The notes under the pieces are model-generated. The model searched no databases and was not told the origin of the DNA. It worked only from the letters and a program-made list of their open reading frames with translations. A DNA stretch of 64,000 nt, from NCBI GenBank assembly GCA_027365345.1, contig DAHXNO010000105.1, positions 1 through 64,000 of the forward strand. Direction: 5' to 3'. This document shows positions 1 to 64,000 of this stretch, piece after piece (the stretch's first letter is position 1; every line of letters begins with the position of its first letter). Position numbers and translations under genes: made by a program. Origin of the DNA: Granulicella sp. Its GTDB lineage: Bacteria; Acidobacteriota; Terriglobia; Terriglobales; Acidobacteriaceae.

Positions 1-2343
1 CACGCGATACCGCCTCTCTCCGCCGCTGGTCTGAACCGTCAGTTTTGGCTGCTTCAGCTTCAACTCCTTCGGCTGGACGAAGAGCAGCGTGTTTCTGGCC
101 ACGGTCCGGCCCTCGACGAGCACTTCAGGAAAGACCAGCAGATTCGCCGCTCCGTGGGTATGGACCAGATCGGCAAGATCGAGTTGCTCGGCTTGACGGC
201 TGGTTCGCGCTGGAATCTCTATTTGTTTGGAACCTTGACGGAGTACATCGCCGGCCAGGTTGGTCACCATCCACTGCAACTCGCCGCTTTCATCCTGCTG
301 ACCGTCGCTGGTGATGTAGATCGCGGCCTGTCCGGTCTCCGCATCCGGCAAGCCGCTGACCAGAATGGGAGCGAAAAAATGCTTTGCCTGATAGAGCACG
401 GCCTTTGCGCGACGGTAATAGTCCACCATGGACCAGGTTGAGTCAGGCCAGCAGTCGTTGTACTGCCAGATGGTCGCAGCCATGGACTTGGGCATGTTGC
501 GCCGCCAATGCTCGACGCCGAAACGCATGGCCCATGCCTGGTTGACCTGGGTCAACCACAGCGTGTCGTCAAACGATTGCGGCGCCTTGCCGAAGTCAGC
601 CTCGGTGTAGTGCATGATGATGCCGATGCCATGGCCACTGCCGTCCTGCTCGTGGTAACGCATCATCTGGGAGTGGACGCTTTGGCGGTTGGCCGCGTCG
701 GTATAACCGCGCACGGTCATGGGAACCGGTGTGGATTGCATGCCGAACTCCGTCACAAAGCCTTGGACCTTGCGGTAGGACTGCACTGGCTGCATTCCAT
801 GCCAGACGCCCCAGGTATGGATATCTCCGCTTCCGGCAGCTCCACTGCCCACCTCATAAAACGCGCCCGGTGCCAGTTGGTGAACGATGTCGCCCATCAC
901 GTCCTTGAACAGGTGGTTGTACCCTTTGAAGTATTCAATTTCATTGTTGCCGCTCCAGATCACGATGGAAGGATGGTTGCGGCATCGGCGTGTCTGCTGC
1001 TCGATTTCCGTCTTTAGATTCTCGATCCAGTTTGAATCATGGACGGGATAACTAGCGTTGGCGAACTTGAACTCAAACTGCAGCATCAGGCCCATTTCGT
1101 CGCAAAGATCGAACAGGTCGTCTTCTTCGTAATAGCCGCCACCCCAAAGCCGGATGAAGTTGAAGTTGCATTCCACCGCCTTGGTCATATACCAGCGCAA
1201 GATGGCCGGGGTGACGCGGGTCGGCATATTGTCAGCGGGAATCCAGTCCGCACCCTTGGCAAATACCGGCACGCCGTTCACCTGCATGTGCATAGCGACG
1301 TCGCCGGATGGAGGCAGTACCGCAACCGTTCGCAGGCCGATCCGCCGGCTGGCTCTGTCCAGGATATGGCCTTTTGCATCCGTCAATTGAGCCGTGACGG
1401 TGTAGAGAGGTTGGTTGCCCATGCCGTTGGGCCACCAGAGTTGGGGTTTGGGGACGGTGGCGTGAAGAACGGTGGCTCCTTGAGCGACTGGCCCCGTGGC
1501 TTCTGCAACGATGTCGCCGGCCAGGAGAACCCGCGCCTTGACGCTGGAATCCTTAGCCGAACCGTCAACCGTGGTGTGGATCTCCAGTTGAACGCTGCCA
1601 TCCGGCTGATGGCTTTGCACCACATTCAAATCCTCGATACGGGCGTCGTAGCCGAGAATCTCTATCTTTTTCCAGATGCCCTGCGTGAGCACGGGGAGGC
1701 ACCAGTCCCAACCCCACATGTACGGTGCTTTCCGCACCCAGGAACGCGGATTCGGGAGGTCGATGCCGTATTGCTGCTTATACGCAGCCCGTTGCCTCTC
1801 TACGTACGGGGTTAGCGTGTCAAACCGGATGCGGATGTGATTCCCTCCCTTTCGGAGGTGCGGTTTGATGTCAAACCTCCAAGTGCGGAACATGTTGTCC
1901 GCGCTGCCGATCTGGCGGTCGTTCAACCAGATGGTAGCCAGCGTGTCCAAACCGTGACAGGCTAGCTCCACGTGCTGTTTGTCATGCATCTCCGCGGGGA
2001 GTTCAAAGGTACGTTCGAAGAACCAGTTTTTCTCCGCCACCCATTGGACCTTGGCATTGTTCTCTCCGTAGAAGGGATCGGGTATCTTTCCCGCGTTTAA
2101 TAAATTGGTGTAGGTGCTGCCGGGCACCAAGGCGGGAATGGTTCCCGATTTACCCTCGTCTTCCATGGTCCACCGATCGCCGCCCAAATCGAGCGACAAC
2201 AGACTGGTCCGCTCCTCCTGCTCTGCCCAAGCCATGCCAGACCTGTTTAGCACCAGTCCAGCGCCCAGTCCCGCCGCGGCGTGAAGCATCTCCCGTCGCG
2301 TCAGATGCGGTGTCAGTGTTTGTTGCAAGATGATTCTGCGCAT
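1..2343 (-). CDS. Beta-mannosidase-like glycoside hydrolase family 2 (C-terminus beyond window)
   Basis: The gene is absent from the ORF track because its stop lies left of base 1. Reading the minus strand from ATG at 2343 gives 781 open codons. The N-terminus carries a Tat-like signal (TRREMLHAAAGLG), so export of a folded enzyme is likely. A GH2 sugar-binding domain follows (VPGSTYTNLL, ACHGLDTLATIWLND). The catalytic acid/base is visible as Glu468 in IWSGNNE and the nucleophile as Glu532 in GFVTEFGMQS; both fit the GH2 beta-mannosidase group. Family members are about 850-880 aa, so perhaps 80-100 residues are missing at the edge. The family removes terminal beta-mannose from mannan oligosaccharides or glycans. 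The substrate here is inferred, and another GH2 activity is possible. Confidence 0.85.
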   Translation of the reverse strand, partial: MRRIILQQTLTPHLTRREMLHAAAGLGAGLVLNRSGMAWAEQEERTSLLSLDLGGDRWTMEDEGKSGTIPALVPGSTYTNLLNAGKIPDPFYGENNAKVQWVAEKNWFFERTFELPAEMHDKQHVELACHGLDTLATIWLNDRQIGSADNMFRTWRFDIKPHLRKGGNHIRIRFDTLTPYVERQRAAYKQQYGIDLPNPRSWVRKAPYMWGWDWCLPVLTQGIWKKIEILGYDARIEDLNVVQSHQPDGSVQLEIHTTVDGSAKDSSVKARVLLAGDIVAEATGPVAQGATVLHATVPKPQLWWPNGMGNQPLYTVTAQLTDAKGHILDRASRRIGLRTVAVLPPSGDVAMHMQVNGVPVFAKGADWIPADNMPTRVTPAILRWYMTKAVECNFNFIRLWGGGYYEEDDLFDLCDEMGLMLQFEFKFANASYPVHDSNWIENLKTEIEQQTRRCRNHPSIVIWSGNNEIEYFKGYNHLFKDVMGDIVHQLAPGAFYEVGSGAAGSGDIHTWGVWHGMQPVQSYRKVQGFVTEFGMQSTPVPMTVRGYTDAANRQSVHSQMMRYHEQDGSGHGIGIIMHYTEADFGKAPQSFDDTLWLTQVNQAWAMRFGVEHWRRNMPKSMAATIWQYNDCWPDSTWSMVDYYRRAKAVLYQAKHFFAPILVSGLPDAETGQAAIYITSDGQQDESGELQWMVTNLAGDVLRQGSKQIEIPARTSRQAEQLDLADLVHTHGAANLLVFPEVLVEGRTVARNTLLFVQPKELKLKQPKLTVQTSGGERRYRV

Positions 2344-2605
2344 GTGTAGGCTCCCTGGAGCATGTTTGGCTGCCATTTGAAACGTTGGCGGCAGTGGTCA
2401 GGTTCATGGTAGTACGCTACCCTCTTGCTGGCGGTCTTCCCGTACGTCCTTCTTCCCATCCAGGCTGCTCCGTGATTTTCGCCGATGGAGCATTTTATGG
2501 CAACGCACGGTAGGATGCCGAGCCACCTTCTCTTGGGATGGGAGGTATGATCGGATAGAAAAAGTTCTGCTTGAACGGGCTTAGAGAGAAGGAGGGTGAC
2601 CATCG

Positions 2606-3619
2606 ATGGCGAGGCCGATTATTGTGACCGGAGGTGCTGGATTCATTGGGCGCAATACCGTTGCAGAACTGAACGCGCGCGGGGAGGATGAGATCATCCT
2701 GGTGGATGAGCTGGGCATGGATGAGAAGTGGAAGAATCTGGCCGGCTTGCGCTACGAGGATATCGTCTCACCGGAGGAGTTTCTCGGGCTGATTGAAGAG
2801 GACGCCTACAGCGATGCGCGTGCGGTGATTCATCTGGGAGCGTGCAGTTCGACCACGGAGCGGGATGCCGGCTTTCTGCTGCGCAACAACTACCAGTACA
2901 CGCGGGTGCTGTGCAACTGGTCGCTGGCTCACCAGATCCGCTTTGTGTATGCCTCAAGCGCGGCGACTTACGGAGATGGGAGCCATGGGTATGATGACTC
3001 CGACGAGGTAACCGGTTTGTTGCGGCCGTTGAATATGTACGGCTACTCGAAACATATGTTTGATCTGTGGGGGTTGAAGCAGGGTCTGTTCCATGCGGGG
3101 CCGAACCGGACCGATGAGAGCGGAGCAGGGAACATCGTCGGGTTGAAGTACTTCAACGTCTATGGACCGTATGAAGATCACAAGGGCGATATGCGCTCTG
3201 TAGTCTCCAAGAGCTACCGGCAGATTCGAGAAGATGGGGTGGTGAGGCTGTTCAAGAGCTATCGGCCGGAGTACGAGGACGGCGGGCAGAAGCGCGATTT
3301 TATCTATGTGAAGGATGCGGTGGATGTGACGCTGCACTTCGCGTTGCAGCCGGCGGATGCTCCCGGAGGTCTGTTCAACTGTGGAACAGGTATGGCGCGG
3401 ACCTGGGCCGATCTGGCGCGAGCCGTCTTCAGCGCCATGGGAGAAGCTCAACGGATCGAGTTTATTGAGATGCCCCAGGCATTGCAGGGCAAGTACCAGT
3501 ACTTTACCCAAGCCGACGAGCGGAGGCTGCGTGCGGCGGGATATACCCGGCCCTTTACCAGCCTGGAGGACGGGGTGCGCGATTATATTACTGGATACTA
3601 TCTGCCCCAGGAACGATAG
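2606..3619 (+). CDS. hldD: ADP-L-glycero-D-manno-heptose 6-epimerase
   Basis: This is an extended SDR enzyme of 337 aa, the usual family length. It has an N-terminal Rossmann motif (VTGGAGFIGRN), the characteristic HLGACSSTTE segment, SSAATYG and the YGYSK catalytic Tyr/Lys pair. FNVYGPYEDHKG and the QADERRLRAAGY tail also match the HldD family closely. It epimerises ADP-D-glycero-D-manno-heptose to the L-glycero form used in the LPS inner core. GGAGGG lies about 8 bases upstream of the ATG. It heads a plus-strand run with coaD 39 bp downstream and manC further on; kdsB nearby supports an LPS-core context. Confidence 0.95.
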   Translation: MARPIIVTGGAGFIGRNTVAELNARGEDEIILVDELGMDEKWKNLAGLRYEDIVSPEEFLGLIEEDAYSDARAVIHLGACSSTTERDAGFLLRNNYQYTRVLCNWSLAHQIRFVYASSAATYGDGSHGYDDSDEVTGLLRPLNMYGYSKHMFDLWGLKQGLFHAGPNRTDESGAGNIVGLKYFNVYGPYEDHKGDMRSVVSKSYRQIREDGVVRLFKSYRPEYEDGGQKRDFIYVKDAVDVTLHFALQPADAPGGLFNCGTGMARTWADLARAVFSAMGEAQRIEFIEMPQALQGKYQYFTQADERRLRAAGYTRPFTSLEDGVRDYITGYYLPQER

Positions 3620-3658
3620 ATATGCTTGCCCATTTTCTCTGCACCGCTGGGACGGGGT

Positions 3659-4192
3659 ATGCTGGGCAATGTGATAGAGACAGGGAAGAAGACCAAGGTC
3701 ATCTATCCGGGGACGTTCGATCCGCTGACGAACGGGCACCTGGATCTGATTGCGCGTGCCGCCAAGATTGTGGATGAACTGGTGGTTGCGGTGCACCGCA
3801 ACTCCGAACGCGGCGGATCGGAAAAAGGCGAACCCCTGTTTACGTATCTGGAGCGGGAGGAGATGCTGCGCGAGGCCACCACGGAGATTGCGAATGTGTG
3901 CGTGACCACCTTCGACGGTCTTCTGGTGAACTTTGCCAAGGGATTGGGGGCGAAGGCTGTGCTGCGCGGTATTCGTGCCGTCTCCGACTATGAGTATGAG
4001 CTGCAGATGGCCATGATGAACCGCAAGCTCAATCCAGAGATCGAGACCCTGTTTATGATTCCCGGCGAGCGTTATACGTATGTCAGCTCGCGGCTGGTAA
4101 AGGGAGTCTTTGAGCTGGGCGGAGATATTAGCAGTATGGTGCCTCCCAACGTGGTTGAGCGGCTGAAGCACAAGGCGCTGGAGAGGCAGTGA
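3659..4192 (+). CDS. coaD: Phosphopantetheine adenylyltransferase
   Basis: It transfers AMP from ATP to 4'-phosphopantetheine, the penultimate step of CoA synthesis, in the cytosol. The nucleotidyltransferase signature is clear: YPGTFDPLTNGHLDLI with the TxGH-type motif near the N-terminus. VLRGIRAVSDYEYELQMAMMN and the C-terminal YVSSRLVKG segment also match CoaD. The ORF track starts at a TTG (3626), but homology only begins at KVIYPGTF. I prefer ATG 3659, just after a GGGACGGGG purine run; GTG 3671 is also possible. From 3659 the protein is 177 aa, slightly longer than the usual 160 or so. Confidence 0.95.
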   Translation: MLGNVIETGKKTKVIYPGTFDPLTNGHLDLIARAAKIVDELVVAVHRNSERGGSEKGEPLFTYLEREEMLREATTEIANVCVTTFDGLLVNFAKGLGAKAVLRGIRAVSDYEYELQMAMMNRKLNPEIETLFMIPGERYTYVSSRLVKGVFELGGDISSMVPPNVVERLKHKALERQ

Positions 4193-4425
4193 GAGATTAC
4201 ACGGCGGCCTGGAAGCCGGAGAGGACGGAGAGAAGGCGGGTCCACGGTGACGAAGACGGAGGAACTCGCTGGGTTAGAGCGTAGTACAGGCTTCTATGGA
4301 GGCAGGTTTACCGGGCGCACTGCCGGGCGGCGGGAGATGGAGGCCGATACGGGTCTCACCGGTGTGGACCGGGTCTTTGGCGAAGAACCCTTTTCCTTCC
4401 CGTCGAAATCTGAAAGACTTGGAGT

Positions 4426-5631
4426 ATGACAACAGCCACAGCCGCAAAAGTTCTGACCGATCGAATCAACCGCATTGAAGTATCCGCTACCATGGCCATC
4501 ACTGCCGAGGCGCTCAAGCTGAAGGCGCAGGGGATTGATATGGCGGACTTTGGCGCTGGAGAGCCGCACTTCTCCACGCCGCAGCACATTAAAGCGGCGG
4601 CCATTGAGGCCATTGAACAGAACTTTACCCGCTACACGGCGGTAGCCGGCACGCCGGAGGTACGCAAGGCGATTATCGATCGCCATGCGGCGGACTTTGG
4701 CAGCAACTACTCCGTAGAGGAGTGCGTGTTTACGACCGGCGGAAAGCTGGCGCTGTTCAACGCGATCCAGGTGCTGGTGGATCATGGCGACGAGGTGATT
4801 CTGCCTGTGCCGTACTGGGTGAGCTTCAAGGACATCATTGAGTACGCCGGGGGTAAGGTGGTTTACGTCGAGAGCGACGAGCAGCAGAACTTCCGCATTA
4901 CGGCGCGGATGATCGAGCAGGCGATTACGCCACGGACCAAGGCCATCATTCTGAATACGCCGTCGAACCCGTCCGGAGCGGTGGTAAGTCCGGAGGATCT
5001 GGAGGCTATTGTCCGCCTGGCCCATCAGAGGGGCATCTATCTGCTGCTGGATGAGTGTTACGTGTATTTGAACTTTACCGGCAAGATTGTGAGCGGCGCA
5101 TCCTTCACGGAGTGCAAAGAACATGTGGTGGTGCTGGGGTCGCTCTCCAAGACCTATGCGATGACGGGGTGGCGCGCTGGTTTTGCGCTGGGCCCCAAGC
5201 AGGTGATTGGGGCGATGAGCAAGCTGCAGTCGCAGAGCACCTCGAACGCGGCGAGCATGGTGCAACGCGCTTCGATTGCGGCGCTGCGTGGTTCTCAGGA
5301 GTGCGTGGCTGAGATGCGCGCCGATTACATCCAGTTGCGTGACCGCATTCTGGATGGCCTGCGGACCATTCCAGGGGTGACGTGCACCGTGCCGGAGGGG
5401 GCGTTTTATGTCTATCCGAACGTGAGCGCCTTCCTGGGCAAGGGCGGCATTCAATCGGCCAGTGACCTGGCGGCGAAGCTGTTGAAGGAGGCGCATGTGG
5501 TGGTGGTGCCGGGCGAGGCGTTCGGTACAGGAGAGCACATTCGGCTCTGCTACGCGGTCTCCGGCCAAGTGATCGACAAGGGAGTGGAGCGCTTGCGCGG
5601 CTATCTTTCACAACTTTCAAGCCTAAGCTAA
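4426..5631 (+). CDS. PLP-dependent aminotransferase, aspartate aminotransferase (class I/II)
   Basis: A 401-aa fold-type I PLP enzyme of the aspartate aminotransferase I-gamma group found in many bacteria. Visible markers are GAGEPHFSTP near residue 40, NTPSNPSG around 180, LLLDECYVYL, and the Schiff-base lysine in SLSKTYAMTGWRAG. A conserved arginine for the substrate carboxylate sits in EHIRLCYAVS near the C-terminus. It probably interconverts aspartate and oxaloacetate; activity on prephenate or alanine cannot be excluded from motifs alone. A 233-bp gap with no gene precedes it, so it may have its own promoter. manC follows after about 70 bp. Confidence 0.9.
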   Translation: MTTATAAKVLTDRINRIEVSATMAITAEALKLKAQGIDMADFGAGEPHFSTPQHIKAAAIEAIEQNFTRYTAVAGTPEVRKAIIDRHAADFGSNYSVEECVFTTGGKLALFNAIQVLVDHGDEVILPVPYWVSFKDIIEYAGGKVVYVESDEQQNFRITARMIEQAITPRTKAIILNTPSNPSGAVVSPEDLEAIVRLAHQRGIYLLLDECYVYLNFTGKIVSGASFTECKEHVVVLGSLSKTYAMTGWRAGFALGPKQVIGAMSKLQSQSTSNAASMVQRASIAALRGSQECVAEMRADYIQLRDRILDGLRTIPGVTCTVPEGAFYVYPNVSAFLGKGGIQSASDLAAKLLKEAHVVVVPGEAFGTGEHIRLCYAVSGQVIDKGVERLRGYLSQLSSLS

Positions 5632-5699
5632 GGACAGCTTGCCAGGATGGTCCGGCTGGGATGATGCCGGACGGCCTTGGCGATTACGGATGGAGGTCC

Positions 5700-6848
5700 A
5701 TGTCTTCAGGGACGACGAAGATCCACCATCCCTTTGCGGCCGTGGTGCTGGCTGGCGGGAGTGGGACCAGGTTCTGGCCGCGCAGCCGCAAGGCTCGGGC
5801 CAAGCAGGTTCTGCAACTGGATGGCGAACGAAGCATGATTCAGCAGACGGTTGCGCGTCTGGAAGACGTGGTGCAGAACGATTCGGTGTGGGTGATCACC
5901 AACGATCTGCTGAAAGATACCATTCAGCAGCAGATGCCGGATCTTGCGAGCGAGCGCATCTTATGCGAGCCTGAGGCGCGCAACACGGCCCCAGCCTGTG
6001 CGCTGGCGGCGTTTCTGCTGGAACGTGAGGATCCAGAGAGCGTGATCGGCGTCTTTCCGTCCGATCATACGATTGGGGATGTAGCGCGCTTCCATATGAT
6101 TCTGCGCGCCGGCATCAAGCTGGCGTCCTCAGGCGCGAAGATAGTGGTGCTGGGCGTACCGCCGACCCGGGATGAGACAGGTTATGGGTACATCGAGCTG
6201 GGTGCAGCGGTGACGCCGATGACGGTGGGCGGCGAGGCGATCCCGGTGCGGAGGGTGCGGCGGTTCACGGAGAAGCCGGATCGAGCGCGCGCCAGGGCGT
6301 TTTTACGCTCTGGGAACTATGCCTGGAACAGCGGCATGTTTTTGTGGAGTGCAAAGACGCTGGCCGATGCCATCCGAGAACATGCCGCGGAGATGGCGCC
6401 TCTGCTGGAGAAGATCGCCGCGGCGTGGAGAACTCCAGAGTTTGAGCGGGTGTACGGGGAGTGTTATCCGCAGTGTGAATCGATCTCGATTGACTACGCA
6501 GTGATGGAGCCGCGCTCGGCCAAGGGCGAGGTAGCGTCTGAACTTTACTGCCTGCCGGCGGACTTTGCGTGGAACGATCTGGGGAGCTGGGCGGCGCTGC
6601 ACGAGTTTCTGGCGGAAAACCACGAGTGCCCAGAGCAGAACGTGATCGAGTCCGGGGGTAGCGTTTTGATTGATTCAACTGGTTGTTACGTCTTTGCGCC
6701 AGGAAAGACGGTGGCGCTGGTGGGGGTGAAGGATATTGTGGCGGTGGAGACCGACGATGCGTTGTTGATCACCACCCGCGAAGGTTCGCAGGATGTGGGC
6801 AAAGTGGTGAAGGAGCTTAATCGCCTGGGTAGGACGGATCTGATTTGA
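5700..6848 (+). CDS. manC: Mannose-1-phosphate guanylyltransferase
   Basis: It makes GDP-mannose from mannose-1-phosphate and GTP, a donor for envelope polysaccharides. The nucleotidyltransferase signature is AVVLAGGSGTRFWPRSR; FPSDHTIGD, RFTEKPD, NYAWNSGMFLW and ISIDYAVME follow in the family order. The C-terminal cupin phosphomannose isomerase domain of bifunctional AlgA-type enzymes is absent, so this is the short single-domain form (382 aa). I chose ATG 5700 over 5661 because GGAGG lies 4 bases upstream. The stop overlaps the TTG start of the next gene (TTGA), implying translational coupling with the phosphohexomutase that would supply mannose-1-phosphate. Confidence 0.92.
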   Translation: MSSGTTKIHHPFAAVVLAGGSGTRFWPRSRKARAKQVLQLDGERSMIQQTVARLEDVVQNDSVWVITNDLLKDTIQQQMPDLASERILCEPEARNTAPACALAAFLLEREDPESVIGVFPSDHTIGDVARFHMILRAGIKLASSGAKIVVLGVPPTRDETGYGYIELGAAVTPMTVGGEAIPVRRVRRFTEKPDRARARAFLRSGNYAWNSGMFLWSAKTLADAIREHAAEMAPLLEKIAAAWRTPEFERVYGECYPQCESISIDYAVMEPRSAKGEVASELYCLPADFAWNDLGSWAALHEFLAENHECPEQNVIESGGSVLIDSTGCYVFAPGKTVALVGVKDIVAVETDDALLITTREGSQDVGKVVKELNRLGRTDLI

Positions 6849-8278
6849 AGACAGTGGTGAAGTTCGGAACCGACGGGTGGCGAGGCATCATCGCCGATGA
6901 TTTTACCTATGAGAACGTGCGGGTGGCGGCCAGGGCGATTGCGCTCTACGTGCTGAAGCACGAGAGGGCAGAGGCAGGGGTCTGCGTAGGCTATGACACG
7001 CGTTTCGGTTCACGATCCTTTGCGCGGGTGGTGGCGGAGGTGCTGGCCGGGGCGGGCATTCCGGTGGCGCTCTCCAGCAAGGTGACGCCAACGCCGGAGC
7101 TCTCGTTCGCGGTGCGCGGCCGCAAGGCTGCGGGAGGGGTGATGATCACCTCCAGCCACAATCCGGCAGAATGGAATGGAGTGAAGTACAAGGCCAGCTA
7201 TGGGGGCTCGGGGAGTCCTGCGATCATCGCAGCGATTGAGAGCTATCTGCTGCATGATCTGCCTTTAGACGCGAAGCCGGCGCGGATTGAGGAGGTGGAT
7301 TTTTCGGCCCCCTATATCGCCGCACTGGAGTCCTTTGTTGATCTGGAGGCGATCCGACGGTCTGGCTATCGCTTTCTGATCGACACGATGTATGGCGCAG
7401 GCAAGGGCTATGTGGCGGGGATTCTGACGCGGGCGGGGATACCGTGCGTTGAGTTTCGCAGTGAGATGAATCCGGCGTTTCCGGGGATCAATCCAGAGCC
7501 TATTTTGCCCCACATCGCCGCGACGCAGAGGGCGGTGGTTGCCGAGCATTGCGATGCCGGCCTGATCACCGATGGCGACGCCGACCGGATTGGGGCGGTG
7601 GACGAGCGGGGAAACGTGGTGGACGCGCACAAGATCTATGCGGTGATTCTGGAGTGGCTGCTGCGGCGCAAGCAGTGGCCGGGCGCGGTGACGCGCGCCT
7701 TCAATACCACCCGGATGCTGGATCGCATTGCCGCCCGCTATGGGCGCAGGCTGCTGGAGCACGGCATTGGATTCAAGTATGTAGTGGATCTGATGCTGGC
7801 GCAGGAGATTCTTATCGGCGGGGAGGAATCTGGCGGGATTGGCATCAGCTGCCATTTACCGGAGCGCGATGGGCTTTTGAACAGTCTGTTGATCGCCAAC
7901 GTGATGGCGGACGAGGGGAAGACGCTGGGAGAACTGGTTGCCACGCTACAGGCGGAGTACGGAGAGCATCAGTACGGGCGGATCGACATGCATATTCCGG
8001 AGGAGGTGAAGCAGTCGGCGATTGGCCGCGCAGGTTCTGGACTGAGCCAGATTGCGGGGCTGAAGGTGCTGCGCACGGAGAGGCTGGATGGGATCAAGTT
8101 CTTTCTGGAGAATCCGGACTGCGCGGACAGGCCGAATGCCGCAGAGACCTGGCTGCTGTTGCGCGCCAGTGGAACCGAGCCGCTGCTGCGCGTCTACTGC
8201 GAGAGCTGCAGCACCGGGAGCGTGGAGCGGATTCTGCAGGCGGCGAAGGAGTTTGTACTGGTGGAGGAGAGAGCTTGA
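6845..8278 (+). CDS. Phosphoglucomutase/phosphomannomutase (alpha-D-phosphohexomutase)
   Basis: A 477-aa alpha-D-phosphohexomutase that interconverts hexose 6- and 1-phosphates. The four family signatures appear in order: KFGTDGWRG at the N-terminus, the phosphoserine loop TSSHNP near residue 102, the metal loop DGDADRIG near residue 244, sugar-binding GGEESGGIG, and the phosphate-binding RASGTEP. TTG 6845 overlaps the manC stop; two GTG codons (6854, 6857) are alternatives. Because manC is immediately upstream and coupled, supply of mannose-1-phosphate is the likely role, but sugar specificity (glucose, mannose or glucosamine) cannot be fixed by eye. Confidence 0.92.
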   Translation: MKTVVKFGTDGWRGIIADDFTYENVRVAARAIALYVLKHERAEAGVCVGYDTRFGSRSFARVVAEVLAGAGIPVALSSKVTPTPELSFAVRGRKAAGGVMITSSHNPAEWNGVKYKASYGGSGSPAIIAAIESYLLHDLPLDAKPARIEEVDFSAPYIAALESFVDLEAIRRSGYRFLIDTMYGAGKGYVAGILTRAGIPCVEFRSEMNPAFPGINPEPILPHIAATQRAVVAEHCDAGLITDGDADRIGAVDERGNVVDAHKIYAVILEWLLRRKQWPGAVTRAFNTTRMLDRIAARYGRRLLEHGIGFKYVVDLMLAQEILIGGEESGGIGISCHLPERDGLLNSLLIANVMADEGKTLGELVATLQAEYGEHQYGRIDMHIPEEVKQSAIGRAGSGLSQIAGLKVLRTERLDGIKFFLENPDCADRPNAAETWLLLRASGTEPLLRVYCESCSTGSVERILQAAKEFVLVEERA

Positions 8279-8946
8279 GCGATGCGATGCGGGTGGAAGC
8301 GGCCGGAGTCCTGTTCGATATGGATGGAGTGCTGATCAGTTCCATCGGGAGTGTGACGCGCTCCTGGCGGCGGTGGGCGAAGCACTATGGTCTGCCGGAT
8401 GCTGCTTCGCTGGATGTACCCCATGGGACGCGAGCGATCGATATTGTTGCCCGTCTGAAACCGGATCTGGATGTTGCGGAAGGACTGCGGTTGATTGAGC
8501 AGATGGAGATCGAGGATGGGGAGGGCGTCGAGGCTCTGCCAGGAGCGCGCTCCCTGCTGGAGCGGTTGCCTGGGCAGCGCTGGGCGATTGTGACCTCAGC
8601 GACCCTGCGGCTGGCGTTGGTGCGGTTGCAGGAGGCGGATCTGCCGATTCCAGAGCGCTTGATCAGTGCGGAGTCTGTGGAGCGGGGCAAGCCGGACCCA
8701 GAGCCGTATCGCCGCGGAGCGGAGCTGATCCATGCAGCTCCGGGTGATTGCATTGTCGTAGAGGATGCGCCGAGCGGAGTGGCTGCGGGAGTCGCCGCCG
8801 GCTGCCGCGTGCTGGGGGTGCTGGGGACCCATACTGAGGCGGAGTTGCGGGCCGTGGGCGCGAGGTGGGTGGTCCGGTCGCTGCAGGATGTCCGCAGTGT
8901 TGCGGGCTCCAAGGGCGTGGCTCTGGATGTCTGTTTGCAGAGCTGA
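8275..8946 (+). CDS. HAD-superfamily sugar/glycolate phosphatase-like hydrolase
   Basis: A 223-aa subfamily-IA HAD hydrolase. Motif I is LFDMDGVL with the nucleophilic Asp, motif II VTSAT, motif III Lys in ERGKPDPEPY, and motif IV VEDAPSG. It resembles beta-phosphoglucomutase and 2-deoxy- or hexitol-phosphatases. In the ORF track it is hidden in a 465-aa frame that starts inside the upstream gene. TTG 8275 overlaps that gene's stop and has GGAGGAG 5 bases upstream, so it is the best start; ATG 8287 is the alternative. Coupling with the hexomutase suggests a sugar-phosphate substrate. Confidence 0.85.
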   Translation: MSDAMRVEAAGVLFDMDGVLISSIGSVTRSWRRWAKHYGLPDAASLDVPHGTRAIDIVARLKPDLDVAEGLRLIEQMEIEDGEGVEALPGARSLLERLPGQRWAIVTSATLRLALVRLQEADLPIPERLISAESVERGKPDPEPYRRGAELIHAAPGDCIVVEDAPSGVAAGVAAGCRVLGVLGTHTEAELRAVGARWVVRSLQDVRSVAGSKGVALDVCLQS

Positions 8947-9030
8947 GGGCTGGAGTTTCAAGATGTTCGACGGGGAGCCGGGGAAATATGCCTGGCCGAC
9001 GTAGGCCCTGTGTCTCCCAGAGGATCAGGA

Positions 9031-9783
9031 TCAGGATCGGTTGGCGATGCGTTCGAGCAGGATCTTCTCGACGCGCCGTAGATCGTCTTCTGTATCCACG
9101 CCGATGGTGTCGTACTGAGTTTCCGCGACGTAGAGGTCAATGCCGTTTTCGAGCAGCCGGAGCTGCTCAAGCCGTTCGGAGATCTCCAATTGGCTGGGGC
9201 GGAGAGCGGCAAAGCGTTCAAGGGCTGCCTTGCGATAGGCGTAGAGTCCCAGGTGCTTCCAGTAGGTGGAGTTGCCGGCCGCATCGCGATCGAAGGGGAT
9301 GGAGGCGCGCGAAAAATAGAGCGCGCGGCCGTCCAGCGCGGTGACGACCTTCACCGAGTTGGGGTTGGCAATCTCGCCGGGAGGGCAGCGAACCTTAGGA
9401 GTGGTCACCTGCACCTGCGGAGATGTGAACAGGGCCAGGATCGCGTCGATGTGGCTGGGCAGGAGCAGCGGTTCGTCCCCCTGTATGTTGACATAGATAT
9501 CGGCGTCCACCAGGCGGGAGACCGCGTGCAGGCGGTCGGTGCCGCTGGGCAGTTCCGGCGAGGTCATCAGGCAGCGCCAGCCCCGCTGGGAGCACTCCTG
9601 CAACACCTCGGCCGAATCGGTGGCGACGATGACCTGATCCAGGGCTGTGCATTGCTGGGCGGCGCGGTAGACCCAGGCGAGCATGGGTTCGCCGGCCATG
9701 GTGCGTAGCACCTTGCCGGGCAGGCGGGTGGAGGCCAGGCGTGCCGGAATGACGCCTACGATGCGCGTAGAGGTAGAGCTCAT
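9031..9783 (-). CDS. kdsB: 3-deoxy-manno-octulosonate cytidylyltransferase
   Basis: It activates KDO to CMP-KDO for addition to lipid A, in the cytosol. The 250-aa protein matches the family length and shows VIPARLASTRLPGKVL, the Mg/CTP-binding VATDS, SGTDRLHAV and VNIQGDEPL motifs. A C-terminal VETQYDTIGVDT-like segment (here VAETQYDTIGVDTEDDL) is diagnostic of KdsB. It converges on the HAD gene across 84 bp. Its start codon overlaps the stop of the upstream small membrane ORF (ATGA). Together with hldD it indicates a KDO/heptose-containing LPS core. Confidence 0.95.
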   Translation of the reverse strand: MSSTSTRIVGVIPARLASTRLPGKVLRTMAGEPMLAWVYRAAQQCTALDQVIVATDSAEVLQECSQRGWRCLMTSPELPSGTDRLHAVSRLVDADIYVNIQGDEPLLLPSHIDAILALFTSPQVQVTTPKVRCPPGEIANPNSVKVVTALDGRALYFSRASIPFDRDAAGNSTYWKHLGLYAYRKAALERFAALRPSQLEISERLEQLRLLENGIDLYVAETQYDTIGVDTEDDLRRVEKILLERIANRS

Positions 9784-10061
9784 GGACCAACTTTCAGATC
9801 GGCTTTCTTTTTAAGATAGCTCCGGATGGCCAGAGCGACGACCAGCACCAGGATGACACCCAGCAGGATGGCGAGAAAGGAGAGGAGGTAGAGGATCCAG
9901 GAAAGGTAGCACGGCCAGCCGCCGGCGGATTGGCAGGCAGGGGTGGGTAACCAGATGCCGAGCATGGCCAGCGCGGAAGCCGGGGAGGGCAGAGGGGTTG
10001 GTTGTGGGCCGCTTTTTCTCTCTGCCGGGGTGCGGATGGAAGGGAAGATGTTCTGGATCAT
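9780..10061 (-). CDS. Small predicted membrane protein coupled to kdsB
   Basis: I do not recognise this 93-aa ORF. It has a proline-rich N-terminal third and one strong hydrophobic stretch (LSWILYLLSFLAILLGVILVLVVALAI), then a basic KKK tail, so a single-pass inner-membrane protein is expected. An internal Met at residue 33 would give a shorter form. The stop overlaps the kdsB ATG by four bases (ATGA), an arrangement typical of real coupled genes, which is the main reason to accept it. Function is unknown. Confidence 0.5.
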   Translation of the reverse strand: MIQNIFPSIRTPAERKSGPQPTPLPSPASALAMLGIWLPTPACQSAGGWPCYLSWILYLLSFLAILLGVILVLVVALAIRSYLKKKADLKVGP

Positions 10062-10063
10062 GT

Positions 10064-10092
10064 TTGACCTGCGAAGTATGGAAACTTATGAT
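10064..10092 (+). promoter_or_regulatory. Sigma70-type promoter for tRNA-Met
   Basis: TTGACC (10064-10069) and TATGAT (10087-10092) are separated by exactly 17 bp, close to consensus, and lie 60 bp upstream of the tRNA. It sits directly beyond the divergent start of the small membrane ORF. Read from sequence only. Confidence 0.6.
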
Positions 10093-10151
10093 GAAGAGGC
10101 GACTGGCGTCGCGGCCGGGTCTCTCCCTCCGCTGGATGCAGTCTTCCAGGC

Positions 10152-10228
10152 GGCGGTGTAGCTCAGATGGTTAGAGCGACGGACTCATAACCCGTAGGTC
10201 AGTGGTTCGATTCCACTCACCGCCACCA
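10152..10228 (+). tRNA. tRNA-Met (CAU anticodon)
   Basis: A complete cloverleaf of 77 nt including an encoded CCA. Acceptor arms GGCGGTG and CACCGCC pair perfectly, the D-arm is GCTCAGATGGTTAGAGC, the anticodon loop is CTCATAA, and the T-arm is AGTGGTTCGATTCCACT. The G1:C72 acceptor pair argues against an initiator tRNA. It is most likely elongator Met; a lysidine-modified Ile2 tRNA also has a CAU anticodon and is a less likely alternative. Confidence 0.95.
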
Positions 10229-10415
10229 GTCTCCCCCTGCGGGCCTGGGGATTTCGTCGGCACGAATTGGGCCGCAATGGGGAGTTCAACTTTCGTGGAT
10301 CGCAACTTCCTCCGTTGAGAGTATCATTCGGCTATCAGACTGCGTCTAAACTATAGCAAGGTCGATAGCCGTTCATCTCAGCTTTTCAAGCGACTCCGGA
10401 GTTCGTCACCGCACT

Positions 10416-11687
10416 ATGCCCAAGAGCCTCAAGATCTCACTGCTGGCCGTTTCGGTAGCCCTTATTCTTTGTATCTTTGCCGGAGTGAACGCGCACCCCG
10501 TGGCTGCGGCTGGTGATCCAGCGCCGCAAGACGCTTACAAGCAGATCAACGTCTATGGAGAGGTGCTGCAGCACATCCAGGCCGATTACGTGGAGGTACC
10601 CAACATTCCCAAGGTGACCAACGGCGCCCTGCGTGGCCTGCTGGAGAGCCTGGACGCGGACTCCAGTTACCTGACTCCGGCTGACTTCAAGGCCTACCAG
10701 GCGGATCAAGGCGGTAAGGCGCAGGTGGGAATCAACGTCTCCAAGCGTTATGGCTATGCGATTGTGGTCTCCGTGGTTCCTGGCTCGCCGGCAGACAAGG
10801 CCGGCCTGGGCGATGGTGACATCATTGAGGCGATTGGCAACGAGGATACAGGCAATCTTTCTCTGGCGATGATCCGCATGATGCTGGAGGGCGCTCCGGG
10901 GAGCCAGTTGCAGCTTGCCGTAGTGGGCCATCGCAGCGCCTCTTCCACGCCGCAGAAGATGACTCTGACACGCGTGCTGGTTTCAGAACCGCCAGTTTCC
11001 ACAGCCGTTTACGACAACAACTCGGTTCTTTACCTGAAGCCGATGATCATTGACCACCAGCATGTGCAAGAGGTGGAGTCGCATCTGAAGGCAATGAAGA
11101 AAGATGGGGCCACCAGGATTCTGCTGGACCTGCGCGACGTCTCTGCGGGCGACATGGACGAGGCTGTGCGCATGGCGAACCTCTTTATAGGAAACGGAAC
11201 CCTGGCCAGCCTGAAGGGACAGAAGTATCCCGAGCAGATCTTCAGCGCCAAGCCCTCCAAGGCGGTGAACACGAGCGCTCCGATGGTCGTGCTGGTTAAT
11301 CAGGGCACGGCCGGCCCGGCGGAGTTGGTGGCCGGCGCGCTGCAGGATGACGGCCGCGCCCAGTTGGTGGGGGAGAAGACGTTTGGAGAGGGATCGCTGC
11401 AGAAGACCTTTGTTCTGCCCGATGGAAGCGCAGTGATTCTCTCCATCGCAAAGTATGCTTCTCCATCTGGAAAGCAATTTGAGGACGCTGCGGTGACGCC
11501 GGGCACGGTGGTTCCTGCCAGCAGCGACATGCTGGACGAGTATCTGGACGAATCCGGCGGCGCGGCCCCGGCCAACAACGCCACGCCGAGCGGCAATGGC
11601 GGGCGAACGGAGAAGACGCCTCCTCCACCGGATGATCAACTGAAGAAGGCGCTGGAGATGTTGAAGGCCAAGGCTGCGGCTGCCTGA
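10416..11687 (+). CDS. S41 (C-terminal processing protease) family protein, catalytic dyad lost
   Basis: A 423-aa exported protein with an N-terminal signal sequence (LLAVSVALILCIFAGVNA). It has the tail-specific protease layout: N-terminal helical part, a PDZ domain at about residues 105-185 (VVPGSPADKAGLGDGDIIEAI) and an S41 core. In active CtpA/CtpB the core reads GSASASE with nucleophilic Ser, and FGKGSVQ with catalytic Lys. Here the aligned sites are NQGTAGPAE (Gly300 for Ser) and FGEGSLQ (Glu325 for Lys), while Gln329 is kept. Substrate binding may persist without cleavage. PBP1A follows 150 bp downstream, so a scaffolding role in wall synthesis is conceivable but is inference. A Pro/Asn-rich C-terminal tail ends the protein. 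Confidence 0.88.
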   Translation: MPKSLKISLLAVSVALILCIFAGVNAHPVAAAGDPAPQDAYKQINVYGEVLQHIQADYVEVPNIPKVTNGALRGLLESLDADSSYLTPADFKAYQADQGGKAQVGINVSKRYGYAIVVSVVPGSPADKAGLGDGDIIEAIGNEDTGNLSLAMIRMMLEGAPGSQLQLAVVGHRSASSTPQKMTLTRVLVSEPPVSTAVYDNNSVLYLKPMIIDHQHVQEVESHLKAMKKDGATRILLDLRDVSAGDMDEAVRMANLFIGNGTLASLKGQKYPEQIFSAKPSKAVNTSAPMVVLVNQGTAGPAELVAGALQDDGRAQLVGEKTFGEGSLQKTFVLPDGSAVILSIAKYASPSGKQFEDAAVTPGTVVPASSDMLDEYLDESGGAAPANNATPSGNGGRTEKTPPPPDDQLKKALEMLKAKAAAA

Positions 11688-11837
11688 GCCTGGCTTGGGT
11701 CGGATCCCATTCGAGACGAGTGAACAGCGTTCTGGGATGGGTGAGTATCGAAGGCGCCGGATGCTGATGGTCTGTTCTTTCATCGCGAGCCGTCGATCGA
11801 GGATCTGAAGAGATCTTCTGCAACTCCTAAGGTTGAA

Positions 11838-14402
11838 TTGGACGTGCCTACGCCCCTGAGCGCTCACGATAGCAAGGCTCACAATAGACGGTCGATCCTG
11901 TGGCGCGCCGTGAGCCGGTTCCCCTTCCGGGATGCCGAGATTCGCAACCGCCGTCTGGCGGCGCGGGCTGGGGTGTTGGCGTTGCTGCTGGCCTCCGCGC
12001 TGTTTGGGGTGATGCTGGGCCTGGTGCTGGTCTACTCGATCAACCTGCCGGAGATCTCTGAACTGGAGCGCTACCACCCCAGCGCCACCACGGAGCTGTA
12101 CGACATTCATGGGCGCATCTTTGGCTCTTTCGCCGAACAGCGCCGCATCGTGGAGCCCTACTCGGCGTTTCCGCCGGTACTGCGCAACGCGATTCTTTCG
12201 ATTGAGGATAAGAACTTTGAGCACAACACGGGGATCAACCTGGTGCGGATGGTTGAAGCGGCTTATGAGGATGTTCACTCGCACGGCAAGGTACAGGGCG
12301 CCTCAACGCTGACGATGCAACTGGCTCGCAACTTGTTTTTGTCCTCGGAGAAGACGTACAGCCGCAAGTTGCAGGAGATTCTTCTGGCCCTGGAGATCGA
12401 GCGCCGCTTTACCAAAGCTCAGATCTTTACGCTGTACGCGAATCAGATTTACCTGGGCGCAGGCGCCTATGGCTTTGAGGCCGGCTCAGAGTACTACTTT
12501 AGCAAGCATGCCCGCGACCTGACGCTGCCGGAGGCGGCGCTGCTGGCCGCACTGCCTAAGGGGCCGGAGTATTACTCACCACTCCATTTCCCAGCGAGGG
12601 CGTTGCAGCGCAGGAACCTGGTGCTGGAGGAGATGCTGAACAACCACAAAATCAGCCGGCAGGAGGAGGAGGAGGCCAAGGCAGCTCCGCTGGGGTTGCA
12701 TCTGGAGTCGGCTCCCAACAGCGAAGCTCCTTACTTTGTGGATGAGGTGCGGCGGCAACTGGAGAGCAAGTATGGCGCCGACGAGGTTCAGGCCGCCGGA
12801 CTGCGGGTTGATACTACGCTCGATCTGGACCTGCAGCGCGCGGCGAACCAGGCGGTGCTGGATGGTACGGCTGCTTATGAACGCAGGCGTGGTTGGCAAG
12901 GGGGCCTGAAGAACGTACTGGTGGAGGGTGAGACGCTGGACGGGTACAAGCATCCGGACTGGTCGCAGGCGATTGTGGACCATGGATACGTGCATGCGCT
13001 GGTGATCGGTGTTTCTGCGTCGCGCCTGACGGTGAAGGTGGGCAAGCGGGAGGCCACGATGGTTCCGGCCGACTGGGCGTGGACGGGAGCGGCACGGGCC
13101 ACGGACCTGGCCCAGGTAGGGGATATTGTCTATGTCAAGGTGGTGAGCGGGGCCGAGGCAGCCGGGACGGATGGATCGCTGCATGTGACCCTGGAGCAGG
13201 ACAGTGGCGCGCAGGCGGCGCTGATGGCCGTGGATAACGCCAACGGCGAGGTGCTGGCGATGGTTGGTGGGCGCGACTTCCAACTCTCGCAGTACAACCG
13301 AGCCACACAGGCCGAGCGTCAGGTGGGATCTTCCTTTAAGCCCTATGTGTACACGGCGGCGATGGAGGCCGGCATGCAGCCGTATGATACGGTGCTGGAT
13401 GAGCCGACCACCTTCTTTACCGCCGGTGGGCCCTACTCTCCGCATGACTATGAGCACAACTATCTGGGCCCTATCTCCTTAGTCGAGGCCTTTGCGGAGT
13501 CGCGCAACATCCCCGCGCTGCGGCTGGCGGACAAGGTGGGCATCCGTCGCGTGATCGCCGTGGCTCATCGCTTTGGCGTGAGCAGTGATATTCCGCCGTT
13601 TCTGCCGGTGGCGATTGGCGCAGCAGACATTACCCTGGCCGAACAGGTGGGAGCGTACAGCGTCTTTCCCAACGATGGCGTTCTGATCTCTCCGCACTAT
13701 ATCCGCCGGGTACTGCGGCCCGATGGCGAGCCCTTGCAGCAGCCGCAGACGCCGGTGAGCGAGGTGATTCCCGCCCACATTGCGCAAGAGATGCTGGTGC
13801 TGCTGGAGGCCGTGATTCAGCACGGAACAGGAGCCGCGGCAGCGCAACTGGACCATGCCCTGGGTGGCAAGACGGGAACGACCAATAACTACACGGATGC
13901 CTGGTTTGTCGGCTTTTCCCCTTCAGTTACCTGTGGCGTCTGGGTTGGTTTTGACAACCGGCAGACCCTGGGGAAGCGGGAGACGGGCGCTCGCGCGGCG
14001 TTGCCGATCTGGATGCAGTTCATGAAGGTGGCCCTGGCCGAGAGGCCGCAGGGGTCCCTGCCCGGGCTCAACGCTCCGCAACCCAGAATCCCGGGGCCAA
14101 GGGAGGGAGTTGCCAGCGAGGTGCAGACGGGGGTGGCTCCGGTTCCTGCACCAGCGGCGGTGTCTGCGGCAGGGCCGACTGGTGCAGCGCAGGCCGGTTT
14201 GAAGCGCTCTTCAGCGCACAGCGGGTCGCCTGTTCCGGTCAGAAGCGATAAGCCGCAGCTGGTGCGCTTGCAGCCCGGCGAGCGGCGTTACCCGCCTTCG
14301 TTCGTGGGATCCAGATCGGCGCACCAGGCGCATGTTGCAGGGAAGGGATCGAAAGTCACCCCAGCGGGGCTAGCGTCTGGGGTTCGCCGCGGGCCAGGAT
14401 AA
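11838..14402 (+). CDS. Penicillin-binding protein 1A, bifunctional class A
   Basis: An 854-aa class A PBP that polymerises and cross-links peptidoglycan at the inner-membrane surface. A short cytoplasmic region and one membrane segment (VLALLLASALFGVMLGLVLVY) precede the GT51 glycosyltransferase domain (ISIEDKNFEHNTG, GASTLTMQLARNLFL, KIDE-type region YANQIYLGAGAYG). The transpeptidase domain has SSFKPYVY (active Ser), SRN in AESRNIPAL and KTGTT. The start is TTG 11838. A low-complexity Ala/Pro/Ser tail of about 120 residues follows the catalytic domain. It is preceded by the inactive S41 protein. Confidence 0.95.
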   Translation: MDVPTPLSAHDSKAHNRRSILWRAVSRFPFRDAEIRNRRLAARAGVLALLLASALFGVMLGLVLVYSINLPEISELERYHPSATTELYDIHGRIFGSFAEQRRIVEPYSAFPPVLRNAILSIEDKNFEHNTGINLVRMVEAAYEDVHSHGKVQGASTLTMQLARNLFLSSEKTYSRKLQEILLALEIERRFTKAQIFTLYANQIYLGAGAYGFEAGSEYYFSKHARDLTLPEAALLAALPKGPEYYSPLHFPARALQRRNLVLEEMLNNHKISRQEEEEAKAAPLGLHLESAPNSEAPYFVDEVRRQLESKYGADEVQAAGLRVDTTLDLDLQRAANQAVLDGTAAYERRRGWQGGLKNVLVEGETLDGYKHPDWSQAIVDHGYVHALVIGVSASRLTVKVGKREATMVPADWAWTGAARATDLAQVGDIVYVKVVSGAEAAGTDGSLHVTLEQDSGAQAALMAVDNANGEVLAMVGGRDFQLSQYNRATQAERQVGSSFKPYVYTAAMEAGMQPYDTVLDEPTTFFTAGGPYSPHDYEHNYLGPISLVEAFAESRNIPALRLADKVGIRRVIAVAHRFGVSSDIPPFLPVAIGAADITLAEQVGAYSVFPNDGVLISPHYIRRVLRPDGEPLQQPQTPVSEVIPAHIAQEMLVLLEAVIQHGTGAAAAQLDHALGGKTGTTNNYTDAWFVGFSPSVTCGVWVGFDNRQTLGKRETGARAALPIWMQFMKVALAERPQGSLPGLNAPQPRIPGPREGVASEVQTGVAPVPAPAAVSAAGPTGAAQAGLKRSSAHSGSPVPVRSDKPQLVRLQPGERRYPPSFVGSRSAHQAHVAGKGSKVTPAGLASGVRRGPG

Positions 14403-14557
14403 AGATTTTGCTGACGCCCTATGAGCCTGAAAGGGCGCGCCTGCGGAATGAATAGGCTGCTGTGGGACTGCGCCGGAACGGCATCGACCGGGGGGCGCCA
14501 TGGAGCGCATCGACGTGGAGTGCGCACGTAGGATGCGCCGTGCGTGGGTGCTGGAAT

Positions 14558-15523
14558 CTACTTTGGCAGGATGGGCAGGCGCAAGGCTTCAGCCAGCGAG
14601 AAGTAGCGGAGCGCCCGCTGCACGTCGAGATGGATCTGATCGCGTAAGGCCGCCGGGGAGGCAAAATGGCGCTCGTCCCGCAGTTTACGGAGAAAGGTCA
14701 TCTGCAGCGGTGTGGCCTCATTCAGCTCCATCGGCTGGTAGTCCAGCAGATGCGACTCGACGGCGAAGGAGTCCGCGCCAAAGGTGGGGCGGTTGCCGAC
14801 GTTGGTTACACCGCGGAAGATGCGCTGGGTTCCGATGCGCAGGGTGGTGATGTAGACGCCATTGGCCGGGAGCAGATCCGCGTAGGGGGCAAGATTGATG
14901 GTGGGTACGGCGTAGCGCGAGCCGTAGCCACGGCCGGGCGCCGGCGTGCTGTCCACGGAGAAGGGACGGCCCAGCAGGGCGCGCGCCTCCTGCAACCTGC
15001 CCGCGGCGATGGCTGCGCGGATGCGGCTGGAGGAGATGGGCGCTCCACGAGCGATGCGGGGAACGTAGGAGCGCACAGCGAAGCCCAGCTTCTGGCCCAT
15101 CTCAGCCAGACCGGCGACGTCGCTCTCTGCCTGATAACCGAAGCGGAAGGTCTCTCCTTCGTGAACCTCCAAGGCATAGAAGCCTTGATGCAAGACATAT
15201 TGGGCGAAGTGGAATGCTGTCCAATGGCGAACCTCGTTGGTGAAGGGAAGCACAAGGACGCTGTCCAGCCCAGTTTCCGCCAGTAGTTTGAGCTTCTGCT
15301 CTAAGGGCGTGATGAGCCGCAGAGGAGAGTCAGGGCGCAGGACTTGCGCCGGATGAGGGTGAAACGTTATGGCGCAGGCGCGCGCCTGGTGGGCGCGCGC
15401 CCGCTCCAGCAGCGACGCAATGACCATCTGGTGCCCGCGGTGCACCCCGTCGAAGTTGCCAACGGTGACCACCGACGGTGAAGGTGAGGAGCCGAGTTCA
15501 GTGAGGGAGCGATAGATCTGCAT
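14558..15523 (-). CDS. ribF: Bifunctional riboflavin kinase/FAD synthetase
   Basis: It converts riboflavin to FMN and FMN to FAD in the cytosol. The N-terminal FAD synthetase domain shows VTVGNFDGVHRGHQ and the ISSSRIRAAIAAG motif. The C-terminal flavokinase domain has GRGYGSRYAVPTINL and GVTNVGNRPTF. The ORF track start (15562) adds 13 residues; ATG 15523 gives 321 aa beginning MQIYRSL, matching the family. It converges on the PBP1A gene with 155 bp between them, where I see no clear terminator. Confidence 0.95.
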   Translation of the reverse strand: MQIYRSLTELGSSPSPSVVTVGNFDGVHRGHQMVIASLLERARAHQARACAITFHPHPAQVLRPDSPLRLITPLEQKLKLLAETGLDSVLVLPFTNEVRHWTAFHFAQYVLHQGFYALEVHEGETFRFGYQAESDVAGLAEMGQKLGFAVRSYVPRIARGAPISSSRIRAAIAAGRLQEARALLGRPFSVDSTPAPGRGYGSRYAVPTINLAPYADLLPANGVYITTLRIGTQRIFRGVTNVGNRPTFGADSFAVESHLLDYQPMELNEATPLQMTFLRKLRDERHFASPAALRDQIHLDVQRALRYFSLAEALRLPILPK

Positions 15524-15614
15524 CGGAGAAGAGAGCCAACCGGGTAACGTGAGGCATAGCAAAGGTGAACCCTGGCGCAGGGCGCCGGTTAGGGGCGCCG
15601 GCTAAGGAAGTTTG

Positions 15615-16412
15615 TCATGCCGCAATCTGAAAGGTCAGTTTAAGGCCATCGTGAGCCAGACGTATGTGACTTGGCAACGCCGCATTGGTGCTCTCGTGGT
15701 CCAATCCGTGGCTGATGTGCGTGAAGAATGCCCGGCGCGGCCGGATCTTGCCCACCAGTTCCACGGACTTGGCCAGGTGGGCGTGGCTGGGGTGGGGTTC
15801 AGGTCGAAGGGCGTCCAGCACCAGGATGTCCAGATCCTGAAGCAGAGGGAAGCTCTCCTCTGGAATATCGCTCAGGTCGGTAAGGTAAGCGGCGCTACCG
15901 AAGCGGTAGCCGGCGATGGTGCTTGGCCCATGGATGATCGGGATACGGACGAAGATGGCGCCGAAGAGGGGAATTTGAAAGCCGGCGACGGCCGGAATGC
16001 GATGCAGCGTGACGCGTGCCCGAGTGGGATATTGGTCAGTCTCACTGAAGGTGTAGGCGAAGATTCGTTCGATCACGCTCGCCGTCGCATCGTCGGCGTA
16101 GAGAGGAAGTTCTTCAGGACGTAGGAAGCTGAGCGGGCGAAGGTCGTCCATCCCCAGGACGTGATCGGCGTGACCATGGGTGTAGAGCACGGCATCGACG
16201 GAGGTCAGCGTCTCCCGGACGGCCTGGACATGGAAGTCCTGACCGGTATCGATGACCACGTTGTGGCCTCCATAAGTGATGAGCACTGAGGGCCGGGTGC
16301 GCCGGTTGGGCGAGCCCGGCAGATAGGCGGATGCGCAGACCGCGCAGGGGCAGCCGAGAGTGGGAACCGCCATGGAGGTTCCGCTTCCGAGAAAGGTGAG
16401 TGTGGCTTGCAT
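15615..16412 (-). CDS. MBL-fold metallohydrolase, PhnP-like
   Basis: A 265-aa metallo-beta-lactamase-fold phosphodiesterase-like protein. It begins with FLGSGTSMAVPTLGCPCAVC, the start pattern of PhnP and related cyclic-phosphate hydrolases. The metal motif is THGHADHVLGMDDLRPL, with further metal ligands in YLTDLSDIP and the C-terminal THISHGLDH. A cluster of cysteines near residue 21 may bind a structural metal as in PhnP. No phosphonate genes are nearby, so a housekeeping cyclic-phosphodiesterase role is more likely; the substrate is unknown. Confidence 0.85.
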   Translation of the reverse strand: MQATLTFLGSGTSMAVPTLGCPCAVCASAYLPGSPNRRTRPSVLITYGGHNVVIDTGQDFHVQAVRETLTSVDAVLYTHGHADHVLGMDDLRPLSFLRPEELPLYADDATASVIERIFAYTFSETDQYPTRARVTLHRIPAVAGFQIPLFGAIFVRIPIIHGPSTIAGYRFGSAAYLTDLSDIPEESFPLLQDLDILVLDALRPEPHPSHAHLAKSVELVGKIRPRRAFFTHISHGLDHESTNAALPSHIRLAHDGLKLTFQIAA

Positions 16413-16545
16413 AGCGTTGTTCGTACCTGATGTGCCGGCTTTACGCTCAGGAGACAGGATCTGCGCCTCCTGAGCGCCGGACGGAGCGTTGGAGAAGAGG
16501 CTCGTCGATGCTGCGGCGCTGCGTTGGCGCCCAGACGCGGAGACG

Positions 16546-17259
16546 CTAACGAACGATACGCGGCCCCATGCCAGGAGTAGCCGGGCCTATTGGAGGGCCT
16601 GCGTTCTGAGGCTGCCGGGCCGCCGAGCGGGAGAGCGCCTGGGTGACCTCCAGGAACTCGATGCGCAGTTCAAAGAGCGCCGCATCCAGGAGTTTGGTTT
16701 CGGCCGTGGTGCAGTTTCCCTTGGTCTTCTCGTAAAGAATGCCGAGCATGTCGATGGTCTGCCGTGCGCCAAGAAGATCTACCTGTGGTTGTTGGCCGGG
16801 AGCGGCAGCGCCACCGAGTTGCATCAGCGCCTGCATGTAGAGGGACTGGACGAAGCGTTGCAAGGTGATCTCTGGCGGCCGCTCCATGCCCGGGTTGGTG
16901 GCGCGGATGGCCGTGTCCAGGCGATCGACGGTGGCCTCATAGGCGCGCTTGGCTTGTTCTGCTTGTTCGGCGGTTGGGGCGGTTGGAATGAGACTCTCGT
17001 CGTCGTCCTGGCTGGGGGTGGCGGCGTCGGTTGAGGCCGACTCGGGGCGGCTTCCCGGCTCAGGGCTGCTCGTCAGCTTTGCGCTACTTTCCCACTCGGG
17101 GCTGCTCGCTGGCTCAGGGCTGCTCGCTGGCTCAGGGCTGATTCTTCGCTCAGGGCTGTCCTGCTGCGCCGCCTTGGCGGCCTGGGCCTCGGGGCGCAAC
17201 TCGCCCTCAGCGGTGAACTTGCGACGGTCATTGATGACGAACTCTTTGATTTCAGCCAT
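16546..17259 (-). CDS. DUF1844 domain protein with Ser-Pro-Glu repeats
   Basis: A 237-aa cytosolic protein. The C-terminal half matches the DUF1844 pattern: FVQSLYMQALMQLGG, then LLGARQTIDMLGILYEKTKGNCTTAE and LFELRIEFLEV. The function of DUF1844 is not established. The N-terminal half is a low-complexity acidic linker with SSPEP-like repeats that come from an 18-nt DNA repeat. It lies between the MBL hydrolase and ygfZ on the same strand. Confidence 0.8.
   Translation of the reverse strand: MAEIKEFVINDRRKFTAEGELRPEAQAAKAAQQDSPERRISPEPASSPEPASSPEWESSAKLTSSPEPGSRPESASTDAATPSQDDDESLIPTAPTAEQAEQAKRAYEATVDRLDTAIRATNPGMERPPEITLQRFVQSLYMQALMQLGGAAAPGQQPQVDLLGARQTIDMLGILYEKTKGNCTTAETKLLDAALFELRIEFLEVTQALSRSAARQPQNAGPPIGPATPGMGPRIVR
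17065..17154. repeat. 18-nt degenerate tandem repeat inside the DUF1844 gene
   Basis: Two perfect 18-nt units, GCTGCTCGCTGGCTCAGG (17101-17118 and 17119-17136), are flanked by diverged units on each side. They encode a Ser-Pro-Glu-rich hexapeptide repeat in the linker, in frame, so copy-number change would keep the reading frame. Confidence 0.75.
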
Positions 17260-17309
17260 ACGCTCAACTTTCTATGTATCTCTTTTGATGCTAACTCGCT
17301 GGAATGGAG

Positions 17310-18317
17310 TCAGGTGCGTGGAATCGCCCGGCCGCCTGGGTAGGTAAGCTCTTGTCCGCCGCCTGGCGCACCGTGGCGAAGGCGAGCGTCAAGCGCCTCC
17401 TGGCGAAGGTAGCCTAGACCCAGCAGCACCGGACCTTCAGGCAAAGGCACGAGCCCGGCGCTGGTCAGCTCCCCGACGAGTTTGCCGGCCATCTCGATGG
17501 GCGCCGGGAGTTCTGCGGGAGGCTCGCCCTGGAGGCGGAACGCAGTGAAGCTGCGATGCACCTGTCCGCGTGATCGGATACGCTCGACGATCTCCTGACC
17601 CAGATAACACCCCTTGGCAAAGTGCAGAGCGTGGGTCTGGCCAGTCTCCTGCGGAAGGTCATGGGCGGTTTCGATGTTCCGGATGTCCTTTCCAAACAGT
17701 GGTCGGGCTTCCAGCAGGCGCAGGCACTCAAGGGCGTCGGCAGAGACCTGTGGGACCTGCAGCCGTTGCAGGGCGCTGCCTAGGGCTTCGATGGCGGTCG
17801 GCGTGGAGCGCAACTCGTAGACCGGCGTCTCTCCACAAGTTGGGGTGAGGAGCAGCAGATGGCCGTGAGGGGTATCGGCAAGGGCGAGCCGCAAGGGTTC
17901 CATGGCAGGGAGGCCGAGGTTTTCGAGCACTGTGGCCGCCTGGCGGCCCAGGATGATCAACCCGGCAGGATGGCCGCCGGATTCCTGAAGCTCGACGTCA
18001 TCCATGATGATGAAGCGGTCCAGATGGCTGCGGATGGCTTCCATCTGTGAGGCAGAGGTGGCCAGCAGAAACGTGGCGGGCTCCGTACCGGTTTCACGAT
18101 AGATCGTCGCATCTCCCTGGATGCGTCCTTGCGCGTTGAGCAGAAAGTTGTAGTTGCCCTCGCCAGGTTGGAGTGACTTTACGGAGTTACTCACCATCCC
18201 ATTGAGCCAGCGTGTGGCATCCGAGCCGGTAATGCGCAGAAAGGCGCGATTCTCGGCCGGTGCAAATCCAGCGGCCTGTTGCAGTAGGGAGAGTTCCTGG
18301 CGATCGGGCGTGGGCAT
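17310..18317 (-). CDS. ygfZ: Folate-binding YgfZ-type Fe/S assembly protein
   Basis: A 335-aa GcvT-like protein. The diagnostic YgfZ motif is present in full: HFAKGCYLGQEIVERIRSRG, including the conserved Cys. The N-terminal tetrahydrofolate-binding fold shows RITGSDATRWLNGMVSN and the LNAQGRIQGDATIY region. In E. coli YgfZ helps maintain some [4Fe-4S] enzymes with folate. The track start at 18470 adds 51 residues without homology; ATG 18317 (MPTPDRQEL) is a better start. It is transcribed away from the HELTH metalloprotease. Confidence 0.88.
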   Translation of the reverse strand: MPTPDRQELSLLQQAAGFAPAENRAFLRITGSDATRWLNGMVSNSVKSLQPGEGNYNFLLNAQGRIQGDATIYRETGTEPATFLLATSASQMEAIRSHLDRFIIMDDVELQESGGHPAGLIILGRQAATVLENLGLPAMEPLRLALADTPHGHLLLLTPTCGETPVYELRSTPTAIEALGSALQRLQVPQVSADALECLRLLEARPLFGKDIRNIETAHDLPQETGQTHALHFAKGCYLGQEIVERIRSRGQVHRSFTAFRLQGEPPAELPAPIEMAGKLVGELTSAGLVPLPEGPVLLGLGYLRQEALDARLRHGAPGGGQELTYPGGRAIPRT

Positions 18318-18643
18318 GGATCGGTTGTGAGCTCCTTGTTTGCTGCCATCTTCGGAGATGAGCAGGATGGGGCGCTCTACCGCTCGCCTCTCATTCCTTC
18401 TTCTTAAGATAGTCTTGTTCCTGCAGATCATGCTGACTGCGGCCGTGCTGCCGGAGAGATCCAGAGACACGGAACTCCGGGCATGGTCCCTGCGTGGCCA
18501 AGTGGCAAAGGTCTTCAGCCGGGAGCTGTTTCAACCTCTGTGGGCGGCGCGGCGGAGCCTTGCTGGGCGACGCGCTACGGTTTCCGTCGCTGAGGTCCCC
18601 TGCGTACACTAAGACATACAGGCATGGCTTGTCTGGAGGCGGT
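18318..18643. other. Divergent intergenic region, ygfZ / metalloprotease
   Basis: 326 bp with no convincing gene. It contains TCTTCTTAAGATA (18399-18411), which recurs exactly upstream of the GH18/CE4/GT2 gene. Promoters for both flanking genes should lie here, but I cannot place them with confidence. Confidence 0.5.
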
Positions 18644-20200
18644 TTGACCTGGCATAGAGTGTTGGCAGTTTGGGTTGGGGTGGGCATCGGCGTGGGGATG
18701 GCGGCCGCGCAGGCCAGCGACGGCGCACCGAAGGGAGCGCCTGCAAAGACGCAGGAGAGTTCTGCCGCAGCCTCAGACACGCTCTTGACCCCGAAGCAGG
18801 AGCAGACGCTGCTGGATGATGAAGGGCAGATCCTGCACTTTGTCAGTAGGGTGACGCAGTTACCCATCAAGTCTCCGGTAAAGTGCCGCTTTGTCACCCG
18901 CGAGCAGGTAAATGCCGAGTTGCGGAAGAAGTTTGACGAGGACAAGGACACGCGGCGCATGGAGCGCAGTGAGTTAGTGCTGAAGAAGTTTGGTCTGCTG
19001 GACCAGGACTTCCAGATGCGGCCCTTTCTGCTGCGGCTGCTCACCGAACAGATCGCCGGATTTTACGACGACAAGACGGGGCAGATGACGCTGCTCAACT
19101 GGGTTCCCATTGAGGAGCAGAAGCCGGTGATGGCCCATGAACTTACGCACGCATTGCAGGACCAGACCGTGGGCCTGAAGCGGTGGGAAGACCAGGAGAT
19201 TGAAGGAACAGCAAAGAATGTGAGGCAGGATAACCGGCACATTGCCAACGATGATACCGATACCGCGCGCGAGGCCGTGCTGGAGGGGCAGGCCATGGTG
19301 AGCTTTGGAGATTACATGCTGGCCGAGGCTGGTCACCCGGACCGCACCCTGAAGGACGCCCCGGCCCTGGCCCAGGCGTTGGAGTCCAACGCGGGTGACA
19401 TGTCCGGTTCTCCGGTGCTGGCCCGGGCCCCGCTGGTGCTGCAAGAGTCTCTGTTGTTTCCTTACACCTATGGTCTAGCGTTCGAGGACGCGATTCTGGT
19501 GAAGGGTGGAACCGAAAGAGCCTTCGCCGGCGTGCTCGATGCACCGCCCAGTTCCAGCTTCCAGATTATGACCCCCTCGGCTTACCTGCGGGACCGGCCG
19601 GTTCCGCTGTTGAAGTTGCCCGATATCCATCCGCTACTGAAGAGTGCAGGGTACGTGCCGTACGATGTGGGCGTGATGGGCGAGCTGGATGTGAGCATGA
19701 CCACGGAGCTGTTTGGCGGCCAGCCACTAGCTCGGGCGCTGGCGCCCGAGTGGGACGGTGGCGTGTACTATGCAGCGCAGCGCAAAGATGTGTCCCCAGC
19801 AGAGAAGAACACCACGGCCTCGCTGGCTATCTTTTATCTTTCCGAGTGGAAGCAGAGCGACTCGGCGCGCAGTTTTTTTCACGTGTTTGAGGAAGAGCTG
19901 CCTCGGCAGTATGACAGCTTGAAGCGCCGCCGGGACGAGGAGACGGATCCAGATGAGCGAGTTTACTCCACCTCTGAGGGCGACGTTCTACTGAGCGTGA
20001 AGGGCAAGAGCGTGTGGGTGAGCGAGGGCTTCGATCTCTCCATGGCCCGGAAGCTGAGAGCGTCCGTTGAGCGGGCCAATGTACCCTTAGGCGCCGGTCC
20101 CATGATGCAGGCACGTGTGGCGCCCGCGGATCATGATCTAGTGGGTGACTTGGTGGACGGCATCAGCCGGCTTGGCGTGATGAAAGCCGCGCTGCGCTAA
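18644..20200 (+). CDS. Secreted zinc-metalloprotease-like protein with HELTH motif
   Basis: A predicted exported protein of 518 aa. The N-terminus is a signal peptide (VLAVWVGVGIGVGMAAAQA), then a region ending in FYDDKTGQMTLLNW, followed by MAHELTHALQDQ, an HExxH zinc site. A downstream ARE-AVLEGQAMV segment could supply the third ligand (Glu), as in gluzincins; this is a by-eye assignment. The track frame begins at 18494 inside sequence without homology; TTG 18644 has GGAGG 5 bases upstream and sits right before the signal peptide. Substrate is unknown. No family name is assigned with certainty. Confidence 0.75.
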   Translation: MTWHRVLAVWVGVGIGVGMAAAQASDGAPKGAPAKTQESSAAASDTLLTPKQEQTLLDDEGQILHFVSRVTQLPIKSPVKCRFVTREQVNAELRKKFDEDKDTRRMERSELVLKKFGLLDQDFQMRPFLLRLLTEQIAGFYDDKTGQMTLLNWVPIEEQKPVMAHELTHALQDQTVGLKRWEDQEIEGTAKNVRQDNRHIANDDTDTAREAVLEGQAMVSFGDYMLAEAGHPDRTLKDAPALAQALESNAGDMSGSPVLARAPLVLQESLLFPYTYGLAFEDAILVKGGTERAFAGVLDAPPSSSFQIMTPSAYLRDRPVPLLKLPDIHPLLKSAGYVPYDVGVMGELDVSMTTELFGGQPLARALAPEWDGGVYYAAQRKDVSPAEKNTTASLAIFYLSEWKQSDSARSFFHVFEEELPRQYDSLKRRRDEETDPDERVYSTSEGDVLLSVKGKSVWVSEGFDLSMARKLRASVERANVPLGAGPMMQARVAPADHDLVGDLVDGISRLGVMKAALR

Positions 20201-20269
20201 CAAGGGGAGTCCGAGGGGCAGTTTGGCCATCGATCTGCCTGGGCGCTGGGCGGCTTCGGTGCGAGCCGC

Positions 20270-20869
20270 CTACTTCTGTGGCTCCAGTGACATGACCGAG
20301 ACGCCCATCAGACCGTGTACCCAGCGCGCCGGTTTGGCTCCGTCTGTGTTGATCAGCTCGATATCGCCGCCGCCCGAGTCCGGAAGTCCATTCTTCATCA
20401 CTGCGACAATCACCTTGCTGAGGGAGAAGGATGGTTCCACTTCTGCCGCGGAGTAGAGGACGTAGTAGTGGTCCGTGCCGGTGGCGATGATGACGCTGTG
20501 CAGAATGAGCGGCTGCGTCTGGCGGGTGGCCGTGAAGCCGATCTTAGCTAGCACAGAAGAGAGCAGCGGGCCGCTGTAGGTCTCTGGCATTCCACCCCGG
20601 TGCGCATTGTTGACCTGCACGGTGACCTGGGGAAGGTTGAGCAGATCGGATACGGACAAGCTCATGCTCTTGCCCTGGAACTCCAGCGCGACAGATGTAG
20701 ACGGAGGCACAGGCGGTTTGGTGGCCTGAGCCTTGGGCTGGGTCCCGGTTTGTGCGTGAGCGTTGAGGGCGATAGGCGAAAGGGCGAACAGCAGGGCGAG
20801 CGCCAAGCGGGGCAGGCCGCTGGGCCGCGACGTGGGCGAGATGCCGCAGAGAAGTTTCTTCATGTTCAA
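20270..20869 (-). CDS. Exported molybdopterin-oxidoreductase-like (sulfite oxidase fold) protein
   Basis: A 199-aa protein with a signal peptide (LALALLFALSPIALNAHAQ). The mature part resembles the small molybdopterin-dependent oxidoreductase fold: LLNLPQVTVQV, YSGPLLSSVLAKIG, YYVLYSAAEVEP and the terminal ARWVHGLMGVSVM. I see no conserved cysteine of the kind that ligates molybdenum in sulfite oxidases, so it may bind no cofactor. It converges with the metalloprotease gene. Function is unknown. Confidence 0.6.
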   Translation of the reverse strand: MNMKKLLCGISPTSRPSGLPRLALALLFALSPIALNAHAQTGTQPKAQATKPPVPPSTSVALEFQGKSMSLSVSDLLNLPQVTVQVNNAHRGGMPETYSGPLLSSVLAKIGFTATRQTQPLILHSVIIATGTDHYYVLYSAAEVEPSFSLSKVIVAVMKNGLPDSGGGDIELINTDGAKPARWVHGLMGVSVMSLEPQK

Positions 20870-20931
20870 AAGATTAGCCCCCTGAGCCCGGGGCGTATAT
20901 AGCTTTCCTGAAACCGAAGTATACTTGGAGC

Positions 20932-21435
20932 ATGTCGATTGTTCGCAATGTCGCCGCTATCGCCAAAGGAATGAGCATCACTCTACGGGAAGGCTTCCAG
21001 CCTAGCCAGGTGGAGAACTACCCGGACGGCAAGGGGCCCATGCGCGGCGCGCAGTTCCAGGAGCGCTTCCGCGGGAAGCATCAGTTGCAGCGCGATGAAG
21101 ATGGCCTGGAGAAGTGCGTGGCCTGCTTCCTGTGCGCGGCAGCCTGCCCCTCCAACTGCATCTACATTGAGGCCGCCGATAATACCAGCGAGACTCGCAT
21201 CTCCTCCGCCGATCGCTACGCCAAGGTCTATAACATCGACTACAACCGTTGCATCTTCTGCGGATACTGTGTAGAGGCCTGCCCCACCGATGCGATTACC
21301 CACGGGCACGGATTTGAGCTGGCTAGCCTGAACGCCACCAGCATGGTGATGCGTAAGGAAGACCTGCTGGTTCCCCTGGCTACCGGGAACGGAGCGCTCT
21401 CCGCTGCTAAAGAAGAGGTTGAAGCGCTCGCGTAG
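20932..21435 (+). CDS. nuoI: NuoI-like NADH-quinone oxidoreductase subunit I (two 4Fe-4S clusters)
   Basis: A 167-aa ferredoxin-like protein with two cluster motifs, CVACFLCAAACP and CIFCGYCVEACP, in the NuoI spacing. The N-terminus (VAAIAKGMSITLREGF) and the YNIDYNRCIFCGYC segment match the complex I subunit that carries clusters N6a and N6b. No other nuo gene is near; the neighbours are a molybdopterin-like protein and methionine synthase. It may be the sole nuoI displaced from its operon, or a second copy; the window cannot decide. Confidence 0.85.
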   Translation: MSIVRNVAAIAKGMSITLREGFQPSQVENYPDGKGPMRGAQFQERFRGKHQLQRDEDGLEKCVACFLCAAACPSNCIYIEAADNTSETRISSADRYAKVYNIDYNRCIFCGYCVEACPTDAITHGHGFELASLNATSMVMRKEDLLVPLATGNGALSAAKEEVEALA

Positions 21436-21461
21436 GACTTAAAGCTTTCCATTCAAGGATC

Positions 21462-21485
21462 TCGGCGAGCGGATAGGGCTCGCCG
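21462..21485 (+). promoter_or_regulatory. Stem-loop in the leader of the split methionine synthase operon
   Basis: CGGCGAGC and GCTCGCCG form a perfect 8-bp stem with a 7-nt loop, about 80 bp upstream of the first metH gene and 27 bp after nuoI. A second weaker GGCT/AGCC stem follows. There is no T-run, so an intrinsic terminator is unlikely. It does not match the SAH, SAM or cobalamin riboswitch cores I know. Confidence 0.35.
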
Positions 21486-21565
21486 TTGGCTGATAAGGGC
21501 TCGCAGCCAGGGGCGGATCTACGAGGACGCCTCTCGGTGAAGCGGGACGGCCCTGGGAGAAAGAG

Positions 21566-22705
21566 ATGGCAAGGGTGTATCGTCATCCGCTTGAAGTGTT
21601 GCTTGAAGACCGGATTGCCATCCTTGACGGCGCCATGGGCACGACGATCCGCACCTACGGCATGCAAGAGGCCGATATTCGAGCGGATCGATTTCAGGAT
21701 GCGAGCAAGGATCTGCTGAATAACGGCGATCTGTTTTCGCTGACCCAGCCAAAGATGATTGGGGACATTCACCGCCGCTTTCTGGAGGCTGGGGCGGACA
21801 TCATTGAGACCAACACGTTTGGGGCGACCAGCATTGCGCAGAGCGAGTTTTTTGTTGAGGATCCGCGCGAGCGAGGTGGGCGCAAAGACCCAGCGTTCTA
21901 TCAGAAGATCATTGAGGACGCGTCGCTCCAGCAACTGGCCTGGGATATCAATGAGGCTTCTGCGCGACAGTGCCGCGAGTGGGCTGATCGCATTGCCGAG
22001 GATACCGGGCGCGCGCGCTATGTGGCTGGATCTCTCGGCCCCCTGACGGTCTCCCTCTCCAACTCGCCGGATGCGGACGATCCGGGTTTTCGGGTGGTGA
22101 CCTTCGATCAGGTGAAGACGGCCTACGCCCAGCAGGTGCGCGCCTTGATCGCCGGGGGAGTGGACCTGCTGCTGGTGGAGACCATCTTCGATTCGCTTAA
22201 CGCCAAGGCGGCGCTGGTGGCTATCCGTGAGGTCTTCGACGAGCAAGGCTTATCGGCAGCAGGCAAGCAGTTGCCCATTATGATCTCCGCGGCTGTCGGG
22301 CGGGGTGGAGAGACGTTGATCTCCGCGCAGACGATGGAGGCGTTCTGGAACGCGGTGAAGCATGTGAAGCCGCTTTCGGTGGGGCTGAACTGCTCGCTGG
22401 GGCCGGATCTGATGCATCCATTTTTGAGTGAGCTGGCAGAGAAAGCGGAGGTGGCGATCTCCTGCTATCCGAATGCCGGTTTGCCGAACCCGCTCTCTCC
22501 CACCGGATTTGACCTGGGTCCGGAGGATATGGCTCGCTCGCTGCGAGGTTTTGCGGGGGAGGGCCTGATCAACATCGCTGGCGGCTGCTGTGGCAATACG
22601 CCGGAGCACATTGCGGCGATTGCGAAGGCTTTGGAGGGCGTGCATCCGAGAGAGCTTCGCGAACGGACGCAGCGCAAGGCCGCAGAGCGCGAGGTGAGCG
22701 CTTGA
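21566..22705 (+). CDS. metH: Methionine synthase, homocysteine-binding part (split MetH, first gene)
   Basis: A 379-aa homocysteine S-methyltransferase domain corresponding to the N-terminal module of MetH. Motifs include [13 protein letters not shown], the MetH-typical [16 protein letters not shown], and the three zinc cysteines in GLNCSLG and GGCCGNTP. The protein stops where intact MetH would continue into the pterin domain; the remaining modules are in the next gene, whose TTG start overlaps this stop by four bases. Equimolar coupled synthesis of the two halves is expected. It acts in the cytosol, taking methyl from cobalamin to homocysteine. Confidence 0.92.
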
Positions 22706-25476
22706 GTTCGTCGGTTACTGCACAGACATCGCACAGCCGAGAGTTCCGGCCACTGCGACTCTCCGGCAGCCAGCCCTTTACCCAGCAGGATGGGGTCTTC
22801 ATCATGATCGGCGAACGGACCAATGTGGCCGGCTCGCCGAAGTTCGCGCGTCTGGTGAAGGAGGGCAAGTTTGAAGAGGCAGTGAGTATCGCGCAGCAGC
22901 AGGTGGAGAACGGCGCGAACATTCTGGACATCTGCATGGATGAGGGCATGATCGACGGAGTTGCGGCCATGACCCGGTATCTGCAACTGCTGGCCAGCGA
23001 ACCGGAGGTGGCCAAGGTTCCTTTTATGGTTGACTCCTCGAAGTGGGAGGTGATTGAGGCCGGTCTGAAGTGCTTGCAAGGTAAGGGGATTGTCAACTCC
23101 ATCTCACTAAAGGAGGGCGAGCAGAGGTTTCTGCAGCGAGCTGACAGCATCTTGAAGTACGGTGCTGCCGCGGTGGTGATGGCGTTTGATGAGCAGGGAC
23201 AGGCGGCCAGCTACGAGGAGAAGATTCGAATCTGTGAGAGGGCTTACAGGCTGTTGGTGGAAGAGAGCGGCTTTGCCCCTGAGGATGTGGTCTTTGATCC
23301 GAACATTCTCACCGTGGCCACCGGCATGGAAGAGCACAACAACTATGCGGTGGACTTTCTCAATGCTACGCGCTGGATCAAGGCGAACCTGCCGCACGCC
23401 AAGGTAAGCGGCGGCGTCTCCAACATCTCCTTCAGCTTTCGCGGCAATAACAAGGTGCGGGAAGCGATGCATTCGGCCTTTCTGTACCATGCCATTCAAG
23501 CCGGCATGGATATGGGAATCGTCAACGCCGGGATGCTGGAGGTCTATGAAGAGATTGAGCCGGGGCTCAAGGAGCTGGTGGAAGATGTTCTGCTGAACCG
23601 CCGGGGGGATGCTACGGAGCGGCTGGTGGAGTACGGCGAGACCCTGAAGGGTGCTGCGCGTATCGGTAGCCCGGAGGAGAAGAAGACCGAGCAGTGGCGC
23701 CTGGGGAGCGTGGAGGAGCGCCTTTCCCACGCACTGGTGAAGGGAATCGATAGCTATATCGAGGAGGACACGGAAGAGGCGCGGGTGAAGCTGGGCCGCC
23801 CACTGCTGGTGATTGAGGGTCCGCTCATGGCCGGGATGGGCGTGGTGGGCGATCTGTTCGGGGCGGGCAAGATGTTTCTGCCGCAGGTGGTGAAGTCGGC
23901 GCGGGTGATGAAGAAGGCGGTGGCCTATCTGACGCCGTACATGGAGGACGAGAAGCGCGCTCTGGAGGCCTCTGGCCAGGTGGTGAAGGCGCAGGGGAAG
24001 ATCGTGCTGGCCACCGTGAAGGGCGACGTGCATGATATTGGCAAAAATATTGTGGGGGTGGTGCTGGCCTGCAACAACTATGAGGTGATCGACCTGGGCG
24101 TGATGGTGGCCTGTGAGAAGATTCTGGAGCGGGCGCGCGAGGTGAAGGCCGACATTATTGGCCTGAGTGGTCTGATTACGCCCTCGCTGGATGAGATGGT
24201 TCATGTGGCCAGGGAGATGGAGCGGCTGGGGTTCCAGACGCCTCTGCTGATCGGCGGCGCAACGACCAGCAAAGCGCATACGGCGATCAAGATCGCTCCG
24301 CATTACAGTCGGCCGGTGGTGCATGTACTGGATGCCAGCCGCGCGGTTCCGGTGACCACCAGTCTGCTGAGTGAGAGCAGCCCGGAGTTCATCCGCCAAC
24401 ACCAAACCGAGTATGAGGCACTACGCAAGAGACACGCTGCTCCGCCACAGCCAGTGATCTCCATTGAGGCCGCGCGAGAGCGCCGCACGCCGATCGTGTG
24501 GCGTGCGGAGGATATTCCTGCGCCGGAGCGGCTGGGTGTTCAGGTTTTGAAGAGCTTTCCCCTGGAGACGCTGCGCGAGTACATCGATTGGACACCCTTC
24601 TTCCATGCCTGGGGATTGAAGGGGATTTACCCGCGCATTCTGGAGCAGGGGGGGAAGGGTGAAGAGGATGGGCAAGGCGCGGAGGCGCGCCGGATCTTCG
24701 CCGACGGCAACAGGCTGCTGGACCGTATTGTTGGAGAGAAGTTGCTGACGGCGAACGGTGTGTATGGGCTGTTTCCGGCCGGCGCGGTTGGCGATGATGT
24801 GGAGATGTATTCCGACGAGCAGCGTCGGCAGGTGACGGAGCGATTCTACTTTCTGCGTCAACAGGCCAATCGCGAGGGGAGTGAGCCCTGCCGCTGCCTG
24901 GCCGACTTTATCGCTCCCGTTCCCAGCGGACTGGGTGACCACCTGGGGGCCTTTGCCGTCACCAGCGGGATTGGGCTCAAGGAGTTGTGTGACGGCTTCC
25001 GCGCGGACCACGATGATTACAACGCCATTATGGCGGAGGCCCTTGCGGACCGGCTGGCAGAGGCCTTTGCGGAGTGCCTGCACAAGCGAGTTCGCGAGGA
25101 ATGGGGGTACGGACGCGCGGAGAAGCTGACCCCGGCCGAACTCATCCATGAGGGGTATCGAGGGATTCGTCCTGCTCCGGGGTATCCTGCCTGCCCGGAT
25201 CACACGGAAAAGGGTACGATCTGGCGGTTGCTGGATGTGGAGGCCAACACCGGGATGAAGATAACCGAGTCTTTCGCCATGTGGCCTGGGTCCAGCGTCA
25301 GCGGGCTGTACTTTGCGCATCCGGAGGCACGGTACTTCAGTCTGGGCAAGATCGGTCGCGACCAGGTGAGGGATTATGCGGCACGGAAGCAGTGCAGCGT
25401 GGCAGAGGTAGAACGCTGGCTGGAGCCAAACCTGAACTATGACAGGGAGACGGGCTCCGGGAACGGGAATCCCTGA
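22702..25476 (+). CDS. metH: Methionine synthase, folate/B12/activation modules (split MetH, second gene)
   Basis: A 924-aa protein with the MetH modules missing from the first gene. A pterin-binding domain is at about 30-300 ([38 protein letters not shown]). The cobalamin cap and binding domains at about 330-600 include [16 protein letters not shown] with the cobalt-ligating His, and [15 protein letters not shown]-terminal SAM-dependent activation domain has [15 protein letters not shown] and [12 protein letters not shown]. All catalytic modules are intact, so the pair should form a functional cobalamin-dependent enzyme with reactivation. Start TTG overlaps the upstream stop. Confidence 0.95.
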
Positions 25477-25534
25477 GCCTGCGTGACGAGCTTGCAACCT
25501 GCAGCTGCTTGGGCGGCAGACTTCCCGCGGAAAG

Positions 25535-25987
25535 CTAAGACTTGGGAGCGACGGCGGCTATATCGCCAGTGGGGGCGGCACCTGGCTTGGCCGGAGCGTA
25601 CTTGCTGGCGCACTTGGCCTGCAGTTGAGTTGCATGGAAGGTTCCATCCCTTCCATAGGTCCCGACCGCCAAGGTTTGCGCTCCATCCTTGAACTCGTCC
25701 GGCGGAGGTTCGGCTCCATCGTAGTCGACGCGCAATAACTTGCCCTGCTCCGTGAGGACAAAGTTGGCCGAAGGTCCATTACGCGTGATGCTGCCGGGCA
25801 GGACGTTGCCGGCGACGCGAAGATTGACCTGGTAGGCCTTGTTCCCCATTGCTTGCAACTCTCCCACCGTGACGTAGTAGCTCTTCGCGTTCCCGGCAGC
25901 CGAGACAGAAAGCCAAGCCACCGTGCCCAGGACGATGGCTCCCGCGACAACAAACTTTACGATCGAGTTGGGTTTTTGCTTTGCCAT
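25535..25987 (-). CDS. ccmE: CcmE-like haem chaperone, CXXXY variant
   Basis: A 150-aa protein with one N-terminal membrane anchor (FVVAGAIVLGTVAWLSVSA) and the CcmE beta-barrel (YQVNLRVAGNVLPGSI, NFVLTEQGKLLRVDYDGAEPPPDEF). CcmE holds haem covalently in the periplasm during system I cytochrome c maturation. Standard CcmE binds haem through His in HxxxY; here the site reads LQAKCASKYAP, so Cys126 replaces His and Tyr130 is kept. CXXXY CcmE variants are known from some sulfate reducers and archaea. No other ccm gene is in the window. It follows the Gfo/Idh gene by 12 bp. Confidence 0.85.
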   Translation of the reverse strand: MAKQKPNSIVKFVVAGAIVLGTVAWLSVSAAGNAKSYYVTVGELQAMGNKAYQVNLRVAGNVLPGSITRNGPSANFVLTEQGKLLRVDYDGAEPPPDEFKDGAQTLAVGTYGRDGTFHATQLQAKCASKYAPAKPGAAPTGDIAAVAPKS

Positions 25988-25999
25988 ACAAGCATCAGT

Positions 26000-27115
26000 C
26001 TACATCGTGAAGTCCACTGCCAGCCTGTGACCGTGGTCACTAGATTCGAGTGCCAGTTCGAGCAGGCGAATGGTCCGGAAAGCATCCTGGCCTGTGACCG
26101 CCAAGGGTGCCTGGCCGCGAATCGCGTCACGCACATTGGCGTAAAAATGACGATAGTCGCCAGTCTCGGTGGCAAGTTTGCTCCGTTGCAACTGGATCGG
26201 ATCCGCAGTGCTTACTGCCGTGGTCAGCGTTCCCCAGCAGGCTTCCGCCTCTGGCAGCCACGGTTCCGGAGATCCCAGTTGCTTCGGTCTGGCTCCGCCA
26301 AGAAGCGCAGATTCTTGAGGATCCAGGCCAAACTTCACGTAGCTTCCAAGGGTTCCATTCACCCGGAAGCGGGGCGCCGCTTCCGGCGCAAGCATGGTGG
26401 CATGGCACTCATAGCGCAGACGATGGCCTTGGGGAAGTTCGAACTCCAACACGATATCGAACGCATCGTCAATGGCAGTGACATCCCGTTCGTGGCGGAC
26501 GCTGGCGCAGATTGTTTTGGGAGCGCCGAACAATGCGAGGGACTGGTCCACAAGATGCGGTCCCAGGTCAAAGAGGATTCCATTGGCAACTCCGCCTGCT
26601 TCTTTCCAGGTGTTGGCGCGCTGCACGGGGCGGAAGCGGTCGAAGTGCGAGTCTACCAGCGTGATTCTTCCCAGGCGGCCCTCTTCTTTCAACCTCTTCA
26701 CGGTGAGAAAATCACCATCCCAGCGCCGATTGTGGAAGGGCGCCAGAAGCTTGCCCTGGCGGCTGGCCAGATCCAGGAGCGATTGCACCTGGGCCGAGGA
26801 TCCGGCCACCGGTTTGTCGACGACGACATGCTTGCCGCTCTCCAGAGCGCGCTGAGCGATCTCCACGTGCGAGTCGTTGGGCGTGGCCACGACGATGAGC
26901 TCGATGTCCGGGTCGGCAAAGGCCTCTTCGGGAGAGCGCAGCAGGCGGACCGAGGGGTAATCCGCCGCGGCGGAATCGCTGTTGCGCTGCACGATGGCCG
27001 TGAGTTCCAGCCCCGGAACCGTATGCACAAAGGGCGAGTGGAAGATACGTCCGGCGAATCCATATCCGACAACGGCGGTGCGAATGGGGGCGGTCTGTTT
27101 TGTCTCGGTTGACAC
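26000..27115 (-). CDS. Gfo/Idh/MocA family NAD(P)-dependent oxidoreductase
   Basis: A 371-aa oxidoreductase. The N-terminal Rossmann fold shows VVGYGFAGRIFHSPF, then VVATPNDSHVEIA and the family Lys motif VVVDKPVAG, as in the YdgJ/YhhX branch. The C-terminal half has HFDRFRP and GILFDLGPHLVDQ with the catalytic-type His. GTG 27115 has GGAGAG 5 bases upstream and is preferred over ATG 27160. It probably oxidises a sugar or polyol; the upstream xylulokinase and SGNH hydrolase fit a carbohydrate context. Substrate is not determinable. Confidence 0.88.
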   Translation of the reverse strand: MSTETKQTAPIRTAVVGYGFAGRIFHSPFVHTVPGLELTAIVQRNSDSAAADYPSVRLLRSPEEAFADPDIELIVVATPNDSHVEIAQRALESGKHVVVDKPVAGSSAQVQSLLDLASRQGKLLAPFHNRRWDGDFLTVKRLKEEGRLGRITLVDSHFDRFRPVQRANTWKEAGGVANGILFDLGPHLVDQSLALFGAPKTICASVRHERDVTAIDDAFDIVLEFELPQGHRLRYECHATMLAPEAAPRFRVNGTLGSYVKFGLDPQESALLGGARPKQLGSPEPWLPEAEACWGTLTTAVSTADPIQLQRSKLATETGDYRHFYANVRDAIRGQAPLAVTGQDAFRTIRLLELALESSDHGHRLAVDFTM

Positions 27116-27224
27116 GGTTCTCTCCTTCTCTGAAGACCAAGGTATCGCAGTTCTTGCCACGATGGACTGCGGCGCTCGGGGTGACAGTTCGGAAATTGGC
27201 TCCGGAACGCCGAGTGCCGGGATC

Positions 27225-28082
27225 TCAGGGATGTTCTGGCAGAGGCAGAGGCGCCGGCGAGGGCTTAATCGGGGTATCGCCCATCAGCCGCGCTACCGCT
27301 GGTTCAATGGCCGACGCCATCATCCGCTGCCCCAAGGTGTTGGGGTGCAGCGCAGGGCGCGGCGGCGAAAGAGTGGGATCGTAAAACAAGCGGGTATCCA
27401 ACTGCCCAAAGGCATAGAAGACCGCACTGACGTCGATGTAGGAGACAAGAGGATCTTCTCCTCCAGCATAGTGAAGGCTCAGGTAATCATTGACGTCGAA
27501 GTTGGCCTCTCGGGAGGGTAGAGCGGAGGGCAGTAACCCCATGAGCAGGATTTGGGTGTGAGGCAAGCGGTGCTCGAGGTCTTTGATTACCGCGTCAATC
27601 CCTTCTTCAGTCTGCTCGGCCGTCTGTCCAAAGTACGTGTTGTTGGTCCCAATGAGCAATATGGCTAGCCTGGGGTGCAGACCTGCCACCTCTCCGTGAT
27701 CCAGCCGCCAGAGCACATTGGCAGTGGTGTCGCCGCTGAAGCCCAGATTCAAGGCCTTGCGGGGAGCGTAGTACTGCTTCCAGATGGGTTGAAAGTTTTG
27801 ATTGGGAGGGTCCGCCTTGTCGTAGTTGTTGGTGATGGAGTCGCCGATGAGCAGCAATTGCGTATCGGGATGAGCCGCGAGTTCGGCGAGGATCTGCTTG
27901 TGCCGGGCCGCCCACCATCCCTCCGACAGCCGGTCCGTGGGCACAATGGCAGGGTCTTGCGTGGCGGGAGCCTTGGCTCCAGGGCTGGAGGCTGTGGCAG
28001 CCTGTGCGCCTGCCGGCGCCGGCAGAGACAAGAGCGCGGCCAGTGCGGGGGTGGCCAAGAGAGGCAGGAGAAAGAATCTCAT
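27225..28082 (-). CDS. Exported SGNH/GDSL-type esterase (PAF-acetylhydrolase-like)
   Basis: A 285-aa protein with a signal peptide (FFLLPLLATPALAALLSLPAPAGA). SGNH hydrolase blocks are all present: LIGDSITNNY (Ser), LNLGFSGDTT (Gly), LIGTNNTYFG (Asn) and the C-terminal LHPNTLGQ (His). This pattern matches the PAF-acetylhydrolase IB subunit group, which in bacteria usually deacetylates carbohydrates or polysaccharides. The track adds 61 residues upstream without homology; ATG 28082 begins directly at the signal peptide. A deacetylase role on plant or envelope glycans is inferred. Confidence 0.85.
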   Translation of the reverse strand: MRFFLLPLLATPALAALLSLPAPAGAQAATASSPGAKAPATQDPAIVPTDRLSEGWWAARHKQILAELAAHPDTQLLLIGDSITNNYDKADPPNQNFQPIWKQYYAPRKALNLGFSGDTTANVLWRLDHGEVAGLHPRLAILLIGTNNTYFGQTAEQTEEGIDAVIKDLEHRLPHTQILLMGLLPSALPSREANFDVNDYLSLHYAGGEDPLVSYIDVSAVFYAFGQLDTRLFYDPTLSPPRPALHPNTLGQRMMASAIEPAVARLMGDTPIKPSPAPLPLPEHP

Positions 28083-28369
28083 GAATTTGATGCTACGACG
28101 GAGGCCGAGGAGATGGTTGGAGGCGTCGTCCTGGGTAAAGCTTTTGCGGGACGAAGGGTGGATGGTGGTTGAGGTCCAGGCTCGCCGTGCCTGTGGCCGG
28201 AAAGACGATTGCGGGCAAAGCCGGGCGCGGCAGGCGGCATGGAAGGGTAAGAGAAGGCGATCCAAAGATTGCGATACAGACAGCGCGGGATCGCCGCATG
28301 GTTAGGCGTGCTGCAGGGTTTGGCTTGCCGCAGGGCCCGGCCTGGCGAGCGGTTTGATTCGCCGCAACG

Positions 28370-29839
28370 TCAGACCTGGCGCAGTGCTGGATAGAGTTTG
28401 CGATACCGTGCGTAGGCTTGCGCCATGGCCGCGGCGTGGAGCGGCTGGATAGTCTGCGCCGGCCGGACAGCCGCCTGGCAGGCCGCTGCTACCGATGGCC
28501 ACGCGCCCACGCCTGCGCCGGCCAGCAGGGCTGCTCCAAACGCTCCTCCCTCTTCGGCCTCCAGGATCTGCACTGCGGAACCGTAGACGTCGGCTTGGAT
28601 CTGCCGCCACAGTGGGCTGCGCGCGCCGCCGCCACCCAGGCGAAGGCTTTCCACAGGGATTCCTAGCTCCGCAAAGAGCGTAAAAGTGTCCTGAAGGGAG
28701 AACGCCACACCCTCCAGAACGGCGCGGACGTAGTGGGCCGCGGTGGTGGAGGCGGTGATGCCCACGAACGCTGCGCGCGCGTTGGGATCCAGATGCGGCG
28801 TGCGCTCGCCGAAGAGGTAGGGCGCCCACAGCAGTCCATCGCTGCCGGGAGGGATGGATGCAGCCGGAGCAGTCATCTCGTCGTAGGAGCGAGAGGCGAA
28901 GAAGGTGTCGCGCAGATAGCGGAGGCTGAGGCCGGCTCCATTGGTTACGCCCATCACATGCCAGATTCCCGGGGCCGCATGGCAGAAGGTGTGTAGCCGG
29001 CCCTTGGGATCCAGGGTGGGTTGCGCGGTAGCGGCAAAGACGACGCCGGAGGTTCCGATGGTGGCTGAGACGGATCCGGGAGTGAGGATGCCCATCCCAA
29101 TCGCACCGGCGCCTTGATCGCCGGCCCCGGCGGCTACCGGAGTTCCAGCCTGGAGTCCGGTGGCGGCGGCTCCGGTCTGGCTGATGCGCGCGCAGATCTC
29201 CGGCCCTTCAAATAAGCGAGGCAGCCAGCCGAGAGGGATGCCGGTGCGTTCCGCCATCTCTGTGGACCAGCGGCGATGGACGACATCCAGCAGGAGGGTT
29301 CCGGAGGCCTCCTGCAGATCCATGGCATACTCCCCCGTGAGCCGCAGCCGGACGAAGTCCTTGGGGCAGAGGACATGGGCGATTCTGGCGAAGATCTCCG
29401 GCTGATGCTCGCGCACCCACAGAAGCTTGGTGAGGGTGAAGTTGGGCAGGGCAGGGTTGGCGGTAAGCTCGATGAGCCGCTCATAGCCGATCGTGCTGGT
29501 GAGCCAGTCGCACTGGGGCTGTGTCCGTTGGTCGCACCAGATGAGGGCGGGGCGCAGCACCTCTCCGGAGGCGTCGAGCATGACGCACCCATGCATCTGT
29601 CCGGTGAGCCCCACTGCCCGGACGGCAGCGGTGTGTCCGGCGGTTGTGGCAGCCCGCAGAACTCCCGCGATGGCCTCCTGGGCCGCTCTCCACCAGTCTT
29701 CCGGATCCTGTTCGGCCCAGCCGATGTGATCCGAGCGGATGGGGGCATGTTCGGCGGAGTGCGAGGCCAGCACCACTCCGGCGCGATCGATCAGGATCGC
29801 GCGTGTACCACCTGTACCTACATCGATGCCTAGTAACAT
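28370..29839 (-). CDS. xylB: Xylulokinase
   Basis: A 489-aa FGGY carbohydrate kinase. It begins LGIDVGTGGTRAILID (phosphate 1 motif), with WAEQDPEDWW, GLTGQMHGCVMLD and the xylulokinase-type IWCDQRTQPQCDWL. The adenosine motif region is SLRLGGGGARSPLWRQIQADVYG, giving ADP/ATP binding. ATG 29839 has a GGGAG 5 bases upstream; the track start 29890 is less likely. It phosphorylates D-xylulose for entry into the pentose phosphate pathway. No xylose isomerase is near, so closely related substrates are possible. Confidence 0.88.
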   Translation of the reverse strand: MLLGIDVGTGGTRAILIDRAGVVLASHSAEHAPIRSDHIGWAEQDPEDWWRAAQEAIAGVLRAATTAGHTAAVRAVGLTGQMHGCVMLDASGEVLRPALIWCDQRTQPQCDWLTSTIGYERLIELTANPALPNFTLTKLLWVREHQPEIFARIAHVLCPKDFVRLRLTGEYAMDLQEASGTLLLDVVHRRWSTEMAERTGIPLGWLPRLFEGPEICARISQTGAAATGLQAGTPVAAGAGDQGAGAIGMGILTPGSVSATIGTSGVVFAATAQPTLDPKGRLHTFCHAAPGIWHVMGVTNGAGLSLRYLRDTFFASRSYDEMTAPAASIPPGSDGLLWAPYLFGERTPHLDPNARAAFVGITASTTAAHYVRAVLEGVAFSLQDTFTLFAELGIPVESLRLGGGGARSPLWRQIQADVYGSAVQILEAEEGGAFGAALLAGAGVGAWPSVAAACQAAVRPAQTIQPLHAAAMAQAYARYRKLYPALRQV

Positions 29840-30156
29840 GGAACTCCCTCTGGTTCGCTGCGGTTTGGCCGCGGCGGCTCTGTGCGGCATGGCCGGTTTG
29901 GTTGGCTCGCCGGCCGGGCTTGCGCCGACGAGGTATCACCCAAAGTGTAAAGGGTGGGAGCACTCCGTTATAGCGATTTAACCAGGAATTCGTACTTGCT
30001 TGCTCTGGGCCTGGTGACGGCTTGCGGAGGCGCGCGCGGAATCGTCTGTGGATTTTCCGCGAACTTTTGCATACATCCCGGCCGTTCGAGCATCTGGAAG
30101 TAGGAAAGATCGTGCGGAAGAAGTAGATAGCCGGCGGGTTCTACCGGCGATATAGC
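29840..30156. other. Divergent intergenic region, xylB / TolC-like
   Basis: 317 bp without a gene. It includes an A/T-richer stretch near 29945-29990, the likely zone for promoters, but no motif stands out. Confidence 0.4.
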
Positions 30157-31689
30157 ATGAAAGTTATGATTCGATTGCATCGAGACGCGTCACGTGACGC
30201 GATGAGGGGAGTTGTGGCTTTGCTGGCGCTGGCGTTGGCTACTCCAGTGGCCGGTGCGCAGTCCACCGGGACCAGCTCCAACGGCGGATCGTCGGAGCTG
30301 GGAGTTGCGCTGCAGACCCAGCAGCAGCTTGCTGCGCCGGGGCCGGCGCTGAATCCCTCCAGCAGCAGTTCGCAGAGCGGCATGGATCCCAGCTTTCGGG
30401 GAAGCCTGGTGCGCGGGAGGGCGAACGGGCAGGTTCTGCCGCTGGGCATCGACGAGGCGATTCACATGGGGCTGCAGAATAATCTTGGATTGATTTTGCA
30501 GGCCTCCAACCAGCGCCAGGCGGGAGGAGAGCGGCTGCAGAACCTGCAAACGCTGCTACCTACGGTGACGGCAGGGGCATCGATAACGGTGCAGCAGATC
30601 GATCTGGCGGCGTTTGGCCTGAAGATTCCGGGAATTAACCCGATTATCGGGCCGTTTCAGGTGGAGGACTTCCGCGCGTATCTTACGCAAAACCTGCTGA
30701 ATCTGAATTCGCTGCAGACGTATCTGGCATCGAAGCACAACTTTGAGGCGGCCCAGCTCACAGCACAGGATGCACGGGACCTGGTGGTGCTGACCGTGGG
30801 CAACGCCTATTTGCTGTGTATTGCGGACCGGAGCCGGATTGAAGCGGTGGAGGCCGAGTTGGCCAGTTCCAAGCTCTCCTTCGATCAGGCCAAGGACGCG
30901 CATGAGGCCGGCACTAGCCCTCGTCTGGATGTACTGCGCGCGCAGGTGGACTATCAGAGTGAGCAGCAATCCCTGATCTCTGCCCGGAATGAGTTGGCCG
31001 AGGACAAGATCGCTTTGGCTCGCGCCATCGGGTTGCCGCTCGACCAGAGGTTTCAACTCACGGACAGCGCTCCCTTTGCGGCGCTGGAGACGCCCGATCC
31101 CGAGGCCGCCTTCCAGGAGGCGCTGAAACAGCGCAAGGATCTTGCCGCAGCCGCGGAACAGGTAAAGGCCGCTGAGGCGAACCGAAAGGCTGCCGGCGAC
31201 GATCAGCTTCCGACGGTAAGTGTGAACGGCAACTTTGGCGATTTGGGGCAGACCATGGCCCACTCCCACGGCACCTATACGGCGGAGGCTTCGATCTCCG
31301 CACCGATACTGCAGATTGCCAAGGTGCATGGAGAGGAAGAGGCGGCCGACGCAGAACTCGATCAGGCCAAGGCCAAGCTCTCTGACCAGACGCAGCAGGT
31401 AAATGCCGATATCCGTGACGCCATTCTTGATATTCACACCGCTGCCAAGTTGGTAGAGGCCACCAGGAGCAACGTGGATCTGGCTCGAGAGGCCCTTGTG
31501 GAGGCGCAGGAGCGGTTCAAAGCCGGTGTCGACTCGAGTCTGGCTGTCTCTCAGGCGCTGGCCACCGATCGCCAGGCGGAAGATCAATACATTAGCGCGC
31601 TCTACCAGCACAACGTCGCCAAGCTCTCCCTGGCGCGGGCGCTGGGAGTGGCGTCGACCAACTACAAAGAGTATCTCGGAGGAAAGTAA
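30157..31689 (+). CDS. TolC-family outer-membrane efflux protein
   Basis: A 510-aa outer-membrane channel of the OEP family. A signal sequence (GVVALLALALATPVAGAQ) and a Ser-rich linker precede two TolC repeat halves with long coiled helices rich in Ala, Gln and Glu (DLVVLTVGNAYLLCIADRSRIEAVEAELASS; DARLDVLRAQVDYQSEQ-type segment). The motif HEAGTSPRLDVLRAQ is typical of TolC proteins. It is followed after 2 bp by the HlyD-like adaptor, so the two probably form the outer parts of one tripartite pump. Confidence 0.9.
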   Translation: MKVMIRLHRDASRDAMRGVVALLALALATPVAGAQSTGTSSNGGSSELGVALQTQQQLAAPGPALNPSSSSSQSGMDPSFRGSLVRGRANGQVLPLGIDEAIHMGLQNNLGLILQASNQRQAGGERLQNLQTLLPTVTAGASITVQQIDLAAFGLKIPGINPIIGPFQVEDFRAYLTQNLLNLNSLQTYLASKHNFEAAQLTAQDARDLVVLTVGNAYLLCIADRSRIEAVEAELASSKLSFDQAKDAHEAGTSPRLDVLRAQVDYQSEQQSLISARNELAEDKIALARAIGLPLDQRFQLTDSAPFAALETPDPEAAFQEALKQRKDLAAAAEQVKAAEANRKAAGDDQLPTVSVNGNFGDLGQTMAHSHGTYTAEASISAPILQIAKVHGEEEAADAELDQAKAKLSDQTQQVNADIRDAILDIHTAAKLVEATRSNVDLAREALVEAQERFKAGVDSSLAVSQALATDRQAEDQYISALYQHNVAKLSLARALGVASTNYKEYLGGK

Positions 31690-31691
31690 GC

Positions 31692-32924
31692 GTGGCCGAT
31701 CAGAACGAACGTTCGCAGCAGCCGGAGCCGACGGAGGCTTCGCCCAAGGATAATTCGAAGAGAAAGCTCATCGGTTTCTTTGTGATTGCGGTGCTGATCC
31801 TTGGAGCCGGGCTCTTTTACTGGCGCTCAACCTACACCGAAGACACAGATGACGCCCAGGTGGATGGCAACCTCTACCAGGTGAGTTCGCGCGTCGCCGG
31901 GCAGGTGATCCACGTGGATGTTAGCGAGGAGCAGTTTGTCCATAAGGGAGACAGCATCGCTGAGATCGATCCCAAGGACTTTCAGGTTGCCCTGGAGCAG
32001 GCGCAGGCCGACCTGGCCAACGCCCAGGCCGCCTATCAGGAGGCTTTGGTCAACGTACCGATTACTCATGTTCAGACATTTACAACCCTGCGGACCTCCA
32101 CATCGGACGTAGCGGGCAGCGAGGCGTCGGTGCAGCAGGCGGAGGCCCAGGTTGAGGCGGATAAAGCCAAGGTAGCCGCGGCCAAGGCGGAGGCTATTAA
32201 GTCGGAGCTTGACGTGCAGCGTTACACGCCATTGGTAGCCAAAGATGTGATCTCCAAGCAGCAGTATGATGCAGCGGTGGCCCAGGCGGCCGCCGATCAG
32301 GGCAACCTACGGGCGGCCCGGCGCGATGTAACGGCCGAGGAAGCCTTTGTGCACACAGCGGAAGAGCGGCTGAACGAGGCGCGGTCGCAGCGGTTCCAAA
32401 GCCAGAAGAATGGCCCCAAACAGGTTGCCGCTCAGGAGGCGCTGGCCGCGGCAGCTTTGGCGGCTATCAAGGTAGCCCAGGCCAAGGTGGATCAGGCGGC
32501 GCTGAACCTGAGCTACACCCATATCGTCTCGCCTATTACTGGAATTGTGAGCAACAAGAGCGTAGCCGTTGGGGAAAACCTGAGCGTAGGCCAGTCCCTG
32601 ATGACCATTGTGCCCCTGACCGATCTGTGGGTTACCGCCAACTTCAAAGAGACGCAGCTCACGCACATGCATCCCGGTCAGCGTGTGGACATCTCCGTGG
32701 ATGCCCTGGGTGGGCGGAAGTTCACCGGGGTAGTGGCGCAGATTGGCGGGGCTACGGGTAGTTCGCTGAGTCTCTTTCCGCCCGAGAACGCTACCGGTAA
32801 CTATGTGAAGGTGGTGCAGCGTATTCCTGTTCGGATCAACTTCAGCAACCTGGACCAGGAGAACAAGGACTACGCTCTACGTATCGGAATGTCAGTGGAG
32901 CCGACGGTTCGCATCAAGAATTAG
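31692..32924 (+). CDS. HlyD/EmrA-type membrane fusion protein
   Basis: A 410-aa periplasmic adaptor with one N-terminal membrane helix (LIGFFVIAVLILGAGLFYW). The TDDAQVDGNLYQVSSRVAGQV segment is the biotinyl-lipoyl-like half typical of EmrA. A long alpha-hairpin rich in Ala/Gln follows (residues about 95-255), then the second lipoyl half (SPITGIVSNKSVAVGENL) and a beta-barrel (LWVTANFKETQLTHMHPGQ). Start is GTG 31692. An EmrB-like MFS exporter normally follows this pair, but the next gene is a DedA-rhodanese protein 400 bp away, so the inner-membrane partner is encoded elsewhere. Confidence 0.92.
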   Translation: MADQNERSQQPEPTEASPKDNSKRKLIGFFVIAVLILGAGLFYWRSTYTEDTDDAQVDGNLYQVSSRVAGQVIHVDVSEEQFVHKGDSIAEIDPKDFQVALEQAQADLANAQAAYQEALVNVPITHVQTFTTLRTSTSDVAGSEASVQQAEAQVEADKAKVAAAKAEAIKSELDVQRYTPLVAKDVISKQQYDAAVAQAAADQGNLRAARRDVTAEEAFVHTAEERLNEARSQRFQSQKNGPKQVAAQEALAAAALAAIKVAQAKVDQAALNLSYTHIVSPITGIVSNKSVAVGENLSVGQSLMTIVPLTDLWVTANFKETQLTHMHPGQRVDISVDALGGRKFTGVVAQIGGATGSSLSLFPPENATGNYVKVVQRIPVRINFSNLDQENKDYALRIGMSVEPTVRIKN

Positions 32925-33326
32925 AGTCGGCTTCGCGCGGATGCCGACGATTGGCCTTCCGAGCCGGCAAGATGCGTTTTTCGGCGAGAATGGAGACGCT
33001 TTGGCTCTGGAGGGTTCACTGAGAATGCGGTATGGTTCGGGTGCTGCGGCTTGCACCGGGCTGGCCCGGCAACCTGCGTTGCAGGCGATCGATATCAGGA
33101 GATCTGTTGCCGGGAGTTCTTGGGCGAGACCGTCGAAATGCGGCGTCAACCGTTCGGGGCCGGAGGCGAAGTTGGCGGGTTGAGCGTGTCTCCTGTTGCC
33201 GGCCGGACGAAACCAGCTTTTGCGCTCCGCAATGATTGACGCACCGCGTGAAGGCAACCATCATCTACTGTAGAGGATAAAGGGTTCTGTTCCAGGATTT
33301 GGAGAGAGCGGAAGGGGGTGAGGTGT
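32925..33326. other. Intergenic region between adaptor gene and DedA-rhodanese gene
   Basis: About 400 bp with only overlapping shadow ORFs on both strands, none with a recognisable protein or good ribosome site. A short palindrome TCTACTGTAGA lies at 33264-33274, about 50 bp before the next gene. Confidence 0.4.
33264..33274. promoter_or_regulatory. Palindrome TCTACTGTAGA upstream of DedA-rhodanese gene
   Basis: A perfect 5+1+5 inverted repeat 53 bp before the ATG. It resembles the core of a longer palindrome upstream of the VOC gene (38633). TACA/TGTA-type palindromes are bound by BlaI/MecI-family repressors, but this assignment is a guess. Confidence 0.3.
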
Positions 33327-34283
33327 ATGACTTCGGTTCTGAGCATGCTGGCACATCATACCTACGCCCTGCTCTTTGGCTGGGTGCTGGTGGAGCAAGG
33401 CGGCATACCGATCCCCACGGTTCCCTTATTGATTGCTGCCGGCGCCATGAGCGCAGCCCACAAACTCCACGTAGCCTATGCGCTGCCAGTGATTCTGCTG
33501 GCGTGCCTGCTGTCGGATTCCGCCTGGTACTTTCTGGGGAAGCGTTATGGCGCGCGGATCTTGAATGCTCTCTGCCACCTGTCGTTGGAGGCAGCTACCT
33601 GTGTGGAGCGAACCCACGGGACGGTGAACAGACGCGGAGCTTTCACCTTACTGTTTGCCAAATTTGTTCCGGGTCTGAGCACGGTGGCCGCTCCGATTGT
33701 TGGCCAGGTCCGCATTCCGTATCTCACCTTTGCACTCTACGACCTCTCCGGCTCGCTGGTATGGGGTGGTGCATGGCTGTTCGCCGGCCGCTTCTTCGGG
33801 GATCTTGCCAAACAGAGCAGCGAGTTCTTCGCGATGCTCCGCCACTTTGGCATTGCGCTGGTTCTGCTGGCCGTGGTCAGCGTGCTGATCTATCGAGTGC
33901 TGAAGCGCCGGCAGTTTCTGGACCAATTGGAGGGCCTGCGCCTGGAACCTGAGCAACTGATGGAGCTGATTCGGAAGGCGGAGAGCGATGGCCTGGAACG
34001 GCCCTTCATTGTTGATCTTCGCCATCCCCTGGATGTTCTTACTGACCCGCTGGTGCTCCCCGGCGCTCTGCGAATCAGTCCGGATGAACTGAAACAGCGG
34101 CGGGAAATTATTCCTTCCGACCGCGATATCGTCCTCTACTGCACCTGCCCCAGCGAAGAGACCAGCGCGAAGGTAGCTCTGGATCTGCGCCGTCTGGGCA
34201 TTCGCCGGGTGCGCCCTCTGCGCGGAGGGTTGCAGGGTTGGAAGGATGCGGGTTATCCCGTGGACGAGATCGTATCTATCTAA
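33327..34283 (+). CDS. DedA-family membrane protein fused to a rhodanese domain
   Basis: A 318-aa fusion. Residues 1-190 are a DedA/SNARE-associated (VTT) membrane domain with EQGGIPIPTVPLLIAAGA, DSAWYFLGKRYG and the KFVPGLSTVAAPIVG signature including the conserved Arg/Gly region. A cytosolic rhodanese domain follows at about 215-315, with FIVDLRHPLDV and the active-loop Cys in VLYCTCPSEETSA. DedA proteins act in lipid-carrier recycling or membrane homeostasis; rhodaneses handle persulfide sulfur. ATG 33327 is preferred over GTG 33318 because AGGGGGTGAGG precedes it. The redox fusion protein follows 180 bp downstream. Confidence 0.88.
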   Translation: MTSVLSMLAHHTYALLFGWVLVEQGGIPIPTVPLLIAAGAMSAAHKLHVAYALPVILLACLLSDSAWYFLGKRYGARILNALCHLSLEAATCVERTHGTVNRRGAFTLLFAKFVPGLSTVAAPIVGQVRIPYLTFALYDLSGSLVWGGAWLFAGRFFGDLAKQSSEFFAMLRHFGIALVLLAVVSVLIYRVLKRRQFLDQLEGLRLEPEQLMELIRKAESDGLERPFIVDLRHPLDVLTDPLVLPGALRISPDELKQRREIIPSDRDIVLYCTCPSEETSAKVALDLRRLGIRRVRPLRGGLQGWKDAGYPVDEIVSI

Positions 34284-34463
34284 ACTGCTGGGGCGTTCCA
34301 CTCTTTGGAAGCATTCCGGGCAGCTGCACGCTGGAAGCGGTGATGGCCTATCGCCTTCGGGCGACGTGCCATGCAGGTTCTCCGCCACCGCCAAGGCAGA
34401 CAAGGGAGCTTGCCCGGCGGGGCGATTCACGCGATTTTCAGTGGAACATGGGACAATCGAGGG

Positions 34464-36122
34464 ATGATCTCTCCAACGGAGTTGAAGGCAGCTCCAGTCT
34501 TTGCGTGTCTTGACGATTCTGAACTCCGGCGATTGGCGGAGCGGGCGGCTGACGTGCGCCTGCAGCCCGAGGAATGGCTGATTCGGGAAGGGGAGATGGC
34601 CTGCTTTTACGTGATATTGGAGGGTGATCTCCAACTGGTGAAGGATGTATTGGGACAGCCGACGGAGTTGCGCAGCTACAAGGCCGGCGATTTTTTTGGA
34701 GAAGTTCCGATTTTGCTCGGTGGGGCGGCGTTGGTCTCCATTCAGGCTACCGCCAGGGCGAGGGTCGCTCGGTTTGATCCGCAGGTACTGTTCCACTTGA
34801 TCCAGAGTTCAGCGGCCTGTAGCGCCTTGATCTTGCAGACAATGACAGATCGCCTGACGTCTGTGCAACAGTTTGCCGCCAAGCTGCCGAGCTCGCGGGT
34901 GCTCGTGGTGGGTACGCGGTATGACAGTGATTGCCAGGAGATCCGCCAGTTTCTCTCCGCGAATCGGATTCCGTACGAGTGGGTAGATGCGGAGCGTGAG
35001 CCGGAGAGGTTGCCGGCTTGCATGACCGAGGGGTACCGGGGGCCAGAGGTGATTGTGGACCGGGCCTACTGCGTGGCGCAGCCCACAGTGCGCAGCGTGG
35101 CTGAGGCGCTGGGCATACGTACCCGGCCACGCCATGAGGAGTATGACGTGGTGATCGTCGGGGCGGGGCCGGCGGGTCTGGCGGCTGGAGTGTATGGAGC
35201 CTCGGAGGGTTTGAAGGTCTTAGTGGTGGAGCGGTCCGCAGCGGGTGGGCAGGCGGGAGCTTCCTCGCGAATTGAGAACTACCTGGGCTTTCCGAATGGA
35301 ATCTCGGGAGATGAACTGAGCGACCGGGCGCAAAAGCAGGCGGTTCGATTTGGGGCGGAGATGGTGATGACGCGCTGCGTGGAGCGCATGGCGATGCTCA
35401 GCGATGGACGCTACTGCGTGGAATTGGATGGAGGGCAGAGAGTCTCCGCCTGCGTGGTGCTGCTGGCGACCGGGGTGGAGTGGAGACTTTTGCAGGCTGA
35501 AGGAGTGGAACGATTCCAGGGCCGGGGCGTACTCTATGGCGCTTCACGCCAGGAGGCGGGCAATGTGATTGGAAAGAAGGTGTTCGTGGTGGGTGGTGGA
35601 AACTCCGCCGGCCAGGCGGCGATGTTCTTTTCCAACTACGCGGCACAGGTGACGATGCTGGTGCGTGGTAAAGGCTTGCAGTTGACGATGTCCCATTATC
35701 TGATTGAGCAGCTTGCCGCTAAGGGAAACGTGAAGGTAGAGCCCAATACCGAGGTGGTACGCGCTGAAGGCGAGGATCATCTGCAACGCATTGTGACCCG
35801 CACCCAGGCCGAAGGCGGTGCGGAGATGGTTCAGACGCGGGAAGCCGATGCCCTCTTTGTCATGATCGGCGCCAATGCCAGCACAGCGTGGCTGCCGGAG
35901 AGCCTGGAGAGGGATGAGAGTGGGTATATCTGTACGGGGCGCGATTTGACGACGTGGCCGCTGCCGGACCGCGAGCCATTTCCGCTAGAGACGAACCTGC
36001 CGGGCGTCTTCTGCGCCGGAGATGTGCGCCATGACTCCATTAAGCGCGTCTCCAGCGGAGTGGGTGAGGGCAGCATGGCGATTGCCTTCATCCATCAGTA
36101 TCTGGCGCTGCAGAATTTTTAG
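34464..36122 (+). CDS. cNMP-binding / glutaredoxin-like / thioredoxin-reductase-like fusion flavoprotein
   Basis: A 552-aa three-part protein. Residues 5-125 form a cyclic-nucleotide-binding domain (VILEGDLQLVKD, KAGDFFGEVPILLGGAAL). Residues about 140-215 resemble a thioredoxin/glutaredoxin fold (RVLVVGTRYDSDCQEIRQFL). From about 228 the rest matches thioredoxin reductase: FAD motif VVIVGAGPAGLAAGVYG, AAGGQAGASSRIENYLGF, NADPH motif VFVVGGGNSAGQAAMF and the GVFCAGDVRHDS end. The redox CxxC of true reductases is missing: its place is LYGASRQEA (residues 359-362 GASR). ATG 34464 is chosen at the start of the cNMP domain. It may be an electron-transfer or sensing flavoprotein rather than a disulfide reductase. 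Confidence 0.88.
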   Translation: MISPTELKAAPVFACLDDSELRRLAERAADVRLQPEEWLIREGEMACFYVILEGDLQLVKDVLGQPTELRSYKAGDFFGEVPILLGGAALVSIQATARARVARFDPQVLFHLIQSSAACSALILQTMTDRLTSVQQFAAKLPSSRVLVVGTRYDSDCQEIRQFLSANRIPYEWVDAEREPERLPACMTEGYRGPEVIVDRAYCVAQPTVRSVAEALGIRTRPRHEEYDVVIVGAGPAGLAAGVYGASEGLKVLVVERSAAGGQAGASSRIENYLGFPNGISGDELSDRAQKQAVRFGAEMVMTRCVERMAMLSDGRYCVELDGGQRVSACVVLLATGVEWRLLQAEGVERFQGRGVLYGASRQEAGNVIGKKVFVVGGGNSAGQAAMFFSNYAAQVTMLVRGKGLQLTMSHYLIEQLAAKGNVKVEPNTEVVRAEGEDHLQRIVTRTQAEGGAEMVQTREADALFVMIGANASTAWLPESLERDESGYICTGRDLTTWPLPDREPFPLETNLPGVFCAGDVRHDSIKRVSSGVGEGSMAIAFIHQYLALQNF

Positions 36123-36139
36123 ATAGCTTTAGATAGCCC

Positions 36140-38008
36140 TCAGAGATACCACGGGATGTTGATGACGGAGATCTTCTCATTGCGGCGCATGAGCAGGAGA
36201 AGTTTGAGGAGTTCGGCGCGCTGATTGTGCAGCGGGGTCTGCCACCAGTGCTTGACGACCAGTTCGGGAACGAGAACGGTTATCTGGCGATCTGGAAACC
36301 GATTTTCAAGCTGGAGGATGTAATCCACCAGAGGCACCAGGACGAACCGATAGGGCGACGGGAGATTGACCAGCGTGGGAACGGGAAGGCCGGCCTGGGC
36401 GATGGGGTCGGCGACGTTGCGCTTCCAGAGTTGCTCGAGTTTGCTGCTCTCCTCCCCGGTCTCGATGTGCACGCCTTCTACTTGAGCGTTGAGCTTCAAG
36501 GCGAAGCGCAGTCCTTTTTCTGTCATCCGCGACCAGCGGTCGATGGGGATGACGAACAGCGGGGGGTGAATGTCTTCGAGGCTGATCGGCCGATCGAGTT
36601 GGGTCGCACGGGCGACGCCATCGTAGTGGCGCCGGACGGCGATCATCAGGAAGATGATCGTAGGGATCATGAGGGTGGTGATCCATGCCCCATCCACAAA
36701 TTTCGTGACCAGAACGACGAGGAGAGTGATTCCCGTGGCGAAGGCCCCGATGCCATTGATCAGGATGCGGTGCATGGAGCGCGGCCCGGGCTTGCGCAGC
36801 CAGTGCATCACCATGCCGGCCTGGGAGAGGGTGAAGGCCATGAAGGCGCCGATGGCAAACAGGGGAATCAGGTGGTCCGTGATGCCGCCGAAGGCGATCA
36901 AAAGCACGGCGGAGAGGCCGACCAAAGCATAGATGCCGTAGGAGTAAAGCAGACGCCGGCCGCGAATCAAAAAGACATGGGGAAGGTAGTTGTCCTGGGC
37001 GATGGCGCGGGTGAGGCGAGGAAAGTCTGCAAAGGAAGTGTTGGCGGAGAGAGCCAGGACCAGAAGGATGGAGCCTATGCCGACGTAGTAGAACCATCCC
37101 CGGCCCAGCACAGCGCAGATGAGTTGAGACAGGACGCTCTGATAGCCCGGGCCATTGGGATCGGTGGCGCCGATGTGGTAGACCCGGCAGAGAATGGCGA
37201 TTCCACCCAGGAAGATCGCCAGCAGAACGATGATGATGGTGAGGGTGCGCTTGGCGTTCGCCTGGGTGGGTTCGCGGAAGGCCCCCACTCCGTTGGAGAC
37301 AGCCTCCACGCCGGTCATGGCGGTGCAGCCGCTGGAGAAGACCTTCAGCAGCAGCCAGGGGGTAAACAGAACGGTTGCGCTGGGCAGGCGCGGGGGAGCA
37401 ATAACGGGTATGGGGTGGCCGTGGGCCAGAACCGCGCGAACTGCACCCACCAGGATGACCACCAGCAGGGTGCCAATGAACAGGTACGTGGGAATCAGGA
37501 AGGCGTTGCCCGTGTCCCGAACGCCACGCATGTTGATGACGGTGAGCAGGAAGAGGATGAGCAGGCAGAGGGCGAGGGTGTGCGGTTGCAGGGAGGGAAA
37601 GGCCGAAACCAAAGCGCCGACGCCGGCGGAGATACCTACGGCTACGTTCAGAATGTAGTCGATCATCAGCGCCGCGGCGGCCAGCAGACCAGCGTGGGCG
37701 CCCAGGTTTTCAGAAGCCACGGTGAAACTGCCGCCGCCATGGGGATAGACATCGATTGTCTGGCGGTAAGAGAAGTAGACGATGGTCAGCAGAAGGATGA
37801 TGGCCAGGGTGATCGGAATGATGTGCGCCAGACCGGCCAGCCCCAAGGGGATCAGCAGGGTGAGAGCGGCTTCCGGGCCGTAGGCTGCGGAGCTGAGCGC
37901 ATCCAGGCCAAAGATAGGAATGCCGGCGACGGGGCCGATGTGTTCGGCGCGCTCCTCTGAGGTGGCGAGAGGTTGACCAACCAGAAGGTCATAAAGAGAC
38001 ATGCACAC
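36140..38008 (-). CDS. APC-superfamily permease, KimA/YdaO-like (possible K+ importer)
   Basis: A 622-aa transporter with about 12 membrane segments (ILLLTIVYFSYRQ, LCLLILFLLTVINMRG, LFAIGAFMAFTLSQAGMVMHW) and a cytosolic C-terminal domain of about 150 residues (VIPIDRWSRMTEKGLRFAL, ITVLVPELVVKHWWQTPLHNQ). This layout matches the YdaO/KimA branch of the APC superfamily, where B. subtilis KimA imports potassium and is inhibited by c-di-AMP. The N-terminal DALSSAAYGPEA segment is typical of that branch. I found no c-di-AMP riboswitch-like sequence upstream. An amino-acid transport role remains possible. Confidence 0.85.
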   Translation of the reverse strand: MCMSLYDLLVGQPLATSEERAEHIGPVAGIPIFGLDALSSAAYGPEAALTLLIPLGLAGLAHIIPITLAIILLLTIVYFSYRQTIDVYPHGGGSFTVASENLGAHAGLLAAAALMIDYILNVAVGISAGVGALVSAFPSLQPHTLALCLLILFLLTVINMRGVRDTGNAFLIPTYLFIGTLLVVILVGAVRAVLAHGHPIPVIAPPRLPSATVLFTPWLLLKVFSSGCTAMTGVEAVSNGVGAFREPTQANAKRTLTIIIVLLAIFLGGIAILCRVYHIGATDPNGPGYQSVLSQLICAVLGRGWFYYVGIGSILLVLALSANTSFADFPRLTRAIAQDNYLPHVFLIRGRRLLYSYGIYALVGLSAVLLIAFGGITDHLIPLFAIGAFMAFTLSQAGMVMHWLRKPGPRSMHRILINGIGAFATGITLLVVLVTKFVDGAWITTLMIPTIIFLMIAVRRHYDGVARATQLDRPISLEDIHPPLFVIPIDRWSRMTEKGLRFALKLNAQVEGVHIETGEESSKLEQLWKRNVADPIAQAGLPVPTLVNLPSPYRFVLVPLVDYILQLENRFPDRQITVLVPELVVKHWWQTPLHNQRAELLKLLLLMRRNEKISVINIPWYL

Positions 38009-38137
38009 TTCCTGAAGTGAGGTTCGATGAAGCCCGTTGCAGGGATTGACGGAAGGACACAGGGTGTCCCGAAGATCTGATCATTCTTTCTTTGCTGCCT
38101 GGAGATGGTTGCTTTTGGAAGCGAAGCAAAAAGAGTC

Positions 38138-38617
38138 CTAGTGGGCAAAAAGTTGAGAGATGTCAGCGAAGGATTTGAACTCCAGGGCATTGCCGGCAGG
38201 GTCCAGGAAGAACATGGTGGACTGCTCGCCTACCTGACCTTCAAAGCGGGTGTACGGCTCGATGACGAAGGAGATCCCGGCAGCGCGCACGCGCGCAGCG
38301 AGTTCTTTCCATTCTGGCGGCGAGAGGACGACGCCGAAGTGTGGGATGGGAACCTGATGGCCGTCGACCAGGTTTCCAGGGGATGGAACAGGGGCGCCTG
38401 CGGCGGAGAGCTGCGTGGGCGCCTCGGGCCGGAGGTGGGCGACGATCTGATGGCCGTAAAGGTTGAAGTCAATCCATTGGTCTGAGCTTCGGCCCTCGGA
38501 GCAGCCCAGGACCGTTCCGTAGAAGTGGCGGGCGGCCTGCAGATCGTTAACGGGAAAGGCGATGTGAAAGGGCTGCATAAAGGGTAGAGAGTAGCGTGCA
38601 GGAACATGGACATCCAT
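38138..38617 (-). CDS. VOC-superfamily (glyoxalase-like) protein
   Basis: A 159-aa vicinal-oxygen-chelate protein with two beta-alpha-beta-beta-beta repeats: [23 protein letters not shown] at the start and [12 protein letters not shown] mid-protein. The terminal [18 protein letters not shown] segment carries the typical metal-ligand Glu. VOC members include dioxygenases, glyoxalases and resistance proteins; nothing nearby fixes the function. The track start 38815 is too far upstream; ATG 38617 or 38578 are realistic. A 15-bp palindrome lies 16 bp upstream of 38617. Confidence 0.82.
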
Positions 38618-38632
38618 GGTTCCCGACGCTCT

Positions 38633-38647
38633 CTCTACACTGTAGAG
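38633..38647. promoter_or_regulatory. Palindrome CTCTACACTGTAGAG upstream of the VOC gene
   Basis: A perfect 7+1+7 inverted repeat in the promoter region of the VOC gene, a good size for a dimeric repressor site. The TACA..TGTA core is like BlaI/MecI operators. No regulator gene of that family is in the window. Confidence 0.4.
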
Positions 38648-38750
38648 CAATTTTCCTTTGCAGGGGAGCCCCCGAAGTCGGCGGGCCGTGGCGGTTTCTT
38701 TGAGGAACGCCACTCTGCATCGACGGCTCCAGGGACCAACGGCATGCGTT

Positions 38751-39083
38751 TTAGCGGTAGTAGCCCTTGCGGTAGCCGTTGAGATAGGCACGCCGGAAGG
38801 CATTGCGATAGACATCGTAGGGGCCCATCTGCGGGTCGTATCCCGGGGTGACTCGGAAGGCTCGGGTGTGGCGAGCGTGAAAGAGTTGACCTAACTGTGC
38901 GGCCCGCGCACCGTCCTGGCGGCCCATAGAGAAGCCATTCCTCTCAGCTATTTCAACGATGGTGGGAGCGGCAGAAACCTGTGGCGGCGGAGGCGGAGGC
39001 GGCGGATAGTAGGCACGGGCGCAGCCCAGGGAAGAGAGGACCAGAGTGGAGGCGAGCGCGAGCTTGCTGACAATTCGTTGCAT
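38751..39083 (-). CDS. Small predicted lipoprotein
   Basis: A 110-aa protein with a type II signal peptide: [18 protein letters not shown], with the lipobox LSSLGC. A polyproline run follows directly ([12 protein letters not shown]), then a region with [17 protein letters not shown] and a Tyr/Arg-rich end ([14 protein letters not shown]). The ATG at 39083 begins the signal peptide; the 145-aa track version has 35 extra residues. I do not recognise a family. Similar G-x-Q-D-G-x-x-D/A patterns occur in short acidobacterial envelope proteins, but function is unknown. Confidence 0.65.
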
Positions 39084-39498
39084 AGGGTTCTCCTGACGCC
39101 TGGGGGTAACCCCGGCGATGTCTTGAGGCTGTCTATTCTTGCCCCAGGGGCAATTGGCGGTACGGTCTCTTGAACACGAATTCCCCAAGACAGTTGCTGA
39201 GGATCTCTCCGTGCGTGGGGTACAGGGATGATCATTCCTGGGTTCCGCAAATGCAACGCGCCTATGGGGATCTTTGGGGAGCGGAGTTGATGTAATCCCG
39301 GAGTGTTGTCCGAAGAGACAACACTCCTTGAATTAGCCTCCACTGCCGATAAAGGCAATGTAAGGATGGCGCCGTGCTCTGCATCCAGGATGCTTCGTTC
39401 GGGCGTACATCCTTTGGCGCGCTGTTTGGCGGGTTAGCCAGCGAGGTTCTCTGGAGTGGCAACCGGTTACGCCGTGATCAAAAGGAGTGTTTGAGGGG
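39084..39498. other. Divergent intergenic region, lipoprotein / LuxR-type regulator
   Basis: About 415 bp with no supported gene. Its main feature is the strong hairpin at 39300-39327, described separately. Confidence 0.5.
39300..39327. promoter_or_regulatory. Strong 11-bp hairpin in the divergent intergenic region
   Basis: GGAGTGTTGTC and GACAACACTCC pair perfectly around a 6-nt CGAAGA loop. There is no T-run after it on the plus strand (TTGAATTAG), and it lies upstream of both divergent genes, so it is not an obvious terminator of a known gene. It could be a leader hairpin of the regulator mRNA, a small RNA end or a protein-binding site. Confidence 0.45.
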
Positions 39499-40149
39499 AT
39501 GCGGGTTATTTTGGCGGACAATCAAGCGATCTATTGTTCTGGACTGGCGCGTGTGTTGCGATCTGAGCTAGATGTTGAGGTTGTGGCGCAGTGCGGCAAC
39601 CTGACCGGGTTGCAGAAGGCGATCCGCAACTGGCGCGGTGCGATCGTGATCTTTCCTTCGAGCTTTACGACGGAGATCGCTGCGCTGCTGGACGATGTGG
39701 AGGCGTGCGGCAGCCGAGCGGTGATGATTCTGGAGCCGAAGATCGTGCTGGAATCCTGGTTGGTGGACCGGCTTGATGGAGTGCTGCTGCGATCAGTTGC
39801 TGAGCCTCAGTTGCTGGACTGCGTCTATCGGGTTCAAGCGGGAGAGCGCTACGCGCAGCGGGCGGTGGTTCAGACGATGGTTGCACCGGATCCATCTGCT
39901 TCAAGGGTGTTGCAACGCCTGACGGAGCGGGAGTTGAAGATAGTGGCGTTGATCTGTGAGGGTCTAAAGAACAAGGAGATTGCGCAACGGCTCAACACCA
40001 AGGAGCAGTCGATCAAAAACTATCTGCGCAGCATTTACTCCAAGATGGAGGTGTGTGACAGGCTTGAGTTGGCGATCTTTGCCATGCATCACCAAACGCT
40101 GGCGCAGATGGTGCAGACGGTACGGATGGAGATGGCGCGCACGGCATAA
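39499..40149 (+). CDS. LuxR/NarL-type regulator with a degenerate receiver domain
   Basis: A 216-aa two-domain regulator. The C-terminal LuxR-type helix-turn-helix is complete: LTERELKIVALICEGLKNKEIAQRL, then KEQSIKNYLRSIYSKM. The N-terminal half has the receiver fold but not its chemistry: the acidic pair reads ILADNQAIY, the phospho-Asp strand reads GAIVIFPSSF with no Asp, and the conserved Lys is Arg in GVLLRS. It is therefore probably not controlled by phosphorylation. No histidine kinase is adjacent. ATG 39499 is preferred over GTG 39487. Confidence 0.88.
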   Translation: MRVILADNQAIYCSGLARVLRSELDVEVVAQCGNLTGLQKAIRNWRGAIVIFPSSFTTEIAALLDDVEACGSRAVMILEPKIVLESWLVDRLDGVLLRSVAEPQLLDCVYRVQAGERYAQRAVVQTMVAPDPSASRVLQRLTERELKIVALICEGLKNKEIAQRLNTKEQSIKNYLRSIYSKMEVCDRLELAIFAMHHQTLAQMVQTVRMEMARTA

Positions 40150-40278
40150 GCTACGGTTTCAACGGAAGTGGATCCAGAGATGAGAAGAACCGGAGGAAAC
40201 CGTGGAGTGGTGGATCGTACGCAGCCTTGGATGGAGAGGGCTGTGGTTCCGCAGACTTGTAGTCATCGCGATCCGGGG

Positions 40279-41850
40279 TTACACGAGCTTCTCCGCTATG
40301 GACTTGGCCTGCGTGAAGAGCGTCAGATAATCGGGTCCGCCGGCTTTGGAGTCTGTGCCGCTCATGTTGAAACCTCCAAAGGGATGAGCCCCGACCATGG
40401 CGCCGGTGCACTTGCGGTTGAAGTAGAGATTGCCTACGTGGAACTCTTCGCCGGCCCGATCGAGTTTTTCGCGGGAGTGAGAATAGATAGAGCCGGTGAG
40501 GCCGTACTGGGTGTTGTTGGCGATGGCTAAAGCCTCTTCAAAGCTGTGGGACTTGATGACGGCCAATACTGGCCCGAAGATCTCCTCCTGGGCAATGCGG
40601 GCGGTGGGAGCCACATCCGCAAAGACGGTAGGAGCTATGTAGTAGCCCTTACCGGGGAGATCGACTTCAGCGCCGCCGGTGAGGAGGCGGCCTTCGTTCC
40701 GTCCGATCGCGATGTAGTCCAGAACGCGCTTTTTGGCTGTTGGGTTGATAACCGGGCCGGTCTGGAGGTTGTCAGCGGGTGGCCCTTGGGTGAGCGCTTC
40801 GGCGGCTTCCTTGATGCGGTCGCAGAAGATATCGTAGATGGCGGCGTCGACGATGACACGGGAGCAGGCCGAACACTTTTGCCCGTTGAAGCCAAAGGCC
40901 GAGGCGGTGACGCCAGCGACAGCCTGGTCCAGATCGCAGTCTGAGTCGACGAGAATCGCGTCCTTGCCGCCTAGTTCGAGGATGGTGCGCTTGAGGAAGT
41001 GCTGGTTGGGTTGGATCTGGGCGGCACGTTCATGGATCTCCAGACCAACCTTTCTGGAGCCGGTAAAGGCGATAAAGCGCACCTGAGGATGCTCGACGAT
41101 GGCGCGTCCCACCTCCGGACCGCCTTGGATGAGGTTGATGACTCCGTCGGGAAGGCCCGCCTCCTCCATCAGGGAGAGGAAATGCGCCGCGATGGTGGGA
41201 GCATCCGGACTGGGTTTGAGCACCACCGTATTGCCGCAGACGATGGAGGCCGCAGTCATGCCGGCCATGATGGCCAGAGGAAAGTTCCAGGGAGGGATTA
41301 CGGCGCCCACCCCGAGTGGAAGGTAGCGCAGCAGGTTGCGTTCGCCAGGGTACTGGATGGGAGGGGTGGCGGCATCCAGGCGCAGTGCTTCACGGGCGTA
41401 AAACTCCAGGAAGTCGATGCATTCGCCTACATCGGCATCGGCCTCACCCCAGTTCTTGCCGACCTCCAGGACTAGCCAGGCACAGAACTCGAGGTGACGC
41501 TGGCGGATGAGGCTGGCGGCGCGCAGCAGCAGGGCTGCACGGTCCGCGGCGGATGTCTTTCGCCAGGTGGCGAAGGCTAGTTGTGCAGCTTCGACCGCAT
41601 GGCCGGCCTCGCGGGTAGTCGCCTGGTAGTGGATGCCGACGACCTCAGACGGGTTGGCGGGATTGAGCGATTGGAAAGTGGCGGAGGTCTGTAGATCGCT
41701 GCCGCCGATGATCAGATCATAGGTGCGGCCCAGTTCCACGCGGATGCGGTCGAGCGCCTGACGCATGGCGCGCTTGTTTTCCGCGCTGGAGAAGTCGGTA
41801 AAGGGCTCGTTCCGAAAGGGAGGCAGAGGGATGGGCGTCGTTGAACTCAT
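40279..41850 (-). CDS. L-glutamate gamma-semialdehyde (1-pyrroline-5-carboxylate) dehydrogenase
   Basis: A 523-aa aldehyde dehydrogenase of the RocA/PruA type. It oxidises glutamate semialdehyde to glutamate with NAD+, the second step of proline use. Motifs are VIPPWNFPLAI, KPSPDAP, FTGSRKVGLEI, the catalytic Glu in TILELGGKDAI and the catalytic Cys in FGFNGQKCSACSR. The C-terminal EIFGPVLAVIK and PFGGFNMSGTDSKAGG match P5C dehydrogenase. The N-terminal segment FRNEPFTDFSSAENKRAM is typical of the stand-alone form. No proline dehydrogenase gene lies next to it. Confidence 0.93.
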   Translation of the reverse strand: MSSTTPIPLPPFRNEPFTDFSSAENKRAMRQALDRIRVELGRTYDLIIGGSDLQTSATFQSLNPANPSEVVGIHYQATTREAGHAVEAAQLAFATWRKTSAADRAALLLRAASLIRQRHLEFCAWLVLEVGKNWGEADADVGECIDFLEFYAREALRLDAATPPIQYPGERNLLRYLPLGVGAVIPPWNFPLAIMAGMTAASIVCGNTVVLKPSPDAPTIAAHFLSLMEEAGLPDGVINLIQGGPEVGRAIVEHPQVRFIAFTGSRKVGLEIHERAAQIQPNQHFLKRTILELGGKDAILVDSDCDLDQAVAGVTASAFGFNGQKCSACSRVIVDAAIYDIFCDRIKEAAEALTQGPPADNLQTGPVINPTAKKRVLDYIAIGRNEGRLLTGGAEVDLPGKGYYIAPTVFADVAPTARIAQEEIFGPVLAVIKSHSFEEALAIANNTQYGLTGSIYSHSREKLDRAGEEFHVGNLYFNRKCTGAMVGAHPFGGFNMSGTDSKAGGPDYLTLFTQAKSIAEKLV

Positions 41851-42129
41851 AGAAACCTCTAGACATAGTTTACGGCGGCGGCGGGGACGCTGTCCTTTTG
41901 ATTCCGCATGCGGAGCGCAAGTTGGGCAAGGATGTCAGGTCAGTTTAAGCCGGGGATACGGCTTTGGCCCGTCTCAGAGCTGACGTCTCCTTTTCGAGTG
42001 CCGGGTATCCATCCGGTGAGTGTTCTGTGCGCACGATGGCTGCGGAGCCGGCAGGCTCGACGGGCGCTGTTTGCCTTGGTTGGGAAGGAAGATGTATGCC
42101 AGCGGCAAGGCAGCGATGACGAGCGAGAG

Positions 42130-45100
42130 CTAGCGAGGGTCCTGGAGAAACTTCTCTGCATTCTTGGACATGAGTGCCGTACGTTCCAGCTTGTCCCAGT
42201 TGAAGCTTCGGCCATCAATGGCGCGCTTGACTGTGCGGATGAGTACCCAGGAGAAGAGCTGGCGGTAGGTGAACCGCTGGATCCAGATGTGAACCAGCAG
42301 CCATGCGTCTCCCTTGCTGGCGGGGTGTTTACGTTCCAGCATAAAAGCCAGGGCAGAGGTGGCAAAGTCAATGAGAAGGAAGGCGGCGAAGAAGCTGATG
42401 AGCTTATAGAGATCCGAGGGATTGGTGGTGCTGGGGTGGAAGTGCTTGTCGATGAAGTAATGAATGACCCCGGCGACGAACATAAGGTCGATCAGCGGAG
42501 AGACCAAAGGCAGAAGGATCTGAAAGACGACGATATTGGGCAGGGCGAAGAGTCCCATGGCGAGACGGTTTGCGATGGCCCCGCGGTGCTTGAAGACGGC
42601 TTGCAGAATGCCGAAGGACCAACGGAATCGTTGGCGAGCCAAGTCATTGGCGTTGGCTGGAGCTTCGGTGAAGGCCAGCGCCCGATCCTCGTAGATGACG
42701 GCGTAGCCCTGCTCGAGCAGGTTCATGGTGAGATCGGCGTCTTCCGCTACGGTATCGGGGTGGTAGCCGCCGCCGGCTTTGACAGACGAGGTGCGCCATG
42801 CGCCGATGGCTCCGGGAACGACGGTGACGACATCGAAGAGGTCCAGGGCGCGGCGCTCAAAGTTCTGGCTGGTGATGTACTCGAGCGCCTGCCAGCGCGT
42901 CCAGAGGTTTACCCGGTTGCCGACCTTCGCGTTACCCGCTACTGCGCCGATCCGGGGGTTGGCAAAATGGGTGACCAGGCGGCTGATGGCATCGTGAGCT
43001 ATCACGCCGTCGGCGTCGATGCCGATGTAGACTTCCTCATCGTCGCGTATCTGGACGAGCCCGAAGTTGAGCGCGTCGGCCTTGCCGCCGTTCGGCTTGC
43101 TGAGGACTGTCAGGCGGCCGGCAGCGATCTCTTTGGCATAGGTATCGGTGGCGATCTTTGCGGTGCCGTCGGTGGAACCATCGTCGATGACGATGATGCG
43201 GATGTTCTTATAGTTGGACATCAGCACGGAGCGGATAGTGCGGGCGATCACCTTGGCTTCGTTGAAGGCCGGGATCAGGACGGCGACGCGGGGTTGGTAG
43301 GCCGGGGTGGCGAAGTCTTTGCGTTTGCGGAAACGGTCAATGGTGGCAAACAGGCCGATGATGACCAGGCGGACGCTCATCAGCACGTCGCCGATGAAAA
43401 AGACGCTAATGACGAAGTGGTTGAAGAAAGAGATGAGGGCGAAGGCAATGGAGTCGACAAAGGCGTAGTAGCGCTGGCGGCCTTTGATGGGGGGCATGAC
43501 CTCAGCGGAGGTCTTGCCGATCAGGGCGGAGACGGGAACGATGGCATAGCCGTGGGCGCGAAGGGCTTGAATGAGCACTGGAAGCGCGGCTACGGTGGCC
43601 GAGCGATCACCACCGCCATCGTGCATCAGGATCACGGAGCCGCGTGTCCAAGGCTTGGTATTGAACTCTGAGATCTGCTGGAAGACGCTGTTGACGATCT
43701 CCTGAGGCGTCTTACGCGGATGCACGTCCCAGTCGTTGGTGTCGATTTTATCGCCGACGATTACGTAGCCGAGACGCTGGATGGCCTGTACCGGAGCAGC
43801 CTGGTCGTTGGTGTCCGGTTCCTGATCAATGGAGTACGGAGGACGGAAGTAGACCGGCTGAACGCCCAGTTCGGCGGCGAAGAGGCGTTCGGTGAGATTG
43901 AGCTGGAGCACCACCTGGCGCTGTGAGATCTCAGAGATATCCGGATGGGAGTACGTGTGGTTGCCCACCTCGTTTCCATCGCGGTAGACACGCTTCATCA
44001 GGCCGATGTTGTCCTGAGCCTCATCTCCGATCATGAAGAACGTGCCGACGACGTGATACTTTTTGAGGACCGCGAGAATCTTCGGCGTCCATTCGGGGTC
44101 TGGGCCGTCGTCAAAGCTGAGTGCGACCTCTTTGGGGTGGTAGCCGTATTGGTTGAGCGTGTAGGGGAGAGGGTAGGAGTCCATGGTCTCGGCTACGACG
44201 CTCAGGAACGGTTTGGGGATCGTCGGGTCGTCGTCCATGGTGAGGGTGCGGTGACCGTTTTGGGGAGGACTAGTGACACGTAGAATGTCGCCGTCCCCTT
44301 CGGTATCCACATCCTGCCCGGGCGCAACCTGAGCCAGATCCTTCACCGGATCGGCCTTGAGCGGGTGGTCCCAGATCTTCCACAGGGAGTCGTCTTCCAG
44401 GCCGAGGCGCTGAATGGCGAAGGTCTGGATGCCGAGAGCTTCAGCGACCCGCATCTGATTGAGGGCAGTCACAGCGTCCAGGAACCAGACGTTGTGCTTT
44501 ACCCTGGCGTCCTCGTCGATGTAGGAGAAGTGAGGGTTAAGCGAGTTGGGGTCAAGGCTGATGGTGGCGTCAGCGTCTGATGCAGCCTGCCATGCCTCCT
44601 GGGTGGAGAGCATGGTGGTGGTGTAGACGGTCTGCGCCGACTGGGCATCCTGACGAACCGGTCGCCCGCGGCGGTTGTTTGCGGGCGGAGGCAGGGGGTT
44701 GGTCCAGTCGTATCCGTATCCGCCGATGGAGCAGATGATCTTCTGCAGCGGAACGGCCTTCATCAGAGCGCGCAGATTGTTTTCAAACTGGTCCTGGCCG
44801 GCGATGGGTCCGGGATCGGTGCCCCACTGATGCTCGCCGTAGTTCATCAGGACCAGACCGTCGGAGTGGGCTGCGAGGTACTTGAGATCCAGGCTGCCGG
44901 GATCCACAGGGACGTTGATGTACAGGCGCAGGTTTCGGGAGTGCAAGTCGGCGTAGAGAGCTCCCACCAACTGGCTGTAAGCTACCTGGGCGTCGTCCGG
45001 GAGGGCCTGAAAGCCGAGGTCCAGGCCGCGGTAGCGGGTGTTGGTGTTCAGAAACAGATCGATCTGGTGAATGAATCGGGCGCGCGCCTGAGGGCTCAGC

Positions 45101-45696
45101 AAGAACTGCTCGACGTTGGGCTCAAAGATGCCCTGCGTCGGGCTGTAGTTGTTTACCATCGGGAAGATCTCAGTGTCTTCCCGGGCGTCCTGGATGGTGC
45201 GGAGGATCTTGTTCTGATGGTCAACGCCGTGGACGCCGGAGGAGTCAACGACGGCGAAGGGGGTCTCATCCGAGGTGTAGGCGGTGAGCGATCCGTCCGG
45301 AGTGAGGACGTGGAGCCACTCGGGAAAGAGGATATCGATCTGTTTTACGTGCTCCTTGAAGGAGGCGTAGCTGCCCGGGTCAAGATCTGTATAAAAGGCG
45401 GCGCGTAGACCTTCGCCGTGGTTCAGAATAACGTCAGAGGGCTTGAGGTTCGTCTTTCGATGAGCCGAGCGGTTCAGCTTTTCACGGGAACGCAGTTCGG
45501 GGGCCGGAGGGTTGGAGAGAGCCCGGTAACGCCGAGTGACCGAATGAAAATTCAAGCCATGCATGGGCTTCATTCTGACCAGGCCCACCACGAAGACGAT
45601 CCCGACGGCGGCGCCTAGAAGAGCCAGCACGTCAAGTATGCGCCGCAATCGTTTCCAGCGTTTGCGTTGCGGATCGTAGAAGACTTGGTTTCTCAT
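42130..45696 (-). CDS. Three-module envelope polysaccharide protein: GH18-like, polysaccharide deacetylase (CE4) and GT2 synthase
   Basis: A 1188-aa inner-membrane protein. One N-terminal helix (VLALLGAAVGIVFVVGLV) leads to a GH18-like domain (about 80-440, YRGLDLGFQALPDD; INVPVDPGSLD; VLMNYGEHQWG). A CE4 domain follows with all metal and catalytic motifs: ALSFDDGPDP, NHTYSHPD, RPPYS and VILMHDGGGD. Two membrane helices then precede a processive GT2 domain: VLIPAFNEAKV, IDDGSTDGT, GIDADGV, EDADLT and QRFRW, with several C-terminal helices. The GH18 catalytic Glu (DxxDxDxE) appears to be Gln in LDLGFQ. It likely makes and trims a PNAG- or chitin-like polymer across the membrane. ATG 45696 is preferred over 45732. 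Confidence 0.9.
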   Translation of the reverse strand: MRNQVFYDPQRKRWKRLRRILDVLALLGAAVGIVFVVGLVRMKPMHGLNFHSVTRRYRALSNPPAPELRSREKLNRSAHRKTNLKPSDVILNHGEGLRAAFYTDLDPGSYASFKEHVKQIDILFPEWLHVLTPDGSLTAYTSDETPFAVVDSSGVHGVDHQNKILRTIQDAREDTEIFPMVNNYSPTQGIFEPNVEQFLLSPQARARFIHQIDLFLNTNTRYRGLDLGFQALPDDAQVAYSQLVGALYADLHSRNLRLYINVPVDPGSLDLKYLAAHSDGLVLMNYGEHQWGTDPGPIAGQDQFENNLRALMKAVPLQKIICSIGGYGYDWTNPLPPPANNRRGRPVRQDAQSAQTVYTTTMLSTQEAWQAASDADATISLDPNSLNPHFSYIDEDARVKHNVWFLDAVTALNQMRVAEALGIQTFAIQRLGLEDDSLWKIWDHPLKADPVKDLAQVAPGQDVDTEGDGDILRVTSPPQNGHRTLTMDDDPTIPKPFLSVVAETMDSYPLPYTLNQYGYHPKEVALSFDDGPDPEWTPKILAVLKKYHVVGTFFMIGDEAQDNIGLMKRVYRDGNEVGNHTYSHPDISEISQRQVVLQLNLTERLFAAELGVQPVYFRPPYSIDQEPDTNDQAAPVQAIQRLGYVIVGDKIDTNDWDVHPRKTPQEIVNSVFQQISEFNTKPWTRGSVILMHDGGGDRSATVAALPVLIQALRAHGYAIVPVSALIGKTSAEVMPPIKGRQRYYAFVDSIAFALISFFNHFVISVFFIGDVLMSVRLVIIGLFATIDRFRKRKDFATPAYQPRVAVLIPAFNEAKVIARTIRSVLMSNYKNIRIIVIDDGSTDGTAKIATDTYAKEIAAGRLTVLSKPNGGKADALNFGLVQIRDDEEVYIGIDADGVIAHDAISRLVTHFANPRIGAVAGNAKVGNRVNLWTRWQALEYITSQNFERRALDLFDVVTVVPGAIGAWRTSSVKAGGGYHPDTVAEDADLTMNLLEQGYAVIYEDRALAFTEAPANANDLARQRFRWSFGILQAVFKHRGAIANRLAMGLFALPNIVVFQILLPLVSPLIDLMFVAGVIHYFIDKHFHPSTTNPSDLYKLISFFAAFLLIDFATSALAFMLERKHPASKGDAWLLVHIWIQRFTYRQLFSWVLIRTVKRAIDGRSFNWDKLERTALMSKNAEKFLQDPR

Positions 45697-45711
45697 CGAT
45701 TGAAAAGGAGC

Positions 45712-45724
45712 TCTTCTTAAGATA
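45712..45724. promoter_or_regulatory. TCTTCTTAAGATA element, shared with the ygfZ upstream region
   Basis: An exact 13-nt match to 18399-18411, here 16 bp upstream of the GH18/CE4/GT2 start and about 77 bp upstream of the divergent membrane-protein gene. It centres on the palindrome TCTTAAGA. Function unknown. Confidence 0.3.
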
Positions 45725-45800
45725 ATACGCATTCCAGACGGAACAGAACCGCAGGAGCGGAATCCTGCCTTCGGCTCGAATGTAGATAGGATGCAGAGAA

Positions 45801-47261
45801 GTGGGCGAACGGAGACCGAGATACGGCTGGGGTGCGGCGCTGGCGGCAGGCGGATTGCTGCGTCTGCTGTTCTTCTATCGTCTGCGTCCGATGATCGGCG
45901 GGGATTCGCTCATCTACAGCGAACTGGCGCGTGATCTGTTGCGGCGCCATATCTATGCTTTCTCCGGAACGCCGCTTCAGCCTACGCTGATCCGTCTGCC
46001 TGGGTATCCGCTGTTTCTTGCCGCGTGTGATGCGGTCGGCGGCGGGGCGCACCCTGCGTTGGCGCTGTGGGTACAGATGCTTTTGGATCTGCTGGGATGC
46101 GCTGTGCTGGGATTACTGGCTGCGCGGCTGGCGGCAAGGGCGGGTGGAGATGCGGGAGCAGATGCAGAGCGGCGTGGGGCGACCCCTGCCCGAGTTGGCC
46201 TGGCGGCGGTGTGGCTCTCCGCGCTGTGCCCGTTTACGGCCAACTACGCGGTTGCCCTGATGCCTGAGTCCTTGAGTGTCTTTTGCGTGGTGACCACGCT
46301 CTTCGCTCTGGAGAGATGGGAGGCTTGTTGGAACGGCGGGGACGGGGCTCGCAGAGGAGAGGCCAAGGTTTGGACGGTGGTGATCGGGTGCTCTCTGGCC
46401 TGGGCCGTGTTGCTCAGGCCGGATGAGGGGTTGTTGGCGGCCGCGGTGTTGCCGGCGATGCTGTGGGCCGGATGGCGCGCCGGCGCGCGGGAAGGGCTGG
46501 GTTTGGCCAGACGCGTTCTTCCAGCGACGGCGGCTGGGCTGCTGGTTCTGCTGCCGATGCTGGCTTGGGGCGTGCGCAACTGGAGGGTCTTCCATTTGGT
46601 CCAGCCGTTGGCGCCGCGTTATGCAGAGGATCCGGATGAGACCCCGCCGCTGGGATTTTATTGCTGGTACCGGAGTTGGGCAATTGAGTACAAATCGAAC
46701 CTGGATATCTACTGGAGGTACGACGATGACCCGATCAGGCTCAGCGACCTGCCCGCGCGAGCGTTCGATAACGCGCAACAGAGATTACAGACCGAGGCGG
46801 TTTTCGATCGCTACAACAACTTACTGACGGCAACTCCGGAGTTGGACGCGGCCTTCGCTCAGATTGCGGATGAGCGGATTACAGAACATCCGCTGCGCTA
46901 TTACGTGGTTTTGCCCGTGGCGCGAGAGTTGGACATGTGGCTGCGGCCACGGCTGGCGTTTATGGCGATGCCGGTGGACTGGTGGGAGTTTGGCCGCCAT
47001 CCGAGAGAGTCTGCGGAGGAGACGGCCTATGCGCTGCTGAACGCGGGCTACCTGGCGTTGGCGCTGGTAGGCTTGCTGCGTTGGGAGCGGAGACGCTGGA
47101 ATGGCAGGGGGGTGGTGGCCTTTGCGATGCTTGGGTTTGTGGCGCTTCGCGTAGCCTTGCTGCTGACCCTGGACAACTCTGAGCCGCGCTACACGCTGGA
47201 GTGCTTTCCAGTGGTGATTGTGCTGGCGGCGCTGGCGCTGTTACCCCAGTTCAATGGTTGA
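45801..47261 (+). CDS. GT-C-like (ArnT/PMT type) integral membrane glycosyltransferase, putative
   Basis: A 486-aa protein with about ten hydrophobic segments (LRLLFFYRLRP, VQMLLDLLGCAVLGLLAARL, LLVLLPMLAWGVRN, GYLALALVGLLRW). The first periplasmic loop contains GDSLIYSELARDLL, an acidic motif after the first helix as in GT39/GT83-like enzymes, and RLPGYPLFLA. These features fit a polyprenyl-phosphate-sugar-dependent transferase. Its divergent neighbour makes an envelope polysaccharide, which is consistent. Start is GTG 45801. Its end overlaps the convergent LolA-like gene by 11 bp. Confidence 0.7.
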   Translation: MGERRPRYGWGAALAAGGLLRLLFFYRLRPMIGGDSLIYSELARDLLRRHIYAFSGTPLQPTLIRLPGYPLFLAACDAVGGGAHPALALWVQMLLDLLGCAVLGLLAARLAARAGGDAGADAERRGATPARVGLAAVWLSALCPFTANYAVALMPESLSVFCVVTTLFALERWEACWNGGDGARRGEAKVWTVVIGCSLAWAVLLRPDEGLLAAAVLPAMLWAGWRAGAREGLGLARRVLPATAAGLLVLLPMLAWGVRNWRVFHLVQPLAPRYAEDPDETPPLGFYCWYRSWAIEYKSNLDIYWRYDDDPIRLSDLPARAFDNAQQRLQTEAVFDRYNNLLTATPELDAAFAQIADERITEHPLRYYVVLPVARELDMWLRPRLAFMAMPVDWWEFGRHPRESAEETAYALLNAGYLALALVGLLRWERRRWNGRGVVAFAMLGFVALRVALLLTLDNSEPRYTLECFPVVIVLAALALLPQFNG

Positions 47262-47958
47262 CGATGCTGGTGTGGGAGTTCTTTTTGATCTCAAAGGTCT
47301 TCATGTCAATGTGGCTGTTGTACTTGATATCAGCATAGTTGCAGGTGCGGCGATCGTCGTTGCTGAGGTAGAAGATCTGGCGCAAGGAGAGAGCACGGGT
47401 GGGATCCACCCAGATGGTGATGTGGGTGAAGTTTTTTTCGCCAGGATCTTTGCTGGTGAGGTCTAGTTTCTCGGTTCGGATCTGCCTGGCGCCCTGAGGG
47501 AGGGTCTCTGTGCCCAGATCCTGAATATTCCAGGATTTTGCCAGATCCGTGCCACTGCCTCCGAAGCCGAGCGTGATGTAGCGCTCTTCCTGCGCCTGGT
47601 TGGAACCGGCGTGCAGCAGCGTGAGCTGATTGACGCCAGGGTCGAAGAGTTCCAGCAGCCCATCCTTGTATTCCACGACCTTTTGCGGTTTACCGCCTGG
47701 ACCATCGATGACCACGCCCATCTGAATAGCTTTGTCTTTGCGCAGGAAGTAGATGGAGCCGGTCTGGGAGGTAGTGTCGCGAATGACGCGCTCGTAATAC
47801 TGGCAGTCCATTTGGGCGCGGGCGCTGCGGAACTCCGCGCTGGCCTGATTCATTTGCTGCAGAATCGTGCTGAGATGGGAGGAGTTGGACTGCGCAGAGA
47901 GTGCAAGGGGAAGGCTGGTTAGGGCCAGGGCTGCGGTGAGCATCGGGCGGCGAAACAT
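47251..47958 (-). CDS. LolA-like outer-membrane lipoprotein-sorting protein
   Basis: A 235-aa exported protein with signal peptide (PMLTAALALTSLPLALSAQ). The mature part follows the LolA-like fold with STILQQMNQASAEFRSARAQM at the start, a beta-rich region (TGSIYFLRKDKAIQMGVVIDG, KVVEYKDGLLELFDPGVNQLTLL) and WVDPTRALSLRQIFYLSNDDRRTCNYADIKYN. This is the LolA-related family of outer-membrane lipoprotein carriers, of which several paralogues occur per genome in this group. ATG 47958 is preferred; the track adds 16 residues. Confidence 0.75.
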   Translation of the reverse strand: MFRRPMLTAALALTSLPLALSAQSNSSHLSTILQQMNQASAEFRSARAQMDCQYYERVIRDTTSQTGSIYFLRKDKAIQMGVVIDGPGGKPQKVVEYKDGLLELFDPGVNQLTLLHAGSNQAQEERYITLGFGGSGTDLAKSWNIQDLGTETLPQGARQIRTEKLDLTSKDPGEKNFTHITIWVDPTRALSLRQIFYLSNDDRRTCNYADIKYNSHIDMKTFEIKKNSHTSIVNH

Positions 47959-48152
47959 GGACGTTAGACTCCTGCAACGGCTGCTGGGGTTGGATCGGTT
48001 CAGCACGGGCGAACTCTGGATTGCTGCTGCACGCTTGGAAATACCGGGTTGGGCAGCGTCGCTATAAATCTCTTTGTACCGGCTCCAGGCCCAGGCTATG
48101 GTGGGCTGTCTGGTAAGTGGTTCAGGGCCAGAGCGCGCGCAGCATGCGTAAT

Positions 48153-48530
48153 CTAGCGGACGATGGTGGCGTCATAGGCGACGACGTGACCTTTGGCATC
48201 GACTACGGGGGAGTACTTTTCGACAGTAACTTCGCCGGAGATAGGCTCGACGACATTGAGGATCGCCTGGCGCAGGGCAGCGTCGGATTTTGCGCCGCGC
48301 AGGTCATCGACACGGATCTCATAGACGAAGGTTGGCTCTTCGTCGGCCCCGCGCGCCGCCTTTACCAGCACCTCACTGTGCTGCAGCGGAACCTGCTGGA
48401 CGGGTCTGTCCTTGAAGTCAATGAAGCGCGGAGAGAGAAAGAGGAAGAGCAGAATCAGGGTGACCATCACGTCATAGTGAAAGCTGCCGCGCTCGTAGGT
48501 CCAAAAGATGTAGCTGCGCAGGGTATTCAT
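48153..48530 (-). CDS. Small membrane protein coupled to serS
   Basis: A 125-aa protein with one membrane helix ([17 protein letters not shown]) after a short N-terminal segment ([14 protein letters not shown]) and a soluble domain outside it. The start overlaps the serS stop by four bases (ATGA), implying coupled translation. I do not recognise a family. The short, well-defined topology and coupling argue that it is real. No link to seryl-tRNA synthesis is obvious. Confidence 0.7.
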
Positions 48531-49858
48531 AGTGCACGTCCGAAGGATTGGCGGGTGATGACGGTTTCTCCGTTCATATAAGGAACCAGGGCCTGGGGAA
48601 TGCGGACCGAGCCGTCGGCCTGCTGATAGTTCTCCAGGATGGCGAGGTAGGTGCGGCCAATGGCCAGGCCGCTTCCGTTGAGGGTGTGGACGAACTCAGC
48701 TTTACTGGCTCCGGCGGGGCGGTAACGAATGTTGGCGCGGCGAGCCTGGAAGCTCTCAAAGTTGGAGCAAGAGGAGATCTCACGGTAGGTTTGCTGGCCA
48801 GGAAGCCATACCTCCAGGTCGTAGGTCTTGGCGGAGCTGAAGCCCATATCCCCGGTGCAGAGAAGCATGCGCCGGTAGGGAAGGCCGAGGCGTTCGAGGA
48901 CCGTTTCGGCGTGGCGGGTGAGCGCCTCATGCTCGGCGTAGGAGTCTTCTGGACGGGTGAACTTGACCAGTTCGACTTTTTGGAACTGATGCTGGCGGAT
49001 CATGCCGCGCGTGTCCTTGCCGTAGGAGCCGGCCTCAGAGCGGAAGCAGGGCGTGTACGCTGTGAAGCTGATGGAGCCGCAGGAGAGATCGATGGCCTCA
49101 TCACGGAAGATGTTGGTCACCGGGACCTCGGCGGTCGGGATCAACCAATGGTCGCTCTCCTGCAACTCGCCTGGGATGTACGGGCCTCTGTCGTCGCAGT
49201 GAAACAGGTCCACGGCGAACTTGGGGAGTTGGCCGGTGCCGAAGAGCGAGCAGGAGTTGACCAGGCTGGGAGGCAGAACTTCGACGTAGCCGTGCTCCTG
49301 GGTGTGCAGGTCCAGCATGAAGTTGGCCAGGGCGCGCTCCAGGCGAGCGCCAGAGCCGAGTTGCAGGACGAAGCGCGCTCCGGAGATCTTGGCCGCCCGC
49401 TCGAAGTCCAGGATGCCGAGCTGCTCGCCGATCTCCCAGTGAGGCCTGGCTGGGAAGTCAAAGTTGGGGATCTCTCCCCAGGTCTTCTGACAGATGTTTT
49501 CGTGCTCAGAGGCTCCGACAGGCACGGAGGGGTGGGGAAGGTTGGGCAAGGACTCCAGCAGCGTGCGTAATTTCTGGTCAGCCTGGGCTGCGAGCGCCTC
49601 CAGTTGCTCGGTTTTCTCTTTGAGCGCGGAGGTCTGGGCAGCGATCAGAGAAGTGTCCGCGCCCTCTCGCTTCAGACGGCCGAACTCCGCGGAGAGGGCG
49701 TTGCGCTGGGCTTTGAGTGTCTCCGCTTCGGTGATGGCCGAACGGCGCTCGGCGTCCAGAGTGGAGAATCCACGCAGAAGGGAAGGGTCTATGCCGCGCC
49801 GTCCCAACCTCTCTTCGACCAGCGGAAGGTTGCCTCGCACAAATGCCAAATCATACAT
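48527..49858 (-). CDS. serS: Seryl-tRNA synthetase
   Basis: A 443-aa class II synthetase that charges tRNA-Ser in the cytosol. The N-terminal tRNA-binding coiled coil is at about 30-105 ([21 protein letters not shown]). Class II motif 2 is [21 protein letters not shown] and motif 3 is [18 protein letters not shown], with TAEVPVTN for the serine pocket. Length and motif order match standard bacterial SerRS. It is followed by a coupled small membrane protein and is divergent from purH. Confidence 0.97.
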
Positions 49859-49979
49859 ATTGCTCTATTTTATCGTGCATTCGTCGCGTGTTGGGGAGTG
49901 CGAAACCGTCCACTTGGCGCCTTCCGCGCCTGGAGCGCTGTTCGGCATCCACAGAAGATGCGCTTAGAATTTAAAGCGT

Positions 49980-51590
49980 ATGAACGATCTGGAGATGGAA
50001 AAGACGGCTGGCAAGAAGGCCGTACGGCGTGCCCTGTTCTCAGTAACCGATAAGACAGGGGTTGTGGAGTTCGCTCGAACTTTGGCGGACCTGGGAGTGG
50101 AACTGGTATCCACGGGAGGAACCTCCAAGGCGCTGCGGGACGCCGGGCTGGCGGTGAAGGACGTCGCCGAACTGACCGGCTTTCCGGAGATGCTGGATGG
50201 GCGGGTGAAGACGCTGCACCCGGGCGTGCATGGAGGGATTCTGCATCGCAGAGATCTTCCCGAGCATGTGGCGGCGGTGACCAGGCACGGGATTGCGCCG
50301 ATCGATATGGTAGTGGTCAACTTGTATGCGTTTGAGAAGACCGCGGCGCGGCCCGGCGTGACCACACCGGAGCTGATTGAGAATATCGATATTGGAGGCC
50401 CGTCCATGCTGCGCTCCGCAGCGAAGAACTTTGCGGATGTGGCCGTGGTGAGCGACGTTGCCGACTACGCGATATTGAGCGAGGAGCTGCGCGCTAACGC
50501 CGGCAGCCTTGGGCTTGCCACGCGCTGGCGGCTGGCGCGCAAGGCCTTTGCCACCACCGCGGCCTATGACGCTGCGATTGCCACTACGCTGGAGACGCTG
50601 CCGGACGATCCTGGCGCGGAGAAAACCACGGCTGCCAAGGCGGAGCTGCCGCCGGTGCTGAGGCTCTCCGCCAGATTGAAAAATCCGCTGCGTTATGGGG
50701 AGAATCCGCACCAGACGGCGGGTGTGTACAGTGACGGCTCCGGGAAGGGGATTGCCAACGCCGAGCAGTTGCAAGGCAAGGAGCTGAGCTACAACAACCT
50801 GGTGGACCTGGATGCCTGCTGGGCGATGGCGAGCGAGTTTGAGCATCCGGCCGTGATTATTGTGAAGCACACCAACCCCTGCGGCATAGCCATGGGGCCA
50901 ACCGTGGAACAGGCCTATCTTCGCGCACTGGCTGCGGACCCGGTATCCGCCTTTGGCGGAGTGATTGGCGTGAACAGGGTGGTGGATGGAGCCGCCGCAT
51001 CAGAGATGGCCAAACTGTTTGTAGAGGCGATTGTGGCGCCCGGGTTTACGGCGGAGGCGCTGGAACGGTTTGCGGTGAAGAAGAATCTGCGCCTGCTGAA
51101 GATTGAGCCGCCGGCTCTGGGACGCGTGATCAAACAGATCTCCGGAGGCTATCTGTTGCAGGACGAAGACCGGGCGCTGGTAACGGCCGGCAGCCTGACC
51201 TTCCCCACCGAGCGCAAGCCAAGCGCGGACGAGGTTCAGGCGATGCTGTTCTCCTGGAAGGTGTGCAAACACGTCAAGTCGAATGCCATTGTGTATGCGC
51301 GGTTGGATGGCGGATTTGGGCAGACCGTGGGGATTGGCGCCGGGCAGATGAGCCGCGTGGATGCGGCCCGCTTTGGAGCGATGAAGGCCGTGCTGCCGCT
51401 AGAGGGTACGGTTGCGGCCTCTGACGCGTTCTTTCCCTTCCCGGATGGTGTTGAAACCATTGCACATGCCGGTGCAACTGCGATTATCCAGCCAGGCGGC
51501 TCGGTGCGCGACGCGGAGGTGATTGAAGCTGCCAACCGGCTTGGCTTGGCCATGGCATTTACAGGAATCCGCCATTTCCTGCACGGGTAG
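49980..51590 (+). CDS. purH: Bifunctional AICAR formyltransferase/IMP cyclohydrolase
   Basis: A 536-aa enzyme for the last two steps of de novo IMP synthesis. The N-terminal IMP cyclohydrolase domain (1-200) shows RALFSVTDKTGVVEFA, STGGTSKALRDAG, GFPEMLDGRVKTLHP and ENIDIGGPSMLRSAAKN. The AICAR transformylase domain contains RYGENPHQTA, LQGKELSYNN, the catalytic KHTNPCG and VCKHVKSNAIVYA. All landmarks are intact. It is divergent from serS across about 120 bp. Confidence 0.97.
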   Translation: MNDLEMEKTAGKKAVRRALFSVTDKTGVVEFARTLADLGVELVSTGGTSKALRDAGLAVKDVAELTGFPEMLDGRVKTLHPGVHGGILHRRDLPEHVAAVTRHGIAPIDMVVVNLYAFEKTAARPGVTTPELIENIDIGGPSMLRSAAKNFADVAVVSDVADYAILSEELRANAGSLGLATRWRLARKAFATTAAYDAAIATTLETLPDDPGAEKTTAAKAELPPVLRLSARLKNPLRYGENPHQTAGVYSDGSGKGIANAEQLQGKELSYNNLVDLDACWAMASEFEHPAVIIVKHTNPCGIAMGPTVEQAYLRALAADPVSAFGGVIGVNRVVDGAAASEMAKLFVEAIVAPGFTAEALERFAVKKNLRLLKIEPPALGRVIKQISGGYLLQDEDRALVTAGSLTFPTERKPSADEVQAMLFSWKVCKHVKSNAIVYARLDGGFGQTVGIGAGQMSRVDAARFGAMKAVLPLEGTVAASDAFFPFPDGVETIAHAGATAIIQPGGSVRDAEVIEAANRLGLAMAFTGIRHFLHG

Positions 51591-51750
51591 CGGCGGGAAG
51601 ATGGCGGAAAAGGAGGAACGCGATCGGGAACTGGTGCAATCGCATCCAAACCTTGTAATGTACCGTCTAAGGGAGAGATAGAGCGAAGCCCGACGTGTCT
51701 CGCCAAATGCCCAGGGTTTTCCCTTGGGATTCCGAAGTTCAGGATTCTTC

Positions 51751-53832
51751 ATGAGCCGATTTGTTATCCGCACCACTCTCGCCTCTTTTGCCGTTGCGGT
51801 CTTCGGCTCGCCTCTCTTTGTCTGCGCGCAGGCCTCCAGCGCTGCGGCGAATGCTGCGGCCAAGAGTACGCAGCCGGTGGATTACGCCGAGTCTTACTAT
51901 CACTACGGCATGGCCAAGCTTTATGAAAATGATGCGGTAGCCACGGGCCGGCAGGATCTGGCCACCCAGGCGATCGAACAGTACAAGCTGGCTCTGGATG
52001 CCGATCCTAACTCACGCATTCTGCAGGATGGAGTGGCTAACCTGTACTTCCGGCTGGGCAGAATCCGTGAGGCGGTGGCGGCGGCGCAAGACCAGATTGC
52101 CAAGCATCCAGACGATATTGATGCCCACCTCCTGCTGGGTCACGTCTATCTGCGGTCCATTGGGGATGGGCAGGGGCCCGAGACCCAGCAGATGTTGCAG
52201 GCCGCCATCAAGGAGTATGAAACCATTGTTTCCCTTAAGCCGGGAGACTTGGAGAACCGGCTGTTATTGGGGCAGTTGTATAACCTGAATCACCAGACAT
52301 TGAAGGCCGATGAGCAATACAAGGCTGCGCAGAAGATCGATCCGACCAATGAGGATGTCGTGCTGGACATTGCGCGTCAGTATTCCGAACAGGGCGATCT
52401 GAACCATGCTGCGAAGGTGATTGAGGCCGTGCCCCAGAGTGACAGAACCGCACGGATGGACTTTGCGCTGGCCGGTCTTTACGACCAGTTGAAGCGCCCC
52501 AAGGATGCTGCCACGGCGTATCAGGCCGCGCTGGAGCAAGACCCAGGAAACACGAGTGCGGAGCGCGGGCTGGCTACCGCGCTGACCCGAGCCGGCGAGA
52601 CGGCTGAGGCAGCGAAGGTGAATGCAGAGATTCTGGCATCCAATCCGGACGACCCCCAGGCCCTGATGCGTGAGGGAGAGATGCAGCGTCAGAAGGGTGA
52701 GTTCGCCCAGGCGCTGGCCACCTTCAAGAAGGTGGAGGCTCAGATCTCCAATGGAACCGATCCTGAACTGATCTATAACGAGGCGCTGACCTACGACGGG
52801 CTGGGCCGTTTTCCAGAGGCGATCAAGGCTGTGAAGCTGTTGCTGAGTGTTACTGCGTCTCCGGACGGCCAGTACAGCGGCGATTCGGAGCAGAATCGTG
52901 CGGCGTTGTTGCAGTTGCTGGGTAGCGTGGAGCGCGAGGCCGGCGATGAAGATGGCGCCCTCAGCGCCTATCAGCAGATGGCGGCGCTGGGCGGAAGCTT
53001 TGCGGCCCAGGGGTATGACTCTCAGGTGGATGCCTACCGCGATGCTCACCAATGGGCCAAAGCCTTGCAGGTAGCAGCGGAGGCGGCCAAAGCCATGCCG
53101 GCCAACCATGATGTGCAACTTACCTACGCTTTACAACTGGCCGACGCGGGCAAGCTTGCGGAGGCGGTGAAACTGGCGCGCGCACAGTTGACCGGGACGC
53201 CGGATGATCGCGACGTGTACTACGACCTGGCTGAAATGTATGTGCGCGCCAAGCGCTGGAAGGATGCATCCAGCGCCTTTGATCAGGCGGCCGTGCTGGC
53301 GACCAAGCCTGATGACAAAGTGATCCTGTATTACTTCCGGGGCGATGCGGAGCTGCGCGAGAAGGCTTACGATGACGCGGAAGCGGACTTCCGCAAGGGC
53401 CTGGCGATCTCGCCTGACAATGCATCCATCGAGAATGATCTGGGGTATATGTATGCCGACCGCGGCATCAAGCTGGACCAGGCGGTCGCCATGCTAAAGA
53501 AGGCGGTGGCCTCCGATCCGCAAAACTACGCCTTTCTCGATTCGCTCGCCTGGGCTTACTACAAGCAGGGCATGTATGCGTTAGCCGAAAACTATGAGCG
53601 CAGGGCAGTGCAGCGGATGCCTGACGATCCGACGGTTCTCGCGCATCTGGGCGATATAGAGGCGAAGAACGGCAAGCTGCAATTGGCGATCGACGATTGG
53701 CAGAAGTCGCTGCAGGAGTTCCAAACCTCGCTGGCGCCCGACATTGATTCGGCCGATGTGACGGCGGTGCGGCACGATCTGGAGAGTGCGCGGATTCGTC
53801 TGGCGCATCTGGGTGAGGCTCCTGCCAAGTAA
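51751..53832 (+). CDS. Exported tetratricopeptide-repeat protein
   Basis: A 693-aa protein with a signal peptide (TTLASFAVAVFGSPLFVCAQA) and TPR motifs through most of its length, for example QAIEQYKLALDADPNSRILQDGVANLYFRLGRIREAV, KEYETIVSLKPGDLENRLLLG and AEADFRKGLAISPDNASIENDLGYMYADRG. Such proteins act as periplasmic or outer-membrane scaffolds. The neighbouring genes (purH, dgt) do not suggest a partner. ATG 51751 begins the signal peptide; the track start 51724 adds nine residues. Confidence 0.88.
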   Translation: MSRFVIRTTLASFAVAVFGSPLFVCAQASSAAANAAAKSTQPVDYAESYYHYGMAKLYENDAVATGRQDLATQAIEQYKLALDADPNSRILQDGVANLYFRLGRIREAVAAAQDQIAKHPDDIDAHLLLGHVYLRSIGDGQGPETQQMLQAAIKEYETIVSLKPGDLENRLLLGQLYNLNHQTLKADEQYKAAQKIDPTNEDVVLDIARQYSEQGDLNHAAKVIEAVPQSDRTARMDFALAGLYDQLKRPKDAATAYQAALEQDPGNTSAERGLATALTRAGETAEAAKVNAEILASNPDDPQALMREGEMQRQKGEFAQALATFKKVEAQISNGTDPELIYNEALTYDGLGRFPEAIKAVKLLLSVTASPDGQYSGDSEQNRAALLQLLGSVEREAGDEDGALSAYQQMAALGGSFAAQGYDSQVDAYRDAHQWAKALQVAAEAAKAMPANHDVQLTYALQLADAGKLAEAVKLARAQLTGTPDDRDVYYDLAEMYVRAKRWKDASSAFDQAAVLATKPDDKVILYYFRGDAELREKAYDDAEADFRKGLAISPDNASIENDLGYMYADRGIKLDQAVAMLKKAVASDPQNYAFLDSLAWAYYKQGMYALAENYERRAVQRMPDDPTVLAHLGDIEAKNGKLQLAIDDWQKSLQEFQTSLAPDIDSADVTAVRHDLESARIRLAHLGEAPAK

Positions 53833-53882
53833 GGGCGTTCGCTGCCGGATGCAGGCGATGCTCGCGCTACACTTGGTACAGA

Positions 53883-55073
53883 ATGATCTACAATCTGCAC
53901 GCCTGCGGTATCTTTGGAGAGGAAGAGCGCGCCTTGTCGGCGCGCGCCTTTCCAGCTCCTCCCAGCGACGGCAGAACCGCTTTTGAGCGGGATCGGGACC
54001 GCATTGTTCAGGCGCGCGCCTTTCGACGCCTGGCGGGCAAGACGCAGGTATTCACCAGCCGGGCTTCCGACCACTTTCGCAGCCGCCTGACCCACACCAT
54101 TGAAGTTGCTCAGGTAGCGCGCCAGGTGGCTGGAGCGCTCAACCTGAATGCGGACATGGCTGAGACGCTGGCGTTGGTGCATGATATCGGCCATCCTCCC
54201 TTTGGCCACGCAGGGGAGCGTGCTCTTGACGCCTGTCTGAAAGAGCATGGCCTGCGCTTTGACCACAACCTGCACGCGCTGCGCATTGTAGAGAGCTTCG
54301 AGCAGCGATATGCAGGCCATCGCGGCTTGAATCTTACGCTGGGAACGCGCGAAGGGATCATCAAACACTCGCGCGACTACATCATCCAGGAGCATCCCGA
54401 GCTGGCCGAGTACTTTCCCGGCCAGAGGCCGCCGATTGAGGCGCAACTGATTGATCTGGCCGATGAGATCGCTTACCTGACAGCGGACCTGGATGACGGG
54501 GTGGAGTCTGGTCTGCTGGAGATCGGCCACATCCGGGAGCAGGTGGAGATTTTGCGGCAAAGCTATCTCGCCGTAGAGCGCGCCCATCCGGAGGCAGAGG
54601 AGAAGTACATCTTCCATGACGCGCTGCAGGCGATGCAGAAGACGCTGATTCTGGACCTGATCCGCAACACGGCGGAGAATGTCGTGCTGTCGGGGGCCAA
54701 GTCGCTTCAAGAGGTCCGAGCGCTCGATCATCGTGTAGCGGTTCTTTCGCCTGCGGCGGAGGAGCTGCGGCAGCAAGAGAAGCGCTACCTGTATGACAAC
54801 CTCTACACCTGCCCAGCGATGGAGCTGGAACATAAAAAGGCTGAGGAGGTGATCCAGGAGATGTTTGCCTTCTGGGTGAACTTTCCCGAAGAGCTGCCGG
54901 AGTCCTATGCGGAGGAGGTACGATCCGAGGGTCTGGCTCGGGTAGTAGCCGACTACATTGCAGGCATGACGGACCACTTCATCCTGTTGCAGTATGCCGA
55001 GGTGCGGCGCAAGATCCGGCTGGGGTACAGGTCAGTGAAGGGGCATCCAAGCTCTGCGGGCGACTCACTGTAA
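53883..55073 (+). CDS. dgt: dGTPase-like HD-domain triphosphohydrolase
   Basis: A 396-aa HD-superfamily protein of the deoxyguanosinetriphosphate triphosphohydrolase-like group. RDRIVQARAFRRLAGKTQVF and RSRLTHTIEVAQVARQVA lead to the HD motif ALVHDIGHPPFGHAGE. DHNLHALRIVE and DLADEIAYLTADLDDG continue the metal site. It hydrolyses dNTPs to deoxynucleoside and triphosphate and helps control dNTP pools. It starts with ATG 53883. tRNA-Glu follows 115 bp downstream. Confidence 0.9.
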   Translation: MIYNLHACGIFGEEERALSARAFPAPPSDGRTAFERDRDRIVQARAFRRLAGKTQVFTSRASDHFRSRLTHTIEVAQVARQVAGALNLNADMAETLALVHDIGHPPFGHAGERALDACLKEHGLRFDHNLHALRIVESFEQRYAGHRGLNLTLGTREGIIKHSRDYIIQEHPELAEYFPGQRPPIEAQLIDLADEIAYLTADLDDGVESGLLEIGHIREQVEILRQSYLAVERAHPEAEEKYIFHDALQAMQKTLILDLIRNTAENVVLSGAKSLQEVRALDHRVAVLSPAAEELRQQEKRYLYDNLYTCPAMELEHKKAEEVIQEMFAFWVNFPEELPESYAEEVRSEGLARVVADYIAGMTDHFILLQYAEVRRKIRLGYRSVKGHPSSAGDSL

Positions 55074-55124
55074 GGTCTCAAGAAGGGGCGCAGATTCGAG
55101 CCTCCGGAGGCGCTTGCGCCGTCT

Positions 55125-55153
55125 TTGACACACACCCCGGGTGTTGTTAGCGT
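55125..55153 (+). promoter_or_regulatory. Promoter for tRNA-Glu
   Basis: TTGACA (55125-55130) and TAGCGT (55148-55153) are separated by 17 bp, 35 bp before the tRNA. The spacer holds a GC palindrome, ACACCCCGGGTGT. Confidence 0.55.
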
Positions 55154-55187
55154 TAGAGAGGAGTCTATTCCTCGAAATAGATGCAGC

Positions 55188-55262
55188 GTCCCCGTCGTCC
55201 AGTGGTTAGGACATCGCCCTTTCACGGCGGTAACACGGGTTCGAATCCCGTCGGGGACGCCA
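55188..55262 (+). tRNA. tRNA-Glu (UUC anticodon); integration target
   Basis: A complete cloverleaf of 75 nt with encoded CCA. Acceptor GTCCCCG pairs with CGGGGAC, the anticodon loop is CTTTCAC (UUC), and the T-arm is CACGGGTTCGAATCCCGTG-like. The integrase gene ends only 8 bp beyond the CCA on the opposite strand, the classical arrangement of an island that uses the tRNA 3' end as attachment site and restores it on integration. Confidence 0.96.
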
Positions 55263-55269
55263 AATCTTT
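55240..55269. other. Probable att junction at the tRNA-Glu 3' end
   Basis: The T-arm/acceptor end of tRNA-Glu abuts a tyrosine integrase gene, so one attachment site should overlap it. I searched the rest of the window by eye for a second copy of the tRNA 3' end and saw none, so the other end is outside the window or lost. Confidence 0.5.
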
Positions 55270-56508
55270 TCAAGCACTTACAGAACTTGGCTCCGAATTC
55301 TTGGGTACACTCTCGGGTACACAATTTCTCCCACTTTCCGGTCGAATCATGGCAATGACCTTGCTTTGCGCCTGACGCTTGGCCAAGGTCACCGCCTGCG
55401 TATAGACATCCAGCGTGATCCTCGTGGAAGCATGCCGCAGAAGTTCCTGTACCGTCTTCACATCTTCTCCATTTGCCTTGAGCAACGTAGAGAAGGTGTG
55501 GCGAAAGGTATGCCAGGACAACTTCTTTGTGATGCCAGCGCGAAGGGCCGCTGGCTGGATGTAATACCGCATCAGCGAGGACAAATAGAGAGGATGTTGT
55601 CCGCGATTTCTGTCCGCACGATTGCTAGTGCTGGCAAAAATCCAGTCCTCCGGTTGAACACAAAGAGCATGTTGATACCACTCCATCAGGTCTTGCGCCA
55701 AATACTCGTCGAGTGGGACCGGTTTTTTGGATGCTTCCGTTTTACATTTGCCCACGACCAAATCGACGACTGAGCGCTCCACCCGCAGCAGATGGTTTTG
55801 GAAATCGACATCCCTCCATTGCAAGCCCGCAAGCTCTCCCCGACGCAGGCCGGTAGCCATGTCGAGAAACAGCAACACCCGCTCCCGCAATGCCAATTCT
55901 GACAGCAACGCACGCATTTCTTCGACCTCAAGGACCTCAGGAATGCGCTCCCGCTTACTGCTCTGCCGCACGCCGGATCCACGCACCGGTCCGGTGATCG
56001 GGTTACGGTCTGTGAACTCCCAACGAATGGCATGATTGAACAAAGCGCTCATCAGGTTTCGGATGCGAGCTTTCGTGGCGTTGGCGCGATCAATCTGCCG
56101 CAGCCATTGCTCCACGGCGATGGTTTTTATGTCCCCCAGCTTATGGTTGCCCCACCGGGGTGTGATCCATCGGTTGAGACAACTATCGTACCGGTCCCGC
56201 GTCGAATAGGCCTTGCCCTCTTCGCCGTTATCGACCAGTTCCGTCTCCCGGTAATGCTGGACCAGTATTTCCATCGTGATTGGCTTGTGATTGCCTGGGC
56301 CGTCGGCGTTGATTGCCAATCGCAGTCCGGCCACTGCTTTTTCTGCAGCGGTCTTGGATGGATACCGCTCAACCAGGCCAATTTGCTTTTTGCGTAAGAT
56401 ACGCTTTCCATCTGGCAGCGTTTCCCGCCATCGAAAAATCCAAACTGGTTCTCTGCTCCCGTTCATCGAAAGAGAGACACAGCCTTTTTGATACCGCGCC
56501 TTTCTCAT
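55270..56508 (-). CDS. Tyrosine recombinase (phage/ICE-type integrase)
   Basis: A 412-aa site-specific recombinase. An N-terminal arm-binding part (WRETLPDGKRILRKKQIG) and SAM-like core-binding domain (about 85-185) precede the catalytic domain. The catalytic set is visible: Arg in MATGLRRGELAGLQW, Lys after it, HTFRHTF, the later H in LRHASTRITL and the nucleophilic Tyr in DVYTQAV. It appears intact. Gene direction toward the tRNA and 8-bp spacing fit integration there. The excisionase-like gene lies 79 bp upstream on the same strand. Confidence 0.93.
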   Translation of the reverse strand: MRKARYQKGCVSLSMNGSREPVWIFRWRETLPDGKRILRKKQIGLVERYPSKTAAEKAVAGLRLAINADGPGNHKPITMEILVQHYRETELVDNGEEGKAYSTRDRYDSCLNRWITPRWGNHKLGDIKTIAVEQWLRQIDRANATKARIRNLMSALFNHAIRWEFTDRNPITGPVRGSGVRQSSKRERIPEVLEVEEMRALLSELALRERVLLFLDMATGLRRGELAGLQWRDVDFQNHLLRVERSVVDLVVGKCKTEASKKPVPLDEYLAQDLMEWYQHALCVQPEDWIFASTSNRADRNRGQHPLYLSSLMRYYIQPAALRAGITKKLSWHTFRHTFSTLLKANGEDVKTVQELLRHASTRITLDVYTQAVTLAKRQAQSKVIAMIRPESGRNCVPESVPKNSEPSSVSA

Positions 56509-56587
56509 AACGCCTCCTTTGCGTGAGGCGCGGACCGTACTGGTATTACGAATGTACCTCTGGAAACGACCATAGGCCAGTATTGAA

Positions 56588-56845
56588 TCATTGGGTATGT
56601 CCTTTGCGCGCGCGGAGCCATGTGTCCAGCTCTGAAGTCAGGAACCGCCAACGCTTCCGTTGGTCCCCCTCCCCGATCGGGTGCCCTGGAACTGTCCCCT
56701 TTCTTGCCAGCCGTTCCAGTGTTTTGGGGTGCATGCCTACAAGCTGCGCACCAGTCACGGCATCGACATATCTTTCTGGAATGCAACTTGAATTCAATAA
56801 CGCCCGCTCAAGCATTGTATTCATACGTTGCTCCAGTCTGCGCAT
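56588..56845 (-). CDS. Excisionase-like helix-turn-helix protein
   Basis: An 85-aa protein of the MerR-like/excisionase HTH type: YVDAVTGAQLVGMHPKTLERLARKG followed by PGHPIGEGDQRKRWRFLTSELDTWL. Such proteins direct integrases to excision or regulate the element. It is cotranscribed with int by position. An internal Met at residue 8 is an alternative start. The double palindrome element begins about 65 bp upstream of this gene. Confidence 0.8.
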   Translation of the reverse strand: MRRLEQRMNTMLERALLNSSCIPERYVDAVTGAQLVGMHPKTLERLARKGTVPGHPIGEGDQRKRWRFLTSELDTWLRARKGHTQ

Positions 56846-57312
56846 CTGATTTCTTTTCGTGAATGTGCTTCGTCCATGTGCCCAGAGTAGGCACTGGCCA
56901 GGCGGTCCCCTCGGAAAATTTTTCCGCGGAGTTTCCTAAAAGGAAAACCGCACAATTTGCGGTGCATTGGCGCGATGGACGCAGTCGGTCGCTGTGTCCA
57001 CGGAAGGCAATGTTCATGCGGGTATGCATGTTTTACGCATGGCGGAAGTGGATTGTCTCCCATCCAGCATTTTCCGGTCTTTTGCGCTCTCCGGCACTGC
57101 TGCGGGTCAAAATCCGGCGCCCTGGCGGCACGGCAGGTCTCTGCTTTTCCGGTTCCTCCCAAAACAAATTTGCCGCCCACTCCAGCGTCAAATTTCTTTT
57201 GGTTGCCCTCCCAAAAAGCGACCTTTGGCCTGGGGAGCCGGGACCCTTGCATGGCTGCGCCAGATGTGCCCGGAGAGCTTCAAAGACCCGGGCAGAAAAT
57301 GGAGATCAAGAC
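56846..57312. other. Island control region between xis and methyltransferase
   Basis: 467 bp with no supported gene; the track extends the methyltransferase frame through it, but that stretch has no homology to methyltransferases and starts inside the xis promoter. It contains the left copy of the double palindrome (56912-56946). Confidence 0.55.
56912..56946 (-). promoter_or_regulatory. Double-palindrome operator-like element, left copy
   Basis: CGGAAAATTTTTCCG (7+1+7, centre 56919) is followed by TTTCCTAAAAGGAAA (5-bp arms, centre 56939). The centres are 20 bp apart, two helical turns. It lies about 65 bp upstream of the leftward xis-int genes. The same unit recurs inverted at 59860-59894, upstream of the rightward trb operon. 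Confidence 0.7.
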
Positions 57313-58029
57313 ATGACAACCACAACCATCCGCGAAGAACAGCACCTCGCAACCAACACCATCCTGCACGGCGACTGCATCGACGTGATGCAGCAGATGC
57401 CCGCCGCAAGCGTCGATTTCATCCTCACTGATCCGCCGTATCTGGTGAACTACCGCGACCGCACGGGCCGCACGCTGCCGAACGATTGCGATGCCGAGTG
57501 GCTCAAACCAGCCATGGCAGCGGCGTTTCGCGTGTTGAAGCAAGACCGCCTGATGGCGTGTTTCTATGGCTGGCCGCGCGCCGATGATTTTCTCGATGCG
57601 TGGCGCAGCGCTGGCTTCCGCCCCGTGGGGCACTTCGTCTTCCGCAAGAGTTACACGTCGAGCGCGCGGTATATGAAGTGCCAGCACGAGCAGGCGTACC
57701 TGCTGGCCAAGGGCAGGCCGCCGCTGCCGAAGTGTCCGCTGCCCGACGTGCAGCGGCTGATCTACACCGGCAACCCGCTGCATCCCACGCAGAAGGCCGT
57801 CCTGTCGCTGGCGCGGCTGGTGCGCACTTTCACGCTGCCGGGCGAGCTGGTGCTCGATCCCTTCTGCGGCTCGGCATCGAGCTGCGCGGCGGCGCTGCTG
57901 ACGGGGCGCAAGTACATTGGCGTGGAGATGGACCGTGTTTACCACGCTGCGGCCAGCGCCCGCATGACGCGCATTCATGGGAGGATCGCGCGCAAGCGGT
58001 CCTCCTGCGGCATCCCCACGGCTGCTTGA
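57313..58029 (+). CDS. Orphan DNA methyltransferase (N6-adenine/N4-cytosine, PF01555 type)
   Basis: A 238-aa enzyme. The catalytic motif is LTDPPYLVNYRDR near residue 38, and the SAM-binding motif LVLDPFCGSASSCAAALL is near the C-terminus, so the order is the beta class. HPTQKAVLSLARLV precedes it (usual HPTQKP). ATG 57313 has GGAG upstream; the 388-aa track version includes the noncoding control region. No restriction gene is adjacent. Methylases of this type are common cargo of conjugative elements, where they protect incoming DNA or alter regulation. Specificity is unknown. Confidence 0.88.
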   Translation: MTTTTIREEQHLATNTILHGDCIDVMQQMPAASVDFILTDPPYLVNYRDRTGRTLPNDCDAEWLKPAMAAAFRVLKQDRLMACFYGWPRADDFLDAWRSAGFRPVGHFVFRKSYTSSARYMKCQHEQAYLLAKGRPPLPKCPLPDVQRLIYTGNPLHPTQKAVLSLARLVRTFTLPGELVLDPFCGSASSCAAALLTGRKYIGVEMDRVYHAAASARMTRIHGRIARKRSSCGIPTAA

Positions 58030-58307
58030 TTTTGGCCACGTTGCGGACGCGCGTCAAGACGTCCGCATCCTTCCCCCTGCACGGCATCGCGTCTTGACCC
58101 GCGCCCGCCCGTGGCCCCGCCTGCTGGCTGCCGTGAGAATGCCCATGCTGTGCGCTTTTCTCGCCACTGCAATTACAAAAGTGTCCGATCATGTTCCAAT
58201 AGCCATCCGCGTCCGTGAGTGCATTGGCGATTTACCACTTGTTGTAAGTTCCCCAAGTGTGCCGCTGCGCATGCCGGGCACGAGTAAATTTAACTGCTGC
58301 GTGTGCA

Positions 58308-59000
58308 TTATCCCAGGAGGAATCCGATGGCGTCCGTGAGCAGATGGGCGATTATATTAGCGCCAAGATCGCGCTGCCATAAGTAAAGACCGGTGAGAAT
58401 AGCTCCTCCGAATCCTGCAATCATAAGGTGCGCCCACCCCCAATAGCCCAGATGTTCGAAGGTAAACGCCGCGCATGAGATTGCCGCCGCTCCCCATTGC
58501 GACCCGAGAATTTCTGTGAGGCGTTCTATCGCAAACCCTCGAAAATATATCTCCTCAAAGACGGCAGCGCGCACGACGATCAGGACTCGAAGCCGAAGCG
58601 GCAAAGCAGTGACAGCAGCCATTCCGGGTTCGCGGGGGGAAAGTCCTAATGCCGGATAGATGACCAAGTAGATAAAGGCCATGCCTCCAACCATGATCAG
58701 GGCTCCCAGAACCCCAAAAACAGCCGTCTTCCAATTTGGCCGTTTCAGTCCGATGGAAGAGAGCGGACGGCGCTCGACTAGAAGGACATAGGCAAGCAGG
58801 ACGAGAGTGAGCACCCAAAATACAACTTCGCGCCACCCTTGCGCAGACAGGCTTTCTCCATGAACCAGCCAGCCGGGAATAGGCAGGGAGAGGATCACTA
58901 GCAGCGCGACGGTACCCACCAATCTCGCCAGAGATGGTCGGACAGGATGGCGGTCAGAGATTGTGGCCGCGGCTTGTGGCGCGAACTCTTTGGCTGACAT
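58308..59000 (-). CDS. CPBP-family intramembrane metalloprotease
   Basis: A 230-aa membrane protein with about six helices. The three CPBP/Abi motifs are intact: FEEIYFRGF (EExxxR), FTFEHLGYWGW with the metal His, and NIIAHLLTDAIGF. The family includes eukaryotic Rce1 and bacterial bacteriocin-immunity or regulatory proteases. It is divergently paired with a TetR regulator across 80 bp, which likely controls it. The track start at 59066 would run into the shared promoter; ATG 59000 is preferred. Confidence 0.87.
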   Translation of the reverse strand: MSAKEFAPQAAATISDRHPVRPSLARLVGTVALLVILSLPIPGWLVHGESLSAQGWREVVFWVLTLVLLAYVLLVERRPLSSIGLKRPNWKTAVFGVLGALIMVGGMAFIYLVIYPALGLSPREPGMAAVTALPLRLRVLIVVRAAVFEEIYFRGFAIERLTEILGSQWGAAAISCAAFTFEHLGYWGWAHLMIAGFGGAILTGLYLWQRDLGANIIAHLLTDAIGFLLG

Positions 59001-59044
59001 GAGTGCTCCTTGGAGTGGATCGATCTCCACTATCCCAAAAAAGA

Positions 59045-59074
59045 TTGACTGTAACGACCGTAACATGTAACGAT
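59045..59074. promoter_or_regulatory. TetR/CPBP shared promoter with GTAAC repeats
   Basis: The 80-bp divergent gap holds three GTAAC repeats (59051, 59060, 59067), two of them as GTAACGA, just after a TTGACT -35-like hexamer. This is a plausible operator for the adjacent TetR protein. Confidence 0.4.
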
Positions 59075-59080
59075 AGTGTC

Positions 59081-59680
59081 ATGTCAAGTAGAAAGATCGA
59101 ACTGCTGGATGCCTCGCTCCGGTATCTGGTCAAGCACGGCGTGGCGAACATTTCTCTGCGGCCCATGGCCGCTGCGCTTGGCACCAGTCCGCGAATCTTG
59201 ATGTTTCACTTCAAATCGAAGGAAGCCTTGCTCCAGGACGTTTTTGGGGAGCTGAATTCTCGTCTACAGGCTTCGTTGCGAACGATGACTCCCACTGATT
59301 TCGATCCTTTGCGTGTTCCTCCTCTGAAACGCTTTTGGCAATGGGCCACCAGAAAAGACAATTTTCCGTATTTTCGCCTGCTCTACGAAGCCCAGATTGT
59401 TGCCCTGCAAAATCCAAAGGAATATGGCCGCTATCTGGAGAAAGCCTCCGGTGATTGGCAGGCGGTGGTCTTTGACTCGATGTCTGCCTCACTGAAAAGC
59501 AAGGCGATGGCCTCCCTCTGCATTGCCGTCTTCGACGGACTGATGTTGGAGCGGATGAGCACCGGAAACAGTTCCCGCCTGACGGAATCTTTGGACCTCT
59601 TCATTGCAATGGCCACCAAGCCTTCACCGTCTGGCAAATCGCGCCGATTGGATCGCAGACGAGACCGAGCAGTGCAGTAA
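59081..59680 (+). CDS. TetR-family transcriptional regulator
   Basis: A 199-aa regulator. The N-terminal HTH is KIELLDASLRYLVKHGVANISLRPMAAALGTSPRILMFHFKSKEALLQDVF in pattern, a clear TetR domain. The C-terminal ligand-binding half is rich in helices (FRLLYEAQIVALQNPKEYGRYL). ATG 59081 is preferred; the 225-aa track version overlaps the divergent gene's promoter. It probably represses itself and the CPBP gene. Ligand is unknown. Confidence 0.88.
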   Translation: MSSRKIELLDASLRYLVKHGVANISLRPMAAALGTSPRILMFHFKSKEALLQDVFGELNSRLQASLRTMTPTDFDPLRVPPLKRFWQWATRKDNFPYFRLLYEAQIVALQNPKEYGRYLEKASGDWQAVVFDSMSASLKSKAMASLCIAVFDGLMLERMSTGNSSRLTESLDLFIAMATKPSPSGKSRRLDRRRDRAVQ

Positions 59681-59985
59681 TCTCAGCAAGGACGTAGTTG
59701 TCAGACGCACCGCAAAAAGAAGCGCAAGATTTTGCGCGAGTTGTCGCCTACAGGCCAATGCACTCGCCCAACACCGTGTAATGCTCTCATAGCGATCTGA
59801 CCTCGGTAGCTTCCCACCCGAAAATCTTCCTTCCATATCACAAGAATTGAAACTCCCGATTTCCTTTTAGGAAATTGCGCGGAAAAGTTTTCCGACTGGC
59901 AGTGGTTTCTGCGGCCTTACTTTCGCTGAAGACGCGGAGTTCACGATCTCCGCAAATCATCGAGCGAAGGAAGGGAGAGCCGTCC
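59681..59985. other. Region upstream of the conjugation operon
   Basis: 305 bp without a supported gene, holding the right copy of the double palindrome (59860-59894). The track begins the pilin ORF at 59875 inside that element; no signal peptide or homology supports that start. Confidence 0.5.
59860..59894 (+). promoter_or_regulatory. Double-palindrome operator-like element, right copy
   Basis: TTTCCTTTTAGGAAA (centre 59867) and CGGAAAAGTTTTCCG (7+1+7, centre 59887), again 20 bp apart. It is the reverse complement of the left copy apart from a few bases, and lies about 90 bp upstream of the trbC-like gene. Relative to its downstream gene it has the same orientation as the left copy has to xis. 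Confidence 0.7.
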
Positions 59986-60318
59986 GTGTCCAACCATATC
60001 AGGAAGCTTTTTGCCAACCCTCATCGCCCGCAATGGAAGCGGGCCGCATCCATTGCCGCCATTGCCATAGCCGTGACCACACCGCTATACGCTCAACAGG
60101 CCGGGGGCGGCAGCCCGTGGGAGAACGCGGTCGGCGTCCTCGAACAGGCCTTTACCGGACCGATCGCCACGGGACTGAGCCTGGTGGCCATCGTGGTGGG
60201 CGGCCTGATGTTCGCCTACGGCGACGGCCAGTCGAAACGCATGTTGGCCGGGATCGTCTTCGGCATCGGCATGGCCATCGGCGCGGTCAACTTTATGGCC
60301 TGGCTCTTTCCGGGGTAG
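59986..60318 (+). CDS. TrbC/VirB2-type conjugative pilin
   Basis: A 110-aa prepilin. A long leader (RAASIAAIAIAVTTPLYAQQ) ends in an Ala-rich cleavage region, then two hydrophobic segments (IATGLSLVAIVVGGLMFAYG and IVFGIGMAIGAVNFMAWLF) separated by a short basic loop (DGQSKRM). This is the VirB2/TrbC pattern, the major T-pilus subunit. GTG 59986 has GGGAGAG upstream. It heads the truncated conjugation operon. Confidence 0.88.
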   Translation: MSNHIRKLFANPHRPQWKRAASIAAIAIAVTTPLYAQQAGGGSPWENAVGVLEQAFTGPIATGLSLVAIVVGGLMFAYGDGQSKRMLAGIVFGIGMAIGAVNFMAWLFPG

Positions 60319-60426
60319 CTGCGTAGGCAAAACGGAACAGCAGGGCGCATGCAGACAGCGGTTGCAGAAAACAACGACAGCGCAACAACACAACGACATA
60401 TAAGGATGGGCAGAAAGGAGGGGCAG

Positions 60427-60738
60427 ATGGCGGCAGGCGGTCCTCGGCGGAACAAAGTGCACAAGGCGATGAATCGCCCGCTGACCATTCTGGGCGCGGA
60501 GCGGCGGCTGTTCTTCGTGGCGCTGATTGCAGGCGGGGCCGTCTTTTCGCTGATGCACAGCTTGCTGGGCGGCATTCTGTTGTTCGTTGTCGGGGTCGTC
60601 ATCGCGCGGATTGCGACCAAGCACGATGTTGAGATTCTCAGGATACTTTTCAACTCGGCAAAGTTCCGCAGGAGGTACGACCCCATGCAGTGGGAAGCAA
60701 CGGCAATCACCATAAGGAAACACCATGTTCAAGATTGA
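60427..60738 (+). CDS. TrbD/VirB3-like conjugation protein
   Basis: A 103-aa inner-membrane protein with two adjacent hydrophobic helices (RRLFFVALIAGGAVFSLM and LLGGILLFVVGVVIARIA) after the VHKAMNRPLTILGAER N-terminus typical of VirB3/TrbD. AAAGGAGGGG lies just upstream of ATG 60427. It overlaps the VirB4-like gene by 14 bp, as in intact Trb operons. Confidence 0.87.
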   Translation: MAAGGPRRNKVHKAMNRPLTILGAERRLFFVALIAGGAVFSLMHSLLGGILLFVVGVVIARIATKHDVEILRILFNSAKFRRRYDPMQWEATAITIRKHHVQD

Positions 60739-61603
60739 GCAAATCACGAAGGAGTGGAAGGAGGCCGGCGCCTTCATGGCGCAGGTGGACCCGTATGGCT
60801 TTTGGGACGAGCACTGCTTCCTGACGAAGTCCGGCGACCTGGGCTGCGCGCTGCAGGTTGGCGGCATCGATGCCGAGGGCCTCGACCATGCCGGACGGGA
60901 CCACGTGGTCAAACGCTTCGAAGCAGCACTGCGGACACTGGACGAAACGACGCGGCTGTATCAAATTCTCTTCCGCCACAACCGGCCAGAGATACCGCAC
61001 GAGGAGTACACGAACTCGCTGGTGCGCGCAACGGTGGAACAGCGCGCGGAGTTCCTCGCAGCCAAGGCAGACCGGCTGTACACCATCGAGATTTTCTGGA
61101 TCGTGATGGTCGATGGCAGCTACGCCAAGGCAGGCCTGCTCAACGCGTTATCGCAGTTGCCCAAATCGCCGCGTGCTTCGTTGCAGCAATTGCGCGCGCT
61201 GTTTTCCGCCAGCAAGGAACGAACGCTGCTGTACGAGCAGATCGAACGCGACCGGCTGCGGCTGGAGCAAAAGGTAAAGAGCTTGAGTGGGCAGATGAGC
61301 GACCTGACGACGGTCACCCTGCCAGGGGCGGAGGAGACATTCCGCATATTGCGGCGTCTCGTAAACTTCCGCCCCTTGAAGATTGAGCAGAGGAAACTGC
61401 ACGGGATGCGGCATCTCGACTGGCAGGTGTGCGACTCGGAACTGGAGGCGTATCGGGGCCACCTGCGCATTGCGCGACATGGTCTGCCGGGGACTGCTGC
61501 TGATGCTCCATCGTGCTGGGGCCATCGAGCTTCCCAAGGTGCGCTGGGTCAACCCCAACCCCTTTGTGCGCCGCCAGTGTCTGGGACAACGCAGAATCGG
61601 TGA
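60725..61603 (+). pseudogene. TrbE/VirB4-like ATPase, truncated and fused to foreign sequence
   Basis: The first 247 or so residues match the N-terminal domain of VirB4/TrbE (FLTKSGDLGCALQVGG, LPKSPRASLQQLRALFS, FRILRRLVNFRPLKIEQRKL, DWQVCDSELEAYRGHLRI). The match stops at about 61470 and the frame then reads unrelated sequence to a stop at 61603. The whole C-terminal ATPase part with Walker A and B motifs is missing; full proteins are about 800 aa. It cannot power secretion, so the conjugation module is not functional as it stands. The remainder of the trb operon is also absent. Confidence 0.87.
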
Positions 61604-61739
61604 CCTGCCTGCACTGTGCGGTGAAGTTTATGCCTGGCGGCGTCCCATCAACCGCGACCGTACCACCATCGACTGGAAGTTCACGCGCAAACATGCCCGC
61701 CGGAAACTGCATTACTCAATCACACGGACACGGTACTAG
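61470..61739 (+). pseudogene. Mobile-element debris (DUF4338/DruA-like and IS630-like fragments)
   Basis: In another frame than the VirB4 remnant, LRDMVCRGLLLMLHRAGAIELP resembles the N-terminal helical part of DUF4338/DruA-type proteins. Further on, RTTIDWKFTRKHARRKLHY resembles the end of some IS630-type transposases. Both matches are from memory and short. No intact transposase or terminal repeat is visible. The end abuts the TonB receptor gene. Confidence 0.4.
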
Positions 61740-64000
61740 AATGAGAACTTAGCTGCAGCCTGCAATATGCGTGGCGGTGCGGCGCTCACGACATTCCCAA
61801 ACGTCGTGCTGCCGATGTTGCCGTCAACCGCCGTGGGACTGTTGAATTGGGTATGGTTGAAGACGTTAAATCCCTCGATGCGCAGCAGCAAGGATTCCAT
61901 TTCTGACAATTTCACAACCTTGGCTAGCGCCATATCGGAATTGTCCGTGCCCGGTCCGTAGAAGAATCGCCGCTTTGCCGTACCGAGCGTGCCCAGCGCA
62001 TTCATGCTGAAGTCCGCGGTGTGGAAGTAATTGTTTCCGCTGGAGCGCGGATTGCGATTCAGAGATAGCGGTTTGCCGTTGTAGTCGGGCTCGTCGATAC
62101 CGCTGTTGTTCACCCCATTGGGATTGCTCCCAATCAGCGAGTTGTCCCCGTTATTGACGAGAGTTACCGGGAAGCCGCTGGCCATCCGCGCGATACCGGA
62201 GAGCATCCAGCCCCGGCTGAGACCATTCGCGTGAAGGAAGCGGTCGAAGGGCAGCTCATATTCGTAGCTGAGAACGAAATTCTGTCGTACGTCGAATGAG
62301 GAAATGGCGTAGCTCAGCGAAGGTTCGAATGGATTCACCTCTTCGCCGAGATTTGAGGCATCGTCCAGCGATTTGCTCCAGGTGTAAGCTCCGAAGAACT
62401 CCAAGGGACCGCTGCGGTGGCGCACGCTCAGTTCCAGCGCGTTGTAATTAGCGAAGCCGACATTCGTCTGCAGCGCGTCGCTCCCGAAGCTCGGTCCCAG
62501 CGGACCCCGCGTTCCGTTCACCACGCCGCCAGAGACGGGATAGTAGAGCGTGTTTTCGCCGTAGGGGCCGCAGGTCAGCGTTCCGGGTTTCACCTCATTC
62601 GGTTGGCTGAGGCTCAGGCAGAGCGCGGCATTGCCTGGATTGGCCTCCACCAGCACGGGCTGGGCATGACTGGCGTTTCCGGTGTAGCTCGCACTCAGCA
62701 CCGTATCCGGGCCGGCCGTCCGCTCGATCGAAAACATCCACTCCTCGGTATACGGCGTGCGGTTATGGATGTCGTAGCCGGGAATACCGCTGATCGGCTC
62801 GTACGCGCTCCAGTCGATATTCGCATCGGGATGGCTTCGCGAGGCATTCAGAGGAGCCAGTTTGTAGGGAAACGGCTGTCCCAAATTCTCGCCGCTGGCC
62901 GCTGATACAAACGGCGTAGCAAACAGCGGCGAAGCCGGACTGCTGTAGGTCGTGCCATACGGGGCATTCGCCGCCAGCACGCTGATGGAAAGCGCCTGAA
63001 TCGCGGAATAGAAGGTTCCGAAGCTCGCCCGAAAGCTCGTGGTTCCTGGCGCGCCCACCAGTTTGCCGGCGAAGCCGTGCGACTGTACCTGCGGCGACCA
63101 GGCCACGCCCACGCGCGGAGAGAATTGCATATTGCTCACCGGAGCCAGCGTTTTCGGCACGCCCGGATCGCCCGGGTACAGAATGCCTTGCGGTGCGCCC
63201 GGGAACACCACCGACTGCCTGCCGGGAACAAAGGTCGAGATCTGGTTGTACTTCTCCGACCACGGAGCTATGCGATCCCAGCGCACTCCGTAGTTGAGCA
63301 CGAGCCCGGGACGCGCCTGCCAGCTATCCTGCGCGAACAGGCCCACATACTTGTTGCGGGCGTAGAACGGGTTCAGTTGGCTTTGGTTGTATTGGCTCGG
63401 CACCCCGATCAGAAAATCGGCGAAGTCGTCACCGGTTTCCGTTCCCGAAAATACGAAGTTGCCGTTGAACTGCGCGATGGCGTGGGCGTTCACTTGATCA
63501 TCGTGGAGCTCCGCGCCGAACTTCAGCGTGTGGCTGCCCTGCACCTTCGAGAATGTGTCGGTTAGCTGCGCAGTATTGTTGGTTTGAATCAGTTGATTGG
63601 CCGCGGCCCCGATCGAGTACGCATTGAAGTTGATATTCTCCACGCTTTGGCCCTTCGGATCGAGAGCCACAATGCTGTCGCTGCCGTTGGCGTTCACGAA
63701 TCCCTGCGAAGCGAGGCTCACATTCGTCCCGCCCACCGGCTGGCCGAGATTCGTGGTGTCGCGCATGAAGCTCACGTGGAGCTCGTTCACCGCCGCGGCG
63801 TTCAGCACCTTGGCGTCGCCCAGTGACGCCAGTTGCGCTCGGCCCGTGGTGAGAGCGTCGAACCCCGGCAGGCTCGCCCCACTCTGTGCGACGGGATAGG
63901 GATTGTCCAGCCGGTAGCCGTCCAGAAAATAGTAGCCCGTCAGCAGTCCCCAGCGTGTGTTGGCGTCCAGGCGCACCGATCCCTTGTCGTCACCAAGCGT
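61736..64000 (-). CDS. Oar-like TonB-dependent receptor (N-terminus beyond window)
   Basis: The open frame runs from the stop at 61736 to the right edge (754 codons), so the true start lies outside; the GTG at 63976 is only the first start codon in view. The sequence is outer-membrane beta-barrel strands: LKFGAELHDDQVNAH, YVGLFAQDSWQARPGLVLNYGVRWDR, FSPRVGVAWSPQ, GAYTWSKSLDDASN, and FNVFNHTQFNSP near the end, closing with the C-terminal aromatic KFSF. This is the large Cna-B/carboxypeptidase-regulatory-plus-barrel receptor family expanded in Acidobacteria. Substrate is unknown. It may be host DNA or island cargo. Confidence 0.9.
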   Translation of the reverse strand, partial: TLGDDKGSVRLDANTRWGLLTGYYFLDGYRLDNPYPVAQSGASLPGFDALTTGRAQLASLGDAKVLNAAAVNELHVSFMRDTTNLGQPVGGTNVSLASQGFVNANGSDSIVALDPKGQSVENINFNAYSIGAAANQLIQTNNTAQLTDTFSKVQGSHTLKFGAELHDDQVNAHAIAQFNGNFVFSGTETGDDFADFLIGVPSQYNQSQLNPFYARNKYVGLFAQDSWQARPGLVLNYGVRWDRIAPWSEKYNQISTFVPGRQSVVFPGAPQGILYPGDPGVPKTLAPVSNMQFSPRVGVAWSPQVQSHGFAGKLVGAPGTTSFRASFGTFYSAIQALSISVLAANAPYGTTYSSPASPLFATPFVSAASGENLGQPFPYKLAPLNASRSHPDANIDWSAYEPISGIPGYDIHNRTPYTEEWMFSIERTAGPDTVLSASYTGNASHAQPVLVEANPGNAALCLSLSQPNEVKPGTLTCGPYGENTLYYPVSGGVVNGTRGPLGPSFGSDALQTNVGFANYNALELSVRHRSGPLEFFGAYTWSKSLDDASNLGEEVNPFEPSLSYAISSFDVRQNFVLSYEYELPFDRFLHANGLSRGWMLSGIARMASGFPVTLVNNGDNSLIGSNPNGVNNSGIDEPDYNGKPLSLNRNPRSSGNNYFHTADFSMNALGTLGTAKRRFFYGPGTDNSDMALAKVVKLSEMESLLLRIEGFNVFNHTQFNSPTAVDGNIGSTTFGNVVSAAPPRILQAAAKFSF

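Follow-up and report, generated by a model that had tools for sequence, protein, structure and literature searches.

A GH18-CE4-GT2 membrane protein of Granulicella with a GH18 module predicted to be non-cutting

A three-module gene and its divergent neighbour

We analysed a 64,000-nucleotide stretch (the window) of contig DAHXNO010000105.1 from a Granulicella sp. On the reverse strand it carries a gene for a three-module membrane protein, P0001, and divergent from this a gene for a GT-C-like membrane glycosyltransferase. The features are listed below, with the evidence for each in brackets.

42130..45696 (-): three-module membrane protein GH18(pseudo)-CE4-GT2, P0001, 1188 aa (ORF reading, domain searches, homologue starts)
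45574..45663 (-): N-terminal transmembrane helix, residues 12-41 (AlphaFold helix of low-to-moderate confidence and hydrophobic sequence; putative topology)
44362..45411 (-): module with a GH18 fold, residues 96-445, predicted to be catalytically inactive (phmmer, fold match, alignment)
45013..45015 (-): D228 position, the Asp of DxE, Gly in P0001 (Asp in 88/88 E-type homologues)
45007..45009 (-): E230 position, the catalytic Glu, Gln in P0001 (Glu in 88/88 E-type homologues, Gln in 16/16 of its own clade)
44836..44838 (-): D287 position, beta-6 MxYD motif, Gly in P0001 (Asp in 88/88 E-type homologues)
44410..44412 (-): W429 position, beta-8 Trp of the -1 subsite, Gln in P0001 (Trp in 88/88 E-type homologues)
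43513..44151 (-): CE4 (NodB-type) deacetylase module, residues 516-728 (Pfam, PDB matches, alignment)
43333..43479 (-): long helix 740-788, predicted to cross the membrane from CE4 (periplasm) to GT2 (cytosol) (model; putative topology)
42592..43314 (-): GT2 synthase module, residues 795-1035 (Pfam, NCBIfam, alignment)
42217..42564 (-): C-terminal helices 1045-1160, which probably cross the membrane three times (full-length model)
45697..45800 (no strand): short intergenic region between the divergent genes, possibly a shared regulatory region (coordinates)
45801..47261 (+): GT-C-like membrane glycosyltransferase, divergent from the P0001 gene (weak PMT_2, adjacency, co-occurrence, Asp35)

Translation of the window gave a P0001 reading frame free of internal stops, which we judged real and intact. 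There is an alternative upstream ATG at 45732; in the alignment, homologues begin at the Met at 45696. The initial annotation had placed three modules in one membrane polypeptide, and all three were recovered by Pfam, phmmer and fold searches: CE4 as PF01522 (E = 1.7e-30, residues 520-629), GT2 as PF00535 (E = 6.6e-29, residues 806-965), and GH18 by the comparisons described below, the N-terminal third having no GH18 match among the Pfam and NCBIfam matches listed. From the full-length AlphaFold model (pTM 0.58), with its helix 12-41, helix 740-788 and three terminal helices, we infer that the N-terminus lies inside, that GH18 and CE4 are periplasmic and that GT2 is cytosolic.

A protein search over 396 genomes of the host phylum found nearly full-length homologues in 46 of the 47 host-family genomes and in 26 other genomes of the phylum; plasmid homologues were found in Sphingomonas, Sphingobium, Novosphingobium, Deinococcus, Prevotella, Sulfitobacter and Limimaricola. 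Homologues have the same modules in the same order as P0001, at 31-42% identity over nearly the full length, and public records label them merely 'glycosyltransferase'. The initial annotation's concern that relatives might not share the module order is therefore settled. Since such homologues occur across the family, the phylum and other phyla, the architecture is not new, and the layout is widespread rather than unusual. We take the CDD entries cd06549 ('GH18_trifunctional') and cd10962 ('CE4_GT2-like') to be entries for such trifunctional proteins. In the literature searched, we found no description or characterised example of a GH18-CE4-GT2 fusion. Fusions of pgaB-like loci to GT domains, in operons without pgaA, are mentioned in PMC7112194.

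In four Sphingomonadaceae loci (L114, L115, L117 and L123) the three-module gene lies near an MprF (lysyl-phosphatidylglycerol synthase/flippase) gene, with AcvB/VirJ also nearby in three of the four; this neighbourhood suggests a link to cationic cell-surface modification. A Kocuria rosea plasmid (L122:5899-9204) has a two-module CE4-GT2 gene, and the adjacent, convergent gene is annotated as a chitinase, perhaps a hydrolase acting in trans.

The GT-C gene starts 104 bases from the P0001 gene, and a promoter scan of 45697..45800 found no sigma-70-like site. GT-C glycosyltransferases are polytopic membrane proteins whose first external loop carries an acidic residue; the product of this gene has a weak, below-cut-off match to PMT_2 and an invariant Asp35. 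The gene adjoins the synthase gene in essentially every host-family locus with enough flank. It is also divergent in L077 and L082, and downstream on the same strand in L088, L090 and L094, loci of other families; in G017, G103, G112 and G291, none of which gave profile rows, it is on a contig other than that of the synthase. A single-sequence search produced matches in 13 of 28 carriers of the three-module gene and 0 of 19 non-carriers, and in a profile search 10 of 27 carriers had a strong full-length match (17 had none), against 0 of 33 non-carriers. The Fisher values (5e-4 and 1e-4) are indicative only, since the genomes were hand-picked, five of the ten matched genomes had supplied profile rows, and the counts are phylogenetically non-independent. 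G365, the sole sampled host-family genome without the synthase, is also without the GT-C gene. No pga-type gene adjoins the P0001 gene. The GT-C gene, which the initial annotation mentioned in passing, is no incidental neighbour: on the sequence comparisons, it is a conserved and likely, non-obligatory partner of the synthase gene.

The neighbouring genes for SerS, a LolA-like protein, ALDH and LuxR were compared within the host family, where they are conserved; we treated this as synteny, and they were set aside as partners. Upstream in the window (47251-49858), LolA-like, small membrane-protein and serS genes follow an order that much of the family shares, which is probably no more than synteny. 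A comparison with PHROGs gave nothing informative.

The synthase and deacetylase modules and their product

Alignment confirmed the earlier claim that the CE4 motifs are all intact: P0001 has the DD, HxxxH, RPPY, DxW and LH motifs, with D529/D530, H580/H584, R618, D655 and H692 in place. The GT2 module, first read as a polymerase, bears this out with the marks of a processive synthase, namely DD (838-839), DxD (894-896), ED (985-986), QxxRW (1022-1026) and membrane helices. The catalytic residues of both modules are conserved in all sequences of the Gln clade (described below) bar one, L043, which has D530G. This change affects the metal-binding pair of CE4 and may reflect either a sequencing error or lost deacetylation.

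Compared with the NCBIfam synthase models, GT2 scored best with PgaC/IcaA (TIGR03937) at 166 bits, with NodC at 81 and CelA at 56; the best score is far below the curated cut-off of 422 bits, which weakens an assignment to PNAG. In a PDB search the CE4 module was nearest to PgdA-type and chitin deacetylases, and it is closer to PgdA/NodB types than to PgaB. A better characterised analogue of P0001 than the Pga proteins is Streptomyces MatB, which also fuses CE4 to GT2 and without which a PNAG-like polymer is not made (PMC5972031, PMC4391728). Like P0001, it joins in one polypeptide a CE4 outside the membrane, nearest PgdA/NodB, and a PgaC-like GT2 inside; unlike P0001, it has no further (GH18) module, has MatA as its working partner and lies beside an IcaC-like rather than a GT-C gene. 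Escherichia coli PgaB/PgaC and staphylococcal IcaA/IcaB also pair a synthase with a deacetylase (and PgaB has a glycosidase-like barrel), but as separate proteins. In the host genome, a profile search found no match to PgaB (TIGR03938), and the PgaA model gave generic TPR matches only, far below cut-off. No PgaA-like exporter of Gram-negative PNAG systems was therefore recognised in this genome, which weighs against the reading of P0001 preferred below. The best match to the PgaA model was a 702-aa TPR protein in the window (51724-53832; 42.7 bits, TPR part only).

By analogy, we consider the product of P0001 most likely to be poly-GlcNAc of the PNAG kind. A rather unlikely alternative, compatible with a pseudo-GH18, is that P0001 makes a cell-envelope glycan or a short beta-1,4 chito-oligomer instead of a PNAG-like exopolysaccharide. 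This would suit a CE4 nearest to PgdA/NodB, which act on beta-1,4 GlcNAc, and the sphingomonad genes found near lysyl-phosphatidylglycerol genes; however, the GT2 score with PgaC/IcaA is about twice that with NodC, and MatB, with a like mix of similarities, makes PNAG (PMC5972031).

The N-terminal module and its active site

A phmmer search of the PDB matched the N-terminal module to the GH18 proteins chitinase 5jh8 (4e-18), YdhD 3cz8 (5e-12), 4q6t (2e-7) and SleL (1e-6), in alignments that place Gln230 in the catalytic Glu column. An AlphaFold model of residues 80-478 (pLDDT 79, pTM 0.81) was compared with PDB structures: the best 50 matches were GH18 throughout, and PgaB was absent from them. 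The full-length model also matched 5jh8 (TM 0.86); over the two models 5jh8 reached TM 0.82-0.86 (E = 5e-21). In the full-length model strand beta-4 spans residues 224-227 and Gln230 follows it, in the place of the catalytic acid. The structural check proposed in the initial annotation thus returned a GH18 barrel with Gln, and no Glu, at the catalytic position.

Sequence and model both argue that residues ~96-445 are GH18 in family and fold, to the exclusion of the GH153 family of PgaB. A PgaB/GH153 identity was rejected on these grounds and because the PgaB model had no genome match, and with it goes the suggestion of a PgaB-like hydrolase barrel: in PgaB the GH153 barrel is C-terminal to CE4 (PMC5933820), whereas the GH18 module of P0001 is N-terminal to it. 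The nearest solved relatives by sequence and fold (5jh8, YdhD and SleL) stand alone, whereas the P0001 module is fused to a synthase and lacks the catalytic Glu. The chitinase-like proteins SI-CLP and YKL-39/40, which appear among the fold matches, have a non-hydrolysing GH18 fold; unlike P0001, they are secreted animal lectins without a synthase fusion.

The active site of GH18 enzymes is marked by the motifs DxxDxDxE and MxYD and by the beta-8 Trp. We aligned 108 sequences, 88 of them E-type homologues outside two exceptional clades. D228, E230, D287 and W429 are present without exception in the 88. In a clade made up of Granulicella and related metagenome genomes (16 sequences, related and hence non-independent), residue 230 is always Gln, and there are further losses of D287 (to Gly) in 10 sequences, W429 in eight and D228 in five. 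All four residues are replaced in P0001, whereas other GH18-CE4-GT2 proteins, except the Rhodobacterales group, keep the DxE, MxYD and Trp. These four are the only departures of P0001 from 139 (nearly) invariant E-type positions; none falls in CE4 or GT2, and 17 of the 21 family-invariant GH18 positions are retained. The hypergeometric p for four active-site departures among the 21 is 1.7e-4, indicative only because D287 and W429 were chosen after the comparison was seen. The exchange of the catalytic Glu of DxxDxDxE for Gln, proposed at the outset, is therefore real, and the lost residues support the accompanying suggestion that the Gln-type module probably no longer hydrolyses. Sequencing error or a single-strain quirk was rejected, since 16 distinct sequences, drawn from separate genomes, all carry Gln.

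In a tree built from the CE4-GT2 part alone (GH18 columns excluded), a branch supported at 100 separates the 16 Gln sequences from the rest, and three plasmid sequences from Rhodobacterales, which have Ser at 230, form another group. The residue-230 label needs two changes on this tree, with E-to-Q occurring once at the base of the Gln clade; the deeper branching is unsure because the tree was quick and the outgroup branches long, but the Gln clade is well supported. The catalytic Glu appears to have been lost separately in the Granulicella clade and in the Rhodobacterales group. As judged from these sequences, disabling of the GH18 active site is here clade-specific, stepwise and targeted, within a trifunctional synthase that is otherwise common and conserved; it is this, along with the parallel Rhodobacterales loss and the conserved GT-C partner, that is new.

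In the Rhodobacterales group with the separate Glu loss, a DUF3131 gene lies directly 3' of the three-module gene (L119:9015-11552, L121:8961-11450 and L124:9015-11531), with a 4-bp overlap in L119 and in L124. In Sulfitobacter sp. OXR-159 the three-module gene is broken into two open frames (L120:5806-9219).

To gauge selection, we calculated dN/dS by Nei-Gojobori, with pooled ratios taken from unsaturated pairs. Between P0001 and its closest relatives, GH18 was the fastest evolving of the three modules (0.065-0.07, with ~0.03 for CE4 and 0.03-0.05 for GT2 in the same pairs). The Gln clade had a pooled GH18 ratio of 0.205 and the Glu relatives one of 0.202; all these figures are rough, since many pairs approach saturation at synonymous sites. 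By this rough measure the GH18 module is still under purifying selection, without sign of decay. That the gene as a whole has become non-functional was rejected, as the frame is intact and dN/dS is low.

A proposed role for the GH18 module

The sequence comparisons argue that the GH18 module is kept for something other than GH18 catalysis; with the cutting residues gone and selection persisting, it probably grips or guides polymer. Our preferred reading, to which we give a probability of roughly 0.6, is that P0001 is a PgaC/MatB-like synthase-deacetylase whose GH18 became a non-cutting domain that binds or guides polymer. In brief, P0001 would sit in the inner membrane, where the cytosolic GT2 would polymerise a hexosamine polymer, most likely PNAG-kind poly-GlcNAc, and pass the chain across the membrane; the periplasmic CE4 would strip acetyl groups from it; and the Granulicella-clade GH18, a pseudo-glycosidase with its barrel kept and its groove probably kept, would hold, guide or present the nascent chain rather than cut it. 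The GT-C protein may act in the same pathway, e.g. as a periplasmic enzyme that attaches sugars taken from a lipid-linked donor. Two other GH18 domains are encoded on other contigs of the host genome, so hydrolysis could occur in trans.

It is unlikely, in our estimate, that the module serves only as a scaffold for folding or as a structural spacer, placing CE4 without itself cutting or binding polymer. Such a spacer could well lose the DxE Asp, the -1 subsite Trp and two further active-site residues, and the faster evolution of GH18 than of CE4 or GT2 is what would be expected of an inert part, and so weighs against the preferred reading; however, the module is under purifying selection just as strong as that in relatives whose active site is intact, and it keeps most of its family-invariant positions. 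That the module is still a hydrolase, via another acid or altered chemistry, is improbable: E288 adjoins the lost D287, and the fold and most conserved positions are kept, but residue 288 varies within the clade (Glu 8, Gln 7, Gly 1) and, with D228, D287 and W429 also gone, the parts for substrate-assisted GH18 catalysis are missing. Least credible is the merger of PgaB (CE4-GH153) and PgaC into one polypeptide that the initial annotation had in mind, of which the functional likeness to a PgaC/MatB-type synthase-deacetylase survives, along with an equal set of synthase, deacetylase and hydrolase-like domain and a GT2 nearest PgaC/IcaA, but not the structural likeness to PgaB, given the different module order, the GH18 barrel, and PgaB's absence both from the PDB matches listed and from the genome.

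Returning to a non-cutting, polymer-guiding GH18, we would extend this only speculatively to a wider scheme, in which a built-in pseudo-chitinase serves as a clamp or guide that feeds the fused deacetylase and has arisen twice, once in Granulicella-type Acidobacteria and once in Rhodobacterales, whilst a dedicated acidobacterial GT-C decorates the chain, the whole being a pathway for a modified cationic hexosamine polymer without the known Pga export parts. The Gln clade separates two questions that are tangled in synthase systems, i.e. whether a GH module is there for cutting the chain or for holding it, and it offers comparable natural proteins that either have or lack the catalytic centre, together with a named partner gene, the GT-C.
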